A stretch of DNA of 64,000 nucleotides from Gloeobacter morelensis MG652769. Its GTDB lineage: Bacteria > Cyanobacteriota > Cyanobacteriia > Gloeobacterales > Gloeobacteraceae. The DNA lies in NCBI RefSeq assembly GCF_021018745.1, contig NZ_CP063845.1, positions 4,712,001-4,776,000 of the forward strand, in the 5' to 3' direction. The notes beneath the pieces are model-generated. The model did not search any database and was not told the DNA's origin. It was given only the letters and a program-made list of their open reading frames with translations. This document shows positions 1 through 64,000 of the stretch, in pieces (the first letter of the stretch is position 1; every line of letters starts with the position of its first letter). The position numbers were made by a program, and so were the translations under genes.

Positions 1-1
1 C

Positions 2-535
<534 letters not shown>

Positions 536-636
536 ATCCCGTCTGAGGGCCGGTGCAGGCGGGCTTTGCCGAAATCTATACGCAGCGGACCGAATGATGC
601 ACAATGGGGTGGGATCACGCCTGTCAGGGAAGTGCC

Positions 637-837
637 ATGGGATTTGCAGACGTTTCGATCGCCGCATTGGCCGAGGACTACGGTCTGAATATCGCCCAGG
701 TCTTCACTTTGTGCCGGCGGTTTGAGATTCCTTTTCAGGATGAGCACAGCCAGCTTGCCCTGGAGGACGCCAAGCGTATCATCCTGGAGGTGCGCAACCA
801 CCCCCAGGTCGAGCCAATCGAGGAACCCCGCAGTTGA
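637..837 (+). CDS. small conserved protein, 66 aa
   Basis: A short acidic, mostly helical protein beginning MGFADVSIAALAEDYGL. I chose the ATG at 637 because the conserved-looking sequence begins there; an in-frame ATG at 604 would add an unlikely leader. The N-terminal helix-turn-helix-like pattern (ALAEDYGLNIAQVFTLCRRFEIPF) resembles the small domain at the N-terminus of translation factor IF-2, and similar short proteins are, as far as I recall, conserved in cyanobacteria. Function unknown. It is followed 20 bases later by the first PsbV gene. Confidence 0.7.
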   Translation: MGFADVSIAALAEDYGLNIAQVFTLCRRFEIPFQDEHSQLALEDAKRIILEVRNHPQVEPIEEPRS

Positions 838-857
838 AGAGGAGAACTAAGCATTCT

Positions 858-1358
858 ATGTTTAGCAGGCAGTTCGGATGGCTAGCGAGCCTAGCCCTCG
901 CCCTAGCCGTGGCCGGTTGTGCCGGCGGCGAGCAGAGCACCACCGCTGAAGCACCCAGCGAGCCCGCGCCGGCCACCAAACCGGATGTGGTCTCCGCTGC
1001 CACTGGTGAGCTTTCAAACTTCAGCGCCGCCGATCTTAAGCAGGCGAAAAAGTTGTTCCAGGCCGAGTGCGGGCGCTGCCACGTCGGCGGCCAGACCTAC
1101 GGCACCTACAACAGCACCGACATCAACTTGTCCTACGATGCGCTGACCAATTCCACCCCGCCGCGCAATACCGTCGCCAACCTGGTCGATTATATGAAAA
1201 AGCCGACGAGCTACGACGGCCGCACTGACCTGCTGAAGACGGGCGAGCACGCCTCTTACACAGCTCTGGGCGACGAAAAGCTGCGGCTGATTGCCGCGCA
1301 CATCCTTAAAGAAGCAACCTCCAACCCCAACTGGGGCCAGGGCAAGGACACCCGTTAG
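858..1358 (+). CDS. psbV: cytochrome c-550-like PsbV, bis-His type, lipoprotein signal
   Basis: Extrinsic cytochrome on the outer face of photosystem II that stabilises the oxygen-evolving cluster. Heme motif CGRCH at residues 71-75, followed by HVGG and the PsbV-type region LVDYMKKPTSYDG. His131 (in TGEHAS) lines up with the distal axial ligand of PsbV, so a bis-His heme is expected. The N-terminus is a lipoprotein signal with lipobox VAGC at residues 18-21 rather than the usual cleavable Sec signal. Start at ATG 858 is preceded by a GAGGAGA ribosome site; a TTG at 834 is in frame but less likely. Directly followed by a second PsbV gene. Overall divergence from standard PsbV is high. Confidence 0.85.
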   Translation: MFSRQFGWLASLALALAVAGCAGGEQSTTAEAPSEPAPATKPDVVSAATGELSNFSAADLKQAKKLFQAECGRCHVGGQTYGTYNSTDINLSYDALTNSTPPRNTVANLVDYMKKPTSYDGRTDLLKTGEHASYTALGDEKLRLIAAHILKEATSNPNWGQGKDTR

Positions 1359-1391
1359 CTCGGGCACTCTATAGACACAGGGGGAAGCTTT

Positions 1392-1943
1392 ATGATGTTC
1401 GGGCATTGTCGGCGTGCCTTGGCTTTGCGTGGCACCTTTGTATTGGGCCTGTGCGGTCTGCTGCTTGCGGGTTGTAGCGGTGTAGGCGACGACGGGGACG
1501 CCGCCGCCCTCAAGGACAAATATGTCACCGTCAACCTGGGGGTCCGCGGACCGGTGGACCTACCGGCCGACGCGGTAGGCAATTTGCAGACGTTCAGCCC
1601 CCAACAGATCTACGCCGGCAAGAAACTGTTTGAATCGAACTGCCAGAACTGCCATGTCGGGGGCACCACCACGCCCAACCCCAAAGTCTCATTGGCGCTT
1701 GCCAAGCTGCAGGGAGCCACCCCCTCCCGGGACAACATTCAGTCTCTGGTGCAGTACATGCGTCTGCCGATGAGCTACGACGGCAGCGAGGAGACCTTCA
1801 ACTGCCGCAAGAGCGACTGGATCAAAGACGACGAAGCCCAGAATCTGGCTGCGTTCATTCTGCGCGCCTCCCAGAAGGCCAGGGGTTGGGGAACCGCCCG
1901 TCTTGAGGCCAACCAGGATTCGATGACGACGGCACCGCCGTAA
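1392..1943 (+). CDS. psbV2: PsbV2-like cytochrome c-550, possible His/Cys heme, lipoprotein signal
   Basis: Second c-550 family protein, 33 bases after the first and likely co-transcribed. Heme motif CQNCH at residues 84-88, then HVGGTTTPNPKVSL and LVQYMRLPMSYDG as in PsbV. Where PsbV has the distal axial histidine, this protein has FNCRKSD (Cys138) and no nearby His; the later conserved His is Phe (AAFIL). From memory, PsbV2 of Thermosynechococcus has an unusual His/Cys heme, so this copy fits PsbV2. The signal carries a textbook lipobox LAGC at residues 25-28. Start ATG 1392 follows a GGGGGA ribosome site. It ends four bases from the convergent DUF2993 gene. Confidence 0.85.
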   Translation: MMFGHCRRALALRGTFVLGLCGLLLAGCSGVGDDGDAAALKDKYVTVNLGVRGPVDLPADAVGNLQTFSPQQIYAGKKLFESNCQNCHVGGTTTPNPKVSLALAKLQGATPSRDNIQSLVQYMRLPMSYDGSEETFNCRKSDWIKDDEAQNLAAFILRASQKARGWGTARLEANQDSMTTAPP

Positions 1944-1947
1944 CGCC

Positions 1948-2763
1948 TCAGCGCACCTGCAGGCGTTGGTCCGCAGCGCCCGCCACCGGCGGGGTGGCCT
2001 CGATGCGGTAGGAGCCTTCCAGTACGAGCATGCCGGGGGTTAACGACACCCGCCGCACTGCCACTTCCGGCCCAAGCAAGATGGGCAGATTGACGAGCGC
2101 TTCGAGAGGAGCGCTTTGACCGTTCTCGGAGACGATGCGAGGCTCCACAAGCCGCAGTTCGCGCGGGGAGGCGACTTCCACACCGCTCGCCAAGCGCAGC
2201 GGCGCCGGCTCGCCATTTTCGAGGCGCACCACGGCCTGGACTTCCAGGCGGTCGGCCAATAACCGCACGCGCGGGTTGCGGATTTCGAGCGGAATCTGCG
2301 TCGTGCCATCACCGCCGAACTGTGCAGGCAGCGTGATTTTGAGATCGCGCACCTGGTCTTGAAAGGCCCGGGAAGCCAGGTAGGTATTGATGTCCTGCTC
2401 GGAGAGGCGCAGGGCCAGATCGGCAAGCACGGACTTTTCAAGGCGCAAGCCGCCGCCTGCAAGACTGCCGCGGGTATCGAGGCGAATGTCGGAGCCGCGC
2501 ATCGCGAGCGAGCGGGCGGGAATCCCCCCATAGACAATGTTGCGGCCAGAAATTTCGATACTCTGGATGCGCCCGCCCGCCACTTCGCTATCCGCTCCGC
2601 TCACCGCGACGCGCAGGTCGTCTACCTGCTGGACCTGGGTGCGGATCCACGCCTCCAGCAACGGACCGAGCAGGTGGCTGAGCATCTGGGATTGAACGGG
2701 CAGACCAAACACGCTCGCAAGCATTACGAAGGTTGTTGCCCACAGTACGGCACGCCGGTTCAT
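1948..2763 (-). CDS. DUF2993 (LmeA-like) exported protein
   Basis: 271 residues with an N-terminal signal or anchor (MNRRAVLWATTFVMLASVFG) followed by a DUF2993 domain: paired segments such as VQQVDDLRVAVSG, GRIQSIEISGRNIVYGGIPARSLAMRGSDIRL and LRLSEQDINTYLAS. The family includes mycobacterial LmeA, a periplasmic phospholipid-binding protein, so lipid binding at the cell envelope is plausible but not shown. Start at the ATG ending at 2763 is chosen because of the AGAGGA ribosome site and the signal; an upstream in-frame ATG at 2793 exists. Convergent with the PsbV pair. Confidence 0.85.
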   Translation of the reverse strand: MNRRAVLWATTFVMLASVFGLPVQSQMLSHLLGPLLEAWIRTQVQQVDDLRVAVSGADSEVAGGRIQSIEISGRNIVYGGIPARSLAMRGSDIRLDTRGSLAGGGLRLEKSVLADLALRLSEQDINTYLASRAFQDQVRDLKITLPAQFGGDGTTQIPLEIRNPRVRLLADRLEVQAVVRLENGEPAPLRLASGVEVASPRELRLVEPRIVSENGQSAPLEALVNLPILLGPEVAVRRVSLTPGMLVLEGSYRIEATPPVAGAADQRLQVR

Positions 2764-2850
2764 GCAGCAAGTCCTCTCGCCCAACGATTCCACGATGGCA
2801 TAGGCGAACTGCCGTTTCCTCTGTCCGGCGGTCCGCTAAAATGTTAAGTA

Positions 2851-3717
2851 ATGGCAACATCTCTGGCGAGCATCAGCAAAAGATGGACCTGGCGCGGCTG
2901 GCAGGTCCACTATGTCGAAGCCGGTACCGACCGGCCCGGGGTGCCTCTGCTGTTGGTGCATGGCTTCGGAGCCTCCACCGACCACTGGCGTAAGAACATC
3001 GGGCCGCTCAGCGAGCACCATCCGGTCTGGGCTGTCGATCTATTGGGGTTTGGCCGCTCCCAAAAGCCCAACATTGCCTACAACGGCGAGTTGTGGCGCG
3101 ATCAACTGCACGATTTTACCAGCGAGATTATCGGACGGCCGTCGGTGGTGGCGGGCAACTCCCTGGGCGGCTACGCGGCCCTGGTGCTGGCTGCGGACCA
3201 CCCGCAATGGGTAAAGGGCCTGGTGCTCATCAACGGTGCGGGGCCATTTTCGGGAGCCCCCCAGCCGAATGCGTTTCAGAAATTGACCGGCGAGGTGGCC
3301 AAGGGCTTTTTCTCCCAGAGTTGGGCAAGCTGGCTGCTGTTTCAGTATTTTCGCCAACCCTCGAACATCCGGCGAGTGCTGGGCCAGGTCTACCGCGACC
3401 AGGGGGCGGTGACAGACGAACTGGTCGCCGACATTTACCGGCCTTCGTGCGATCCGGGGGCGGCGGTAGTGTTTGCCTCGGTCTTTCAGACTCCCCAGGG
3501 TCGCTACGTCGACGAATTGCTGGGAAGCCTCCAGCGACCGCTGTTGTTGCTGTGGGGCGAGAGTGACCCCTGGATGAACGTCGAGCGGGCAAAGCGCTTT
3601 CTAGAGGCGTACCCGAGCGGCCGACTGCAGTTGATTCCAGCGGGCCACTGCCCCCACGACGAACGGCCCGAACTGGTCAACGCTTACTTGAGCAAGTGGG
3701 CCGAGCAAATTTCCTAG
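2851..3717 (+). CDS. alpha/beta-fold hydrolase
   Basis: 288-residue alpha/beta hydrolase. Visible elements: oxyanion segment LLVHGFGAS, nucleophile elbow GNSLGG with Ser104, acid Asp239 (WGESDPW) and His266 (AGHCPHDERPE), so a complete catalytic triad. Cyanobacterial and plastid members of this subfamily include pheophytinase and chlorophyll dephytylase-like enzymes; that substrate is only a suggestion here. It overlaps the convergent metallo-beta-lactamase-fold gene by four bases. Confidence 0.85.
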   Translation: MATSLASISKRWTWRGWQVHYVEAGTDRPGVPLLLVHGFGASTDHWRKNIGPLSEHHPVWAVDLLGFGRSQKPNIAYNGELWRDQLHDFTSEIIGRPSVVAGNSLGGYAALVLAADHPQWVKGLVLINGAGPFSGAPQPNAFQKLTGEVAKGFFSQSWASWLLFQYFRQPSNIRRVLGQVYRDQGAVTDELVADIYRPSCDPGAAVVFASVFQTPQGRYVDELLGSLQRPLLLLWGESDPWMNVERAKRFLEAYPSGRLQLIPAGHCPHDERPELVNAYLSKWAEQIS

Positions 3718-4490
3718 TGTCTGGAAAATACCAGTTCGAGAGTCTGCCCTGGGGCCGGACGTAAAAACCGGCTGGCAAGGCCGCTGGTGGCGAGTTTGTC
3801 CGAAAACTCCTCAACACTGCCGACGGGTTTGAGCCACTGACCGGCAATCCCACCGGCCTGCACTTCCCCCAGGGTCGTGGGCACAATCGTGTCGGGTTGG
3901 ATGGTTCTGGCCATCGCCAGGGCACTTTGGGGCCCCATCACCACTTCTCCGAGCAAAGGCAACTGCAACCCCACCACCGGCATCATCAGTACGTTGACGC
4001 TGCCCAGACCCGCCACCTGCCGCTGAATCTCGGGCGTACTTTGATGCGGCTCATAGTAGAGCGTCTCGCCGGTGCCCTCGTCGCAAAGCAAATAGCCGTT
4101 CTCTTGCTCGAACTGGACCTCGGCTCCGGGCACGGCCGTAACGCGCAAGTTCCCCAAACGGAACTGCTCAAAATTGGCAAGCGCGTGCACGCTGGAAAAT
4201 TGGAGTTCGCGCAGCACCCGGGCAGCGGCCGGAGAAACTACCGCCGGGAGCGTCCGCGGCAGGCGTTCGAGGGTCGGGCGGTGGCAGTGGTCGGGCTGGG
4301 CCTGGGAGATCAACAACAAATCGACGGGCGGCAGCGTCTCTGGGGTAAAGGCGGGGGGAGTGACATGGCGCAGCTCAATCAACCAACCCGCCCCAAACAC
4401 GAGCGGATCGACCAACCAGGGATCGATCAAGAGGGTTTGGCCCGCCATCTCGACAATCCAGGAATTCAGATCGATGCGCGTGAGCTTCAT
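3714..4490 (-). CDS. metallo-beta-lactamase-fold protein with degenerate metal motif
   Basis: 258 residues with the outline of the MBL fold (GQTLLIDPW, then the motif segment after LLIS). The canonical HxHxDH metal motif reads QAQPDHCH here, residues 63-70: Asp67 and His68 are kept but both leading histidines are Gln. This suggests a changed or lost metal site. Similar MBL-like proteins of about this size occur in cyanobacteria; no substrate can be assigned. Probably unrelated in operon terms to the FUN14 gene on the same strand upstream. Confidence 0.8.
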   Translation of the reverse strand: MKLTRIDLNSWIVEMAGQTLLIDPWLVDPLVFGAGWLIELRHVTPPAFTPETLPPVDLLLISQAQPDHCHRPTLERLPRTLPAVVSPAAARVLRELQFSSVHALANFEQFRLGNLRVTAVPGAEVQFEQENGYLLCDEGTGETLYYEPHQSTPEIQRQVAGLGSVNVLMMPVVGLQLPLLGEVVMGPQSALAMARTIQPDTIVPTTLGEVQAGGIAGQWLKPVGSVEEFSDKLATSGLASRFLRPAPGQTLELVFSRH

Positions 4491-4540
4491 CCGCCGCTAC
4501 CCAAGTCGATTCACTCAATTGTACTTTTGCCGCACCGCCT

Positions 4541-4855
4541 TCAGCGCAGCCGCAGGCTGAGCAGCACACCGGCCGCAAAGCCCGCGCCGGCAACACTCAA
4601 ATTGTCAAACAGGCCGGAGGCCCACTGCTGCAACTGGCGGGCCACCCACTGCAGCTGAGCGTCGAAGGCCCGCCAGTCTACACTGGCTATACCCCACTGG
4701 GTGAGTGCGTACACAAATACCAGCCCGAGGCCGACACAGAAAAGCGCCACCAACGTCAGCTTGCGTATTGTATAACCGATGGCAACACCACTTAGCGCCC
4801 CGGCGCTAAGCTGGATAGGCCACGAGGCCCAGTCTTGGCCGTTCAGTTGTTCCAT
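4541..4855 (-). CDS. FUN14 family membrane protein
   Basis: 104 residues with the FUN14 signature: LSAGALSGVAIGYTIRKLTLVALFCVGLGLV, i.e. a Gly-rich first membrane helix followed by a basic turn and a second helix, then a soluble segment and a last hydrophobic stretch (VAGAGFAAGVLLSL). FUN14 proteins are the bacterial relatives of eukaryotic mitochondrial and plastid FUNDC proteins; the bacterial role is not established. Start ATG at 4855, preceded by a GGAG-containing region close to the upstream tRNA gene. Confidence 0.85.
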   Translation of the reverse strand: MEQLNGQDWASWPIQLSAGALSGVAIGYTIRKLTLVALFCVGLGLVFVYALTQWGIASVDWRAFDAQLQWVARQLQQWASGLFDNLSVAGAGFAAGVLLSLRLR

Positions 4856-4869
4856 GGGAGGAGTCGATC

Positions 4870-4942
4870 TCGGCGGTACTGGATTCGAACCAGTATATCA
4901 CGAATTATGAGTTCGCCGCTTTACCAAATCAGCCAACCGCCG
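4870..4942 (-). tRNA. tRNA with CAU anticodon (Ile2 or elongator Met)
   Basis: A 73-nt cloverleaf on the minus strand: acceptor CGGCGGT pairs with ACCGCCG, discriminator A, D-arm GCT/AGC, anticodon stem GCGAA/TTCGT with loop CTCATAA, variable loop of five and T-arm ACTGG-TTCGAAT-CCAGT. The anticodon is CAU. The D-arm (GGCTGATTTGGTAAAGC) resembles plastid and cyanobacterial tRNA-Ile(CAU), in which C34 becomes lysidine, more than elongator tRNA-Met; identity is therefore Ile2 preferred. CCA is not encoded. Confidence 0.92.
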
Positions 4943-5032
4943 CCGTTTTGATCACCTAGTATACTAAGATAAGGCCGGGCGCTGCCCTACGGCTGTTTTC
5001 TCGCCAGAGCCACAGGCTTAATTCACCAACAA

Positions 5033-5314
5033 ATGCTGCACCGCAAGCTGTACCAGATCTGCCAGGACAAACTCGATGTGTGCCTCTTTTTGCGGGACCA
5101 GGGACGCTGGCTGGAGCAGGTGCGCATTCTTGACATCGAAGGCGATGTGGTGACCGTCCGCTACACCACCGACGACGAAGACGAAATTGCCTCCTGGGAA
5201 GAAATTATTCGTATCGACAACATCGGCTCGGTGACGCGCAAGCTGTCGACCCTCTCCAAGCGCCACGACAGTGCGATGCTCATCGCCGAAGACTGTCCTG
5301 AGTCGGAACGCTAG
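5033..5314 (+). CDS. conserved cyanobacterial protein, DUF6679-like
   Basis: 93 residues: MLHRKLYQICQDKLDVCLFLRDQGRWLEQVRILDIEGDVVTVRYTTDDEDE, a compact beta-rich sequence resembling a small cyanobacterial family I recall as DUF6679. The beta-barrel-like pattern (IEGDVVTVRY) and WEEIIRIDNIGSV are typical of the family. No enzymatic motifs. It overlaps the convergent gene at 5311 by four bases. Function unknown. Confidence 0.75.
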   Translation: MLHRKLYQICQDKLDVCLFLRDQGRWLEQVRILDIEGDVVTVRYTTDDEDEIASWEEIIRIDNIGSVTRKLSTLSKRHDSAMLIAEDCPESER

Positions 5315-5673
5315 TCTGTTTTTGTGCGTGTTGCGTGCGCCCGGATGGCTGAACGCAGTCGGTCCACCTCGGCGCGCAATGCTGGTAAGTCTACACTGTC
5401 GAGGCTCACATAGCGGACAATGGCCGTTTCGCTCAGCCCAGGCAACGGTCGGCCTTCGACGTAGGCGCGCGCTTCGGCGAGGGTCTGTTCACCTTTGCGC
5501 ATCAGAGCCACTGCCAGTTGCTCAGGTCTATCTAGTTCGCGCTGTAGCAGATGGACTTGCTCGCCCAATTGTCCGGGCTGATCGAGAGCTTCCACAAGCC
5601 GTGCTGCCGCCCCCAAACCGGCCAGCAATGCCTTGCCGACCAGTGCCCCCAAATCAAAATCCGTTGCGCGCAT
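5311..5673 (-). CDS. hypothetical helical protein
   Basis: 120 residues, almost entirely helical, with Ala/Leu-rich heptads (ALLAGLGAAARLVEALDQPG) and a C-terminal short coiled coil (LPALRAEVDRLRSAI). The layout is reminiscent of phasin-like granule-associated proteins, but the match is weak. Divergent from the M23 gene, whose start lies about 100 bases away, so the two may share a promoter region. Confidence 0.6.
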   Translation of the reverse strand: MRATDFDLGALVGKALLAGLGAAARLVEALDQPGQLGEQVHLLQRELDRPEQLAVALMRKGEQTLAEARAYVEGRPLPGLSETAIVRYVSLDSVDLPALRAEVDRLRSAIRAHATRTKTD

Positions 5674-5773
5674 GCCGGACCCAGGCGTACACTCTCCAGG
5701 CTATCAGTCCGGTTGGCATCGGTGCGCCTTTGCGATAAACTCTTGCTCATTCGCCCTGTTGGAAAGATATTGC

Positions 5774-6496
5774 ATGCCTCCACGGCTTCCTGGTGTCCTG
5801 TTGTGCGCAGTCCTGATCGCTCTGGGTGTTCCCTGGGCGGCGTCGGCTTCCCAGGAAGCGGCGGATAGCGCTCTCAGCCTGATTGACCCGGCCAGCCCTC
5901 AAGTACTGCCGGAGGCAGTCCCTGTGCCTACTGCGCCGCTGCGCCTGAAGATCACCCGGCCCGCGCCGCGCCGGTTGCCCAAACCGCCGCGCGTAGGAGC
6001 CCGTCCCGCCCAGTCCGCTATGCCCCTGGCCGTGGCCGCTCCGATGCTCGACTCGCTGGTACCGGTAGAAGCCCCAGAAGCTACTGCCGAGGCTCTAGTC
6101 TTACCTTTGTCCCTGGCGGCACCTGTGATTGCTCCGTTCGGTAAGCGGGTCCACCTGCTGACCGGGGCGGTCACCTTTCACCGGGGTATCGACCTGGCTG
6201 CTGCTGAAGGGACACCGGTGGTAGCAGCGGCGGCCGGGTTGGTGCTGTCGGCCGGCAAGATGGGTTTTCTGGGTAACGCCGTGGTGCTGGGCCACAGCGA
6301 GGGAGACCGCAGCCGCTACGGGCATTTGCAGGAGGTGCTGGTGCGGCCGGGCGAGTGGGTGCCAAAAGGAGCCCTGATCGGACGGGTCGGCAGCAGCGGC
6401 CTGGCCACAGCTCCCTGTCTGCATTTTGAGTACTGGCGCAAGTCGGCCACAGCGACCTGGCAGGCCATCGATCCGGCAACCCTGCTGTCGCTGTAG
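5774..6496 (+). CDS. LytM-domain (M23) exported protein, catalytic His replaced
   Basis: 240 residues with a signal peptide (MPPRLPGVLLCAVLIALGVPWAASA), a Pro/Ala-rich linker and a C-terminal LytM domain. The first zinc motif FHRGIDLAA and the YGHL segment are present. The HxH motif normally reading PHLHFE is PCLHFEY (codons around 6413-6430): the second, metal-binding His is kept and the first, catalytic His is Cys. Such substitutions are known in regulatory LytM proteins (EnvC/NlpD class), so this may be an activator rather than an endopeptidase. Start ATG 5774 chosen because it begins the signal peptide. Confidence 0.85.
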   Translation: MPPRLPGVLLCAVLIALGVPWAASASQEAADSALSLIDPASPQVLPEAVPVPTAPLRLKITRPAPRRLPKPPRVGARPAQSAMPLAVAAPMLDSLVPVEAPEATAEALVLPLSLAAPVIAPFGKRVHLLTGAVTFHRGIDLAAAEGTPVVAAAAGLVLSAGKMGFLGNAVVLGHSEGDRSRYGHLQEVLVRPGEWVPKGALIGRVGSSGLATAPCLHFEYWRKSATATWQAIDPATLLSL

Positions 6497-6514
6497 CCTG
6501 GCGGTGCCGCAATC

Positions 6515-8302
6515 GTGTCACAATTTGAAATAGTGACTGAACGCGAGATGGCCTGGTTACCAGAAAACTATCGCCGCCTGATACCCTATGTTGCACCGCA
6601 CCGGCGCGTGATTTTCGCGGCGCTGGCTTCGATGATTGGGTTTGTTTCGACGATGCCGCTGTTGGCCTACATGGTTGGGCGGCTGACCAAATTTTTGGGT
6701 GAGGGTAATCTCTCGGCGATTACCGAGCTTGCCTGGATCACCTTTGGCGTATTCGTGGTGCGCGGTATTTTTCAGTACGGCCAGGACACTCTGATGGCCA
6801 AAGCCGCCCTGCAGGCGATCACCGACTTGCGCGAGCGCGTCTACGCCCACTTGCAGTCGCTGGATCTGGCGAGTTTTGCCTCCCAGCGCACAGGGGATTT
6901 GACCGTGCGTTTGACCAGCGACATCGACAAGCTCGGCGAAATTTTGCGGCGCTTCTTTAACCAGTTCATCCCCTGTGTACTCACGATCGTCGCGGTGGTG
7001 AGCTACCTCATCTATCTCAACTGGCAGTTGACACTGGTGACGTTGGTAGTCTCTCCGCTCATCGGCTGGCTTTTCGGTTGGTTCGGCAATAAGCTGGCTG
7101 ACCTGTCGCGCACCAGTCAGGAGCAGATTGCCGATTTGTCCTCGCGGCTTTATGAAATCTTCAGTGCCATCCGCATCATTCGGGCTTTTGCTGCCGAAGA
7201 TTATGAGCAGCGCCGTTTTGGCGAATTGTCCGATGAAAACCGGCTGGCGCGCTTTCGTACCGAGCAGATTAAAGCCATCCAGTATCCGGTCATCGGTCTG
7301 ATGCAGGCTCTGGGGGTGCTGCTGGTTTTTTGGGTAGGCGCCTGGCAGATTAGCGCCGGCAACCTGCCGGCATTTGAATTTGCCTCCTTTGCCACCGGCA
7401 TCGGTTTGCTCCTCGATCCGGTGCGGATGATCACCGAGAACCTCAACGAGTTGCGCCAAGCCGGTGCTTCTGCTGACCGGGTCTTCGAATTATTTGATTT
7501 GAAGCCGACCGTGTTGCAGGCGCCGGATGCCGTTCCCCTCAGCCCGGTCAAAGGACGCATCGAATTTAGCAACATCGATTTTGCCTACGCCGATGGTCGC
7601 CCGGTGCTCAACAATGTCAACTTGCGCGTCGAGCCGGGAGAGGTGGTCGCCCTGGTCGGTCCTTCCGGGTCCGGCAAGTCTTCGCTGGTCAATCTACTGC
7701 CCCGCTTCTACGACCCACAGCGCGGCACCGTGCGCATCGATGGAACAGACGTGCGCGCGGTGACTTTCAAGAGCCTGCGCCGTCAGATCGGTATTGTGCC
7801 TCAAGAAACGCTGTTGTTCTCCGGCACGATCGCCCAGAACATTGCCTACGGCTGCGACGAGGCCGACATCAAGGGGATGATGGACAGAATTATCCGGGCA
7901 GCCAAGATTGCCAACGCCCACGCGTTTATTCAGGATTTGCCCGGGGGCTACGACGCGAAGGTGAGCGAGGGGGGACGGGGTTTATCCGGCGGTCAACGCC
8001 AGCGCATTGCCATCGCCCGCGCCGTGCTGTTGGATCCAAAGATTTTGATCCTCGATGAAGCAACCAGCGCCCTTGACAATGAATCGGAGGCGTTGGTGCA
8101 AGAAGCGCTCAACCGTTTAATGCAAGATCGCACCGTGATCATCGTCGCCCATCGCCTATCCACCATTCGCGACGCTGATCGCATCCTGGTACTCGAGCGC
8201 GGCCGAATTATTGAGGCCGGGGATCATCTCAGCCTGATCGACAGCGGCGGCGTTTACGCAGCGCTCTACAACCGCCAGTTCGAGCGCGCCTCGGTTGGAT
8301 AG
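6515..8302 (+). CDS. ABC exporter, MsbA-like half-transporter
   Basis: 595 residues fusing six membrane helices (first third to half) to an ABC ATPase. Walker A GPSGSGKSS, Q-loop GIVPQETLLFSG, signature LSGGQRQR, Walker B ILILDEATSALD and H-loop AHRLS are all intact. It belongs to the MsbA/lipid or multidrug exporter class; substrate unknown, though lipid export is a fair guess for a Gram-negative type envelope. GTG at 6515 and ATG at 6548 are both possible starts; neither has a strong ribosome site. A GC-rich hairpin follows the stop. Confidence 0.92.
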   Translation: MSQFEIVTEREMAWLPENYRRLIPYVAPHRRVIFAALASMIGFVSTMPLLAYMVGRLTKFLGEGNLSAITELAWITFGVFVVRGIFQYGQDTLMAKAALQAITDLRERVYAHLQSLDLASFASQRTGDLTVRLTSDIDKLGEILRRFFNQFIPCVLTIVAVVSYLIYLNWQLTLVTLVVSPLIGWLFGWFGNKLADLSRTSQEQIADLSSRLYEIFSAIRIIRAFAAEDYEQRRFGELSDENRLARFRTEQIKAIQYPVIGLMQALGVLLVFWVGAWQISAGNLPAFEFASFATGIGLLLDPVRMITENLNELRQAGASADRVFELFDLKPTVLQAPDAVPLSPVKGRIEFSNIDFAYADGRPVLNNVNLRVEPGEVVALVGPSGSGKSSLVNLLPRFYDPQRGTVRIDGTDVRAVTFKSLRRQIGIVPQETLLFSGTIAQNIAYGCDEADIKGMMDRIIRAAKIANAHAFIQDLPGGYDAKVSEGGRGLSGGQRQRIAIARAVLLDPKILILDEATSALDNESEALVQEALNRLMQDRTVIIVAHRLSTIRDADRILVLERGRIIEAGDHLSLIDSGGVYAALYNRQFERASVG

Positions 8303-8314
8303 CTCCCATGTGAA

Positions 8315-8340
8315 ACCCGCCCAGGTGTACCTAGGCGGGT
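8315..8340. terminator. hairpin after the ABC exporter gene
   Basis: ACCCGCC (8315-8321) pairs with GGCGGGT (8334-8340), with an inner AGGT/ACCT extension separated by one mismatch. It sits between the exporter stop and the convergent small gene. No U-tract follows on either strand, so termination is uncertain. Confidence 0.45.
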
Positions 8341-8383
8341 CTGCGCGGCCTTTTGGCCGTCATGCAGTGCCTCTTGCCCGCAA

Positions 8384-8584
8384 TTAGGGCTTGAGGGCGC
8401 GGTTGAAGTTTCGGCGAAACTGCGAAGAGGTCAAAAGCAGCACCGGCCACATGGCAGCCAGCGTCCACACTTGATCTTCGGAGTAAAAGCGGCGTGCTCC
8501 CCGCGAGAACATCCAGGCGCCGGTGACATAGACTGCCAGGGCAAGAAAGAGAATCAGTCCGAACACGGTGCACTCTCGAACCAC
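8384..8584 (-). CDS. small one- or two-span membrane protein
   Basis: 66 residues: a hydrophobic helix (VFGLILFLALAVYVTGAWMF), a basic/aromatic loop (SRGARRFYSEDQVWTL) and a second hydrophobic segment (AAMWPVLLLTSS) ending in a basic tail. Similar short membrane proteins are common in cyanobacterial genomes but I cannot assign a family. Its length and well-formed membrane pattern support a real gene. Confidence 0.6.
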   Translation of the reverse strand: MVRECTVFGLILFLALAVYVTGAWMFSRGARRFYSEDQVWTLAAMWPVLLLTSSQFRRNFNRALKP

Positions 8585-8681
8585 ATCTATTGCCAGGATA
8601 GCCCACCGGGGTTTGAGGCCGTCAGTGGGGCTGCTGACAGAGCAGTCGTCCTGTTATATTGAGAAAGCTTGTGGCTGCCAT

Positions 8682-8753
8682 GGGTCGGTAGCTCAGCGGT
8701 AGAGCATCCGGCTTTTAACCGGTGTTGCGTGGGTTCGATCCCCACCCGACCCA
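8682..8753 (+). tRNA. tRNA-Lys(UUU)
   Basis: 72-nt cloverleaf: acceptor GGGTCGG with CCGACCC, D-arm GCTC/GAGC with AGCGGTA loop, anticodon stem TCCGG/CCGGT with loop CTTTTAA (anticodon TTT at 8714-8716), T-arm GTGGG-TTCGATC-CCCAC and discriminator A. CCA is not encoded. Confidence 0.97.
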
Positions 8754-8791
8754 TTTGTCCCGCCGATTGTGTTTTCTGCGAGCACGGCTGC

Positions 8792-9430
8792 ATGAACGTA
8801 TCGGTTCTGAAAATCAAAGCCTTCAGAGCCATCGGCATGCCGGTAACGACGCCAGTAACCAAGTTCGGTGGGCAGCCAGTCTGGATCGATACACCACAGT
8901 GGCCCGTCGGCCGGACGCTGGGGATGCCGATGCAGTTTGTCTGTCAGATCGAGCTGTACCCGAAAATCTTCGGCCAACTGCCAGGCCGGATGGCCTATCT
9001 GTTTGTCAGTGAGAGCAATGAGGAACACTCGACAAGCTTTTGGGATGCTCATAGCGGCGATAATGCCGTGATTATCCAGCCGGGTGGTATCTGTCCAGTG
9101 CAAACCCTCGCCATCGCAACCGGACCAACCCTGGAGCCACTCGTCGAATACATCCCCGAACTGGAGTCAGCAGAAGACCCACCAAGGCCCATTTCCCTGA
9201 CAGACTCCGAATGCACCGAGGCCGATTTGCAACGGTTGGGGGGCCACAAGATCGGTGGTACGCCTCTATTTTGGGATGCTGTTGAGTACCCGGATGAGTC
9301 CGGACATTGGCGGCTATTGCTTCAGATAGACGAAGATGTGCCCTTTGCCATAAACTGCTGCCTTGGCACCGGCTACGCTTTTATCGACCAGTCAGGCCTG
9401 CACGGAGCTTACGTTTGTCAGAGCGGTTGA
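8792..9430 (+). CDS. DUF1963 (YwqG-like) protein
   Basis: 212 residues. The motifs TPVTKFGGQPVWIDTPQWPV, MQFVCQIEL and a C-terminal GGTPLFWDAVEYP...WRLLLQIDEDVPFAINCCLGTGYAFID match the DUF1963/YwqG family, soluble proteins of unknown role. ATG at 8792 is the first start after the tRNA-Lys gene, which rules out the longer frame that would run through the tRNA. Confidence 0.85.
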   Translation: MNVSVLKIKAFRAIGMPVTTPVTKFGGQPVWIDTPQWPVGRTLGMPMQFVCQIELYPKIFGQLPGRMAYLFVSESNEEHSTSFWDAHSGDNAVIIQPGGICPVQTLAIATGPTLEPLVEYIPELESAEDPPRPISLTDSECTEADLQRLGGHKIGGTPLFWDAVEYPDESGHWRLLLQIDEDVPFAINCCLGTGYAFIDQSGLHGAYVCQSG

Positions 9431-9455
9431 TGCGGATCTGCCTGAGGCGTACCAG

Positions 9456-9881
9456 CTAGCGTACCGTGGCTGAAAGTTTGCCCCACCCGCCAATCCAGGC
9501 GAGCCTGCGCTGCAGATTCGCCGGGTAGGAAACGGCCCAAACATTCAGCCCAAGACAAATCCCGGCCAGGACAAGCAGGATGTAGGTCGGGGCCATGACG
9601 ACCCCCAGCACAATCCAACTCAAGACGTGCAGGATCATCGCTAGAGCGCACAAGAGGCTCAGGACTGCTGCCCGGTGCACCTGCTCGGTGGGGTACCGCA
9701 TTAACGACAAACCAAGGGTGAAGGCGGTGCTCACCAGATTTGCCGGAATCAACAGAGCACAAAGCGCGACGCAGTGAGCGGTCGAAAGCGCGCAAAGAGA
9801 GGGAATGTCGGGCATCCGGCACCACGGTTTGATGGCCAGATCATGGCCTATTCCCGGCAAATGTGCCAGACAACGGGCCAC
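9456..9881 (-). CDS. hypothetical membrane protein
   Basis: 141 residues with about four hydrophobic helices (CVALCALLIPANLVSTAFTLGLSL; AVLSLLCALAMILHVLSWIVLGVVM; TYILLVLAGICLGLNVWAV). GTG at 9881 is used here; ATG at 9815 (MPDIPSLCAL) would give 119 residues and is also reasonable. No family recognised. It lies divergent from the rbp gene. Confidence 0.5.
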   Translation of the reverse strand: MARCLAHLPGIGHDLAIKPWCRMPDIPSLCALSTAHCVALCALLIPANLVSTAFTLGLSLMRYPTEQVHRAAVLSLLCALAMILHVLSWIVLGVVMAPTYILLVLAGICLGLNVWAVSYPANLQRRLAWIGGWGKLSATVR

Positions 9882-9996
9882 TGCTATCCAGCCGACAGTC
9901 TACTCAGCTTCCCTGTGCTAGGGTGGAGCAGCCTAGCCAGCGGTAAAGTCACTTTCATGTTCTTTGCGGTTGGTCAGTTTTTTCCGGAGACATACT

Positions 9997-10302
9997 GTGA
10001 CGATATTTGTGGGTAATCTGCCCTTTTCTGCCACCGAGCAGGAAATCGCTGAGGCTTTCGCTGAGTACGGCGAAGTGAAGTCGGTCAAGATCCCGACCGA
10101 CCGCGAGAGCGGCCGTCCGCGCGGATTTGCGTTCGTCGACATGGACGAAGCAGCCGAGGCCAAGGCCATCGAAGAACTGGACGGAGCGACCTGGAATAAC
10201 CGCGAGTTGCGCGTCAACAAAGCGGAACCCCGCCCCGATCGCGGCGGCGGCGGCGGTGGCGGCAACCGTGGTGGCGGTGGCGGCCGCGATCGCCGCTACT
10301 AA
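9997..10302 (+). CDS. RNA-binding protein, RRM plus Gly-rich tail
   Basis: 101 residues: one RRM with RNP2 IFVGNLPF and RNP1 RGFAFVDM, then a Gly/Arg tail (RGGGGGGGNRGGGGGRDRRY). Cyanobacterial Rbp proteins of this type bind RNA and many are cold-inducible. The start is the GTG at 9997, preceded by GGAGA; the leader resembles that of the second rbp gene at 61110. A DEAD-box helicase gene follows, so a shared role in RNA structure at low temperature is likely. Confidence 0.92.
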   Translation: MTIFVGNLPFSATEQEIAEAFAEYGEVKSVKIPTDRESGRPRGFAFVDMDEAAEAKAIEELDGATWNNRELRVNKAEPRPDRGGGGGGGNRGGGGGRDRRY

Positions 10303-10315
10303 ACCTGTGCGAATC

Positions 10316-10348
10316 GGCGGCCGGTGCACCAGTGCTGTACCGGCCGCC
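10316..10348 (+). promoter_or_regulatory. 10-bp hairpin between rbp and DEAD-box gene
   Basis: GGCGGCCGGT (10316-10325) pairs perfectly with ACCGGCCGCC (10339-10348) around a 13-nt loop, 14 bases after the rbp stop. Only two T follow, so it is not a clear terminator; an mRNA-stabilising or attenuating element that lowers helicase expression relative to rbp is possible. Confidence 0.5.
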
Positions 10349-10450
10349 TTCCACCATGTGCTTGAACTTGCGCCTAGTGGGCGGTTGCCGGAACGTCTTG
10401 CGGCCTTCTGTCGTACCAGGCACTCCCATAATCCACTGAGGCAACCACCC

Positions 10451-11605
10451 ATGACTTTTGCGGATCTCCAATTGCACCCGGATCTGGTGCGCGCTGTTGA
10501 GCAATTGGGCTTTATTCAACCCACGCCCATCCAGACTCTGGCCATACCACCGGCACTGGCGGGCCGCGATGTGCTCGCCTGCGCAATGACCGGCAGCGGC
10601 AAAACAGCCGCTTTTTTATTGCCGATTTTGCAGCAGCTCATTGCCCGGCCCCGCGGCGCCACCCGGGCGCTGGTGCTGACACCGACGCGCGAACTGGCCG
10701 GCCAGATCGAGATGCACCTCGGCCAGCTAGCTTGCTACAGCGCCCTGCGCGGCGCCTCGATTATCGGCGGTGTGTCCCCTGAGCCCCAGGCGCGTGCTTT
10801 TCACAAGGGCGTCGAGGTGTTGATCGGTACCCCGGGCCGTCTGCTCGACCACTTCGATCAGCCCTACGCCCGGCTTGCGAACCTGGAGATTCTGGTGCTC
10901 GATGAGGCCGACCGGATGCTCGAGATGGGCTTCCTGCCCGACATCCGCCGCATCCTCAGGCACACGGGCCACCGTCGCCAGACGCTCTTTTTCTCTGCCA
11001 CCATGCCGGGGCCGATCGCCAAACTCGCCACCGAAATTCTGCGCAACCCCGTCGCTCTCAACCAGGAGCGCAAGGCCGCCCCAGCAGCCGGTATCACCCA
11101 CAGCGTCTATCCGGTGGCCCAAAATCTCAAATCGAAGTTTTTGCTGGAATTGCTGGAGCGCGAAGGGATGCGCCAGGTAATTGTATTTACGCGCACCAAG
11201 CATCGCGCCAACCGCCTGTCTGAGTATCTCAGCAAAGCCAGAATCAGCTGCGAGCGCATCCACGGCAACCGCTCCCAGGGGCAGCGCACCGAGGCTCTGG
11301 CAGGCTTCAAAAGCGGCAAATACCGGGTGCTGGTGGCTACCGACATCGCCTCGCGCGGTATCGATATCGAAGCGCTCGGACACGTCGTCAACTTCGATGT
11401 CCCACAGGCTGCCGAAGACTACATCCATCGCGTCGGCCGCACGGCGAGGGCCGAGCGCACCGGTGACGCCTTTACCTTCGTCTCCCCCGAAGAAGAAGAC
11501 CAATTGCGGGCGATCGAACGCGCCATCGGCAAGCGCCTGCCGCGCCTGACCCTGTTGAATTTCGACTATGCCGTCGCACCTCAGGGATCCAGGCTTTCCG
11601 GCTGA
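10451..11605 (+). CDS. DEAD-box RNA helicase
   Basis: 384 residues with all helicase motifs: Q-motif around FIQPTPIQ, AMTGSGKT (45-52), PTRELAGQ, DEAD in LVLDEADRM, SAT, and the C-terminal VLVATDIASRGIDI and HRVGRTARAE. There is no long basic tail, so it is a minimal RhlE/CrhR-like enzyme that unwinds RNA with ATP. Start ATG 10451. The rbp gene upstream suggests joint expression; a strong bidirectional terminator follows. Confidence 0.95.
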   Translation: MTFADLQLHPDLVRAVEQLGFIQPTPIQTLAIPPALAGRDVLACAMTGSGKTAAFLLPILQQLIARPRGATRALVLTPTRELAGQIEMHLGQLACYSALRGASIIGGVSPEPQARAFHKGVEVLIGTPGRLLDHFDQPYARLANLEILVLDEADRMLEMGFLPDIRRILRHTGHRRQTLFFSATMPGPIAKLATEILRNPVALNQERKAAPAAGITHSVYPVAQNLKSKFLLELLEREGMRQVIVFTRTKHRANRLSEYLSKARISCERIHGNRSQGQRTEALAGFKSGKYRVLVATDIASRGIDIEALGHVVNFDVPQAAEDYIHRVGRTARAERTGDAFTFVSPEEEDQLRAIERAIGKRLPRLTLLNFDYAVAPQGSRLSG

Positions 11606-11659
11606 TCGGGTTCGTTTAAAAAGGCCGCACTGCTGCGGATCGATTCAATAGAACAGCAC

Positions 11660-11690
11660 AAAAAGCCCCCGCCGAAGCAGGGGCTTTTTT
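11660..11690. terminator. bidirectional intrinsic terminator, DEAD-box / psbC
   Basis: AAAAAGCCCC (11660-11669) pairs with GGGGCTTTTT (11680-11689) around a 10-nt loop. On the plus strand a T-run follows and on the minus strand the A-run becomes a T-run, so it can end both the helicase transcript and the psbC transcript converging on it. Confidence 0.9.
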
Positions 11691-11711
11691 CGAGGCTTGA
11701 AGCAACCTGGG

Positions 11712-13136
11712 TTAGGCTCCTTCGGTGCCGCGGGCGATGCCCTTCTCGAAGCCGGCGTTGGCGGCCCGGGCGCGACCGGCGTGCCACAGGTGGCCAATCA
11801 GCAGGAAGAAGCCCAGGATGAAGTGGCTCCCCGACAGCCAGATGCGGGGTGAGGTGTAGTTGATCGTATTGATCTCAGTTGCCACACCACCTACCGAGTT
11901 GAGCGAACCGATGGCCGCATGGGTCATGTACTCGGTGGCGCGACGGATCTGCCACGGCTGGATCTCGGTCATGATCTTCTCGACCGAGTAGCCGGTGGTG
12001 CCGCCTTCGGGGTAGACCAGCCTGTTGTTCTTGATCTCGACGCCTTCCTTGAGCATCTCGTCAAGGGGGGTCTTGATCGACCAGAAGCGCATGGTCTCAC
12101 CACCGTAGATCACCTGACCCGAGGGCGAGCGCATCAGGTACTTGCCAAGGCCGGTCGGCCCCTGGGCTGCACCGATGTCGGTACCGAGTTTGATGTCACG
12201 CGCCATGAACACGAAGTTCTGGGCGTGGCTGGCCTCCATTTCGGTGGGACCGTAGAACTCGGAGGGATAGGCGGTGTTGTTAAACCAGACGTAGGCACTG
12301 GCGATAAAGCCCATCAGCGACAGGGCACCGAGCGAGTAGGACAGGTAGGCTTCGCCCGACCAGATGAACGAGCGCTGCGCCCAGCCAAACGGCTTGGTGA
12401 GGATGTGCCAGATGCCACCCGCGATGCAGATGACACCGATCCAGATATGACCGCCGATGATGTCCTCGAGGTTGTCCACCGAGATGATCCAGCCATCGCC
12501 GCCGAAGGGGCTCTTCAGGACGTAGCCGAAGATGATCGTCGGGTCGAGGGTCGGGCTGGTGACGGTGCGCACCTGGCCGGCCCACTGGTTGTTGTTGTCA
12601 AAGAACCAGGGGTCGTAGATGCCGCCGAACCAGCAGGCCTTGGCCACCAGCAGGAAACAGCCGATCCCGAGCAGGATCAGATGGATACCCAGAATAGTGG
12701 TCATCTTGTTCTTGTCTTTCCAGTCGTAGCCGAAGAAGCCCGACAGGATGTCCGGTCCCCAGATCGAGTGGTAGATGCCGCCGAAACCGAGTACTGCGGA
12801 GGAAATCAGGTGGAGCACGCCGACAACGAAGTAGGGCCAGGTGTCGACCACCTGAAAGCCGTTCGCGCCGGTGCCGAGACCCCAGCCCAGGGTAGCCAGG
12901 TGCGGCAGGAGAATCAGGCCCTGCTCGTACATCGGCTTGGCCGTCTCAAAGTGGGCCAGTTCGAACAGGGTCATAGCACCCGTCCAGAACACGATCAGAC
13001 CGGCATGGGCGACGTGCGCTCCGAGGAGCTTGCCGGACAGGTTGATGAGCCGGGCATTGCCCGCCCACCAGGCATAGTCTTCTTGTCTGACGCGAATATT
13101 TTGCGCGTCAAACGACTGATCAAAGCGCGTTTCCAC
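11712..13136 (-). CDS. psbC: photosystem II CP43
   Basis: Core antenna subunit of photosystem II that binds chlorophyll and contributes ligands to the Mn cluster. The six-helix CP43 pattern is clear ([52 protein letters not shown]). GGETMRFW carries Glu347 and Arg350, equivalent to the Mn-cluster residues Glu354/Arg357. Residues 353-391 differ completely from the usual DFRGPWLEPLRG stretch and are about 15 residues longer; the C-terminus stops at [10 protein letters not shown], about a dozen residues short. The start is GTG at 13136 with GAGG inside the end of psbD, overlapping it by 17 bases as is usual. Confidence 0.97.
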
Positions 13137-14181
13137 GGGGCAGCACCTCTTCAGGGAACTTGAGCGTCTCGTCGTAGTTCTGGTCGTAGGGACCCATCCA
13201 GGCGCGGATACCTTCGTTGATCAGAATGTTCGCAGTGTAGAGAGTCTCAAACTCAGGATCCTGCGCAGCGCGGATTTCCTGGGAAACGAACTCGTAAGCC
13301 CGCAGGTTCAGGGCCACACCGATGATGCCGATGGAAGCCATCCACAGACCGGTGACGGGTACGAACAGCATGAAGAAGTGCAGCCAGCGCTTGTTGGAGA
13401 AGGCAATACCAAAAATCTGGCTCCAGAAGCGGTTAGCCAGGATCATCGAGTAGGTCTCTTCTTCCTGAGCGGGGTCAAAGGCCTTGAAGGTATTGGGCGC
13501 TTCGCCGTCCTCAAACAGGGTGTTCTCCACCGTGGCGCCGTGGATGGCGCACAGCAAGGCACCGCCAAGCACACCCGCCACACCCATCATGTGGAAGGGG
13601 TTCAGCGTCCAGTTGTGAAAGCCCTGGAAGAACAACAAGAAACGAAAGATACCGTTGACGCCGTAGCTGGGACCGAAGAACCACGAGTGCTGGCCCAGCG
13701 GGTACATCAAGAAGACCGAAACGAACACGGCGATCGGAGCCGAGAAGGCGATCGCGTTGTAAGGACGGATGCCGATCAGGCGAGCAATTTCAAACTGGCG
13801 GAGCATGAAGCCCATCAGCGCCAGGGCGCCGTGAAAGGAGATAAACGCCCAAAGCCCGCCAATCTGGCACCAGCGGGTGAAATCACCCTGGGCTTCGGGA
13901 CCCCACAGCAGAAGCAGCGAGTGACCCATCGCGTCGGCAGGCGAGCTGACGGCGACGGTCAGGAAGTTGCCACCTTCGAGGTAAGAGCTGGCGAGCCCAT
14001 GGGTAAACCAGGAGGTGACGAAGGTCGTGCCGGTCAGCCAGGCACCCACAGCGAGGTACGCAGTGGGGAAGAACAGCAGGCCGGACCAACCGATGAAAAC
14101 GAAGCGGTCCTTCTTGAGCCAGTCGTCAAGGGCGTCGAACCACCCTTGGCTCTGCTCACTTCTTCCTACAGCGATGGTCAT
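13120..14181 (-). CDS. psbD: photosystem II D2 protein
   Basis: 353-residue reaction-centre subunit of photosystem II. Highly conserved sequence including [30 protein letters not shown] (TyrD region), LQGF-type [20 protein letters not shown] with the chlorophyll and iron histidines, [15 protein letters not shown], and the C-terminal [12 protein letters not shown]. Ribosome site GGAGAC precedes ATG. psbA lies only 125 bases upstream on the same strand and psbC overlaps downstream, giving the order psbA-psbD-psbC. Confidence 0.98.
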
Positions 14182-14251
14182 CGATCAAGTCTCCGTTTAA
14201 GGATCGTTTTATGTCGGTCTTGCCAATTCTGGCTACCGGTCTATCTGAGGA

Positions 14252-14278
14252 GGAGAAGGGAGCTATGCCCCCTTCCCC
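14252..14278 (-). promoter_or_regulatory. intercistronic hairpin between psbA and psbD
   Basis: On the minus strand, about 30 bases after the psbA stop, GGGGAAGGG can pair with CCCTTCTCC (one A-C mismatch) around a 9-nt loop. No U-tract follows. It could be an RNA-processing or stabilising element that lets psbA accumulate as a shorter message while part of the transcription continues into psbD. Confidence 0.45.
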
Positions 14279-14306
14279 AGAAAGTTCGAACCAGTGGACG
14301 TAGCGA

Positions 14307-15389
14307 TTAGCCGTTGAGGTCGGCGTTGCCCACCGCCACCGGAGCCGATTCGCTACCCGCCAAATCCAAGGGGAAGTTGTGAGCGTTGCGCTCGTGCATC
14401 ACTTCCATGCCCAGATTCGCCCGGTTGACGATGTCCGCCCACGTGTAAATCGCCCGACCCTGAGAATCCACAATGCTGCTGTTGAAGTTGAAGCCGTTCA
14501 GGTTGAACGCCATCACCGAAACACCCAGCGCCGTGAACCAAATCCCAATCACCGGCCACGCAGCCAAGAAAAAGTGCAAACTGCGGCTGTTGTTGAAGCT
14601 CGCGTACTGGAAGATCAAGCGGCCAAAATATCCATGCGCCGCTATGATGTTGTACGTCTCCTCCTCCTGACCAAACTTGTAGCCGTAGTTCTGAGACTCT
14701 TCCATCGACGTCTCACGTATCAGGCTCGACGTCACCAAAGAACCGTGCATCGCACTGAACAGCGAACCGCCGAACACACCCGCCACTCCCAGCATGTGGA
14801 ACGGATGATTCAGAATGTTGTGCTCCGCCTGAAATACAAACATGAAGTTGAACGTGCCCGAAATGCCCAGCGGCATACCGTCACTGAAGCTGCCCTGCCC
14901 AATCGGGTAGACCAGAAATACCGCCGTCGCCGCCGCCACAGGAGCACTGTAGGCAATGCAAATCCAAGGACGCAGGCCCAGACGGTAGCTCAGTTCCCAC
15001 TCGCGGCCCAGGTAGCAAAACACCCCAATGAGAAAGTGAAAAACCACCAGCTGGTAAGGACCACCGTTGTAGAGCCACTCGTCCATCGAAGCCGCTTCCC
15101 AAATCGGGTAAAAATGCAGACCGATGGCGTTGGAAGAAGGAATCACCGCGCCGGTGATGATGTTGTTGCCGTACAGCAGCGAGCCTGAAATCGGTTCGCG
15201 GATGCCGTCCATGTCCACCGGCGGGGCGGCGACAAAGGCGACGATGAAGCAAATGGTGGCCGAAAGCAGGGTGGGGATCATCAGCACGCCGAACCAACCG
15301 ACGTAGAAGCGGTTGTTGGTGGAGGTCACCCAATCGGCGAAGCGGTCCCACAGACCCTGTGAAGAACGACGTTCAAGGGTTGCAGTCAT
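14307..15389 (-). CDS. psbA: photosystem II D1 protein, Glu130 form
   Basis: 360-residue D1. Visible ligands: Tyr161 ([10 protein letters not shown]) as TyrZ, Asp170, Glu189, His190, and the C-terminal [14 protein letters not shown] with His332, Glu333, His337, Asp342 and Ala344. The remaining 16 residues are the extension removed by CtpA. Residue 130 is Glu, the version associated with high-light D1 in cyanobacteria. Strong ribosome site (GAGGAGAG) precedes ATG. Upstream of psbD rather than at a separate locus, which is unusual. Confidence 0.98.
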
Positions 15390-15419
15390 CTCTCTCCTCA
15401 GAGCGAAGATTACGCTTCC

Positions 15420-15448
15420 ATGTAACCAGCTACTTTACGAATTATCAA
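15420..15448 (-). promoter_or_regulatory. psbA promoter candidate
   Basis: On the minus strand TTGATA (15443-15448) and TTACAT (15420-15425) are separated by 17 bases, close to the sigma-70 consensus. Transcription would begin near 15413, giving a leader of about 24 bases with the GAGGAGAG ribosome site. Read by eye only. Confidence 0.6.
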
Positions 15449-15613
15449 GGGGATCGCACATTTCTCTAAGAGAGAGGCGGCAAATCCTCGCGCAAATGGT
15501 CGCTATAGACGGAACCCGATGCACCCTGAAAATCCCAGAAGCTTGCTCCAGCAAGGAAAAACAGCCTCAGACAGATTGTTGCAAAATTTTAAGTGACTCT
15601 CAGTCCTCTGCTC

Positions 15614-16387
15614 TCAGATCGCCGCCCCCCGGCTATCGCGCCAAGCGGCATGCACCCAGGGAAGCTTTTGGGCGAATATACGCTCCATGGCCTGGGCGTA
15701 GACCCGGATTTCGTACTGGGCATCGGGTTCGGTGCGCTTGGCCAGATAGTGCATCAGCGCATGGGCGTTCATCTTGACGTAGGCGGTGTGGTAGAGTGCC
15801 CAACCCGGCAGGGCGAGGCGGGCCATTTCTTTGGCCACTCCTTTGGCAAGCATCTTTTTATATAAGGAAAAGCCTGCCTCGTAGTGCGCTCTCAGTTCTT
15901 CGAGCAATGCCCGCTCCTCCTCGCTGCTCAAAAAGTCCACCAGCACCGAGCCTTGCTTGTTGACCTTGTCCTGGGCGCGCAGTTTCTCGGGTAGATAGAA
16001 CTCGTTCTCCGGGTAGGGGGTATACCGTCCCGACTGAAAGTTCATCTCCTGGATGCGGTGACGGACGTGCTGCCACCACATGACCACCGGTGCTTTGACG
16101 ATGAATTTGAATTCGACCATCTCCAGCGGACTGGTATGGCCGTGGCGGAGGAGAAACTCGATAAGCTTGCGGTCGGCATCGGTTCCCTTGGTAACCGTAC
16201 CGTAGGAGACCCGGGCGGCGGCCACGACGGCGATGTCCCCAGCAGTGGCACCTTCGACGACCTGGCCGAAGGGGTAATCGGAAGGCATATAGTCCACCAG
16301 CTGGATAAAACCCTGGTCAAGGACGCGGATGACGCTCGGGTCTTTGCCGACGATGTCTTTGAGCTTGAGCGTGTGGGCGTTGGTCAT
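15614..16387 (-). CDS. thyX: flavin-dependent thymidylate synthase ThyX
   Basis: 257 residues. Makes dTMP from dUMP with FAD, NADPH and methylenetetrahydrofolate, replacing ThyA. The ThyX motif RHR followed by seven residues and Ser is present as RHRIQEMNFQS, continuing GRYTPYPENEFYLP. HGHTSPLEMVEF and the C-terminal YVKMNAHALMHYLAKRTEPDAQYEIR are typical. Located between psbA and the divergent aminotransferase gene. Confidence 0.96.
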   Translation of the reverse strand: MTNAHTLKLKDIVGKDPSVIRVLDQGFIQLVDYMPSDYPFGQVVEGATAGDIAVVAAARVSYGTVTKGTDADRKLIEFLLRHGHTSPLEMVEFKFIVKAPVVMWWQHVRHRIQEMNFQSGRYTPYPENEFYLPEKLRAQDKVNKQGSVLVDFLSSEEERALLEELRAHYEAGFSLYKKMLAKGVAKEMARLALPGWALYHTAYVKMNAHALMHYLAKRTEPDAQYEIRVYAQAMERIFAQKLPWVHAAWRDSRGAAI

Positions 16388-16518
16388 GGTGGCCGGATCT
16401 CTACATTCTGGATAGTTTACCTCCTGCGCTTGCCGGTGGGCCGGGTGTGATAAGAATGTATTCCTGGCTACGGGACAGTTGCTAAAATGCCAGGGTTCAA
16501 AGGAGAGGCGCTGCCGTC

Positions 16519-17676
16519 ATGGACGATAAGTTGTTTTTGATGATCCCCGGTCCGACGCCGATGCCGGAGCGGGCGCTCTTGGCCATGGCCAAAGCTCCCA
16601 TCGGTCACCGCAGCGGCGAATTTGCCAAGATCATGGCGGAGGTCTCCGAGAACCTCAAGTGGCTGCACCAGACGGCCTCTGAGGTGCTGATTCTCTCCTC
16701 GAGCGGCACAGGGGCTCTGGAAGCGGCGATCATCAATGCCTGCTCCCCGGGCGATCGGGTGCTGGTGGGCGCCAACGGCAAATTCGGCGAGCGCTGGGTG
16801 GAAGTAGCCCAGGCCTTCGGCCTCGATGTCGAGGTTATCGCCGCTCCCTATGGACAGCCCCTCTCCACGGACGCCTTCAAAGCCGCCCTCGAAGCGGACA
16901 CCGACAAGACCATCAAAGCGGTGGTCGTCACCCACAGCGAGACTTCGACAGGGGTGATCAACGACCTGGAGACGATCGTCGGTTACATCCGCGCCCACGG
17001 CGAGGCGCTGTCCATCGTCGATGCGGTGACCAGCCTCGGGGCGACGAGCGTGCCGGTGGACGCCTGGGGACTCGATTTTGTCGGCTCCGGCTCGCAAAAG
17101 GCTTATATGATCCCGCCGGGACTCGGTTTTTTGGCGGTGAGCGAGCGGGGTTGGGCCGCCTGCGAGCGCTCGACGATGCCGCGCTACTATTTCGACCTGC
17201 GCAAGTACCGCAAGGCCCTCAAGAAAAACAACACTCCCTTCACTACACCGGTCAATCTCGTCTTTGCCCTGCAGACGACGCTGCAGATGCTGAGAGCCGA
17301 GGGGCTCGACGCGCTGTTTGCCCGCCACGCCCGCCTTCGCAATGCCACCCGCGCCGCTGTGCGCGCTCTGGGGCTGGCGCTGTTCAATCCGGACGACCAC
17401 TCCGCAAGCCCGGCGATTACTGCTGTCGTGCCGCCGGAGGGTATTGCCTGCGACAAGTTGCGCGCCACGCTCAAGAAGCACTACGACATCGTGATCGCGG
17501 GCGGCCAGGGGGAGATGGAAGGGCAGATCGTGCGCATCGGCCATCTGGGCTTCGTCGGTGAGCGCGACGTACTCACGGCCATCGCCGCCCTCGAAGGTGC
17601 CCTGCACACTCTAGGCTACGACGGCTTCACCCCGGGAAGCGGTGTGGCGGCGGCAAGTGCTGTGCTGTTCGGCTAA
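16519..17676 (+). CDS. alanine--glyoxylate aminotransferase family protein
   Basis: 385-residue fold-type I PLP enzyme. LMIPGPTPMPERAL at the N-terminus, SSSGTGALEAAI phosphate/cofactor loop, Asp168 in SIVDAVTSLGA and Lys194 in GSGSQKAYMIPPGL for the Schiff base. The family covers alanine- and serine-glyoxylate aminotransferases; in a phototroph photorespiratory glyoxylate use is the natural inference, although cyanobacterial members were long mislabelled as a soluble hydrogenase subunit. Start ATG 16519 has a good AAGGAGAGG ribosome site. Confidence 0.92.
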   Translation: MDDKLFLMIPGPTPMPERALLAMAKAPIGHRSGEFAKIMAEVSENLKWLHQTASEVLILSSSGTGALEAAIINACSPGDRVLVGANGKFGERWVEVAQAFGLDVEVIAAPYGQPLSTDAFKAALEADTDKTIKAVVVTHSETSTGVINDLETIVGYIRAHGEALSIVDAVTSLGATSVPVDAWGLDFVGSGSQKAYMIPPGLGFLAVSERGWAACERSTMPRYYFDLRKYRKALKKNNTPFTTPVNLVFALQTTLQMLRAEGLDALFARHARLRNATRAAVRALGLALFNPDDHSASPAITAVVPPEGIACDKLRATLKKHYDIVIAGGQGEMEGQIVRIGHLGFVGERDVLTAIAALEGALHTLGYDGFTPGSGVAAASAVLFG

Positions 17677-17764
17677 ACGCATCCGGTGGTGAATGACCAC
17701 GGATTTCCAATCAACTTGTGCGTAGACTGTAGGTGCCCAGGCGATCCAATGCGGGGGACTGTCG

Positions 17765-18421
17765 GTGCTGCGCAAGTCAAACCGGTTCAGAATGTTTCTG
17801 TCGGTGCCAATCCTTGCAGGGCTTTTGGCCAGTACGGTGCCATTGCGGGCCGAGCCACCGCCGCAAACCAAACAATTTTCGATCAACCTGTCCGGTGTGG
17901 GCCGGACGGTGTATCCGGCCAGTGTCGAGCGGCCGGTACCCGGCACGGCCTGGGCCGCCAAACCGGACGATCCGGTGCAGCCGTTTTATGTCCGGCTCAA
18001 AGAACCGACCGAGGCCAACTACAAACTCGTCGGCGACTGGTTCACAGCCCAAGGTCTCCAGGTGCGCCGTCTGGGGAAGGCCCTGCCGCTGTTGGTGAGC
18101 GGCACCGTCGCCCAGGTGAGCAGAGCGCTGCAGGTCGAAATTGCCGAGACCTTCAACGCCGGTAAGCTGGTGCGCTGGGCACGCACCGCCGCCAGTTTGC
18201 CGAGCGATATTGCCCGCTTCGTGCAGACCATCTGGGGATTGCAGCCTGGCCCTGATACTGTGCCCGAATGCCAGGCCGGTTCCTCATACAGCATTGGGCC
18301 AGGCAATTTCGTCAAATGCCCACCGCCGGCTCCTGAACAACCGCCCGTCAACCGCGCCCTTCCCTGCAAGCCCGGTCCGTTTATGAATTGCGCACCAAAC
18401 ACACCCGCCGGGCAACCCTGA
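17765..18421 (+). CDS. secreted stand-alone pro-kumamolisin-type activation domain
   Basis: 218 residues. Signal peptide (RKSNRFRMFLSVPILAGLLASTVPLRA), then a domain (about 70-165) resembling the propeptide of S53 sedolisin peptidases: FYVRLKEPTEANYKLVGDWFTAQGLQVRRLG, LLVSGTVAQVSRALQVEIAETF and a final SLPSDIARFVQTIWGL. The usual catalytic domain with its SGTSAS motif is absent; instead a Cys- and Pro-rich tail follows. It may be an inhibitor/chaperone for a separate S53 protease or a domain used for another purpose. GTG start at 17765; ATG at 17792 is alternative. Confidence 0.7.
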   Translation: MLRKSNRFRMFLSVPILAGLLASTVPLRAEPPPQTKQFSINLSGVGRTVYPASVERPVPGTAWAAKPDDPVQPFYVRLKEPTEANYKLVGDWFTAQGLQVRRLGKALPLLVSGTVAQVSRALQVEIAETFNAGKLVRWARTAASLPSDIARFVQTIWGLQPGPDTVPECQAGSSYSIGPGNFVKCPPPAPEQPPVNRALPCKPGPFMNCAPNTPAGQP

Positions 18422-18428
18422 ACCAGCC

Positions 18429-19049
18429 TCAAGCGAAATGGTAGGGCGGCAGCGGACCGAGGATGTCGAGTTGCCAACACCGGTACTCGCTTTGCCAGTC
18501 GTGAATTTGTTGGCGCAGTGAGTTTTCTTCACAGACCGGGATGAGCAGGTGAACCCGCTCGACGCCGCATTGGGGGGAGCCGTCCACGATGCGGCTGTAG
18601 CGCTCTTTGAGTTGCAGCTGCAACCTTTCGAGTTCGAGATCCGTTTGCTCGAAGTCGTCCTCGTGGCTGTGCAGGAGTTGCGGGGCAAGTTTGAGGGTGT
18701 ATTCGCCCATGCCGGTGAGGTTGCGGATGCGCTCGCGGTAGCGCTCGCCGTGGCGCCCCAGGTGATGGGACAGTCCGTCGAGGGAGACGAAGACCGTGCC
18801 GAATTGCAGCGGCAACACCGGTTGCTGGCGAAACAGGTCGCAGATCACCCGGTCGTGGAGCAGAGCCGCCTGCAACACCTGCTCGTCGTCGTACTGAATA
18901 GTCCGCCAGGGCAGCGTGCAGTCGACCGCCGCCGCAAGCGACCCAACTTTGATAAATTCGATTGGAACGCCGCGCCAGCCAATGGGCGGACAGAGCGGTA
19001 GAGGCAGTTCCAAAAATGCAAATGCGTACAACGCCAGGGACAACGCCAC
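18429..19049 (-). CDS. GvpL/GvpF family protein, orphan
   Basis: 206 residues: N-terminal LALYAFAFLELPLP, central VLPLQFGTVFVS and C-terminal LDILGPLPPYHFA match the gas vesicle GvpF/GvpL family (typical ending GP-PPYHFA). No gvpA, gvpN or other gas vesicle genes are nearby, so a gas vesicle role cannot be assumed; isolated family members are seen in other bacteria. The start codon is uncertain since the N-terminus extends tightly to the upstream murB. Confidence 0.85.
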   Translation of the reverse strand: MALSLALYAFAFLELPLPLCPPIGWRGVPIEFIKVGSLAAAVDCTLPWRTIQYDDEQVLQAALLHDRVICDLFRQQPVLPLQFGTVFVSLDGLSHHLGRHGERYRERIRNLTGMGEYTLKLAPQLLHSHEDDFEQTDLELERLQLQLKERYSRIVDGSPQCGVERVHLLIPVCEENSLRQQIHDWQSEYRCWQLDILGPLPPYHFA

Positions 19050-19069
19050 GCTTAGATGCTAGCTCGAAA

Positions 19070-19963
19070 TCAGCCCGCCCAGTTCAAACCGCGCCCCAAA
19101 AATCGCACCTCCGGTTTGAGCGCAATACCCCAGTCCGCGACGACCCGATCGCGCATGCGGGTCATCAGGGTGAGGATGTCGCGGGCGGTGGCGCCGCCGC
19201 GGTTGAGGATGAAGTTGGCGTGCTGCTCGGCCACCTGGGCCGCCCCGACGCTCTGGCCCTTGAGCCCCGAGCGGTCGAGCATCCAGCCCGCTTTTTTCTC
19301 GCCGCCGGGGTTGCGAAAGACGCTGCCGCAGTTGGGAAAGCCCGAGGGCTGGGTGCGGTGGCGAAAGGTATTAAATTCGTCGATGTGCTCGATAAGGCGG
19401 GCCGGTTCGCAGCCGGGGGCGAGCCGCAGCCGGGCGCTGAGCACCACCCAATCGCGCTGCTGCAATAGCGACGAGCGATAGGCAAGCCCAAGTTCCCCCG
19501 CCGCCACCCGCCGCCGCTCGCCGGTCTCGATGAGCACCTCGACACTTTCGAGGCTGTCGGAAAATTGGGCACCGTGGGCACCGGCGTTCATCACCACGGC
19601 ACCCCCGATGCTGCCGGGCACTCCCACCGCCCACTCCAGCCCCGCCCAGCCGCGGCGGGCCATCTGAAAGGCCAGAGCAGCGATCGACTCGCCGGCTTTG
19701 ACTTCGATGAGCCCCTCTTCGAGGATCTGGGTACCCCGCCAGCTGCGCAGGTGGATGACCAATCCACCGATGCCCGCGTCACTAATCAGCAAATTGGTCC
19801 CCGCCCCAATCACCGTGACCGGCAACTCGGAGCGGCGCGCCCAACCGAGGGCTTCGTCGAGCACCTCGGCTTTGGTCGGCTGCAGATACCACTCAGCCGG
19901 GCCGCCCACCTGGTACGCGGTGAGCAGCGCCAGTGAGACCCCCGGCTGCAGCTGATCTTTCAT
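19070..19963 (-). CDS. murB: UDP-N-acetylenolpyruvoylglucosamine reductase
   Basis: 297-residue FAD enzyme that makes UDP-N-acetylmuramate. [52 protein letters not shown] and [25 protein letters not shown] identify the type I MurB with the active-site Ser in CGSVFRNP. Start overlaps the murC stop by four bases (ATGA type), so murC and murB are translationally coupled. Confidence 0.97.
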
Positions 19964-21336
19964 AGGGCAAGAGCCGGCGGTTCGGCCCGCTGCAACAGTT
20001 CAGGAATGATCCGGTTGAGATTGCCCGCCCCCAAAAATAGCGCCAGATCCCCGGGGCGCAGATGGGCCTCCAGGTGGCGCTTGAGACTGTCGCTGGTCGC
20101 CTCGAAGTGCACGTCCGGGTGGTGAGCGGCAATCCTGCGGGCCACCAGCTCGCCGCTCACACCGAGGGTGTTTGCCTCCCCGGCGGCGTAAATCTCGGTG
20201 ACCACCACCGCGTCGGCATCGCCGAAGGCCGTGCCGAATTCGTCGAGCAACAGCTGCGAGCGGCTGTAGCGGTGGGGCTGAAAGACCGCCACCACCCGGC
20301 GGCCCTGCAGGCGGGCGGCAGCCAGGGTGGCGCGCACTTCGCTCGGATGGTGGGCGTAATCGTCCACAAAGACGATGTCGTCGCGCTCGCCGATGCGCTC
20401 AAAGCGGCGGTGGGCACCGCGAAATTCGCGCAGCCCGGCGGCAATCTGCGCGAAGCCGAGGCCCAGATAGCGGCCCACCGCCACCGCCGCCAGGGCGTTG
20501 GCCAGATTGTGGCGGCCCAACAATTTAAGACTCATTTCTCCCAACACCTCGCCGCGCTCGAGGACGCGGGCGGTGGTGCCCTGGGCGGTGTAGTTCACCT
20601 GGTCGGCGGTGTAGTCGGCCTGCGGGTGACCATCCAGGCTGTAACTCACACTCAACGGCATCCGGTCGCGCACCGCCTGGCAGTCGAGGCAGCCTACAAC
20701 TACCCGCGCCTGATGGGCGTACCGCTGAAAAGCTTCGACGATCTGTTCGAGGTTGGCGTAATGGTCCAGGTGGTCGCCCTCGATGTTGGTGATCACGGCC
20801 ACCTCCGGTGAAAAGAGCACCAGCGACCCGTCCGATTCGTCCACCTCCGCCACCAGGTGTGGGCCGGATCCCAAGCGGGCGTTGCCGCCTAGTTCGTCCA
20901 CTTCGCCTCCCACCACCACCGTCGGATCCAAGCCGCAGTGGTGAAGCATCACCGCGATTAAGCTGCTGGTGGTGGTCTTGCCGTGGGTACCCGACACGCC
21001 GATCATCCGGTAGCCTTCGGCCAGTTGGGCAAGCACCTGGGCGCGATGGCAGACGGCGACGCCTCCCGTGCGCGCCGCCAACAGTTCGGGGTTGTCGGGC
21101 TGGATGGCGCTCGAATAGACCAGCCGCGTCACCCCCTGCAGATTTTCGGCGCGGTGCCCATAAAACACCGAGATGCCCGAGGCTTCCAGGCGCTGGGTCT
21201 GCAAGTTGGGCTTGAGATCTGAACCGCTAACCCGCTGTCCTTGCGAGCGCAATACTAGAGCCAGGCCGGACATGCCGATGCCACCGATACCGACAAAATG
21301 AGAAACTTCGCCCGTTACCAGCGGGTCCAGCGACAT
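19960..21336 (-). CDS. murC: UDP-N-acetylmuramate--L-alanine ligase
   Basis: 458-residue Mur ligase adding L-Ala to UDP-MurNAc. HFVGIGGIGMSGLALVL is the N-terminal nucleotide fold, GVSGTHGKTTTSSLIAV the P-loop, EVDESDGSLVLFSPEVAVITNIEGDHLDHY the acidic and His motif, and DDYAHHPSEVRATLAA the C-terminal domain. The ATG ending at 21336 follows AGGAGTG; an upstream in-frame start at 21414 would add an unlikely leader. Followed by murB. Confidence 0.97.
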   Translation of the reverse strand: MSLDPLVTGEVSHFVGIGGIGMSGLALVLRSQGQRVSGSDLKPNLQTQRLEASGISVFYGHRAENLQGVTRLVYSSAIQPDNPELLAARTGGVAVCHRAQVLAQLAEGYRMIGVSGTHGKTTTSSLIAVMLHHCGLDPTVVVGGEVDELGGNARLGSGPHLVAEVDESDGSLVLFSPEVAVITNIEGDHLDHYANLEQIVEAFQRYAHQARVVVGCLDCQAVRDRMPLSVSYSLDGHPQADYTADQVNYTAQGTTARVLERGEVLGEMSLKLLGRHNLANALAAVAVGRYLGLGFAQIAAGLREFRGAHRRFERIGERDDIVFVDDYAHHPSEVRATLAAARLQGRRVVAVFQPHRYSRSQLLLDEFGTAFGDADAVVVTEIYAAGEANTLGVSGELVARRIAAHHPDVHFEATSDSLKRHLEAHLRPGDLALFLGAGNLNRIIPELLQRAEPPALAL

Positions 21337-21605
21337 ATTCACTCCTGTTTCACACCGGTTGTTGTAGACAGAAACATCACGACCCGCGAGATCATGACGG
21401 CCATAATCTACCATGTCAAGCCCTGGGGATTAAGTTTTTTTCCCCAAGACTTGCGGGATCGCCATTCACAATCCAGGTGCGCTGCTTTTCGCTGGTGCTT
21501 TGTCCTCTGTATTCTTCAATCTACCGAAAAGGCAGCGGCCCTGCGCGTTCGGATGGGGTGGATGCGGAGGGGTATAAATGACAGGCATTCGCTTATGAGG
21601 AAAGC

Positions 21606-22514
21606 ATGGGCAACGCGAAGGTGATCGTAGCCGGCAGCATCAACATGGACGTCGTCGTGCGCGCCGCACGTCATCCACGGCCGGGCGAAACACTTTTGGG
21701 CCAATCGGTGCAGTTTTTTGCGGGCGGCAAAGGCGCCAATCAGGCCATTGCCGCCCACCGTCTGGGGGCGCGGGCCACATTGATCGCTCGGGTGGGAGAC
21801 GATAGTTTTGGTGGCAGTCTGCGCGCCTTCGTCAGCCAGGAAGGCCTGGATACGCAACGGGTGCTGGCGACGGGGGGGGCGAGCGGCACGGCGCTCATTA
21901 CTGTGGCCGATAGCGGTGAGAACACGATCGTCGTCGTTCCCGGCGCCAACGGCGCGCTGAGCCCGGTGGATGTCGAAGTGGATATCGAACCGGGCGATGT
22001 GCTGGTGAGCCAGTGCGAGATCCCCGCCCAGGCGATCGAATATTTTTTTGTCCGAGGAAAACGGCCGGGGGCGCTCACGCTTCTCAACGCCGCCCCGGCC
22101 CGGCCTTTAGCCCCGGCCCTGGCGGCGGCGGTGGATATTCTGGTTGTCAACGAGAGTGAGCTGGCCACCTTGGCCGGAACGGCCGTCGGTGCCAGGGATA
22201 CCGGGACGGTGATCGCCGCCGCCCGATCGTTGCAATCGGCAATCGGAAATGTCGTGGTCACCCTCGGCGAGCGGGGAGTGGTGGCCTGCCTCGGGCCGGT
22301 GGTCAAGACGGTGCCCGGGCGGCGGGTAGAAGCTGTGGCCGATACCACCGGGGCGGGGGACGGCTTCGTGGGTGCGCTGGCGGCCCGGCTGGCCGCCGGT
22401 GAGCCCTTAGCGCAGGCACTCGTCTTCGCCAATGCCGCTGCTTCGATCTGCGTGGAGCGGCCTGGGGCCGCCGCCTCGATGCCGACCATGGCCGAGGTGC
22501 TGGCGGTGTTGTAG
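21606..22514 (+). CDS. ribokinase-like PfkB sugar kinase
   Basis: 302 residues. Both PfkB signatures are visible: GGKGANQAIAAHRLGA near the N-terminus and DTTGAGDGFVGALAARLAAG with the catalytic Asp near the C-terminus. IVAGSINMDVVVRA and NESELATLAG follow the ribokinase pattern, so ribose is the likely substrate, but no rbs transport genes are adjacent. Start ATG 21606 follows GAGGAAAG. Confidence 0.88.
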   Translation: MGNAKVIVAGSINMDVVVRAARHPRPGETLLGQSVQFFAGGKGANQAIAAHRLGARATLIARVGDDSFGGSLRAFVSQEGLDTQRVLATGGASGTALITVADSGENTIVVVPGANGALSPVDVEVDIEPGDVLVSQCEIPAQAIEYFFVRGKRPGALTLLNAAPARPLAPALAAAVDILVVNESELATLAGTAVGARDTGTVIAAARSLQSAIGNVVVTLGERGVVACLGPVVKTVPGRRVEAVADTTGAGDGFVGALAARLAAGEPLAQALVFANAAASICVERPGAAASMPTMAEVLAVL

Positions 22515-22529
22515 CAAGGGTCAGCACGC

Positions 22530-24134
22530 TCAGTGGCTTGCGGTGCGCACTTTCTGCGAATAAAACGACGCCGATTCTTTGCCGACGGCGCACTGTTGGG
22601 CAAAAGAAATCAGGTGGTGACCCACCAGGCCGACGTGGATCAGCTCCTCGATGCGGCCGGAGCGCAGGGCAGGGACCGCCATCTTCCAGAACGTCTCGCG
22701 GTAATCGCTCAGCACGCCGACTTTGATGAGCAGGTTGGTCAGGATCGTAAGGCCCTTCTGGATATTGGCCCAACTGGTGCGCTCGGGGCTGTTGGGCACA
22801 GCGATGCGGTTGGGGTAGGTGTGCTCGCAGTTGTAGGCGAAGCGCTCGTAGAGAAATTCGGGGCTGTAGGCGGCGGTGATGCAGCGGCGCCACATCTCGA
22901 CCACCTGATCGTGGGGGAGCAAAAATTCGACATTCGACTCGCGGCCCTCGACCTCGCTCACCAAACGGCCTTCTTGCTGGAGCCGATCCCACAGCGGCGT
23001 GCGCGGCAGGGCGTGCAGCAGATTGATCGTGAGCATCGGCAGCTGCGAGAGACGGATAAATTCGAGGATGCGCTCGCCAGTCTCGGGGGTGTCGGTGTCA
23101 AGACCGATGATGATCCCCGAAACGACCTCCATGCCATAGCGATTCAGAGTACCGATGGCCTCCAGGATCGGCATGCTCAGGTTGTGGGTCTTGGCGATCG
23201 ATTTGAGCGCGTCGGGTTCGGGGGTCTCGATGCCGCAGAAGACCGTGCAGAAGTATGCCTCGCGCATCATCTCCAGAATCTTGGGGCTTTGGGCGATATT
23301 GAGGGTCGCTTCGCAGGCGAACTGGATCGGATAGCCGTTGCGCTTTTGCCAGTCGATGAGGTGCGGCAGCAGGTCAGCCACCGCCCGGCGATTGCCGATA
23401 AAGTTGTCGTCTACGAAGTAGACCGCCCCCGGGTTGCCCGAGCGCAGCATCGCGTCGAGTTCGGCCGTCACCTGCTCGGGGGTCTTCAGGCGGGGGCTGC
23501 GGCCGTACAGGGCCGGGATGTCGCAAAATTCGCAGGCGTAGGGGCAGCCGCTCGAAAACTGGACGCTGCCCAAAAAGTAGTTGCCCAGGTTGATTTTGTC
23601 GTAGGCAGGAATCGGAAAGCGTTCCAGGGGCAGGCGCTCGGCAGTCTCGAAGCGCACTTGGGCCGCCGGTCGCTCGCTGTGGAGATCGATGTACTCGATC
23701 ATCCGGTCGGTGGCGTCGCCCAATTCACCGATGTGAAGCAAGTCAAAATCCGGGTAGTACTCCGGGCAACCGGAGACCGAGGGGCCGCCCAGGGCCGTGA
23801 TCTTGCCCCAACGGTGCGCCAGTTCGTTGATCTTGCGGATCTGCGGGCGCTGGATGTGCATGCCGCTGACGATCACCGCGTCCGCCCAGCGGTAGTCCTC
23901 CGATCGGGCTGGGCGCATATTCTCGTCAATAAAGCGCACCTCCCAGGGGGCCGGCAGGTAGGCCGCCACCACCAGAATCCCCTGCGGGGGCATAAAGGCG
24001 CGCACCGACCCCATCAGCGGATAGGCGTGCTCGAAGGTGCCAAAAGAAGGACTGTAAGCCGGGAAGACACAGAGGATCCGCCGGGTGTGGCGCGGGCGAT
24101 AGCGCGTGCGGCGATCGGCGGCAGATGGGCTCAC
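22530..24134 (-). CDS. B12-binding radical SAM enzyme, HpnP-like
   Basis: 534 residues with an N-terminal B12-binding half and a radical SAM half whose cluster motif is CPYACEFC (Cys197, Cys201, Cys204). Conserved stretches FGTFEHAYPLMGSVRAFMPPQG, GGPSVSGCPEYYPDFD, HIGELGDATD, YFVDDNFIGNRR and GIETPEPDALK, with a DUF4070-like C-terminal region, match the family that includes HpnP, which methylates hopanoids at C-2. Hopanoid methylation is thus the leading hypothesis, but paralogues with other substrates exist. No hopanoid genes are in view. Confidence 0.75.
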   Translation of the reverse strand: MSPSAADRRTRYRPRHTRRILCVFPAYSPSFGTFEHAYPLMGSVRAFMPPQGILVVAAYLPAPWEVRFIDENMRPARSEDYRWADAVIVSGMHIQRPQIRKINELAHRWGKITALGGPSVSGCPEYYPDFDLLHIGELGDATDRMIEYIDLHSERPAAQVRFETAERLPLERFPIPAYDKINLGNYFLGSVQFSSGCPYACEFCDIPALYGRSPRLKTPEQVTAELDAMLRSGNPGAVYFVDDNFIGNRRAVADLLPHLIDWQKRNGYPIQFACEATLNIAQSPKILEMMREAYFCTVFCGIETPEPDALKSIAKTHNLSMPILEAIGTLNRYGMEVVSGIIIGLDTDTPETGERILEFIRLSQLPMLTINLLHALPRTPLWDRLQQEGRLVSEVEGRESNVEFLLPHDQVVEMWRRCITAAYSPEFLYERFAYNCEHTYPNRIAVPNSPERTSWANIQKGLTILTNLLIKVGVLSDYRETFWKMAVPALRSGRIEELIHVGLVGHHLISFAQQCAVGKESASFYSQKVRTASH

Positions 24135-24151
24135 AGGGGCCTCCTTGGTTA

Positions 24152-24196
24152 CAAAAAGCTATCCGGTGTCAGGATATCCCCTGACACCGGATAGCT
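24152..24196 (-). terminator. strong intrinsic terminator of pgk
   Basis: A perfect 17-bp inverted repeat: AGCTATCCGGTGTCAGG (24157-24173) and its complement (24180-24196) around a 6-nt loop, followed on the minus strand by a five-T run at 24153-24157. It lies just after the pgk stop and ends that transcript before the HpnP-like gene. Confidence 0.9.
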
Positions 24197-24207
24197 GGCA
24201 AGCCCCC

Positions 24208-25431
24208 TCAGGCTTCGTCGAGGGCCGCCACCCCAGGCAGGGTCTTGCCTTCGAGAAATTCGAGCGAGGCGCCGCCACCGGTGCTCACGTGGCTGAGCTT
24301 GTCGACCACGCCGGCTTTCTCAGCCGCCGAGGCGCTGTCGCCGCCGCCCACAATCGAGAGGTTGTCGCTCTCAGCCAGGGCATGGGCCACCGCGAAGGTG
24401 CCTTTGCTGAATCCCGGCAGTTCGAAGACGCCCATCGGACCGTTCCAGATCACCGTGCCCGATTTTTGGACTTCGGCCACGTAGAGCTCCTCGGTCTTGG
24501 GACCGATGTCCAGGGCCATCTGGCCCTCCGGGATGTTGACGTCGGGGGTGACCGGCGGGTCGGCAAGGTCACCAAACTTGTCGTTGGTGCGGTGGTCGAC
24601 CGGCAGCAAGAAGGTGACGCCCCGTTCCTTCGCCTCGGCAAGCAGGTCGAGGGCCAGCTGGAGCAAATCGACGGTCGTGCCGTCCTTTTTGGTGGTGCTC
24701 GTCTCGCAGCGGGAAGCCCCCACATCCACACCCTGGGCTTTGAGGAACGTGTAGGCCATCGCCCCGCCGATCAAGATGGAATCGACCTTGGTGAGCATGT
24801 TCTGGATGAGCTGGATTTTGTCGCTCACTTTGGCACCGCCCATGATGGCAAGCACCGGCCGTTCCGGGCTTTCGAGGGCTTTGCCCAGGTATTCGAGTTC
24901 TTTTTGCAAAAGCAGCCCCGCCACCGCCGGGCGCAAGTAGCGCGCCACGCCTTCGGTGGAGGCGTGGGCGCGGTGGGCGGTGCCGAAGGCGTCGTTGACA
25001 TAAAGTTCGGCGAGGCCCGCGAGCTTCTGGGCAAATTCGGGGTTGTTTTTTTCTTCTTCCGGATAGAAGCGCACGTTCTCCAGCAGCAGCACATCGCCGT
25101 CTTCGAGCTTCTTGACCGCTTCTTCGACTTCCGGGCCGATCACGTCGTCGGCTTTGTAGACCGTCTGGCCGAGCAGTTCGCCCAGGCGCTTGGCCACCGG
25201 TGTGAGGCGCAACTGATCGTCAAAACCCTTAGGTCGCCCCAGGTGGCTCACCAGGATTACCCGCGCCCCCCCGCCGGTCAATAGTTCAATGGTGGGCAGC
25301 GCAGCCCGAATGCGCGTATCGTCTGTGATCTGGCCGTTCTCGTCGAGGGGAACATTAAAATCAACCCGCACCAGAGCCCGCTTACCCTTGAGGTCCGCCG
25401 CCCCCAGGGCCTCAACCGTTTTCTTTGCCAC
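24208..25431 (-). CDS. pgk: phosphoglycerate kinase
   Basis: 407-residue glycolytic and Calvin-cycle enzyme interconverting 3-phosphoglycerate and 1,3-bisphosphoglycerate. [48 protein letters not shown] and the C-terminal [34 protein letters not shown] are diagnostic. GTG at 25431 is preceded by GGGAGA; a TTG five codons upstream is also in frame. The transcript ends at the long hairpin nearby. Confidence 0.96.
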
Positions 25432-25502
25432 CGTCCGTTCTCCCAACGTCCTTCGCGATTATTTTCCGGTACAGCCCACCCCGCAGTCAAAGACGGCGCG
25501 AC

Positions 25503-26363
25503 TCAGTTTTGGCTGCCGGACCAGTCGAGGGTGGCAAAACCCGCAAAGATCCAGTCGTCCACCGGAGTCTGGGGACTCTGCTGAAACAACAGCGGCCGAT
25601 AGGCAAAGGCGACAAGGTGGGATAAACGGCGTTCTTCACCCTCGAGCCGGTGGCGCAGCGCGGCGTCCAGGGGGTGGCAACCTTGCCGGTCCTGAATAAA
25701 TGCACACCGATCGAGCACCGGTGCCATCCGGCCACGGGCAAGGGCCAGCACCTGGCTGCCCCGGCGGCGAAAACAGGTCAAAAACGGCCCGCTCACCGGC
25801 GCCCCGATCGGTTGATATTGCTGAAGCCAGGCATCGACCGGCAGCCCACTGCGGCGGGCCGCCGCCGCAAAAGCAAGCGCGATGGCGTCGGGGCGGGCGT
25901 CGGGATAGCACAGTGCGCCGATGCGCAGCGTGCAACACAACGGATCGACCTCGAACGGATGCGGTGTGGCGTGGCGGCTGGGCATCGGGCGGGAGCGACT
26001 GAGGTCCACGCACGTGTCGCCACTGCAAATCTGCCGGATGACCGGTGTGGCCTCCGCGACTATGGCCAACCGGCCGCCCGCAGTGCCAGGCCCGCCGGCG
26101 GGCGCCTCAAAGCGCCAGGGCCGACCGATCGCCCGACCGATCGCTTCCACCAGGCTCTCGGTGTTCCAGCAGCGCGGATCGTAGCGCAGCAGGAGGCTGC
26201 CGCTGGCGATAGACGCGCAGATAGCGTGCAGGCCGGGCAACTCGCCCAAGCGCGACTCAAGCCGCGTGTCCCAGGCGGGGTCGGCTTCGAGTCCTCGAAT
26301 GGCAAGATGCAACCGGCCCGGTGTGCGCTGGGCAACGGGCTGAATGGCGATGGACATGTTCAT
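25503..26363 (-). CDS. HMA-like plus isolated P-type ATPase N-domain-like protein
   Basis: 286 residues from the ATG at 26363 (a TTG at 26450 is in frame). Residues about 10-70 (GRLHLAIRGLEADPAWDTRLESRLGELPG...LLLRYDP) look like the HMA-type domain that precedes some P-type ATPases. The rest follows the order of a P-type ATPase nucleotide-binding domain: CTLRIGALCYPDA, a GDPTEGAL-like slot now ARPDAIAL, PVSGPFLTCFRRRGSQVLALARG, APVLDRCAFIQDRQGCHPLDAALRHRLE and LVAFAYRPL. The KGAP lysine is lost, and there are no membrane helices or DKTGT phosphorylation site. Function unknown. Confidence 0.65.
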   Translation of the reverse strand: MNMSIAIQPVAQRTPGRLHLAIRGLEADPAWDTRLESRLGELPGLHAICASIASGSLLLRYDPRCWNTESLVEAIGRAIGRPWRFEAPAGGPGTAGGRLAIVAEATPVIRQICSGDTCVDLSRSRPMPSRHATPHPFEVDPLCCTLRIGALCYPDARPDAIALAFAAAARRSGLPVDAWLQQYQPIGAPVSGPFLTCFRRRGSQVLALARGRMAPVLDRCAFIQDRQGCHPLDAALRHRLEGEERRLSHLVAFAYRPLLFQQSPQTPVDDWIFAGFATLDWSGSQN

Positions 26364-26450
26364 AGGTAAGTGCGACACGCCAAAAGGTGCAAAGCCGATG
26401 CAAACAGCAGCGTCACTCAAGTATCGATGCGGGGATCGCTCTATCGGCAA

Positions 26451-26735
26451 GGATTAGAGATTTTTTTAATGATTGCTTGTCGGCGGTGAATTCGGTTTTT
26501 CTTAACGATTGTTTGCTCTCCCCAATATCGTGCAATTTGTGACGGAAACAAGCGAAATCCCTCGATGGGACGAAAGACAGCTCAAAAATCCGGGGGTCGA
26601 AAGTGACCCCAGGGGCTTCTCAGCTAAAACCCTCGTCCGCCCAAACCGGTGGACGAGGGTTTAACCAGAATGTCCAGGGCTGGAGGCAGAGACCCGAATC
26701 GGCGGACGGTGGCGGCAGGCCGCCCCAGAGACGCT
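26451..26735. other. intergenic region with two hairpins
   Basis: An A/T-richer gap between the HMA/N-domain gene and acpP. GGGGTC (26593-26598) pairs with GACCCC (26605-26610). The acpP terminator is annotated separately. No open frame I would support. Confidence 0.5.
26625..26662 (-). terminator. acpP intrinsic terminator
   Basis: AAACCCTCGTCC (26627-26638) pairs perfectly with GGACGAGGGTTT (26651-26662) around a 12-nt loop. On the minus strand it ends in a T-run, and it lies about 75 bases after the acpP stop. Confidence 0.85.
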
Positions 26736-26984
26736 TTAAACTTCGCTGCCGCGCTTGAGCACATATTTGACGGCGTCGCCGACGGTGGTGATCTTTTCGG
26801 CATCTTCGTCCGGGATTTCGGTTTCAAACTCCTGTTCAAGCGCCATGACCAGTTCCACCTGGTCGAGGGAATCGGCACCGAGGTCGTTGGCAAAGCTCGA
26901 TTCGGAAGTCACCTCCGACTCCTCGACGGACAGTTGCTCCACGACGATCTTCTTGACGCGTTGATAAACTTCCACTTCGTTCAT
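26736..26984 (-). CDS. acpP: acyl carrier protein
   Basis: 82-residue acidic helix bundle that carries fatty acyl chains on a phosphopantetheine attached to Ser39 in [15 protein letters not shown]. The usual helices ([47 protein letters not shown]) are all present. Start is the ATG ending at 26984 with a GCAGGA ribosome site. The usual fabF or fabH neighbours are absent. Confidence 0.97.
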
Positions 26985-27065
26985 TCCTGCCTCTAAAATG
27001 CATGCTGTTCGGCCCGGCTGTGCCTGACCCAATCGCTGATAGTACACTGCTTTGGCCTTGACGTG

Positions 27066-27716
27066 CTACTGCTTCGGCTCGTCTTGACAGGCCAGTTCCG
27101 CCTCGATGGCGGCGAGGATCCGGCGCGAGTGGGCAGGCAGTCTGGCGCGCACCGCCTGCACATCGGCCCAGGTATCGACGTCGCTATCTTCGCAAAGCAA
27201 CCCGATTGCCAGATCCAGACTCCGGCCGCGCCCAAGGGTGGCTGCGAGCAACCGCTCGGTACCCATGGGCATGGCTGTAAACAAATCCACCGGCCGGGCG
27301 AGGGCAATCAGGTAATAGCCGCCGTCGGTACAGGGTCCAATGACCACCGGCACCTGCCCCAGACGTTCAGCAGCGACACGGTAAACCTCACTATCCAGGT
27401 GGGGGCTGTCGCTGCCGATGCCCACCGCCGGGGTGCCCACCGCCTCGAAGGCATGGAGCAGGCGCTCACCCAGATCCGCCCCCTGCTGCTCCAACAGTTC
27501 AAAATCCCCCCGCCAGGGTGCGAACCAGTCTGGATCGCCCGCATAGGCGATCACCCGCCGCCACTGGGCAAGGCGGACAGCTTCGCCCAGGATATCGCTC
27601 AAAAACGCAGCGTAGAGCCGACAGGCTTGCTGAGGAGTCAAAGGCGGGCACAGACGGGTTTTAACCCGCCCTGGAACTGGGGTTTTAGCAAAGACGATCA
27701 AGGCAGGATGCTTCAC
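27066..27716 (-). CDS. TIGR04282 / DUF2064 glycosyltransferase-like protein
   Basis: 216 residues: LIVFAKTPVPGRVKTRLCPPLTPQQA at the N-terminus and VGIGSDSPHL, IGPCTDGGYYLIAL and LLCEDSDVDTWADV further on are the hallmarks of the TIGR04282 family, nucleotide-diphospho-sugar-transferase-fold proteins sometimes placed in arsenosugar biosynthesis. No arsM or ars genes are nearby, so that role is only a family association. It overlaps no neighbour; the next gene is divergent. Confidence 0.85.
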   Translation of the reverse strand: MKHPALIVFAKTPVPGRVKTRLCPPLTPQQACRLYAAFLSDILGEAVRLAQWRRVIAYAGDPDWFAPWRGDFELLEQQGADLGERLLHAFEAVGTPAVGIGSDSPHLDSEVYRVAAERLGQVPVVIGPCTDGGYYLIALARPVDLFTAMPMGTERLLAATLGRGRSLDLAIGLLCEDSDVDTWADVQAVRARLPAHSRRILAAIEAELACQDEPKQ

Positions 27717-27766
27717 AAAGGCTCTGCTAGAATTGCCGTACTTTCCGTTCGATCGTTGCGGAATCG

Positions 27767-29125
27767 ATGGTAGCTGGTTTTTTGCTCATTCTGGCCGTGC
27801 TGATTCTTGGAGGCGGAATTGCCACCGTCGGCGACCGCATCGGCTCGATGGTGGGCAAAAAACGGTTGAGTCTATTCAAGCTGCGCCCCCGGGACACCGC
27901 CACGCTGGTGACCGTCTTTACCGGGGTAATGATCGCCGGGGTTTCGCTGGCACTGGTGTTGCTGGTCTCCGATCGGGTACAGTTCGCGCTCTTTAATTAC
28001 GACCAGGTGCAGTCGCGCCTGCGCGATGCGACCCGCCAACAGGCGGCGGCCGAAAAAGAGCTGCTCGCTGTTCAAGGTCAGCGCGCCGAAGAGCGCCGTG
28101 CCCTCCAATCGGCCCTCGCCGAGCGCCGCCAGGCGGAGACGAACTTGCAGAGCATCAACCGGCAACTGACCGAGGCGCGCTCCCAGCAAGAACAAAGCGA
28201 GCGCAAGCTCGCCCAGAACCAGAAGTTGCTTGCCACCCTCGAGACCCAAAAAGCCGCCGTCCAGAAAAATGCTCAGGTGCTGCGCCAGGCGGTGCAGACG
28301 CTCAAAGGCGAGCAAAAGCGGCTGGCCACTTCTTTGCAGCGCAGCCGCAAAGACCTGGTGCAGTTGGCGCGCCAGAAAAAGAAACTGGAGCGGGAGAACG
28401 AGACGCTTTTTTATATTGCCGCCGAACTGGCCAAAAAAGTGGCGGCCTCCCAGGCGACGACCAATCGCCTGCGCAGCCGCACCGAACTGATTTTTGAAGC
28501 CGAAGAGGCGGTCGCCAAGGCGAAGGTACCGGGCGGCCGGGGTATGGCTGAGACCCAGCGCATCTTCGACGAATTTCTCAGCGAAGTCCAGAAGCAGGCC
28601 CTCAAAGCCGGCGCCCAGCCGGAACCGGAGGCGGGCTGCAAAAGTGCGGTGTGCATGAGCGCCGAAGAGGCCCGCCGCATCCTGCAGCAACTCGCCGCCC
28701 CCGGCGATCACGCCTTGCAGCTGATTTCGATCGACAACTCTCTCAAAGGCGAGCCGGTCTGGGTCTTCGGACAGGTGCGCCCCAACCAGCTGTTGTTCGA
28801 GGAAGGACGGGTAATCGCCTCGCGCCAGATCGAGCGCAGTATTCTCAACGACGAGGAAAAACTGCGCGCGACGCTGGTGGATCTCTTTAACGAGGCGAAC
28901 CGCCAGGCCCGCGACGCCGGTATCCTCACCAGCGGCCGCGACGCCAAGGTGGGCGAATTTTTGTACAGAGACCTGGAGCGGATGATCGAAGAGCTACGCT
29001 CGCAACCCGGCAACGGCGCCATCACCCTCCAGGCTGTCTCCAAGCAGGATGTTTACACGCTAGGTCCCCTCAGCCTCACACTCGTAGCGATGCAGAACGG
29101 CCGCATTCTCAGCAAGGCCGGGTAA
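27767..29125 (+). CDS. DUF3084 membrane-anchored coiled-coil protein
   Basis: 452 residues. Two N-terminal membrane segments (MVAGFLLILAVLILGGGIATVGDRIG; TVFTGVMIAGVSLALVLLVSD), a long coiled coil (about 85-230, Gln/Glu/Arg/Ala heptads), and a C-terminal globular domain. RPRDTATLVTVFTG and GDRIGSMVGKKRLSLFKLRPRDT are family signatures. DUF3084 proteins are widespread in cyanobacteria with unknown function. A RuvC-like gene starts three bases after the stop, suggesting translational coupling. Confidence 0.9.
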   Translation: MVAGFLLILAVLILGGGIATVGDRIGSMVGKKRLSLFKLRPRDTATLVTVFTGVMIAGVSLALVLLVSDRVQFALFNYDQVQSRLRDATRQQAAAEKELLAVQGQRAEERRALQSALAERRQAETNLQSINRQLTEARSQQEQSERKLAQNQKLLATLETQKAAVQKNAQVLRQAVQTLKGEQKRLATSLQRSRKDLVQLARQKKKLERENETLFYIAAELAKKVAASQATTNRLRSRTELIFEAEEAVAKAKVPGGRGMAETQRIFDEFLSEVQKQALKAGAQPEPEAGCKSAVCMSAEEARRILQQLAAPGDHALQLISIDNSLKGEPVWVFGQVRPNQLLFEEGRVIASRQIERSILNDEEKLRATLVDLFNEANRQARDAGILTSGRDAKVGEFLYRDLERMIEELRSQPGNGAITLQAVSKQDVYTLGPLSLTLVAMQNGRILSKAG

Positions 29126-29128
29126 GCG

Positions 29129-29539
29129 ATGATCCTGGGTATCGATCCCGGTCGCTCCAAGTGCGGTCTGGCGCTGGTGGGCCTCGACCGCAAGCTCTAC
29201 TTTCGCTCGGTCGTAGCGAGCGACCAACTCCTCCAGCAAGTGGAGCGGTTGCTGGAGGAGTTTTCGGTGGCCGCCCTGGTGATCGGCGATCAGACGACAT
29301 CCGAGTACTGGCAGGCCCAACTGCGCGCCGCCTTTCCCGAGGTGCGCCTGGTGGCGGTACCCGAGCGCCGCTCCAGCGAGCAGGCCCGCAGCCGCTACTG
29401 GCAGTTCAACCCGCCGCGGGGGCTCAACCGTCTGTTGCCCCAAGATTTTCGGGTGCCCCCGGAAGCCTACGACGACGTGGTAGCTCTCATTTTGGTGGAG
29501 CGCTACCTGGCGGGGCTGGTCGACGTCGACCGGCGCTAA
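29129..29539 (+). CDS. RNase H-fold RuvC/YqgF-like protein
   Basis: 136 residues beginning MILGIDPGRSKCGLALV, with the catalytic Asp of the RNase H-like fold, followed by VAALVIGDQTTSEYW (second acidic region) and AYDDVVALILVERYL (third). The layout resembles the Holliday-junction resolvase YqgF/RuvX and RuvC groups; this short form is typical of cyanobacteria. Immediately follows the DUF3084 gene. Confidence 0.8.
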   Translation: MILGIDPGRSKCGLALVGLDRKLYFRSVVASDQLLQQVERLLEEFSVAALVIGDQTTSEYWQAQLRAAFPEVRLVAVPERRSSEQARSRYWQFNPPRGLNRLLPQDFRVPPEAYDDVVALILVERYLAGLVDVDRR

Positions 29540-29592
29540 TCAACCCTCGAAAGTCTAGTTAAAATTGATGAAGTCGTGACGAGCCACTCAAG

Positions 29593-30489
29593 ATGACTGT
29601 TACATACCCGCGGAAGTTCCGTGACCAGTTCGGGGCCCGCGAAATCCTCGCCATTGTCGTCCGGGACCGCGAAATTCAAAACCTGACGCTCAACCGCTAC
29701 CGTTACTCCGAGCAGCGCGCCTGCAAGGATCTTACCGAGGTGATCGAGCGCCTCGACGGGCAGCAGCGCGAGCTTATCCGCGACCTCTCGCGCCATATCC
29801 ACGACGAAGCCCGCCACGCCAACTGGCTGACCGAGCTGCTCTACGACTTGGGGGCAGAACTCAACGTGCCGCCGGGGCTTTCGTATATCGACGAATTCGA
29901 GCGCCTTGTCCACGACACCGGCGGCAAGCCCGGCAAAGAGATCGACCTCGATTTCTATCTCATCGAGAGCCTCGCTGCCATCAACGTTACCGAGAAGCGC
30001 GGCTGCCTCTATTTTTCCGCCCACATCCACGCGCTCAAGAACGCGCCCCAGACCCCTGAGAACCTCCAGATCCGCGAGTGCATCGAGCGAATTTTGCCGG
30101 AGGAGGCGGGGCACGTGCGCTGGGGCAACCGCTGGCTCGCCCAGATGGCCCGCACCTCGCCCCAGAACGCCGAGCGGGTCGAAGCGGCCAAGCGCCGCTA
30201 TACGGCCATCGAGCAGGCGGCCTTCGAGACGAGCATGGATGTCACCCTCGGCGCCGAGTTGCGCCGCGCCCAGTGGCTGCTTGAAATCTCCGAGACGCTG
30301 CCGGTGTGGGAGCGGCCGGGATATCTGCTGGAGCACCTGCCGCGCATTTTGCCCGAGACCCAGATGCACCGGCTGAGCCTCGTTCAGATCGCCTTCCAGC
30401 GCGACCCGGTGCAGTTCATGCAGCAGTTTTTGCCTGCCTTTTTGGGCCTGAACCGTACTGCCAAAGCGGCCGAGCCGGAGGCGGCCTGA
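29593..30489 (+). CDS. ferritin-like diiron protein
   Basis: 298 residues with a four-helix ferritin-like core. Candidate iron ligands: Glu40, Glu72 and His75 (DEARH), Glu134, Glu171 and His174 (EEAGH), i.e. the Glu/ExxH/Glu/ExxH pattern. A short Gly/Pro loop separates the helix pairs, and a helical C-terminal extension of about 100 residues follows. Similar cyanobacterial proteins are annotated only as ferritin-like; oxidase or hydroxylase activity is possible but not shown. Confidence 0.8.
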   Translation: MTVTYPRKFRDQFGAREILAIVVRDREIQNLTLNRYRYSEQRACKDLTEVIERLDGQQRELIRDLSRHIHDEARHANWLTELLYDLGAELNVPPGLSYIDEFERLVHDTGGKPGKEIDLDFYLIESLAAINVTEKRGCLYFSAHIHALKNAPQTPENLQIRECIERILPEEAGHVRWGNRWLAQMARTSPQNAERVEAAKRRYTAIEQAAFETSMDVTLGAELRRAQWLLEISETLPVWERPGYLLEHLPRILPETQMHRLSLVQIAFQRDPVQFMQQFLPAFLGLNRTAKAAEPEAA

Positions 30490-30583
30490 ATTTGTGCTCC
30501 GCACTTGCCAACGCTCCCGGGTGGGTTGTCCTGCCCGGGGCGAAGGCGTAGGATCCAGGCGTTCTTCCTGCGACGAAATTGCC

Positions 30584-31096
30584 ATGGGACTATTCGATCA
30601 CATCCTTGCGGCCATCACCAACCCCGAGCAGCAGGCGAGCCAGGGCCAGGTGGCCTCGGTACTGGGCACCCTCCAACGCCAGGGCCAGGCCCACGGCACC
30701 GACAGCCAGGCGCTCGCCCAGTTGCTCTCGGTGGTGGGCCAGCAGGTGCGCGGCGCGCTGCAGCAACAGCGCGCCGACGCTGGGCCGCAGCAGGCCCAGA
30801 CGACCGTGCAGCGCTACAGCGGCACCGAAGCGAACCCCCAGGCCGTCCAGGCCCTCTTTGGAGCGCGCCAGCCGCAGGTGGTCCAGGAGGCCGCCAACCG
30901 CACCGGCATCGACGCCTCTACCATCCAGGCGCTTTTGCCCATCGTCATTCCATTGATTCTGCAGCTGTTGCAGGGCGGCACCAACAGTCGTAATCCCCAG
31001 CAGGGCAATCCCCTGCTGGGTACGTTCCTGGACACCGACAACGACGGCGACGTGGATCTAGGCGACATGGTACGCATGGCGGGCCGATTACTCTAG
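30584..31096 (+). CDS. DUF937 protein with C-terminal EF-hand-like loop
   Basis: 170 residues beginning MGLFDHILAAITNPEQQ. The YidB/DUF937 domain (LLSVVGQQVRGALQQQ, IDASTIQALLPIVIPLILQLL) is followed by a short C-terminal calcium-type loop DTDNDGDVDLGD. The ATG at 30584 is chosen as it begins the conserved domain. The combination with a single EF-hand-like motif appears in bacterial DUF937 proteins; function unknown. Confidence 0.8.
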   Translation: MGLFDHILAAITNPEQQASQGQVASVLGTLQRQGQAHGTDSQALAQLLSVVGQQVRGALQQQRADAGPQQAQTTVQRYSGTEANPQAVQALFGARQPQVVQEAANRTGIDASTIQALLPIVIPLILQLLQGGTNSRNPQQGNPLLGTFLDTDNDGDVDLGDMVRMAGRLL

Positions 31097-31332
31097 GTTT
31101 CCCGACCCTCGAAGCGACCGAAACTGCCTGGCTGCAACCCCACGCAAGCAAGCAAGACCCGGCGGGCTGGGCGTCGGTCATCGCCAGCGCCTGGCGCTCG
31201 CACCTGGGGTGTCTTTCGTTGACGGTCTGTAGCGGAGGTGGTTATTATGCCTGTCACCATTTTCGACACCGGTACCCATGTGATCTGGAGACCTTGCAAG
31301 CTTGGTGGCCAAGGTCGATCTCTTGTGATGCC

Positions 31333-31629
31333 TAATTACCTGAAAGTCATATCAGAGAGACTTCTTTGGACGAAGCAAAACTCCAAGAAGCGAATCTGGC
31401 AGGAGCGGACCTGCGAGAGGCGACAAGCAATAGGCGGTGGGGGTGGGTGGGTCTGGACGACCTAGAAGCCAATGGAGGAGAGCGTGTTTTGGCAAAGCGT
31501 GTGCGAGTGGTAGGGCCGCCGCAGCGGTGGGAGTTTAGCCCGGTGCAGCCGCAGCGTGGAGGACTTGCGCGAGCGTTATGCCCGCGGTGAGCGCACTCTG
31601 GTGGATCTCTCCACGGATGCGATAGGACA
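31333..31629 (+). pseudogene. decayed pentapeptide-repeat gene fragments
   Basis: The 545-base gap after DUF937 holds coding remnants rather than a gene. One frame reads ETSLDEAKLQEANLAGADLREATS at about 31357-31428, clear A(D/N)LXX pentapeptide repeats that end abruptly. About 130 bases on, another stretch reads EDLRERYARGERTLVDLS, the usual N-terminal opening of cyanobacterial pentapeptide proteins. Stop codons and frame changes lie between. No intact frame joins them. Confidence 0.5.
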
Positions 31630-31641
31630 CCTGGAAATCGC

Positions 31642-33992
<2,351 letters not shown>

Positions 33993-34119
33993 TCCGGCGG
34001 CGTCCAGATTGGCTCCGATTGCGTTGATAAAAAATCACCGATCGCCGTGGGTTCCCCTCAAGATAAATAGCACACAAAGACGAATGGGTGTTTGACAATA
34101 AACGAACGCGATAAACATT

Positions 34120-35757
34120 CTAAAGGGGGGGGTGGACGAGCACGGCGTGGGGAATGATCCGGCTGGGGATACTGGGAGCGGTGTGGCCGGTGACCAGCAC
34201 CTTGCCCTGGTGGACCAGCGACGTTGAAAAGCCCGAGTCGAGCAGCACCGCCTCGCGCAGGCCCGCCTCTTCGAGGGCGCGGGCCAGTTGGGTGGCATTG
34301 ACGTTGGTGAGGGTGGCACCCACCCTCGGCAGACCGGCCTTGTCGATGCCCATGAATGTGCGGCGGCGAAATTCGGAATGGTTGGAAAGCCGGAATTGCT
34401 CGATTTGCTCGGTGGTGAGGGCCTGTCCGTTGTTGACCAGCCAGACCCCCGCGACAAACAGGTCGGACAGGTCGCTTAAGTAGGCGCGCGCCTCCGCTTC
34501 GGTGTCAAAGGTCTCGGGGCTGTAGGGCACGAAGCGCAGGCCCGTCGCGCTGATCAGCACCACCGGTCGGCCCCGCAAGGACTTGTCGAATTCGGGGGCA
34601 CCGGGCACAAAGCGCCCCTCGTTCTGGGACAGATACGGCCCGACCATGTCGGAATTGGTCGCCCGCAGCCCCGCGAAGGCGAAAAAGCCGCCGTTGATAC
34701 CGCCCACCGCCTGCTCGCGCTCGATAAAATCACCCACCGGGGAGCGGTTGCCCTCGGAGTGGCGGGTAGTGTAATTGCCCCCAGAAAGCCACACCAGCCG
34801 CACCCGCCGGTGGGTTTGCTCGTGCAGGGTCACCGGGGCTTCCATGTTGACGCGGGTATCGGCCACCGCCCCGACGTTGGCCAGCGCCAGCGGCAGGCGC
34901 GAATCGATGAACCGCTGCAAAGCGAGCAAGCTGCCGGATTGGCCCGCGTAGCCCAGATCCATCGTGAAGGAAAGCCGGTAGCCCGCCTGGATGGCGGCCT
35001 GGCGCACCCGCTCGTCCTGGTTGCCCACCGGGTAGGCCAGGTAATGGACGGGGTGGCCCAGCTTTTGTTCGAGAATCCGCTTCGATTCGACCAGTTCGCG
35101 CTCCAGAGCGGCGGCGTCGAGGGTGCGCAGATCCGCCGGATGGGTGATCGTATGCGACTGGATCGAGACCAGCCCTTCGGAGTCGATTTGTTTGATTTGA
35201 TCCCAGTCCATGTGCGGCTTGCCCGTCAGCACGCCGACGTAGGCGGTGTGCACAAAGAACACCGCCGGGTAGTTGAATTCTTTGAGCAACGGGTAGGCGT
35301 TTTCGAGGTGGCCCAGATAGCCGTCGTCGAAGGTGAGCAAGATTGGCTTGGCCGGCAGGGGAGCGCCGTTTTTGAGGTGCTCGTGGAACTGGTCGATGGT
35401 GATGGGCGTGGCCCCGGCCGCGCGGATGGCCTCCAGTTGGGCTCGAAACTCTTCTACCGTCGTGTCGAACCAGACGTCTTTGCGCCGCACGATGTCGTGG
35501 AACATGATGGCCGGCACCCGCGCGAGGCGGGCGGCACGGGCAATATCCTCCGGTCCGCTTGGGGAGCTCGGTACTTCAGGGGCTCCCACAGCAGCAGGCA
35601 ACGGATTGGCCACGCTTATCTGGGGCGGGGGAGCCGAACGGGGCAACAAAAAGACGGTGGCGATTCCGGCTGCCGCTCCGACAGCTGCTCCGATCGCAAG
35701 CAGACGCCTGAGGTTTCGACTGGGCCTGGGAGCAGACTTGGCTTGGGCGCGTTGCAA
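34120..35757 (-). CDS. polysaccharide deacetylase fused to phosphodiester glycosidase
   Basis: 545 residues. An N-terminal membrane anchor (LLAIGAAVGAAAGIATVFLL) is followed by a Pro/Ala linker and a NodB-type deacetylase domain (PILLTFDDGYLGHLENAYPLLKEF with the catalytic Asp, and SHTITHPADL as metal motif). The C-terminal 220 residues match the NAGPA/phosphodiester glycosidase domain (GGINGGFFAF, VLLDSGFSTSLV, PHAVLVH). The combination suggests trimming of acetylated and phosphodiester-linked surface glycans in the periplasm. Anchored, so it acts at the envelope. Confidence 0.85.
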   Translation of the reverse strand: MQRAQAKSAPRPSRNLRRLLAIGAAVGAAAGIATVFLLPRSAPPPQISVANPLPAAVGAPEVPSSPSGPEDIARAARLARVPAIMFHDIVRRKDVWFDTTVEEFRAQLEAIRAAGATPITIDQFHEHLKNGAPLPAKPILLTFDDGYLGHLENAYPLLKEFNYPAVFFVHTAYVGVLTGKPHMDWDQIKQIDSEGLVSIQSHTITHPADLRTLDAAALERELVESKRILEQKLGHPVHYLAYPVGNQDERVRQAAIQAGYRLSFTMDLGYAGQSGSLLALQRFIDSRLPLALANVGAVADTRVNMEAPVTLHEQTHRRVRLVWLSGGNYTTRHSEGNRSPVGDFIEREQAVGGINGGFFAFAGLRATNSDMVGPYLSQNEGRFVPGAPEFDKSLRGRPVVLISATGLRFVPYSPETFDTEAEARAYLSDLSDLFVAGVWLVNNGQALTTEQIEQFRLSNHSEFRRRTFMGIDKAGLPRVGATLTNVNATQLARALEEAGLREAVLLDSGFSTSLVHQGKVLVTGHTAPSIPSRIIPHAVLVHPPL

Positions 35758-35866
35758 GGCGGTATCCTCTCCAAAACCACCCTCAACAATAACAGCCCCA
35801 CCCGCCGCCTTTTAAGCCTGCACCGACGGGCTTCACAATGGAGAGAAAAGCCGAAGGGGGCGGGCG

Positions 35867-36172
35867 ATGAGCGAGCTACGCGAACAGTTGCAGCAGATGG
35901 TAGACGAAGCCCAATGGCCCGATCTGACCATCCACGCCCTCAACGGGCGGGTGATCATAGTCTCGCGCGCGCTGGAGCTGGTAGAAGTGGGCGAGGCGCT
36001 GGTGGGGGACGACACGGCCCGTTTCACGGTGTGGTTGGAGCGGGGGATGCTCTACAAACCCACCGAAGCGGAAATCCACGAGCGCAACCGCACCGCTCAC
36101 CGCTACGAAGCGCTTATCGTGCGTCCTTTTGTGCTGGTGCACGATCACGGCCTCGAATCGGCCGTCCCGTAG
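35867..36172 (+). CDS. DUF2288 protein
   Basis: 101 residues: MSELREQLQQMVDEAQWPDLTIHALNGRVIIVSRALELVEVGEALVGDDTARFTVWLERGMLYKPTEAEIHE, matching DUF2288, a family of small proteins in cyanobacteria and proteobacteria. No function known. It converges on the GT2 gene with a 28-base overlap at the 3' ends, an unusual packing. Confidence 0.85.
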   Translation: MSELREQLQQMVDEAQWPDLTIHALNGRVIIVSRALELVEVGEALVGDDTARFTVWLERGMLYKPTEAEIHERNRTAHRYEALIVRPFVLVHDHGLESAVP

Positions 36173-37425
36173 TCGCCCTGGTGGGCGGTCTTGACCCAGA
36201 CGAGTTTTTTGGGTTCAAGCGCCATGCGGGCCAGCTTCACCAGGACGACTGGAAACCAGTGCAAAAAGTAGATCGTGCCCGCCAGCGTTTCGATCACCGC
36301 TCTACCTGCCGCCACTCCCCGCTCGCGCTGGCCGAAGTAAAATCCGCAGACCGTAAACACGGTCGCCACCAGGACCAGGGGTGCGAGCAGCGGTGCTGCG
36401 CCGCGCCGGAGCGCAAAAAGCAAATCAACTACCGTCGCCACCGGCATCAGGTACTGGATCGTGAAAAAGATCAGCTGATCGAGGGTTTTGGTCGTGCCCA
36501 TCGCCCTTGCCAATAGCCGCGGGGCGTAGTCGAGGTAGCGCTGGAAGCCACCCTCGGCCCAGCGGGAGCGCTGCCGCCAGAGCGCCGACCAGGTGGTCAC
36601 ACCTTCTTCGTCGACGCACGGGTCGCCGACAAAGGCGATTTGCCAGCCGCCCAGGTGTAGCCGCAAGGTGAGATCGAGATCGTCGGTGACGGTCGCTTCG
36701 TTCCAGCCGCCTACCGCTTCCAGGGCGGCGGCGCGGACAAGCTGGCCGTTGCCGCGCAATTCGGCGGTGCCGCCGATGGCGGCGCGCTGCTGCTGGTAAA
36801 AGGCATCGAGCAGCATCTCCGCCGACTGGCCGCGGGTCCAGTAGTTGAAATTGGCATTGTGGACGCGCTTGCGCACCTGCAAGGCCCCGACGCTTGAGAC
36901 GGCGAACAGCGGCACCGTGCGGCTCAAAAAATCCGGCTCGACCCGGGCGTCGGCGTCGAAGACCACCAGAATGTCGCCGGTGGCGCGCGCGCGCAATTCG
37001 TTGAGCACCGCGGATTTGCCGGGTCGGCTCCGATCAGGGATGCGCCGCACCAGATGCAAAGCCTGCCAGCCCCGGCCCGCTTCAAAGAGGCGCTGGTAAG
37101 TGCGGTCGGTGCTGCCGTCGTCAGCAATCCAGACTTCAAAGTCAGGGTAATCGAGCCTGCGCAGCATCGCCACCAGTTGGGCGGCGACCGCCTGCTCGTT
37201 TTTGGCTGCCACCAGCACCGAGACGCGCGGCCGGTAGGCAGGATCGCTTTTGGGGCGCGGGGTGAGGGCAAACAGCACCCGCGCGGCGTACAGACCCACC
37301 AGCCCTGCTGCAAGCCATACCACCCATGCGCCGCCTGGACTCAGATGCACCGCGAGCACAAACAGTACCAGTGCAACCCAGACCAGCGCAGTTTGAACCT
37401 GCCGTGTGCGGGGGTTTTCAGGCAC
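36145..37425 (-). CDS. membrane GT2 glycosyltransferase
   Basis: 426 residues. Two N-terminal membrane segments, then a GT-A domain: RVSVLVAAKNEQAVAAQLVAML, VWIADDGSTDRTYQ, VVFDADARVEPDFL (DxD), TDDLDLTLRLHLGG and QRSRWAEGG (processive Q-R-R-W motif). Three further membrane helices close the protein. Typical of synthases of polysaccharide or of N-acetylglucosamine-type chains; the nearby deacetylase/glycosidase would fit a cell-surface glycan pathway, but that link is inferred from position only. Confidence 0.88.
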   Translation of the reverse strand: MPENPRTRQVQTALVWVALVLFVLAVHLSPGGAWVVWLAAGLVGLYAARVLFALTPRPKSDPAYRPRVSVLVAAKNEQAVAAQLVAMLRRLDYPDFEVWIADDGSTDRTYQRLFEAGRGWQALHLVRRIPDRSRPGKSAVLNELRARATGDILVVFDADARVEPDFLSRTVPLFAVSSVGALQVRKRVHNANFNYWTRGQSAEMLLDAFYQQQRAAIGGTAELRGNGQLVRAAALEAVGGWNEATVTDDLDLTLRLHLGGWQIAFVGDPCVDEEGVTTWSALWRQRSRWAEGGFQRYLDYAPRLLARAMGTTKTLDQLIFFTIQYLMPVATVVDLLFALRRGAAPLLAPLVLVATVFTVCGFYFGQRERGVAAGRAVIETLAGTIYFLHWFPVVLVKLARMALEPKKLVWVKTAHQGDYGTADSRP

Positions 37426-37430
37426 GGCCC

Positions 37431-37934
37431 TCAGTCAAATAGACGAAAGTACGGGTATTTGAGGGGCGGACCCGGTTCTTTGACCAGTTCAAAATTGATC
37501 ACCGACCAGCGGCCGTCTTTGTCCTCGGCACCGCTAAATTCGACCGGCAGGCCGTAGAGGCGGTGGCGGGCGTCCTCGCTGCGGCCGAAGGTGGTGCGCT
37601 CCAAAAACGTGCTGATAAGTTCGCGGTAGCGCTCGGCCACCACCACGCGCGTGGCCCGATAACCCTGGGTGTGCAGACGATCGAGTTCTTCGTGAATTTC
37701 GAAGCGGATGCCGTCGGGGTGGGTGTGCTGGCGGTACCAATTGTCTTCCCACAGGCGCCAGCGCCGCCCGGACTGCAGATGCACCAGCGTCTCGGTCTCG
37801 GGGTCAGCCTCAAAAGCCCCGTGGCGCTGACACAGATAAGTGTCCGTCAGCGTCAGCGCCGCGACCCACTGCCTGCAGTGGGGACAGCGGATCTCAGGGC
37901 CGAAGATGGGGTTGTAATTGACTGGCTGATACAT
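37431..37934 (-). CDS. TIGR02652 family protein, zinc ribbon
   Basis: 167 residues with the cyanobacterial TIGR02652 pattern: NPIFGPEIRCPHCRQ, LTDTYLCQRHGAFEADPETETLVHLQSGRRWRLWE, WYRQHTHPDGIRFEIHEELDRL and GYRATRVVVAERY. CPHC and CQRH form a plausible zinc site. Function unknown; family is limited to cyanobacteria. Stop lies a few bases from the GT2 start. Confidence 0.9.
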   Translation of the reverse strand: MYQPVNYNPIFGPEIRCPHCRQWVAALTLTDTYLCQRHGAFEADPETETLVHLQSGRRWRLWEDNWYRQHTHPDGIRFEIHEELDRLHTQGYRATRVVVAERYRELISTFLERTTFGRSEDARHRLYGLPVEFSGAEDKDGRWSVINFELVKEPGPPLKYPYFRLFD

Positions 37935-38050
37935 CGCCGTTCCCCGGATTTGACCTTTATTATATCTGCCCTGCCTCAGGCCGGATTCTAAAACTGGCAG
38001 AGCCGCCAGACGGGCTACTATGCTGGTTCAGGCGGTTTGGAAAAGCAGCG

Positions 38051-39454
38051 ATGGGCGAACTGGGAACGATGGGCGGCACGCGCGATTTTTTGCCCGACGA
38101 GATGATCCGCCGTGAATATGTGATAGATACTCTCAAGGCCATCTTTCGCAAGTACGGCTTCGAGCCCCTGGAGACGCCTGCCATCGAGCGCTGGGAGACC
38201 CTGGCGGGCAAGTACGGCGAGGAAGGCGAAAAACTGATCTACCACGTGGTGAGCAGTGGTTCGCTGGATACCCTCAGGCCCGGCGAGCGCACCGAACACG
38301 CTCTGCGCTACGACCTGACGGTGCCGCTGGCGCGGGTGGCGGGCATGTACGGCGATCAGATGGTGTCCGACCCGGCCGATCCCAAAAAGCAAACCCGCCG
38401 CCTGCCCCGTCCCTTCAAGCGCTATCAAATCCAGCCGGTCTGGCGCGGGGATCGACCCGGCGAGGGCCGCTACCGCGAGTTTCACCAGTGCGACGCCGAC
38501 GTGGTCGGATCGACAAGCCCGATGGTGGAGACGGAGTTGATTGCCCTGACGGTCGAAGCGTTCAAGGCTCTGGGCTTTGCCGATTTCACCGTCAAGATTA
38601 ACCACCGCCAACTGCTGAAGGGGCTCATCGAGCGAGCTGGGATCGCACCGGCCAAAGAAGCGACGGTGCTCACCTCCATCGACAAGCTCGACAAACTGCC
38701 GCCCGAGAAAGTCCGCCTCGAACTGGCCGACAAGGGCCTGAGTGCCGACCAGGTCGACATCCTCTTCCAGCTCATTGCCCTGGAAGGCACCTCTGGGCAG
38801 GTGCTGGAGGGTGCCCGCTCGCTGCTGAGTGCTTCCGAAGCCGCCCAGCGGGGGATCGGCGAACTGGCAAAGCTGCTGAATTATCTGGAGGCGCTCGGGG
38901 TGGATAGTGCCCACTACCGCATCGACCTTGCCCTGGCGCGCGGCCTTGATTATTACACCGGCACCATCTTCGAGACGGTGACCGCCGCGAAGGTAGGTTC
39001 GGTTGGGGCGGGAGGCCGCTACGACCGGCTCATCTACGATCTTTCCGGCGGCAAGGCGGATCAGCCTGCCTGCGGCACCTCCTTTGGTCTCGACCGCATC
39101 CTGGCGGCTATGGACCAGCTCGGGCTTTTTGCACGCCTGCGCCGCGCCGGCGAGGTGCTGGTGCTGCACTTTGGCGATCCGGGCGTCTCGCAGGCGTGCT
39201 TCGAACTGGTGCGGGGACTGCGCGAGGCGGGGGTGCGCGCCGAATTGGGCTACCACGAGGAGCCTTTCACCCCAAACGGCATGCGCCAGCAGCTGGGCTA
39301 CGCCAACGAAAAAGGCTTTGCCTACGCGGTCATCGTCGGTCCCGACGAGATGGCCCAGGGCCAGGCCGCCCTTCGGGATCTGACCACCCGCCGCCAGGAG
39401 AAAATTCCGCTTGCGACGGCAGGATCGCTGATCGTCGGGCGTCTGCGCCCCTGA
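38051..39454 (+). CDS. hisS: histidine--tRNA ligase
   Basis: 467 residues; class II aminoacyl-tRNA synthetase. [11 protein letters not shown], the motif 2 region YRYQ-type [46 protein letters not shown] and the C-terminal anticodon domain with [10 protein letters not shown]. The signature loops for histidine binding (RGLDYYTG) are intact. Start ATG 38051 with GGCGG-like upstream bases; the trpC gene follows about 50 bases later. Confidence 0.96.
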
Positions 39455-39506
39455 GTGGTCGTCTGTACGCTGGTGCGCGGTGGTGTCAGAATATGTGGGC
39501 ACCTCC

Positions 39507-40406
39507 ATGTGTCGCACTGTGAAGATTCGTCGCCGTCCCGAACAGCCGCCGGTCGCCGTAGGTCCGCTGCAGTTTCAGCTGCAGGGCGCCGATGTCGAAC
39601 CGGGCAATATCCTCGAAAAAATTGTCTGGGCCAAAGAGCAGGAACTGGACCGCTGGCGAGAGCGCCTGCCGCTTGCCAAACTGCGGGCCCGCACCGCAAG
39701 CGCCCCGGAGGTGCGCAATTTTTTGGGGGCGCTGCGCCGCTCTCCCCATCCGGTCGCTGTCATCGCCGAGGTCAAAAAAGCGTCCCCGAGCCGTGGAGTG
39801 CTCAGAAGCGATTTTGATCCGGTAGCCCTCGCCCAGGCCTACACCCGTGGCGGTGCGGACGCCATCTCCGTGCTCACCGATGAAGCCTTTTTTCAAGGCA
39901 GCTTCACCAACCTCAGCCGTATCCGTGAGCAGGTGCCGCTGCCTTTGCTGTGCAAAGAATTTATCCTTAGCCCCTACCAGATTTATCTGGCCCGCGCCCA
40001 CGGGGCCGACGCTGTATTGCTGATCGCCGCCATCTTGAGCGACACCGACCTGGCCTACTTGATGCGGGTGGCCGACCAGCTGGGGATGGCGGCCCTAGTC
40101 GAAGTACACGATCTCGAAGACCTCGACCGCATTCTGGGCCTGGAAGGAGTGGCGCTGGTGGGCATCAACAACCGCAACCTGCTCAACTTCGAAGTGCACC
40201 TGCAGACTACCGAAACGCTTCTGGCCGAGCGGGGCGAACGGCTCGCCGAGCGCGGCATCACCGTGGTGAGCGAATCGGGCATTTACCAGGGTGCAGACCT
40301 GGCGCGCGTGCGCCAAGCAGGGGCGCGCGCGGTGCTGGTCGGCGAGTCGCTGCTGCGTGAAGCCGACCCGGCCCAGGCCGTCGGTCGGCTGGTGGAGGGC
40401 ATATGA
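39507..40406 (+). CDS. trpC: indole-3-glycerol phosphate synthase
   Basis: Tryptophan-pathway TIM-barrel enzyme, about 299 residues. [22 protein letters not shown] with the catalytic Lys, [39 protein letters not shown] and [16 protein letters not shown] are diagnostic. ATG 39507 and GTG 39519 (giving the common KIRRRP opening) are both possible starts. The ATGA junction with the downstream DUF5340 gene implies coupling. No other trp genes lie here. Confidence 0.95.
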
Positions 40407-40630
40407 TGCAGATTCCTGTACCCGCCCACATCCACTACGAGACCCTCCTGCGCGTCCTGGAGCGGCAGACTGCCGCTGCGGTGATTCAGGTCGATCACGC
40501 CAGTCTGGAGGAATTGCAGGAATTGATGCGCACCCTGCGCAAGGCTTTTTCTCAACAAAAGCATCTGGAGGAGCGCTGGGAGCGGCAAGGTCTCCATCTC
40601 GATCCGCGCTGGTCCTACGAGCAGCCTTGA
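40403..40630 (+). CDS. DUF5340 small protein
   Basis: 75 residues, [49 protein letters not shown]. The opening and the LERQT...LRKA helices match the small cyanobacterial family DUF5340. It starts inside the trpC stop (ATGA), so it is translationally coupled to trpC. Function unknown. Confidence 0.85.
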
Positions 40631-40633
40631 GCG

Positions 40634-41236
40634 CTATGGCTCCAGCACCAGCGACTGAAAAGGCAATGACGTACGACCGGTAAGATCTGTGAACACCGTT
40701 GGGATGCGGCCCAAAATGGCTTCGACCACCTGGTGGGTCGCGTCCTCCGGAAGCATCTGGTAGCGCAGCTGCAGCCGCTCGTCCGGGAACCAGGCGCGGC
40801 CCAGGCGCTGCAGGTCCTTGAGTGTCAGGCCCCCTTCGCCGAAGTTGGGAAACAGTTGCAGACCGCTTAGCCGACCCCGCTCGAAAAAGGCGCGCACAAA
40901 GGTGCCCTGGGCGGTGACGGCAGGTCCGTCGGGCAGATGGAGCGCTTCCCCACCCGGCAGGTACAACATTGCCATCGCCGCCTTGCGCTGGAGGTGAGCG
41001 CTTTGCTCGAGGGCCGACCAGGCATGAACGCGGGTGTAGGCGGCAAAATCGGCCTCGCGCATCCCCAGGTACAAGCGATCGGCTTCCAGGGCCGGGCGGG
41101 CGCGCGTCTGGGGCAAAATTTCCTGGGGAAGCTGGCCGTTTTTAACGGGCAAACCGGACGCGGGCAATGCAGCCAGCCATAACAGGAAGCAACCCCCGCC
41201 AAACAGCCGCCCGGCTTTCAATGGCTCTCTCCACAC
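40634..41236 (-). CDS. hypothetical exported protein
   Basis: About 200 residues with a hydrophobic N-terminal segment (FGGGCFLLWLAALPASG) that looks like a signal or anchor. The rest, with LTLKDLQRLGRAWFPDERLQLRYQMLPEDATHQVV and an FLV-type end, belongs to no family I recognise. GTG 41236 and TTG 41221 (after GGAGAG) are both possible starts; longer frames would run into the HEAT gene. Confidence 0.55.
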   Translation of the reverse strand: MWREPLKAGRLFGGGCFLLWLAALPASGLPVKNGQLPQEILPQTRARPALEADRLYLGMREADFAAYTRVHAWSALEQSAHLQRKAAMAMLYLPGGEALHLPDGPAVTAQGTFVRAFFERGRLSGLQLFPNFGEGGLTLKDLQRLGRAWFPDERLQLRYQMLPEDATHQVVEAILGRIPTVFTDLTGRTSLPFQSLVLEP

Positions 41237-41265
41237 CCCACCGGCTGTACGAACACCGTCGGCCC

Positions 41266-41685
41266 CTAGCGCACAGAGGCCCCGAGGCGCTCCAGGGTCG
41301 ATTCGCACTCGGCGCGCACCATGCTGTCTTCGTCGCGGCCGGCGGCGATTTCGAGCGCCTTGACGGACTTGCGGTTGGCCAGTTCGCCCAAAGCAAAGGC
41401 ACAGGACTGGCGGACCTCGGCGGACGAATCTTTGCCGAAGCCGAAGGCGTTGCCCTTGAGCATCTGCTCAAGGCGACCCACCGCGGCCTGGGACTTGAGC
41501 TTGGCCAGTGCCATCACCGTGGTCGCCCGGGAATGCTCGTCGCCGTTGCTGAGGGCGGACAGTAGGGCTTGCTCGGCCTGCGGACCCCCGATGTCGACCA
41601 GTTCGAGAGCGGCGCGGACCTGACCGACGCGGCCACTGTTGGCCAGCAGCGAAGCTAGGGCTTCAATCCGTTTTACGTCTGCCAT
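41266..41685 (-). CDS. HEAT-repeat protein
   Basis: 139 residues of three to four short helical repeats (VKRIEALASLLANSG, GGPQAEQALLSALSNGDEHSRATTVMALAKL, SSAEVRQSCAFALGELANRKSVKALEIAAG). HEAT/PBS-lyase-type repeats act in protein docking; in cyanobacteria related proteins include phycobilisome lyases and NblB. No catalytic residues can be assigned. ATG 41685 follows GGAGGAATG-type bases. Confidence 0.85.
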   Translation of the reverse strand: MADVKRIEALASLLANSGRVGQVRAALELVDIGGPQAEQALLSALSNGDEHSRATTVMALAKLKSQAAVGRLEQMLKGNAFGFGKDSSAEVRQSCAFALGELANRKSVKALEIAAGRDEDSMVRAECESTLERLGASVR

Positions 41686-41984
41686 GTCATCATTCCTCCT
41701 GTGGCTACCAAACAGTAACGGTTGGCGTTGCTTGGTTTCAATCTAGATCCAATCGCGACCTTTCAAAATCTCTCTATGAGCGAGCGCTTTCATCAAAGTT
41801 CAACAAACTTCGAAAACTGGCCACTGTCGCCCCAAATTGGTAAAGTTCTCGAAATAAAGAGGCGGGGATCGCTGGCATTGGCCGATTATTTGAAACAATA
41901 TTTAATCAATTTCGCGAAAAAGCTTATTTGCTTGGCACAAGCCGCCGCCCACCGCGGGGAATGGTAGGGTGAGGAGCGGCGCCG

Positions 41985-42599
41985 GTGGAGGGCCAAATCG
42001 TGGAACAAGGACCAAGCAAGCAGCCGTCCGGCAGCGACGCGCTCAAAGCGGCATTGCTCCGGCAGGTAGTCAGGCCGCAACCGAGCCTGCTCGATCTGCA
42101 GCCGTTGATCGCCCGATTGCAGCAAAGCTGGCAGCCCCCTTCGACGGGCGAAGCTTTGGCCGCCATGCTCGACGGCCTTTGGCAGCTGCGCTATACCACC
42201 GCCAATGCCCTTTCCAGGCTCGGTCTGGACGATCTGCCGGGGGTGGAGCGCCGCCGCACCTATCAGTTTGTCGATGCGGCCAATAGCCGACTGTACAACC
42301 TGGCGGAGGTGGAACTGGCCGGGGGGCTTGCGCGGGGCACGATCCTGGTGCGCGCCGCTTTGCGCCTGGGCGCAGTGCCCCGGGTACACGTGCACTTTGA
42401 GCGCTCCGCACTGATCTGGGGCGGTATCGACGAATTTGGCACCGCCGAGGAGGCTATCGGTCGCCTGGATGCAGGGGAAGGTGTGGGAATACGCTTCGAT
42501 GTGCGCAGCGAAGGGAGCGTCGATACGCTCTACATCGACACCGACTTGCGCATTGCCCTCGGCAATCGCGGCACGATATTTATTCTGACCCGACCCTAA
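41985..42599 (+). CDS. PAP/fibrillin family protein
   Basis: 204 residues. LLDLQPLIARLQQ, LDGLWQLRYTTANALSRL and the beta-rich C-terminal half with LYIDTDLRIALGNRGTIFILTRP match the plastid lipid-associated PAP/fibrillin family, known from plastoglobules and cyanobacteria. Its presence does not by itself indicate thylakoids. The first residues up to about 25 may not all be translated, as the ATG lies inside an A/T-rich region without a clear ribosome site. Confidence 0.8.
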   Translation: MEGQIVEQGPSKQPSGSDALKAALLRQVVRPQPSLLDLQPLIARLQQSWQPPSTGEALAAMLDGLWQLRYTTANALSRLGLDDLPGVERRRTYQFVDAANSRLYNLAEVELAGGLARGTILVRAALRLGAVPRVHVHFERSALIWGGIDEFGTAEEAIGRLDAGEGVGIRFDVRSEGSVDTLYIDTDLRIALGNRGTIFILTRP

Positions 42600-42689
42600 C
42601 CCACGGGTGCCTTGAAGAACATTCCTCACGCTGATCTCAGCAGAGCCCTCAGAGCTGACAACCCTGTACTCCACACACAAATTTGAGCC

Positions 42690-43820
42690 TTAGCGGCGAC
42701 TTATTGATGTTGAAGACCTCTCTCTATCGATCGGCTCCGAGGCGAGCTTTTTCTTGAGTTCATCGAGTTCTACTTGGGCAGCGGCGATCGATTTGCGCAG
42801 GTCGTCGCTGGCAAATTCGTCGCTGCTGCGGGCGAGCACTTTTTCCATCGCGGCGATGTGGGCGGTCTTGAGGGCCAAGTCGGCCGGGACGGCGAGGTCG
42901 GGAGCCACCCCGGTGCCTTCCCAGTTGGTGCCGGTGATCGGGCTCACCGAACGGGCGTAGGGGACGAAGACGCCAAAGTGTTCGTCCAACCGTTCTAGAC
43001 TGCCCGGATGGGCGCCCCCGGCGGTGGTCTCGCCGACAACGGTGACCCGGCCCAGAGCCTTGAGGTTGTAGGCAAATTCTTCGGCGGCCGAGAAGGTCTT
43101 GCGGCTGGTGAGCAGGTAGACCTCCTTGCCTGAAAATCGTGGCGCGGGCAGATCGGCGCTCGTCCAGGTCTCGCTTTTGCTGTCGGTGGGGCGCGCGTAG
43201 ATCGTGTTGAGGTGGACGGGTTTGCCGTCGAGCAAATAGGAGGTCAGCAGCGCCACCATCCGGGGGCTGCCGCCGCCGTTGGCGCGCAGATCGACGATGA
43301 GGGCGTCGGTGTGGGCCACAAAGCGCATCGCCGCCGCCGCCGTCTCAGCCGCCTGATCCGGGGCAATAAAGCCGCGCAGTTCGAGATAGCCGATGTTGCC
43401 CGCCAGGCGTTCAACTTTTTGAAAACCGTGGTTGCGCCAACTGTTGAACCGCTGGGTCCAGGCTGAGTGTTGCCAAGTCGAGAGGGGTTTGTGGCTGTAG
43501 ACGACCCGCAGGTGCCGATCGCGGCTGAGTTGCTGCAGATTGTCGGTGAGCACCGCCGCCAGGATGCGGGCACTGGCAATGTTTTCGTACTCTTGCTTCT
43601 GCCCACGCCGGCGGATATCGGCCACAAGCCGCGCCGCCACCTCCGGAAAGACGTAGCCGCGCTCCAGCGCCACCAGCATTTTCTCGATCACCACCGCGCG
43701 GGTCTGCCCATCGATAGCCAGATCCGGCTGATCTCGGTCGATGGGAGGGTAGGCCGTCACGGGTCGGGCAGCACCGAGGGCAAGGACGAGAACCAGTACA
43801 GCAGCAAGAAACTTTTGCAT
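42690..43820 (-). CDS. S41 family peptidase, no PDZ
   Basis: 376 residues with a signal peptide (MQKFLAAVLVLVLALGAARPVTA). The core is S41 (GNIGYLELRGF, ALIVDLRANGGGSPRM, YLLTSRKTFSAAEEFAYNLK with the nucleophile Ser, VVGETTAGGAHPG). The PDZ domain of CtpA-type processing proteases is missing, so it is closer to the IRBP/tricorn-like group. D1 processing is therefore not implied. A charged coiled tail follows the protease domain. Confidence 0.88.
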   Translation of the reverse strand: MQKFLAAVLVLVLALGAARPVTAYPPIDRDQPDLAIDGQTRAVVIEKMLVALERGYVFPEVAARLVADIRRRGQKQEYENIASARILAAVLTDNLQQLSRDRHLRVVYSHKPLSTWQHSAWTQRFNSWRNHGFQKVERLAGNIGYLELRGFIAPDQAAETAAAAMRFVAHTDALIVDLRANGGGSPRMVALLTSYLLDGKPVHLNTIYARPTDSKSETWTSADLPAPRFSGKEVYLLTSRKTFSAAEEFAYNLKALGRVTVVGETTAGGAHPGSLERLDEHFGVFVPYARSVSPITGTNWEGTGVAPDLAVPADLALKTAHIAAMEKVLARSSDEFASDDLRKSIAAAQVELDELKKKLASEPIDRERSSTSISRR

Positions 43821-44043
43821 AGCGAATTTCCTTGACTAATCGATCCCACAGCTTCGCCGATAAGTCGCCTCAGCAAGCTTTACCACCCGTGGAAATCCGG
43901 AACGCAGCGACAGGACAGGCATCTCGCTGATATTAATTTATTAGTAGCTAGAATCTCTGTCAAGCCCCGACCCAGGCAGCCTGCCCCAAAGGTGCCCCGC
44001 GGCGGCTGCGTGCTAGAATGCACCGCCGAGAAACGAGGCGCCT

Positions 44044-45807
44044 GTGACTCAGCCCAGACCTGTGTACCTGATTGCTCCCACCCTGGCGGGGCGTAAACTG
44101 GCCCAGGCCCTGCAGGCGCTGTTGCCCGAAGCAGTGCTCTGGGAGCGACCGCTCGGCGCACTGGAAAGCGTCTGGCGCGAGGCGGGGCAACTGGTGTTTG
44201 TGCTGGCGGTTGGGGCGGTGGTGCGGCTGATTGCGCCCCTGCTTGCCGACAAGCGCACCGATCCGGGCGTAGTGGCGATAGACGAGGCGGGGCGCTTTGC
44301 TGTGAGCTTGAGCGGGGGCCACGTCGGGGGAGCGGATGCCCTGGCTGAGCGGATCGCCGCACTGCTGAGCGCCACGGCCGTGCTCACCGGTGCCGGCGGC
44401 CGCCACGGCCTGCCGCCGGTCGACTTGTTGGGCAAAGCCTACGGCTGGCGGGCCGGGGAGGCTTGCGACTGGAACCGCGTGGCGGCCCTGGCGGCGGCGG
44501 GGGAGCCGGTGCAGGTGGTGCAGGAGTGCGGCCTCGACCTGTGGCGCGCCGCTCTGCCCGAGAATCACCCGTTTGTGGATGCCGCGGCGGCAGGCAGGTT
44601 GTGGATCAGCCACCGGCTGCCGGAGGTCGGTACCCTGCCCACGGTGCGCTGGCATCCGCGGGTGATCTGGCTGGGGGTTGGCTGCGAGCGGGGGATCGCC
44701 GCCGACTTTCTCGAGCAATCGATCCGGCAGGCGCTGGCCGGTGCGGGGCTGGCCTTCGAGGCGGTGGCGGGGATTGCCAGTCTGGATATCAAAGCCGACG
44801 AAGCGGGACTGCTGGCGGTGGCCGAGCGCCACGGCTGGCCCGTCCGCTTTTTCGACGCTGCTGCGCTAGCCCGCTGCCCGGTGCCCAACCCTTCGCAGGC
44901 CGTGGCGGACTGTGTGGGGACTGCCTCGGTGGCCGAGGCTGCGGCGCTGTTGGCGGGCGAGGCTTTGCAACTGGTGGCCCCCAAGCGCGTATTTAAGGCG
45001 GCCGGAGCGGGCGCCTGCACGGTAGCCGCCGCCGTCGCCCTTCAGGAATTTAACCCGGCGCCGGGCAGACTGCTGCTGATTGGCAGCGGCCCAGGAGCGC
45101 TCGATCAAGTTACCCCCGCTGCCCGCGCTGCCCTGGGAGCGGCCCAGGTGGTGATTGGCTATCAACTCTATATCGATCTCATTCGGCCGCTGCTTGCACC
45201 CACCCAGATCGTCGAGACCAGCCCAATTACCCAGGAGGTGGCGCGCGCCGAGCGGGCTATCGCCCTGGCGAAGCGAGGTCTGGCGGTGGCGGTCATCTCC
45301 AGCGGCGATGCGGGTATCTACGGCATGGCCGGGCTGGTGTTTGAGCGGCTGGCCCGGGGCGGTTGGAACGGCCAAGCTCCCGCCGTGGATGTCCTGCCCG
45401 GAATTACCGCCCTGCAAGCCGCCGCCGCCCGCGTCGGCGCCCCGCTGATGCACGACTTTTGCGCCATCAGCCTCTCGGACCTGCTCACGCCCTGGCAGAC
45501 GATCTGCACCCGGCTTGAAGCCGCCGCCCGGGCCGATTTTGTCGTCGCCCTCTACAACCCCCGCTCCGCTTCGCGCACCCAACAAATTGCCCAGGCGCGC
45601 GAAATCCTGCTCGCCCACCGCGATCCGGCTACCCCCGTCGCCCTGGTGCGCTGCGCCTACCGCCCCGACGAGCAGGTGAGCCTGCACACCCTGGCTGATC
45701 TCCCTTTGGAATCCGTCGACATGCTTACCACGGTCCTCATCGGCAACCGCGCCACCTTCCGCCGGGGCGACCGGCTGATCACCCCCCGGGGCTACCCGCA
45801 TCCCTAG
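44044..45807 (+). CDS. cobJ: CbiG-CobJ (precorrin-3B methyltransferase) fusion
   Basis: 587-residue cobalamin-synthesis fusion. The first half is CbiG-like (LAVGAVVRLIAPLLADKRTDPGVV, GGHVGGADALAERIA), the second a precorrin-3B C17-methyltransferase (LLLIGSGPGALDQVTPAARAAL, VISSGDAGIYGMAGLVFE, ALYNPRSASR). Such fusions of CbiG with CobJ are common in cyanobacteria. The start is GTG 44044; no cobalamin riboswitch is visible upstream. Adenosylcobalamin would also be needed by the B12-binding radical SAM enzyme in this window. Confidence 0.95.
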   Translation: MTQPRPVYLIAPTLAGRKLAQALQALLPEAVLWERPLGALESVWREAGQLVFVLAVGAVVRLIAPLLADKRTDPGVVAIDEAGRFAVSLSGGHVGGADALAERIAALLSATAVLTGAGGRHGLPPVDLLGKAYGWRAGEACDWNRVAALAAAGEPVQVVQECGLDLWRAALPENHPFVDAAAAGRLWISHRLPEVGTLPTVRWHPRVIWLGVGCERGIAADFLEQSIRQALAGAGLAFEAVAGIASLDIKADEAGLLAVAERHGWPVRFFDAAALARCPVPNPSQAVADCVGTASVAEAAALLAGEALQLVAPKRVFKAAGAGACTVAAAVALQEFNPAPGRLLLIGSGPGALDQVTPAARAALGAAQVVIGYQLYIDLIRPLLAPTQIVETSPITQEVARAERAIALAKRGLAVAVISSGDAGIYGMAGLVFERLARGGWNGQAPAVDVLPGITALQAAAARVGAPLMHDFCAISLSDLLTPWQTICTRLEAAARADFVVALYNPRSASRTQQIAQAREILLAHRDPATPVALVRCAYRPDEQVSLHTLADLPLESVDMLTTVLIGNRATFRRGDRLITPRGYPHP

Positions 45808-45910
45808 CGGCGCTCCTGCCGCTCAGTAGACGAGAATTGCTTTTGCTTTTGTTTATCGTGCAGAACATGATAAAAATTGCACAAACCCGGACAAAGGAAA
45901 AATCCCCTTC

Positions 45911-46333
45911 ATGAGTGCACAAGGACCCGACAATTTCGATGCCCGTCTCGACCGCCTGACCCGGCTGGCCGAAGCAAACGTGCAGGCGCTGACCGAATTG
46001 CATACCCTCGCCGCAGTCCACTTCCGCTCGCTCGATGCCCTGTGCGGTCAGATCGCCGATACCAACCGCAGTGTGCAGTCCCTCTCGGAGATGATCGCCA
46101 CCCAGTCGCGCGACTTGCAGGCGATCGCCTGCAACGTCGAGAATCTGGTGGATTCCTACATCCAGCAGGCCCTCTCGCTCCAGTCCGGAGTCGAGCGGCG
46201 CACCGAGACGCTGCACGCGGTCACCGCCCGCCGCCACGACGCACTGCACGGCGAGATTCGCGCCATCCGCGAGGATACCCGCCAGCTGCAAAGCGAGAAC
46301 CAGCAGATTCTTCAGCTTCTGCAAAGGCAGTGA
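45911..46333 (+). CDS. coiled-coil hypothetical protein
   Basis: 140 residues, almost all helical (ARLDRLTRLAEANVQALTELHTLA, LQAIACNVENLVDSYIQQALSLQS, LQSENQQILQLLQ) with no membrane segment or catalytic motif. ATG 45911 follows AAAGGA at a suitable distance. No family recognised. Confidence 0.65.
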   Translation: MSAQGPDNFDARLDRLTRLAEANVQALTELHTLAAVHFRSLDALCGQIADTNRSVQSLSEMIATQSRDLQAIACNVENLVDSYIQQALSLQSGVERRTETLHAVTARRHDALHGEIRAIREDTRQLQSENQQILQLLQRQ

Positions 46334-46384
46334 TTGAGATTTCCTGCACCCGATTGCACTGCGATTGCGGCGCCGTCCTCAAGC

Positions 46385-47551
46385 TCACTTGAGCCTATAC
46401 TGATCAAGCATCGCCTGGACGTGGCGGGGGATCAGTTTTTTAAGCTTGTCCGGGCGGTGCGTCTTCAGGTAGTGCCAGTTGCGCGTCTGCTTGTTTTCGA
46501 CGGCGAGGCGGGCAAATTCGAGGCCGCGCGGCCCGAAGTGCTCGACTTGCCAGGTGAATAGCTGCGCCAGCAAACTCGGCAGCGTGATGGCCGGTTTGCC
46601 CAGGTAGCGCAGAATCTGTTTCATCGCCTCGGTGCGGTTGCCGCGGTCGGTGAACCGGCCGATTTCGAGATCGTCTCGCAGCAGGTTGAAAAGCGCTTCT
46701 CCCTGCTCATTACGCACAAGAAACCACTGCCAGCCGATGTCGGCGGCCATATACCCGACGCTCAAATCCGCAAGGCCGTTGGTCTGATCGAAACAGGACA
46801 GGCACGCCTGGGGAAAGCAGCCCCGAAGCTTGTCCATGGGCATCTCGAAGTAGCTCACCTTCTCGATCGCACCATTTTCGTGCCAGAACCAGATGCGAAA
46901 ATCCGCCATAAATTCGAGCTTTTTGACCGTCAGGGGCGAGCGGCTGGTGGTCTTGATCAGGCGCTGCCAGTTGGCGAAGGTCATGTTATCGGTGCACACC
47001 AAACCGACCACATAGAGCTTTTCAAGGCCCAGTTGTGCTTCAATGGCCCGCAAAGCACTCACCTGGCAACCGACGCCGACTACCGCCAGCCGACGGATAC
47101 CTTGTCTTTTGACCTCGGGCACCAGGTCCAGAATTGGGGCTAGATCCCAGCGCGAGCCGCCGGTGTGCGCCAACTCCGCCGCGTTGCGCACCAATACCGG
47201 CGTGCCGGTGTTGTCGGGGTTGCGGCGGGTGGTGAGTACCGCCTCGACTTTGCCGCTATCGAGCAACCGCTCCAGGAGGGTGCTCACAGCACCGCCAGTC
47301 TGGCTGTCGGGACGGGGCGTGCCCAATCGGGCAGCGTGCATCGAGCGGAACACCCCAAAGTACAGCTCGTCGCCCGACAACCGGCGGCTACGGCCGTGCA
47401 ACTGCGCTTCGCGCCCACTCACCCGATCGTCCTCGAAAGGGCAGATTTCCTCGACGTGCGCTTCGAACTGGGAATGAAAGCACAGACCACAATTGCTGCA
47501 GGTGCGGTTCTGCAGCAGCGGGTAGGCAGGACCAATCGGCGCTTGAGTCAT
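46385..47551 (-). CDS. FrhB-type flavo-Fe-S protein, BciB-like
   Basis: 388 residues. N-terminal CSNCGLCFHSQFEAHVEEICPF and later QACLSCFDQTNGLADLSVGYMAADIGWQW give Fe-S and flavin-binding motifs of the F420 hydrogenase beta family; LAVVGVGCQVSALRAIEAQLGLEKLYVVGL is typical. In cyanobacteria the main member is BciB (F-DVR), a ferredoxin-dependent 3,8-divinyl-chlorophyllide reductase, which is the leading assignment. Related plant and bacterial enzymes act on 7-hydroxymethyl chlorophyll, so specificity is unproven. Confidence 0.75.
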   Translation of the reverse strand: MTQAPIGPAYPLLQNRTCSNCGLCFHSQFEAHVEEICPFEDDRVSGREAQLHGRSRRLSGDELYFGVFRSMHAARLGTPRPDSQTGGAVSTLLERLLDSGKVEAVLTTRRNPDNTGTPVLVRNAAELAHTGGSRWDLAPILDLVPEVKRQGIRRLAVVGVGCQVSALRAIEAQLGLEKLYVVGLVCTDNMTFANWQRLIKTTSRSPLTVKKLEFMADFRIWFWHENGAIEKVSYFEMPMDKLRGCFPQACLSCFDQTNGLADLSVGYMAADIGWQWFLVRNEQGEALFNLLRDDLEIGRFTDRGNRTEAMKQILRYLGKPAITLPSLLAQLFTWQVEHFGPRGLEFARLAVENKQTRNWHYLKTHRPDKLKKLIPRHVQAMLDQYRLK

Positions 47552-47648
47552 TGCTAAACAGCCCCCGGGGCGGTGGATTCAAAAAATCGGTAGTTTACAT
47601 GGTAGGCCGTGTCGGCAGCACGGGCCAGAGGGGAATGTCCAGCGTGGC

Positions 47649-47674
47649 GCCGAGGCACCCCGGGGTGCCTCGGC
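47649..47674. repeat. perfect 26-bp palindrome upstream of mdh
   Basis: GCCGAGGCACCCC at 47649-47661 is followed immediately by its exact complement to 47674, with no spacer. It lies 62 bases before the mdh start, between divergent genes (BciB-like and mdh). It could be an operator or a hairpin in the mdh leader. Confidence 0.75.
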
Positions 47675-47735
47675 AGTTCGGCAGAAACGTCGGCACAGAC
47701 CAGTGGGAGTACAATAGGCCCCAGGAGGGGATTTC

Positions 47736-48713
47736 ATGGCCGCTCGTTCCTGCCGGGAAAGCAAAGTGTCGATCCTGGGTGCGGGCAATGTCGGAACCGC
47801 CCTTGCCCAACGGCTTATCCAGGGCAACCTCGCCGATGTGGTGCTGCTCGATATCGTCGAAGGCCGTCCCCAGGGGCTCGCCCTCGACCTGCTCGAAGCC
47901 TGCGGCGTCGAGGGACGCACTTGTCGGATCACCGGCACCAACGACTACGCCCGCACCGCCGGGTCGGACGTGCTGGTGGTGGCGGCCGGATTTGCCCGCC
48001 AGCCCGGCATGAGCCGCGACGACCTGCTGCTGACCAACACCCGCATCGTTTTTGAAGTGACGCAAAAGGCGGTCACCCACTCCCCGGAGGCGACCGTGGT
48101 GGTGATTACCAATCCCCTCGACGCGATGAGCCATGTTGCCTGGCGGGCGAGTGGTCTTGTCCCTGAACGGGTAATGGGCATGGCGGGGGTGCTCGATGCC
48201 GCCCGCTTCGAAACATTTATTGCCTGGGAACTGGGATTTTCGGTGCGCGATATCCGGGCGATGGTGTTGGGCGGCCATGGAGATCTGATGGTGCCGCTGC
48301 CTCGTTACACGACCATCTCGGGCGTTCCGCTGACGCAACTGTTGAGTGCCGCCCGGATCGACGCGCTGATTGAGCGCACCCGCACGGGCGGAGCTGAGAT
48401 CGTCCATCTGCTCAAGCGCGGCGGTGCTTACTATGCCCCGGCCGCCGCCGCCGCCCGGATGATCGAGACTTTGTTGGGCGACGAACGGCGTCTGCTGCCG
48501 GTCGCCGCCTACCTGAGCGGTGAGTACGGTTTGAGGGACATCCACATGGGTGTGCCGGTCATCCTCGGCCGCCACGGTGTCGAGCGGGTGGTCGAGCTGA
48601 CTCTGGAGACGGAGGAAAAAGCTGCGCTGTGCCGCTCCGCCCATACGATCCGCGCCAGCCTCGATCAGATTGCTCACCTGATGCCTGCAAACCAGCCGCC
48701 ATCGGCGGTGTAA
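47736..48713 (+). CDS. mdh: malate dehydrogenase
   Basis: 325-residue NAD-dependent malate dehydrogenase of the LDH-like branch. Nucleotide fold [17 protein letters not shown], substrate loop [16 protein letters not shown] with two Arg (the Arg pattern marks malate rather than lactate), and catalytic [15 protein letters not shown] with His. Ribosome site AGGAGGGG precedes ATG 47736. In the forward direction after the palindrome. Confidence 0.92.
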
Positions 48714-48888
48714 GATCGGCTGGCGCAGGTGTCAAAATGCAGAGTTTTTTTTATTTCCAATTCGCCAGTACGGGAGTAACATTTTTGGATACGAGGCTCC
48801 GCAAGAATTAAAAAGTCTAGCTGAAGCTCCCCCGTACAAGCATTGGTTTCTCAACCTCAAAACCACCACGAATTTCCTGGAGAGCAGG

Positions 48889-49104
48889 ATGCAGCGTTCT
48901 CATTTCACCGAAAACACTATGGCCTGGTGGCTGGAGATGGCCACCGACGAACCTTATCTATATCTGTTCGGCCCTTTCGAATCGCCCGAGGAGGCAGAAG
49001 CGGCCGTCCCCCGGCACCGGGCGGACCTGATCTCCGAGGGCTGGCAGGTGCTCTCGGCCACGGTCAGCTCCAAGGGACCGTCCGGTGCCTTTCTGGTCGC
49101 CTGA
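48889..49104 (+). CDS. DUF1816 protein
   Basis: 71 residues: MAWWLEMATDEPYLYLFGPFESPEEAEAAVPRHRADLISEGWQVLSATVSS, the compact WW...YYFGPF...EEAEA pattern of DUF1816, a small cyanobacterial family. ATG 48889 follows GGAGAG. Function unknown; no neighbouring pathway. Confidence 0.8.
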   Translation: MQRSHFTENTMAWWLEMATDEPYLYLFGPFESPEEAEAAVPRHRADLISEGWQVLSATVSSKGPSGAFLVA

Positions 49105-49107
49105 AAA

Positions 49108-50346
49108 TTAGAGCCTCCAGTAGCTGACGGCGGCGGCAGCCAGAGTCATCACCCCTGGGGCGATGGCACCGTCGCCGCCGTCGAAGCTTGGATGGTGCAG
49201 CGGGTAACTGGTCGGCCCGCCCACGCCGAGCCGGAACATCGTGCCGGGCACCTGCTCGCAGAACACGGCGAAATCCTCCGCCCCCATCGAGGGCTCCGGC
49301 AGTGCCTGGAGGTACTGCGCCCCGAGCAGTGTGCGCACGCAATCTTCCACCAGATGGGTCAGGTGGGGATCGTTGAGCACCGAGGGTGTGCCGTTGCCGT
49401 AGTGCAGCCGGTAGTCGGCGCCGAAGGCGGCACAGGTCTGGGCAACGATTTGCTCGATCCAGGTGGGAAGGGCCGTGCGCGTCTGGGGATCGAGCGAGCG
49501 CACCGTGCCTTTGAGCACGACGTGGTCGCAAATAATGTTGGGGGCGCGTCCGCCCTGCATCTGGCCGATCGAGAGCACCACCGGCCTGAGGGGATTGTGC
49601 ATGCGGCTGATCCCCTGCTGCAGGGCGGTGACCACGTTGGCGGCGACCCAGATGGCGTCGACCGCCTCGTGGGGACGGGCCCCGTGGCCGGAACGACCGA
49701 ACACTTCGATCACAAGCGAATCGGCGGCGGCGGTGAATACCCCCGGCCGCACGCCGATCACCCCGACCGGCAAGCTCGGAAAACAGTGCAACGCAAACAG
49801 CGCCGAGACCCGCGGATCTTCGAGCGCCCCGTCGTCGACCATCCAGCGCGCCCCCTGCGCCGTCTCCTCAGCCGGTTGAAACAAAAACTTGACCCGACCG
49901 GGCAGCGACTCGCGCAGTGAGGCAAGCACCATGGCCGTTCCCAGGCCGATCGCCGTGTGCAAGTCGTGACCGCAGGCGTGCATGACGCCGCGCACCTGCG
50001 AGCGGTAAGGCAGTTCCGTCTGCTCGGCGATCGGCAACCCGTCCATGTCGGCGCGCACCCCGACGGTGCGTTCGTCGCGGCCGTTGCCGCTCAGCAAACC
50101 GACCACCCCGGTGCGTCCGACCCCGCTTTTTACTTCCAGACCCAGCTCGGCCAGCAACTCCGCCACGCAGTCGGCGGTGCGGTACTCCTCACCGCTCAAT
50201 TCAGGGTGGGCATGGAGGTGCTGACGAAGGGCCACCAGTCTGGGCAGCACCCGGTGGGTCTCGGCGCTGATCGCCTGAAGCAGAGCCGGGCGGGCGGCTG
50301 AAAATTCGTTGGAGGGCGACAGGTACATACTCTGAATCACTGCCAT
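49108..50346 (-). CDS. M20D amidohydrolase
   Basis: 412 residues from the ATG at 50346 (others at 50328 and 50448). Metal motif MHACGHDLHTA, catalytic EE (FQPAEETAQGA) and SMGAEDFAVF are those of peptidase M20D, which hydrolyses N-acyl amino acids and auxin conjugates. The cytosolic form expected here has no signal. Substrate cannot be predicted. Confidence 0.9.
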   Translation of the reverse strand: MAVIQSMYLSPSNEFSAARPALLQAISAETHRVLPRLVALRQHLHAHPELSGEEYRTADCVAELLAELGLEVKSGVGRTGVVGLLSGNGRDERTVGVRADMDGLPIAEQTELPYRSQVRGVMHACGHDLHTAIGLGTAMVLASLRESLPGRVKFLFQPAEETAQGARWMVDDGALEDPRVSALFALHCFPSLPVGVIGVRPGVFTAAADSLVIEVFGRSGHGARPHEAVDAIWVAANVVTALQQGISRMHNPLRPVVLSIGQMQGGRAPNIICDHVVLKGTVRSLDPQTRTALPTWIEQIVAQTCAAFGADYRLHYGNGTPSVLNDPHLTHLVEDCVRTLLGAQYLQALPEPSMGAEDFAVFCEQVPGTMFRLGVGGPTSYPLHHPSFDGGDGAIAPGVMTLAAAAVSYWRL

Positions 50347-50411
50347 CCTGGGGTGCGGCCTCGACCGCAGCACGCGGCGACTTTGATTAAACTTAACACT
50401 GTTCGGCGCTT

Positions 50412-50440
50412 TTCTTCGCACCGGGGCGGGCTGGTATAAT
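50412..50440 (+). promoter_or_regulatory. extended -10 promoter for the LpxB-related/ndhD run
   Basis: TGGTATAAT ends at 50440, a perfect TGn extended -10 (TATAAT 50435-50440). The -35 position at 50412-50417 reads TTCTTC and is weak, as is usual for extended -10 promoters. Transcription would start near 50447, giving a leader of about 79 bases that can fold with GCGGTG and CACCGC outer arms. Confidence 0.6.
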
Positions 50441-50525
50441 CCTCTCAACTGTTTTCCTGGTGAGCTGCAAGGCGGTGAACGGCTCCCGAAGGTAGACGGG
50501 TTCCAGGTACACCGCAGGCGGGTTG

Positions 50526-51749
50526 ATGCATAGGATTCTTTTTATCTCCGACGGCCATGGTGAAGATTGGGTCGCGGCGCAGATAGCTTCTCAGCTGACC
50601 CGCTTGTCCGCCCAGCGCGATTTAGGAGCGCTCGAACTGAGGGCGCTGCCGATGGTGGGCGACGGCCACAGCTACGAGCGCATCGGCGTGCCGCTCGCAC
50701 TGACCACACGGGTGTTGCCCTCGGGGGGCTTTACCTTTAAGACGCTACGCGGGCTGTGGCTCGATTTGCGCTCGGGCCTGGCCGGTTACGGCGCTCACCT
50801 GGTGCGCTCGGTGCGCGGCCTGGCCGATTGGGCGGACTTGGTGGTTGCGGTGGGGGACATCCTGCCGCTGTCGCTCGCCTGGTTGACGGGCAAGCCCTAC
50901 CTCTTCGTGGGCTGCACCAAATCCGACTACTACACCGAAGGCGCCTACAGCTGCTACTTCCCCTGGGAGCGGGCGCTGTTGCATCCGCCGCGCTGCCTGC
51001 ATGCCTTCACCCGTGACCGGATCACCTGCCGCAATTTGCGGCTGCACCGGGTACCGGCCAGCTACTGGGGCAATCCGATGATGGACGGGTTGGAGTGGGA
51101 CGATACCCACCAGCCGCCGCGGCCGGAGGGCACTTTTATCGGCCTGCTGCCAGGTTCGCGGCCGGGGGAGGCCCAGCGCAACTTGCTCGATATGTTGCGC
51201 TGCCTGGAGGCCGTTCGCCACCACCTCGGGGGACCGGTGCACTTCGAGGCGGCGATCTCAGCGGGGTTGGGCCTGGAGAGCTTCCGGCGTCAGGCCGCTC
51301 CTTTGGGCTGGCAGGATCGCGGCGAGGGCCGCTTCGAGCGCAACACCACGGCGGTGGTGCTGCGCACGGACAACTTCAGCGCGGTTCTGCATCGGGCCCA
51401 TTTGCTCATCGCCATGGCCGGCACCGCCACCGAGCAGGCGGTAGGCCTGGGTAAACCGGTGATCACGCTGCCGGGGCGCGGCCCGCAGTTCACCCGCCGC
51501 TTCGCCTATCTACAGAGACAGCTGCTTGGCGATTCGGTGCGCATCGTCGATGTCGCCCCCGCCCGTCGGCCCGAGGCGGTCGCCGGCACCGCCGCCGATT
51601 TGATCAAAGATCGCGAGCGGCTCCGGCAATTTGCGCGCAACGGCTACGAGCGCATGGGTGGTGCCGGGGCCGCCGGTCAAATCGCCGCATTTGCCCTTGA
51701 CCAGTTACCCCGGCGGGTCCGCGGCGGTACTCCCCAGTCGCGTGGCTGA
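50526..51749 (+). CDS. LpxB-related glycosyltransferase-like protein
   Basis: 407 residues resembling the lipid-A-disaccharide-synthase-related family: ILFISDGHGEDWVAAQIASQL, LVVAVGDILPLSLAWLTGKPYLFVG, GLLPGSRPGEAQRNLLDML, and IAMAGTATEQAVGLGKPVITLPGRGPQFT. It is not the canonical LpxB (no LpxA/LpxD here); its acceptor is unknown. ATG 50526 is preferred to a TTG at 50523. It overlaps the MFS gene start by eight bases, beginning a compact operon. Confidence 0.85.
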   Translation: MHRILFISDGHGEDWVAAQIASQLTRLSAQRDLGALELRALPMVGDGHSYERIGVPLALTTRVLPSGGFTFKTLRGLWLDLRSGLAGYGAHLVRSVRGLADWADLVVAVGDILPLSLAWLTGKPYLFVGCTKSDYYTEGAYSCYFPWERALLHPPRCLHAFTRDRITCRNLRLHRVPASYWGNPMMDGLEWDDTHQPPRPEGTFIGLLPGSRPGEAQRNLLDMLRCLEAVRHHLGGPVHFEAAISAGLGLESFRRQAAPLGWQDRGEGRFERNTTAVVLRTDNFSAVLHRAHLLIAMAGTATEQAVGLGKPVITLPGRGPQFTRRFAYLQRQLLGDSVRIVDVAPARRPEAVAGTAADLIKDRERLRQFARNGYERMGGAGAAGQIAAFALDQLPRRVRGGTPQSRG

Positions 51750-53028
51750 AGCCCCTACCCTCGAAGGCGGCACGGGTTTGGCCGCTCTGTGGCGATTTTT
51801 CCGCCGGCCGGAAATCTGGCGGCTGTGCCTCGGACGCTGGACCTCCGACTGGGGCGACGCGGTGCACATCCTGGCATTTAACTGGCTGTTGGTGCAGCAG
51901 ACCGGCTCGGCGGCGGCGGTGGGATTGTGCCAGGCCCTCTGGATTGCAGGCCAACTGGCCTTCTCCTGGCCGGGGGGATGGCTTGTCGACCGCCTGGGTC
52001 CGCGCGCGCTGCTGCTGACGAGCTACGGCCTGCACGGCGCCCTCATCGCCACCTTCGCCGCCTTGGCCTTCTGGGGATGGACCAACCTCTGGCTGTTGGG
52101 CGGGATTTCGATCGTGCTCGGGGTACTCGGCGCCCCGACCGATCCGGCCCACCGCTCCCTCACCAAGCAGATAGCCCCCGAAAACGCCGATCTAGTTCGT
52201 CTCAACGGGCTCCTATCTAGCGGCGGGGCTGCTGCCCAGTGTCTGGGACCGCTGTTGGCCGGCTGGATGCTGATGGCGGTGCCGGGCGCCTGGGCCTTCG
52301 CCCTCAACGCTTTGAGCTTCGCCGCCGCCGCGGTGGCCCTGGCGGGTGTCCGGCCAAAAGCGCCGCGCGCCGCGGCGGCCCCGCCCCTCCCGGCCGCCGG
52401 TCGCGCGCCGCTGCTTGCCGTCCTGCGGCCCCTGCTAGGACCGCTCATCGCCGCCAGCGGCTTTATCTTCGGCCCGGCGGCGCTGCTGGTGGTCTTTTTG
52501 CCCTACTACGTCCAGCAAGTCCAGCACTGGCCCATCGCGGCTTTGGGCACGCTGGAGGCGGCCCGCTGGCTGGGGTTGGGGATCGGTACCGTGCTCGGCT
52601 CGTTGCTGCTTGGGCGTCTGGCCGTCCGATTGTCCCTGGCCCTGGCCGTGTCCCTCGCCTCGCTGCTTGTGCCCCTGGCGGGTTTTGCCCTCAGCGCCTC
52701 CGCAGGCTGGATGGTTCAGGCAGGCTGGCTTGCCGCCCTGGGCGCCGCGGCCGGGGTGGCCTACGTCCTGCTCAATCTACTGTTCTTGCAGGAGGTGCGC
52801 GCCGAATGGATGGGCCGGGTCAACGGCGGGCTGGCAGTCTACGTCGGTCTGGGCCTGCTCGTCTTTGGGGCGTTGTGGTGGCTGACTATCGAACGGATTG
52901 GCTATCCTGTGGCCCTGCGGGGGGCCATCGCGCTTTTTGCCGCCTGCTTGATCCCCGCCGCCCTGGCGGCTTTGCGCCCCCGTTTGATGAAGTGTTTCTC
53001 ACTAGACAACCGTTCGCAGGAGCCCTAG
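51742..53028 (+). CDS. MFS transporter
   Basis: 428 residues with about 12 hydrophobic helices and the MFS_3 pattern (RWTSDWGDAVHILAFNWLLVQQTGSAAAVGLCQALWIAGQLAFSWPGGWLVDRLGPR). GTG 51742 starts inside the previous stop codon region. The position between an LpxB-like enzyme and an NTF2-like exported protein suggests an envelope-related exporter; the substrate is unknown. Confidence 0.88.
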   Translation: MAEAPTLEGGTGLAALWRFFRRPEIWRLCLGRWTSDWGDAVHILAFNWLLVQQTGSAAAVGLCQALWIAGQLAFSWPGGWLVDRLGPRALLLTSYGLHGALIATFAALAFWGWTNLWLLGGISIVLGVLGAPTDPAHRSLTKQIAPENADLVRLNGLLSSGGAAAQCLGPLLAGWMLMAVPGAWAFALNALSFAAAAVALAGVRPKAPRAAAAPPLPAAGRAPLLAVLRPLLGPLIAASGFIFGPAALLVVFLPYYVQQVQHWPIAALGTLEAARWLGLGIGTVLGSLLLGRLAVRLSLALAVSLASLLVPLAGFALSASAGWMVQAGWLAALGAAAGVAYVLLNLLFLQEVRAEWMGRVNGGLAVYVGLGLLVFGALWWLTIERIGYPVALRGAIALFAACLIPAALAALRPRLMKCFSLDNRSQEP

Positions 53029-53029
53029 G

Positions 53030-53911
53030 ATGAAGAAGTGTAAAGAATTGGTTGGGGACACACCCTTGTCGGCACGTCAGTCTGGATTATTGGCGCTTTT
53101 GGTGGCTTGCGGAGCGTTTCTCGCCCCTGCTGCCCAGGCGGCCGACGAGGTCATTACCGAGCGGGTGCGGGCGCTTGCAGTTCAAATGGATGCGTCGGCC
53201 TCCCAGGAAAACCTGGATAGCCTGTTTGCAAACTACGCCCCGAGTTTCAAATCCAGTGACGGCCTCGGCTACGAAACGACCCGCCAGGCGGTTTCAGCGC
53301 TTTGGGACAAACTTTCCAAGCCAACCTATCAGACCAATATCACCGCGGTCGTTCCTGAGAAAAACCGCTACCGGGTGAATGCGACGACGCGCCTGCAGGC
53401 GGATTACAAGACCGAACTGGGCGAACCGGCCCGCCTTGAATCCACCGTCGAGACGGTCAGCCGCTACGAAGATCAAAAAACCGGCCTCAAGCTGGTCTCC
53501 CAAGAAATTGCCGCCGAGCGCACCACTTTGAGCATTGGCGGCAAGCCTCCCCAGGTGAGTCTCAACCTGCCCTCGGCGGTGCGGGTGGGCAAAAACTTCA
53601 AAGTTGAAGCCGTGCTCGCAACGCCCCTGCAGGAGGCGCCCGCTCTGGGAGGTATTCGCCTGACGCCCATCACGACCAAGACGGCTACCGCTCTCGAAGC
53701 GCCCGCCCTTGAACCGCTGCGCACCGGCGGCTTGTTCAAGACCGGTCAGGCGCCTTCGCGCCCGGAAGATCAGGCGGTCACCCTCGCCTTTGTCCGCGAG
53801 GGAGGGCTGCTGCTGGTCAACCAGAGGCTCAAAGTGACCGAGACAGAACCGCCAAAGCCGGAGATCCAGCCCCCGGCCCCCGCCCCCAAACTTTCACCGA
53901 AAACGGAGTAA
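53030..53911 (+). CDS. exported NTF2-like protein
   Basis: 293 residues with a signal peptide (LSARQSGLLALLVACGAFLAPAAQAA). A region of about 110 residues (ERVRALAVQMDASASQENLDSLFANYAPSFKS) has the pattern of an NTF2/SnoaL-like domain, and a Pro-rich C-terminus follows. One base separates it from the MFS stop and seven from ndhD. No function assigned. Confidence 0.65.
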   Translation: MKKCKELVGDTPLSARQSGLLALLVACGAFLAPAAQAADEVITERVRALAVQMDASASQENLDSLFANYAPSFKSSDGLGYETTRQAVSALWDKLSKPTYQTNITAVVPEKNRYRVNATTRLQADYKTELGEPARLESTVETVSRYEDQKTGLKLVSQEIAAERTTLSIGGKPPQVSLNLPSAVRVGKNFKVEAVLATPLQEAPALGGIRLTPITTKTATALEAPALEPLRTGGLFKTGQAPSRPEDQAVTLAFVREGGLLLVNQRLKVTETEPPKPEIQPPAPAPKLSPKTE

Positions 53912-53918
53912 GCCCGCG

Positions 53919-55415
53919 ATGAGTGTGCCCTGGCTCAGTCTGGTCCTCTTCTTTCCCACCCTGGGGGCTTTGGGTCTGGCCCTGCTTCCGGGCGAGGTGA
54001 GCTATCGTTTCGCCCGCGTCTGGGCACTGACGGTGGCCGGACTGACCTTTTTGCTGAGCGGTCTGGTGGCCTACAACTTCGACTACACCAGCACCAAGCC
54101 CCAATTTGCCGAGACCATCAACTGGTTGCCGCAGTTGGGAATCAGCTACAACATCGCCGTAGACGGCCTCAGCCTGCCGCTGGTTCTGCTGACGGGTCTG
54201 CTGGTGGTGCTGTCGATCCTGACCAGTTGGCAGCTCAACAAGCGCGCCCGCCTCTACTATGTCCTGATTTTGCTGCTGAGCACCGGCGTGCTGGGAGCCT
54301 TTATGGCCCGAGACACCATCTTGTTCTTCCTGGCCTACGAGATGGAACTCATCCCGCTGTACTTTCTCATTAGCATCTGGGGCGGCAAGCGGCGCGAGTA
54401 CGCGGGCACCAAGTTCCTGCTCTACACGTTTTTGTCGGGCGTGGCGCTACTGGTCGCCTTCTTGAGCACCTATTTCTTCTCCGGGGTCAACAGCTTCAGC
54501 ATCGACGTGCTGGCCAACCCCGCCACGCCCTATCCGCTCGTCTTCCAGTTCATCACCCTGGGACTCATCACCTTCGGCTTCGCCATCAAGATGCCCCTGG
54601 TACCCTTGCACACCTGGCTGCCTGACGCCCACGTCGAGGCGCCCACGGCGGTCTCGGTGCTGCTGGCGGGGGTCTTGCTCAAGCTCGGCACCTACGGCAT
54701 CGTCCGCTTCGGCCTCGGGATCTTCCCGGAGGCGGCCGTCCAGTTTGCCTGGCTGCTCTCGGTGCTCGCCGCCATCAACGTCGTCTACGCTTCGCTCGCG
54801 GCGATGGCCCAGACCGACATCAAAAAAATGATCGCCTACAGTTCGATCGCCCACATGGGCTACGTGGTGCTGGGGATCGCCTCGCTCAACGAAACCGGCC
54901 TGGGTGGAGCGATGTTCCAGATGATCAGCCACGGCATCATCTCGGGGCTATTGTTCATGCTGGTGGGCCTGGTCTACGAAAAAGCCGGCACCCGCGAGCT
55001 GCCCAAGCTTGGGGGCCTGTTTGCCACCCTGCCGGTGGTGGGTGCCTTCTTCGTAGGGGCGGCGATGGCGAATGCGGGACTACCCGGCATGAGCGGCTTC
55101 GTGGCCGAATTTATGGTCTTCCGCGGCGGCATCGAGCGATACCCGGTGGCGACGGTCCTCTGCATCTTCGGCATCGTGCTCACCGCCATCTACATGCTCG
55201 CAATGCTGGCGCGCGCCTTCTTCGGCAAACTGCCCGCCAATCTTGAAACCATGCCCCGCGTCAAAGCCTGGGAAATGATCCCGGCCACGGTGCTCCTGGT
55301 CATCTGCGTCGGTCTGGGGCTGTTCCCGACCCTCGCCACGGCAATCTTCGAACCGAACGTGGCCGAACTGGTCCAGCAACTGGACGCCAAGACCGTCGCC
55401 CAGCTTCCGCGCTAA
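53919..55415 (+). CDS. ndhD: NAD(P)H-quinone oxidoreductase subunit NdhD
   Basis: 498 residues, about 14 membrane helices, homologous to NuoM. Conserved NIAVDGLSLPLVLLTGLL, YEMELIPLYFLISIWGG, MPLVPLHTWLPDAHVEAPTAVSVLLAGVLLKLGTYGIVR and AAMAQTDIKKMIAYSSIAHMGYV, including the Glu and Lys in the proton channel. One of several cyanobacterial NdhD forms; NDH-1 cyclic or respiratory electron flow. Last gene before the IS element. Confidence 0.95.
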   Translation: MSVPWLSLVLFFPTLGALGLALLPGEVSYRFARVWALTVAGLTFLLSGLVAYNFDYTSTKPQFAETINWLPQLGISYNIAVDGLSLPLVLLTGLLVVLSILTSWQLNKRARLYYVLILLLSTGVLGAFMARDTILFFLAYEMELIPLYFLISIWGGKRREYAGTKFLLYTFLSGVALLVAFLSTYFFSGVNSFSIDVLANPATPYPLVFQFITLGLITFGFAIKMPLVPLHTWLPDAHVEAPTAVSVLLAGVLLKLGTYGIVRFGLGIFPEAAVQFAWLLSVLAAINVVYASLAAMAQTDIKKMIAYSSIAHMGYVVLGIASLNETGLGGAMFQMISHGIISGLLFMLVGLVYEKAGTRELPKLGGLFATLPVVGAFFVGAAMANAGLPGMSGFVAEFMVFRGGIERYPVATVLCIFGIVLTAIYMLAMLARAFFGKLPANLETMPRVKAWEMIPATVLLVICVGLGLFPTLATAIFEPNVAELVQQLDAKTVAQLPR

Positions 55416-55601
55416 ATCCTTGAGATAGACTCACCGCATCCAGGCAGCAGCAACTACCTATATACTTTGGCGTCCTTGCTGGCCAATCTTTCGGGAATAG
55501 CCAACAAGCTCGATGAATACAAAATCCGAAGGAGCCGCATAATTACGGCTGGCATTGGCATATAATAATGTGACAATTTCTTCAAGGGGTGACAGACAAG
55601 G

Positions 55602-56753
55602 CTACGTGACGCTCAGCATCAACCTTGCAGCCCGCAACCCGCGTCGATAGTCCCGGGCTTTGTTCCTACAGGTGTCTATCAAATTGTCGAGCCAGTCACC
55701 CAAACCCAGCACCGCCTGTGCCCAGTGCCAAGCGTACTGGCCAACCCGAAAAGGGCTGTGACGCCGCAAGCGTCGCTGCTTTTCTTGAACCCTGCCGGTG
55801 TACTTGTCCACCCCTATTCGCTCCAGTTGCAGACCGTTGAGCATCGCTGCACTCCAGGCAATCGATGCTAACAACAGTACCCGCATCATCCGTTCCTGAC
55901 TGACGCGTACTTCTTCAAGATGGTAGCCACAGGATTTGACGTCTTTGTGCCAAACTTCGATTCCCCAACGGTCAGCATACAGCTCAAGTGCTTCGTGTAA
56001 CTTTGGCCGGTCTGTCAAAATATACCAGCCTTCACCCGGTTGCATATTCCGGATTTTTCGTTTCCAGATACAAGCAATATTGAACGGCTCGAATCCCTTG
56101 TTTTTACGATTTTTGGTGACGCGCACTCCGCCAAGAAACATCGACATTCCAGGTTGTAGTTCCAAAGACTTTAGCGAGCGAAAGTCTGCACCTTGTTGTC
56201 GAATATATTCACTGATTTTTAATCTCAAGCAAAAGCCGGCCTTTCGACTGCGCAACCAATTGGCCAGCTTGACACTGCAAAACTCTCTGTCCCCCAACAC
56301 CACGACGCGATAGGCAGAAAGTAGAGACAGAACCGGTGAGAGTAACAGTTGTTGGTCTTCGAGGTTACTGTTGCCAGGATGGTCGAGCAAGGTCCAATTG
56401 AGTGGCAAGGCATGTCTATGCCACACCAGGGCCACTGTCAGCACGTTGTAGTGCCACCAGTCGGTGCGGTCGATCGCCAGTTTGAGTGTGGTTGTCTTGG
56501 AAAAGTGGGTCAGTACCAGGTACAAAACCAATGGGAACCAAGCCTCGAAAATATTGAGTTTGTCGAGGGTGAGAAAGCGTTGGAGAGCGCGCTTGCGACT
56601 GTCGGCAGTGATCGGCAGCGGCAGTGCCTGGGAGAGTTTGCCCAAGGCGAGCTGTTTGTGGGTTTGCAAAGTGGCGACAAGCAAATGCAAAAACAGAGAC
56701 TGTCGCGCAGTGAGCAGGTGTGCGAAGAAGGTCTGGTAGAATGCAGGCATCAT
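55602..56753 (-). CDS. DDE transposase, IS4-like
   Basis: 383 residues. KLAIDRTDWWHYNVLTVALVW holds the first Asp, VVVLGDREFCSVKLANWL the second, and LYADRWGIEVWHKDVKSCGYHLEEVRV the Glu of a YREK-like region, so the DDE triad looks intact. ATG at 56753 (or 56750) follows an A-run; the longer frame to 56792 passes through the hairpin at 56766-56791 and is not the likely start. Confidence 0.93.
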   Translation of the reverse strand: MMPAFYQTFFAHLLTARQSLFLHLLVATLQTHKQLALGKLSQALPLPITADSRKRALQRFLTLDKLNIFEAWFPLVLYLVLTHFSKTTTLKLAIDRTDWWHYNVLTVALVWHRHALPLNWTLLDHPGNSNLEDQQLLLSPVLSLLSAYRVVVLGDREFCSVKLANWLRSRKAGFCLRLKISEYIRQQGADFRSLKSLELQPGMSMFLGGVRVTKNRKNKGFEPFNIACIWKRKIRNMQPGEGWYILTDRPKLHEALELYADRWGIEVWHKDVKSCGYHLEEVRVSQERMMRVLLLASIAWSAAMLNGLQLERIGVDKYTGRVQEKQRRLRRHSPFRVGQYAWHWAQAVLGLGDWLDNLIDTCRNKARDYRRGLRAARLMLSVT

Positions 56754-56765
56754 TGTTTTTTTGGA

Positions 56766-56791
56766 TGGACTTGGGCGACATCCCAAGTCCA
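56766..56791 (-). promoter_or_regulatory. hairpin just upstream of the transposase start
   Basis: TGGACTTGGG (56766-56775) pairs with CCCAAGTCCA (56782-56791), a 10-bp perfect stem with a 6-nt loop inside the IS. It lies 13 bases from the transposase start codon. It could block translation of readthrough transcripts entering from outside, as documented for some other IS, or could act as an attenuator. Confidence 0.55.
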
Positions 56792-56891
56792 TTTTCCTAT
56801 GTAGCGATGCCTGGAATGCTTGTCCAGTCCGGTTTGTGAGCTACTCTGTCACCCCTTGAAGACAATTTCAACAATCTTTGCCAGGGCAACC

Positions 56892-57452
56892 ATGAGATTC
56901 TCGCCTATCGTAGCTGCATGTGTGGTCAGTCTTAGCGTTCTGTCTGCGCCAGTTGTTGCTGAGCAAAGTGTGGCCGAGTCTTTGCGCAAACTAAAGTCGA
57001 CTGGTAATTGTGTAAATTGCAATCTGAGGGGAGCAAATCTTTCTCGGATTGTACTCATCGAGAAAGATTTAAGCGGTGCTGACCTAACGGGCGCAAATCT
57101 AGAACTTGCTATTTTGATTGGTACAAAATTCAGAGGTTCCATATTGAATCAAGCCCGATTGCAAAGTGCAAATTTAACTAAAGCCGATTTTAGCAAAGCG
57201 AGCATGCAAAGTGCAGATTTTAAGTTTGCTAATTTAGCTAGCGCAACACTCAGTCAAGTGGACGCCCAGGGGGCAGATTTTAATAGTTCGAAGGTCAAAG
57301 GAGCGGATTTTACCTGCGCGAATCTTAGCGGAGCAATTTTGTACAGCCAGGACTTCCGTCAAGCCAATTTCATGAATGCAGACGTGACCGGAGCTACGGG
57401 AGGATCACTTTCCGAGGTGCCTGGAAGTCCTCAAGCTTGTCCTCGACCTTAA
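56892..57452 (+). CDS. exported pentapeptide-repeat protein
   Basis: 186 residues. Signal peptide (RFSPIVAACVVSLSVLSAPVVA), a CVNC pair, then about 24 five-residue repeats of A(D/N)L/F pattern (NLRGANLSRIVLIEKDLSGADLTGANLEL and LQSANLTKADFSKASMQSADFKFANL) forming a right-handed beta-helix. ATG 56892 is chosen for the signal. The base use is notably A/T-richer than its neighbours. It begins 31 bases from the IS, so its native promoter now lies on the far side. Confidence 0.88.
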   Translation: MRFSPIVAACVVSLSVLSAPVVAEQSVAESLRKLKSTGNCVNCNLRGANLSRIVLIEKDLSGADLTGANLELAILIGTKFRGSILNQARLQSANLTKADFSKASMQSADFKFANLASATLSQVDAQGADFNSSKVKGADFTCANLSGAILYSQDFRQANFMNADVTGATGGSLSEVPGSPQACPRP

Positions 57453-57751
57453 TCATAAGATTCAACTTTAGAGGCGGAACATATTAAATTGGTACGCAAC
57501 CTTCCCATATTTGGCTGCTCGGCCAGAGCATAAATCTTCTGGTCGATTGTGTCGACAAAAGCATCCGCATGCGCTTCACTGTCATCGGCAATATAATCCC
57601 AGATTTCAGCAAGCTCAGCGATGAAACGAGGGCATTCTATCAGGCTCAACGCCTCGCGAACGACATCACTTGATGATGTGTAAAGGCCAGACGCGCCTTT
57701 CTGCCTGATCATCTCCTCAAGTTGAGGGGTTAGATTGACGTTCATCGTCAT
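57449..57751 (-). pseudogene. ParD-ParE remnant, fused by deletion
   Basis: One frame of 100 residues begins like a ParD antitoxin (MNVNLTPQLEEMIRQKGASGLYTSSSDVVREALSLIE) and switches, in the middle of the antitoxin, to an internal part of a ParE toxin (FIAELAEIWDYIADDSEAHADAFVDTIDQKIYALAEQPNMGRLR). The end of ParD, the start of ParE and the last part of ParE are missing. This looks like an internal deletion that joined the pair; both are likely inactive. ATG at 57751 or 57745. Confidence 0.7.
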
Positions 57752-57834
57752 GGCAACCTCTATTATTTCTGTGGCAAATAGATTCTGAAGTCAGGGATTG
57801 GCAAAAATTGCCAACTAATTAATGAACTCGAAGG

Positions 57835-58452
57835 TTAATTTGTTGTGAAAACTACCTCGTGCAGCGTAGGCTGGTACTCGTTGTCGGCCAGGGAAAGCAT
57901 CTCCGCGAATATGGACGAGAAGGGACGATTGCAATCCATGGCGGCGTATTCCTCCAGTGAGCGCCAGTGGCCGTAATTGATGCAGCGCCACCCGTCCAGG
58001 CTGCGGTGGGCGTGGGTTGAAATCAACCCGGTCTGCCCGGACACCATTCCCAGCGCTTGAATGAATAATTCGACAAACCGGGGTTGGTTTTCGGGAGCTT
58101 TCATCTTGAAGATGCCGAAATTGATGAGTCCTTCCATGCCTGTAAAGGTCTGCATTTGGCTGCCCGCCGGTTCCTCGGCGAAGATTTCGTACAGGTGGGC
58201 GTCGGGTGAGGCGAAATCGGCCAAAGGCGGAGTCGCCACGTAAGTATCCGGGGTGGCCCACTGGATATATCCCGTTACCCGCAGACCGTCGCGACTGCGG
58301 TGGACGGTCCCGGACACGAATCCCGGTAACGGCTGGGCTGTGGACTCGATGTGCGCGATCAGAGACTGTACCAGGGCCGATTGTTGCTCGGGTTCGACCG
58401 CGAAGACGGCAAACTCTGCAGGAAGACCACTGCTTCTGGCGATAGCGGGCAT
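57835..58452 (-). CDS. tandem antibiotic-biosynthesis-monooxygenase (ABM) domains
   Basis: 205 residues made of two ABM-like halves: one with AVFAVEPEQQSALVQSLIAHIESTAQPLPGFVSGTVHRSRDGLRVTGYIQWATPDTYVA and a second with INFGIFKMKAPENQPRFVELFIQALGMVSGQTGLISTHAHRSLDGWRCINYGHWRSLEEYAA. The repeated GFVSGTVHRSRDG / GLISTHAHRSLDG elements show the internal duplication. The family includes heme degraders and quinol-type oxygenases; activity cannot be called. Confidence 0.8.
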   Translation of the reverse strand: MPAIARSSGLPAEFAVFAVEPEQQSALVQSLIAHIESTAQPLPGFVSGTVHRSRDGLRVTGYIQWATPDTYVATPPLADFASPDAHLYEIFAEEPAGSQMQTFTGMEGLINFGIFKMKAPENQPRFVELFIQALGMVSGQTGLISTHAHRSLDGWRCINYGHWRSLEEYAAMDCNRPFSSIFAEMLSLADNEYQPTLHEVVFTTN

Positions 58453-58521
58453 TTCAGCAACTCAGGCGCAGCAGAAATGATTATCCAATGGAGTTACCCA
58501 ATGGAGCAATGCGGCTGGCGC

Positions 58522-59412
58522 TTAAAACTCGCGCAATAGCGAGGCTGTGTAGGGCGATTGGTGCAGATGCGCTTTGCCGACCGAACCGAACAGCTCCAGC
58601 ATGTTGCGCACCACCGACTGCATCGCGGCGATGCCGCCTTCCATCAAATCCAACAGATCGATGGCGGGTTCGCGGGTGAAGCTCTCTTTGAGATTGCGCA
58701 GGTACGCTCCGCGCACCTCGGTGTTGACGTTGAACTTGCAGACCCCCAGCCGGATCGATTCGCCGATCAGTTCGGCGGGTAGTCCGGAGGTGCCGTGCAG
58801 CACCAGCGGAATTTCGATCAGTTCCCGGATTCTGGCGAGGCGGTCGAAGTCTAGTTTGGGTTCTCCCCGGTACTTGCCGTGGACGTTGCCGATCGTGACG
58901 GCGAGGGCGTCGACTTCGGTCGCTTCGACGAATTCGCGCGCCTGTAGCGGGTCGGTCATCTTCGCCTCCAGTTCCGAAACGCTCAGACCGTCCTCGCTGC
59001 CGCTGATGCGGCCAATCTCCGCCTCCACCGCTGCTCCGAAGCTGTGGGCCAACCGGGTCATCTGGCGGGTAAATTCGAGATTTTGCTGATAGGGCAGATG
59101 GGAACCATCGGCCATCACCGAGGGCAGACGCACCTCCAGGGCGTAGCGAATGTCCTGGGCGGAGGAGCTGTGATCCAGGTGAACGGCGATGGGCACCTGC
59201 GATTCTCGGGCCGCCTCCAGGCAGAGAGCCACCAGGGGCGGGCCACCGAAGCGCAGCGCACTCGGGTGCAATTGGAGCATGGCGGGGCTCGCAGTTTCCT
59301 CAGACGCCCGGACTACCGCCAAGACCCCTTCGAGGTTGTAGACGTTGAATGCACCGATGGCGTAGGCGCTTCGGCGCGCCGTGCGCAACAGCTCAATGGT
59401 CGAACTGAGCAT
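58522..59412 (-). CDS. class II fructose/tagatose-bisphosphate aldolase family protein
   Basis: 296 residues. AYAIGAFNVYNLEGVLAVVRASEE, IAVHLDHSSS (metal His and catalytic Asp), AEIGRISG, TIGNVHGKYRGEPKLDFDRL, LVLHGTSGLP and CKFNVNTEVRGAY are all class II. It resembles the GatY/KbaY sugar-aldolase group more than Fba; the substrate is open. No isomerase or kinase sits beside it. Confidence 0.88.
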   Translation of the reverse strand: MLSSTIELLRTARRSAYAIGAFNVYNLEGVLAVVRASEETASPAMLQLHPSALRFGGPPLVALCLEAARESQVPIAVHLDHSSSAQDIRYALEVRLPSVMADGSHLPYQQNLEFTRQMTRLAHSFGAAVEAEIGRISGSEDGLSVSELEAKMTDPLQAREFVEATEVDALAVTIGNVHGKYRGEPKLDFDRLARIRELIEIPLVLHGTSGLPAELIGESIRLGVCKFNVNTEVRGAYLRNLKESFTREPAIDLLDLMEGGIAAMQSVVRNMLELFGSVGKAHLHQSPYTASLLREF

Positions 59413-59532
59413 GACCGTGGATCCCGCAGCTCCGTTGCAGGCGCCAGTCTACCACTCGCCTCCCGTTCCAGCGCGATACCTGTCGGCCGGTACCGGAGTG
59501 CAACAACTCCGGCACCAGCCGACGTCGGAGAA

Positions 59533-60402
59533 TCAGAACTTGCCGGTGTGGTAGTCCTGAACAGCTTCCCAGATTTCAAGCTGGGTGTTCATCACAAATG
59601 GACCGTAGCGCACCACAGGTTCATCCAGGGGCCGCGCCGCCACGAGCAACAGCCGCGCAGGTGTCTCGCCGGTTACCAGGGTTACCGAATCGCCATCGCC
59701 CAATACCGCGAGTTGGCGCTCGCCGCGCGGCTCGCCGGGAGCCTCCTCCGTCGCCCCGATCTCCGCCTGGCCCTCAAAAATGTAGGCGAAGGCGGTATGA
59801 CCAGCCGGAATTATCTGTACGAAGCGGCTATGAGGCAGCAGGGCGATATCCAGATAGAGCGGGTCGGTGGCGATGCCGCGCACCGGACCTTCGACTGCCC
59901 CCACCCGGCCTGCGATCACCCGAATGCACTCGCCGTTCGGCCCCGTCACTGCAGGGATCGCCTCGGGGGCAAATTCCTGGTAGCGCGGCGGGACCATCTT
60001 GTCTTTAGCAGGCAGGTTGAGCCAGAGCTGAAAGCCCCGGATGCGGTCGTCCTGCTGCTCGAGCATCTCGGAGTGGACAATGCCCCGCCCGGCGGTCATC
60101 CACTGCACCCCCCCGGCTTCAAGGGCTCCCTGGTGGCCTTTGTTGTCGGCGTGGCGCACCCGCCCGGCCAGCAGATAGGTCACCGTCTCAAAGCCGCGGT
60201 GCGGATGATCCGGAAAGCCCGGCAACGACTCGGTCGCCTCCTCAGAACGAAATTCGTCCAGAAGCAAGAAGGGATCGAGGTCGCGCAGCGACGGATCGCC
60301 GATGGTGCGGTAGAGATTCACATCGTCGCCGTCGCTGGTTGGGCGGGCGGTGAGCACCCAGCTGACCGTGCGCGGACGGCCGACAGTCGCGATAGTTTGC
60401 AT
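59533..60402 (-). CDS. pirin-family protein
   Basis: 289 residues. DPFLLLDEFRSEEATESLPGFPDHPHRGFETVTYLLAGRVRHADNKGHQGALEAGGVQWMTAGRGIVHSEM contains the metal ligands (HPHRG, then H and E) of the cupin fold. Pirins vary in function from transcription-cofactor to quercetin dioxygenase; not assigned. ATG at 60402 follows AGGAGGGG, better than the upstream in-frame start. Confidence 0.9.
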   Translation of the reverse strand: MQTIATVGRPRTVSWVLTARPTSDGDDVNLYRTIGDPSLRDLDPFLLLDEFRSEEATESLPGFPDHPHRGFETVTYLLAGRVRHADNKGHQGALEAGGVQWMTAGRGIVHSEMLEQQDDRIRGFQLWLNLPAKDKMVPPRYQEFAPEAIPAVTGPNGECIRVIAGRVGAVEGPVRGIATDPLYLDIALLPHSRFVQIIPAGHTAFAYIFEGQAEIGATEEAPGEPRGERQLAVLGDGDSVTLVTGETPARLLLVAARPLDEPVVRYGPFVMNTQLEIWEAVQDYHTGKF

Positions 60403-60627
60403 AAATGCCCCTCCTGCAGGTGCTTTTGATCGATGTCCCGGCTGGAACCAATGCCCTCGGCCCAGGACAAGCGGCTTTAGTTTCAATAGTTCAATATTAA
60501 AGCATAGGCTCGATGTTGTCTAGCCACATACCCGACAGTGAAAGTCGATAAACGCCTTCAGCGGGGGGGGGCATCGTCCCAAGCTTTGGATACACTGGCA
60601 CTCAGGACGATTACCCGCACGCATTTT

Positions 60628-60963
60628 ATGGAGCGCATGGTTCTCGCACCCACTGCCGTCTCAGCACCGCCTTTGCCCACCAAGACGCCCCTCGACCCGG
60701 TCAAGACACCGGAGAAGACGCCCCTGCGCTGGCGCGACTGGGTGGTGCGGCTGTTCAATGACCCGGTCAACAAGTTCGAACACGTCGTCGAAAGCCTTTG
60801 CAAGCACGTGCCGGGTATGTCGCAGGATATGGCCTGGTCGGTGGCCTGGCAGGCCCACCGCGAAGGGGTGGCTGCCACCTACCAGGGGCCGCGCGAAGTG
60901 GCCGAACTGGTCTGCGAAAAACTGGTCCGCGAAGGACTCATTTCCGACTGCTGCGAAAGCTGA
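60628..60963 (+). CDS. clpS: ClpS-family adaptor
   Basis: 111 residues. WVVRLFNDPVNKFEHVVESLCKHVPGMSQDMAWSVAWQAHREGVAATYQGPREVAELVCEKLVREGL follows ClpS, the adaptor that hands N-degron substrates to ClpAP/ClpC. The canonical FNDD substrate-binding pair is FNDP here, as in some cyanobacterial ClpS2-type proteins, so substrate range may differ. The long basic N-terminal portion is poorly conserved; ATG 60637 is a further option. Confidence 0.85.
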   Translation: MERMVLAPTAVSAPPLPTKTPLDPVKTPEKTPLRWRDWVVRLFNDPVNKFEHVVESLCKHVPGMSQDMAWSVAWQAHREGVAATYQGPREVAELVCEKLVREGLISDCCES

Positions 60964-61109
60964 CGGATCACAGCGCCACTATTCAATTGTTAAGTCAGCC
61001 AAGAAAGCTTTCCGACCCCGGCCGACACCGGCTACAGTGGGGAGGTTCGACCGTCGATCAGGGTGCATCGTTCTCCTTGGCGATTGGTAAATTTTCCAGG
61101 AGACATGCA

Positions 61110-61463
61110 ATGACAGTTTTTGTGGGCAACCTGCCCTTCTCGGTCACTGAGCAGGATATCACCGAGGCTTTTAGCGAATACGGCACTGTCAAATCGGTGA
61201 AGATTCCTACCGACCGTGAGACTGGTAGACCCCGCGGCTTCGCCTTCGTCGAAATGGCCGATGAAGAAGAAGCAAAAGTGATCGAATCGCTCGACGGTGC
61301 CACCTGGGACAACCGTCAGATCCGCGTCAACAAGGCTGAACCTCGCCCCGAGCGCAGTGGCGGCGGCGGTGGCGGCGGCGGCTATCGTGGCAGCGGTGGC
61401 GGCGGCGGCGGCGGCTATCGTGGCAGCGGTGGCGGTGGCGGCGGTCAGCGGCCTCGCTATTGA
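61110..61463 (+). CDS. RNA-binding protein, RRM plus Gly-rich tail (second copy)
   Basis: 117 residues. RRM as in the copy at 9997 ([31 protein letters not shown]) with a longer Gly tail containing a tandem [10 protein letters not shown] unit encoded by 30-bp repeats from 61380. ATG 61110 with AGGAGACAT upstream. rpsU follows 82 bases later, the conserved rbp-rpsU cluster of cyanobacteria. The two rbp genes have similar 5' leaders. Confidence 0.93.
61380..61439 (+). repeat. tandem 30-bp repeat in the Rbp glycine tail
   Basis: Two consecutive copies of a 30-bp unit (beginning GGCTATCGTGGCAGCGG at 61380 and 61410) encode [10 protein letters not shown] twice. Such repeats can expand or contract by slippage and lengthen the tail compared with the first rbp. 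Confidence 0.75.
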
Positions 61464-61471
61464 TTACTGGT

Positions 61472-61521
61472 TCGCCGGGTTCATCGGCTGCGCTGCACCC
61501 GGCCCGCTCGCCGGGTTCATC
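61472..61521 (+). promoter_or_regulatory. rbp-rpsU intercistronic region with two competing hairpins
   Basis: ACCCGGC at 61497-61503 can pair with the upstream GCCGGGT (61474-61480) or the downstream GCCGGGT (61510-61516, 6-nt loop). The two GCCGGGT copies lie in a 14-base direct repeat (61472-61485 and 61508-61521). The rpsU ribosome site (GGAGAG) starts about 14 bases beyond the second hairpin. Confidence 0.55.
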
Positions 61522-61545
61522 CATCACGTGGGAGAGAGTACTGCG

Positions 61546-61725
61546 ATGGCGCAAGTGAGAGTCGGCCAGGATGAGAGTATCGAATCGGCCCTGCGGCGCT
61601 TCAAGCGAACTGTGGCCAAAGCCGGCATTCTGGCCGAAGCGAAGCGCCATCGTCATTTCGAGACGCCCATCGAGAAACGGCGGCGCAAGGCGATTGCCAG
61701 AAGACGCCGCTACCCCCGCCGGTAA
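61546..61725 (+). CDS. rpsU: 30S ribosomal protein bS21
   Basis: 59 residues, strongly basic: [52 protein letters not shown] is bS21, a small-subunit protein near the anti-Shine-Dalgarno region. ATG 61546 follows GGAGAG. It lies after the second rbp gene, as in several cyanobacteria, where the pair can be expressed together. Confidence 0.97.
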
Positions 61726-61797
61726 CGAGCTGCGGCCACCCTGGCCCAGTGGCGTACCGAAAGGGTATAACGCTCGGTCAGTGGAGCGAGCTTGCCA

Positions 61798-63084
61798 ATG
61801 CTGGATCTGATCATTCGCGGAGGAAATCTGCCGGACGGGAGCAGCCCGGTGGATATCGCTGTTGCGGAGGGTCGGATTGCAGCGATTGCCCCTCGCCTAG
61901 AGGCGGAGGCCCGCGAGCAGATTGACGCCCGTGGGCGATTGGTGAGCCCGCCTTTTATCGACAGCCACTTTCACATCGATTCGACGCTTACCTTCGGCCG
62001 ACCGCGGGTCAACGCAAGCGGCACGCTGCTGGAGGGGATCGCCTTGTGGGGCGAGTTGCGCCCGCAGCTGACCTTCGAAGAAATTAAGAGAAGGGCCCTC
62101 CGGTTCTGCCGGTGGGCTATCGCCCGGGGCAATCTGGCCGTCCGCAGCCACGTCGATGTCTGCGATCCGTCTCTTGCGGCGGTGCAGGCGCTGCTGGAGG
62201 TGCGCGCCCAGATCAAGCCCTATTTGGATCTGCAACTGGTTGCCTTTCCCCAGCAGGGCTACTTGCGCTGCCGCGAAGCGCCTGGACTGCTCGAGCGCGC
62301 TCTGGATCTGGGGGTGGAGGTGGTCGGGGGCATTCCCCACTTCGAGCGCACCGCCGCCGAGGGTGCGCTCTCGGTGCGCAAGTTGTGCGAACTGGCCGCT
62401 GAGCGCGGCTTGCCCGTCGATATGCACTGCGACGAGAGCGACGATCCCCACTCGCGTTTCGTCGAAAACCTGGCCTGTGAAACGGAGCGGCTGGGGCTGC
62501 ACGGCAGGGTGACAGGCTCGCACCTCACCTCGCTGCACTCGATGGACAACTACTACGCCAGCAAGCTCATCGACTTGATGGCCGAGGCGCGCTTGAACGT
62601 AGTGGCCAATCCGCTCATCAACATCACCCTGCAGGGCCGCCACGACACCTACCCGAAGCGGCGGGGGCTGACCCGCATCCGCGAGCAGATGGCGGCGGGG
62701 CTCACCGTCGCCCTGGGCCACGACTGCGTGCTGGATCCGTGGTATCCGCTGGGTAGCCACGACATGCTCGAAGTGGTTCACATGGCGGTGCACGTCGCCC
62801 AGATGACCGGTACTGCCCAGATGCACGCCCTCTTTGACGCCGTCACCGTGAACGCTGCCCGGGTGCTGGAACTGGCGGACTACGGTCTTGTCCCCGGTTG
62901 CCATGCAGATATGGTCATCCTGCAGGCGCGCGATCCGATCGAAGCGATCCGCCTCAGGCCGGCGCGGCTATGGGTGATCCGCCGCGGCCGGGTGATCGCC
63001 CGTACCGAACCTGTCCTCCCGCAGGTAGCGCTCGATGGCTTGTGGCAACCGGTCGATTTTGGGCTTCCCGAAGCGTCCGCTTAA
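61798..63084 (+). CDS. cytosine deaminase-like amidohydrolase
   Basis: 428 residues. TIM-barrel amidohydrolase with the CodA pattern: FIDSHFHIDSTLTFGRPRV (metal HxH), RSHVDVCDPSL, MHCDESDDPHSRF (His and Glu), GSHLTSLHSMDNYYASKL, LINITLQGRHDTYPKRRGLTRI and GHDCVLDPWYPLGSHDMLEVVHMAVH with the catalytic Asp. Cytosine or isoguanine deamination is the likely reaction; other cyclic amides are possible. No codB permease is adjacent. Confidence 0.88.
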   Translation: MLDLIIRGGNLPDGSSPVDIAVAEGRIAAIAPRLEAEAREQIDARGRLVSPPFIDSHFHIDSTLTFGRPRVNASGTLLEGIALWGELRPQLTFEEIKRRALRFCRWAIARGNLAVRSHVDVCDPSLAAVQALLEVRAQIKPYLDLQLVAFPQQGYLRCREAPGLLERALDLGVEVVGGIPHFERTAAEGALSVRKLCELAAERGLPVDMHCDESDDPHSRFVENLACETERLGLHGRVTGSHLTSLHSMDNYYASKLIDLMAEARLNVVANPLINITLQGRHDTYPKRRGLTRIREQMAAGLTVALGHDCVLDPWYPLGSHDMLEVVHMAVHVAQMTGTAQMHALFDAVTVNAARVLELADYGLVPGCHADMVILQARDPIEAIRLRPARLWVIRRGRVIARTEPVLPQVALDGLWQPVDFGLPEASA

Positions 63085-63190
63085 AAGCAAGGGCGTGACC
63101 AAACACGATCCGCAACCGGGCTTTCCCAAAGCACAACGGGTGCCGAAGAGCGATCTCCAGCACCCATTGCAACGATTGCCTTCTAAGGCT

Positions 63191-63514
63191 CTACAGCGAG
63201 CTGCCCGCCTGGGTCAGCAGTTTCGACAGTTGCTGGAGCTTGGTCGCCACTTCGCCGCTGGCGTCGGCAGCCACCTCGCCGGTGTCCTCGCCCAGATCGG
63301 CAAGGACAGCCTTGAGCGACTCACCCGTGACATCGCCACTGGTCAGGGCCGCTTTCAGTTGCCCCAGATCCTCGGCCAGATCGGTTCCCTGCAATTGTTG
63401 CTGCCAGGTGTCGATGACGACGACGGCCTGTTCCGGGGGAATGGCCGTTAAGCCCTGCTGGAGGGCAGCGATGGTTTTGTCCAGGTTTTCGGCAATTTGC
63501 GTTGAATCGGCCAC
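63191..63514 (-). CDS. conserved hypothetical protein
   Basis: 107 residues, acidic and helical: MADSTQIAENLDKTIAALQQGLTAIPPEQAVVVIDTWQQQLQGTDLAEDLGQLKAALTSGDVTGESLKAVLADLGEDTGEVA. GTG at 63514 follows AAGGAGT. The repeated pattern resembles small stress-related or phase-associated proteins but no family is recognised. Confidence 0.65.
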   Translation of the reverse strand: MADSTQIAENLDKTIAALQQGLTAIPPEQAVVVIDTWQQQLQGTDLAEDLGQLKAALTSGDVTGESLKAVLADLGEDTGEVAADASGEVATKLQQLSKLLTQAGSSL

Positions 63515-63691
63515 GGTTGACTCCTTTTACAGTTGGATAACGTTTGCTGAGACAGGTCGCGTGGAACACAAAAATCTCGGCTGCTCCGCGCCCTGCACAG
63601 TCTTTCAAAGCCAGGCGCGCCCGTCCTCACTCCTTGGACAGAGTGGCCGGTACCCCCCCCTTTTTTTGAATGGAGACTTTGAGAAATTAAT

Positions 63692-64000
63692 TTATATTTG
63701 CAATATGGCGAGGCCGGACCGCATGGCCGCATCCCAACTGCCGTCCCGTGCCAAACGCGCGAGCGGGATAGGCGAGGGCGGCTCACAAAGCGGTGCTTGC
63801 AGCGGCAACTGCCACCAACCGACATCGTGCCAGGCGCCCAGTTTGTAACCCACCGCGCGGTAGACGCCCACCGCCTTGAAACCGATCGCCTCGTGCAGAC
63901 CGACGCTGGCGGCGTTAGGCAGTGTGATCCCCGCAAAAACATTGAAGAACCCCTGCAATCTCAACAGGGCAAACAAAGACGTATAAAGTCCCCGGGCGAT
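63692..64000 (-). CDS. GNAT acetyltransferase, C-terminal part (5' end outside window)
   Basis: The frame is open to the window edge, reading IARGLYTSLFALLRLQGFFNVFAGITLPNAASVGLHEAIGFKAVGVYRAVGYKLGAWHDVGWWQ, the C-terminal half of a GNAT acetyltransferase with the ASVGLHEAIGF motif of phosphinothricin-type acetyltransferases. The first half and the start lie outside. Resistance is not implied; many such proteins act on other amines. Confidence 0.85.
   Translation of the reverse strand: MARGLYTSLFALLRLQGFFNVFAGITLPNAASVGLHEAIGFKAVGVYRAVGYKLGAWHDVGWWQLPLQAPLCEPPSPIPLARLARDGSWDAAMRSGLAILQI

Follow-up and report, generated by a model that had tools for sequence, protein, structure and literature searches.

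A gene of the Gloeobacteraceae encoding an HMA_2-like domain joined to a P2-type ATPase N-domain with replaced nucleotide contacts

In P-type pumps the N-domain is inserted into the P-domain, and when isolated in the laboratory it has been obtained as a compact soluble protein (PMC5089723). A domain of this type appears to be encoded in a gene of its own in the window, the stretch of 64,000 nucleotides analysed here (positions 4712001-4776000 of the main contig of the 5.10-Mb genome of Gloeobacter morelensis MG652769). We regard it as nearly certain that the protein in question consists of a soluble HMA_2-like domain joined to a P2-type ATPase N-domain, with the remainder of the pump absent. 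The features are as follows, in window coordinates, with the ends of the N-domain-like region (aa ~106-282) judged from the alignment.

25503..26363, minus strand: coding sequence P0001, the 286-aa HMA_2-like / P2 N-domain fusion (intact open reading frame, orthologues, dN/dS)
26127..26345, minus strand: HMA_2-like domain, aa 7-79, without CxxC (Pfam HMA_2, hhalign, Foldseek)
26049..26108, minus strand: linker, aa 86-105, about 20 aa (two collinear matches on the ATPase profile)
25518..26048, minus strand: P2-type ATPase N-domain-like region, aa 106-282 (hhalign with controls, AF2, VIA)
25869..25892, minus strand: PDAIALAF, aa 158-165, in the GDPTEGAL slot, where Ala or Ser takes the place of the pocket Glu in 6/6 orthologues
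25731..25736, minus strand: R210-G211, in the slot of the K-G of KGA, with Lys replaced by Arg in 6/6 orthologues
25674..25682, minus strand: G228-C229-H230, invariant in the family (the His also in 5/29 P2 rows)
24208..25446, minus strand: downstream neighbour pgk, which we take from its sequence to encode phosphoglycerate kinase (same order in four other loci compared)
26736..27047, minus strand: upstream neighbour acpP, presumably encoding acyl carrier protein, likewise named from sequence (same order in four other loci compared)

The open reading frame of 286 codons is intact and runs from ATG 26363 to a stop at 25503; an alternative longer frame begins at TTG 26450. A start codon aligned with ATG 26363 is present in all six orthologues and M1 is invariant, an invariance that depends on the orthologue starts having been picked to match this ATG. 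Pfam HMA_2 (PF19991) scored the protein at 21.9 bits over residues 10-77 (profile positions 10-77 of 154), and because this lies under the curated cut-off of 30 bits we use only the name HMA_2-like. The same Pfam entry matched all six orthologues at E up to 10 (best 6e-6), and searches against PDB sequences led to the metal-binding domains of ATP7B, both with the single window protein (phmmer, E 3.8e-5) and with the six-sequence profile (E 1.2e-7). A two-sequence AF2 model was poor overall (mean pLDDT 39.7) and too poor for the C-terminal half, and its first 85 residues showed the strand-helix order of a ferredoxin-like domain. Nine of the first 10 Foldseek matches of this model in the PDB were HMA domains or copper chaperones, at a best E of 2.0e-3 and with none at 0.001 or better. 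On these Foldseek and ATP7B matches, the predicted fold of this half is the ferredoxin-like HMA fold. The first ~85 residues are thus modelled in a fold like that of the HMA domains of copper ATPases and chaperones (RAN1 MBD3, 8rnz; CopZ-type, 2qif), but the CxxC metal site, looked for in the HMA part, was found in none of the six orthologues. The host genome held no further HMA_2 match at E up to 1.

The C-terminal half required profile comparison. From single sequences it had no Pfam or NCBIfam match, and its profile had no match among PDB sequences, absences that speak for a chance or convergent resemblance in which this half would be no N-domain; the whole-protein profile touched the SPCA1 N-domain among PDB sequences at merely E 1.3. 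Against chance, hhalign of the six-orthologue profile with 38 P2 N-domains (40 collected minus L090 and L093, which had no recognised end) gave Prob 98.07, E 1.2e-13 and a score of 88.55 over 120 columns, compared with a maximum of 21.46 for 100 column-shuffled profiles, 11.38 for the reversed profile, and 15.49 at most for four other ATPase slices, and the six-frame profile search retrieved ATPase N-domains in register. A chance motif match is ruled out by the shuffles and the off-target slices, and we find the chance or convergent reading as a whole scarcely credible. The whole-protein profile, aligned by hhalign with nine full-length P2 ATPases, from other genomes of the class, that begin with an HMA_2-like domain (hereafter HMA_2-P2 ATPases), yielded two collinear matches, the HMA part (profile 7-79 on ATPase positions 31-102) and the N-domain (profile 147-258 on ATPase positions 510-640), with E values for the pair of 1.2e-5 and 1.3e-5. 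At the level of sequence, the C-terminal half is homologous to P2 N-domains. A first-pass annotation had described an HMA-like domain joined to a P-type ATPase N-domain, and both halves proved to be as claimed, the former through the Pfam and PDB matches and the latter through hhalign; the motif equivalences that it had proposed (RIGALC, the GDPTEGAL slot, ARG for KGA, VLDRC and AFAYRPL) likewise agree with the alignment.

For a second AF2 run, the sequence from the window and the L011 copy were aligned with ten N-domains of ATPases encoded on viral contigs; a further 17 DKTGT-bearing frames of such contigs had no recognised end and stayed out. The best of its five models reached a pLDDT of 68.0 and a pTM of 0.72, and Foldseek returned 124 PDB matches with E values of 0.001 or lower, of which the best 50 were all P-type ATPases. 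VIA-align superposed the model on the N-domains of Na,K-ATPase (1q3i; Z 17.5, rmsd 3.7, 161 aligned) and Mg-ATPase (3gwi; Z 17.1, rmsd 2.6, 148 aligned). The modelled C-terminal half therefore has an N-domain fold, as the first-pass annotation would predict, obtained with ATPase rows in its alignment; owing to these rows, and to the poor placement of the PFDS block in that alignment, the model indicates compatibility with the fold and is no independent proof of it. The model resembles 1q3i and 3gwi in fold, but those are constructs cut from working pumps, whereas the fusion protein occurs naturally as the product of a gene of its own, has its contacts replaced and carries an HMA-like domain ahead of the N-domain.

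What is missing from the protein is equally telling. The absence of transmembrane helices noted at first sight is borne out by Kyte-Doolittle profiles, in which the highest 19-residue mean was 1.4 or less in 6/6 orthologues compared with 2.99 in a control ATPase, and the 286-aa sequence indeed has no DKTGT phosphorylation motif. Pfam at E up to 10 gave HMA_2 alone in the window protein, with no actuator domain (PF00122), and the collinear hhalign alignment passes over the actuator region of the ATPases. Some 350 aa of the ATPases, holding the membrane and actuator segments and the one with DKTGT, correspond to the short linker; DKTGT stands at residue 419-491 in the HMA_2-P2 open frames. Without DKTGT, actuator and membrane part, the fusion protein therefore cannot pump, nor can it be phosphorylated in the fashion of a pump. 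The HMA_2-P2 ATPases (L051, L053-L059, L062 and L134; L137 is cut by a contig end) share its domain order, their N-terminal HMA_2-like domain and P2 N-domain both being matched by the orthologue profile, but they possess the membrane part, actuator domain, DKTGT and P-domain that the fusion protein lacks.

The fusion gene was present in all six Gloeobacteraceae genomes drawn and in none of three other genomes of the order; among the 50 remaining genomes searched alongside, four had weak local matches (E 3e-4 to 6e-4). A six-frame search of 388 genomes of the class with the orthologue profile gave at least 40 rows in at least 34 genomes; among the matches listed, the family accounts for six, and of the others eight begin in the N-domain half and 26 in the HMA half. 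DKTGT was in frame in all six inspected of the eight N-domain rows (G165, G352, G093, G373, G104 and G307), and G165 carries a 1019-aa ATPase frame matched by both halves of the profile. In a search of 386 genomes of the phylum, a set overlapping that of the class, at least 17 genomes had matches, and only the host genome had a full-length one among them. In both searches no more than six candidates from the first look were scored in each genome, and weak matches may therefore have escaped. Among the matches listed in these class and phylum searches, no full-length fusion protein lay outside the Gloeobacteraceae. A scan of genome contigs, sensitive to close relatives only, recovered one locus, in the Aphanocapsa lilacina HA4352-LM1 MAG, which we take to be the same genome as G002; no relatives were found in plasmids (at E 0.01) or in viral contigs.

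The order acpP - fusion gene - pgk was kept in 5/5 loci compared (the host genome, G001, G003, G004 and G005; the comparison was made without G002), and the order's three other genomes showed no diverged copy in the stretch upstream of pgk. No neighbouring ATPase restores a frameshifted reading frame, the neighbours being acpP and pgk, and a frameshifted or split ATPase was rejected on the lack of an adjoining ATPase and the open frame in six genomes. Between acpP and the fusion gene lies a terminator-like hairpin (26593-26610, minus strand; four such hairpins were found in the stretch, against 2.1 expected from shuffles), and the fusion gene may therefore be read apart from acpP.

The loss of so much of a pump makes a decaying remnant worth weighing. 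Large pump parts are missing, the N-domain is far diverged (a branch of 3.1 changes per column), and no further HMA_2 match is left in the host genome, all of which would fit a pseudogene of a lost pump. Against decay stand the frame open in 6/6 genomes, the position kept in the five loci compared, the 44 columns invariant among the six orthologues in the C-terminal alignment, and dN/dS values of 0.167, 0.211 and 0.233 in three close pairs. Comparisons with farther orthologues gave 0.276 (G003) and 0.218 (G004), values for which synonymous sites were almost saturated, that with G005 was not computable, and the rate of change is higher in the N-domain half than in the HMA half. We rejected the pseudogene on dN/dS and synteny and consider it very improbable. 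That the gene is under purifying selection is well supported, as are the architecture and the homology, and the low dN/dS in close pairs together with the fixed locus indicates that the fusion protein does something.

Because both halves are collinear with HMA_2-P2 ATPases, an origin from such an ATPase by internal deletion is attractive; a separate fusion may instead have produced the gene. The N-domain tree, built without G002, fails to place the family, which sits on a long branch, and topology tests rejected neither a grouping with the HMA_2-P2 ATPases (p-AU 0.343) nor one with most other P2 rows (p-AU 0.433), with the HMA_2-P2 row L056, labelled "other" at first, moved for the test. When single sequences are scored, the HMA_2-P2 ATPases do not as a group supply the closest N-domains: the top one (L135) belongs to an ATPase frame without HMA at its start and the second (L134) to one in which HMA is present.

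Several other open frames came to light alongside. Contig 160 of G045 (L023) carries, within 7948 bases, a 1068-aa HMA_2-P2 ATPase and a 220-aa HMA_2 frame, the latter possibly a partner protein. Three frames of 413-437 aa (L009, 493-1803, minus strand; L096, 1393-2688, plus strand; L098, 1468-2706, plus strand) have an HMA_2-like start and no DKTGT; their hydrophobic stretches resemble, by eye, the membrane segments of P1B-ATPases, and Pfam on two of the three gave HMA_2 or HMA alone, below the cut-off. They may represent another dead pump-derived protein, with the membrane part kept. In a relative of the window's genome, a 287-aa frame (L129; G001:C1, around 569970) with a partial actuator-domain match (positions 41-92 of PF00122) and a KGA/SP motif, again without DKTGT, is perhaps a fragment of a P-type ATPase.

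Glu, Phe and Arg are ATP contacts of P-type pumps. Our reference for the pocket was the P2 ATPase of the host genome, with the Glu of GDPTE, the Phe of PFDS, the Lys of KGA and the Arg of MRVLG. According to one paper, this Lys is conserved in the ATP site of the N-domain in pumps other than those of the P1B and P6 types (PMC10654040). Across the six orthologues these positions read AAASSS for Glu, VVVLQQ for Phe, RRRRRR for Lys and HHHQH- for Arg, whereas all 29 other P2 rows have E, F, K and R, respectively. None of the four canonical contacts is kept in any orthologue, and the alteration of key ATP contacts that had been read from the single sequence thus extends to 6/6. A fifth pocket position, that of the Lys which follows the Phe at a distance of five residues, reads PPPPGK and is kept in one orthologue only (G004); column placement around the Phe, which governs both the Phe and this Lys, is the least certain part of the pocket alignment. 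Because the four contacts are replaced, pump-like ATP binding has probably been lost, and we think it likely that the canonical pocket would not bind ATP. By comparison, the nine tabulated HMA_2-P2 ATPases keep Glu, Lys and Arg in 9/9. Those nine (L051, L053-L059 and L062) have a pocket of their own, with the Phe changed to Arg and one Lys to Asn in 9/9, whereas 29/29 other P2 rows keep that Phe and Lys, an unusual pocket for apparently complete pumps.

Among the invariant residues, R200-R201-G202, D225, G228-C229, L259-F260, W271 and others are rare in ATPases, whereas W179, Y183, Q224 and H230 are invariant in the family but common to part of the ATPases. Since purifying selection coincides with invariant residues mostly lacking in ATPases, we suppose that a binding surface has been kept, and from this surface and the literature on autoinhibitory pump domains we infer a soluble regulator. 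A tail before the HMA core of LpCopA is proposed to lie between the A- and N-domains and prevent turnover (PMC11970713), and in ATP7B-type pumps MBD-3 may have an autoinhibitory role (PMC10973460). Our tentative reading is that the fusion protein is a pump fragment, exapted and catalytically dead, that serves as a soluble, protein-binding regulator, possibly of a resident P-type ATPase. Domain surfaces used for interdomain contacts in pumps would engage the cytosolic domains of such an ATPase, or another partner, in trans and would modulate it. Regulation through protein binding is a step that we offer with some reserve, and a P-type ATPase as the target is a guess with the odds against it. 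A PF00122 search shows three P-type ATPases in the host genome: a CopA-like one with GMTCASC, a KdpB-like one, and a P2 ATPase without an HMA start. A P1B-type ATPase (CPC and HP motifs) occurs in 6/6 family genomes, so that a possible pump target is always at hand. A P2-type ATPase (PEGL, KGAP) was found in 4/6 and not in G002 and G005, which are drafts at 93-94% completeness. With P2 ATPases in only four of six genomes and no other HMA_2 match in its own, the cognate pump is not evident, and the locus, with acpP and pgk as neighbours, offers no partner link. It is an unlikely though specific extension that the protein would be a trans-acting pseudo-pump, the remainder of an HMA_2-P2 ATPase after excision of its membrane, actuator and phosphorylation parts, which became fixed in this one family and tunes or inhibits other P-type pumps by mimicking their autoinhibitory contacts.

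The first-pass annotation had named a regulator, a decoy for ATPases and a nucleotide sensor as options, and of these a classical nucleotide sensor appears the least likely, because the canonical contacts are replaced. A broader version, in which the N-domain half would bind a ligand or nucleotide through its altered contacts and the HMA half would relay the state to a partner, draws on the Arg-Gly fixed in 6/6 at the Lys-Gly position, on the family-invariant residues not found in ATPases, and on the place of the gene immediately before pgk, the gene of an ATP/ADP enzyme, on the same strand. The HMA_2-P2 ATPases add to it, since without the Phe and the second Lys they nonetheless keep Glu, Lys and Arg, and changed pockets therefore occur in seemingly complete pumps. 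The loss of all four classical contacts in 6/6, with non-conservative replacements of Glu and Arg, weighs against sensing, which we judge to be rather unlikely. A role in metal response or metal buffering, with metal bound by the HMA fold together with C220, C229 and H230, would be consistent with the modelled fold and with the invariance of C152, C220, C229 and H230 in 6/6; the HMA part nevertheless lacks CxxC throughout the family, and C152 and C220 are also frequent in ATPases, leaving C229 and H230 alone as distinctive, so that we regard this role as doubtful.

The domains of the protein are known and their combination, free-standing and probably dead, is new, and no published report of such a protein was among the matches listed in the open-access literature, a body outside which most subscription papers lie. 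An N-domain that stands free in nature and under selection, with its nucleotide contacts replaced and an HMA-like domain preceding it, would be evidence that the domains of a pump can be released and reused. It raises the question of whether the domain contacts that regulate pumps in cis may also be effective in trans.
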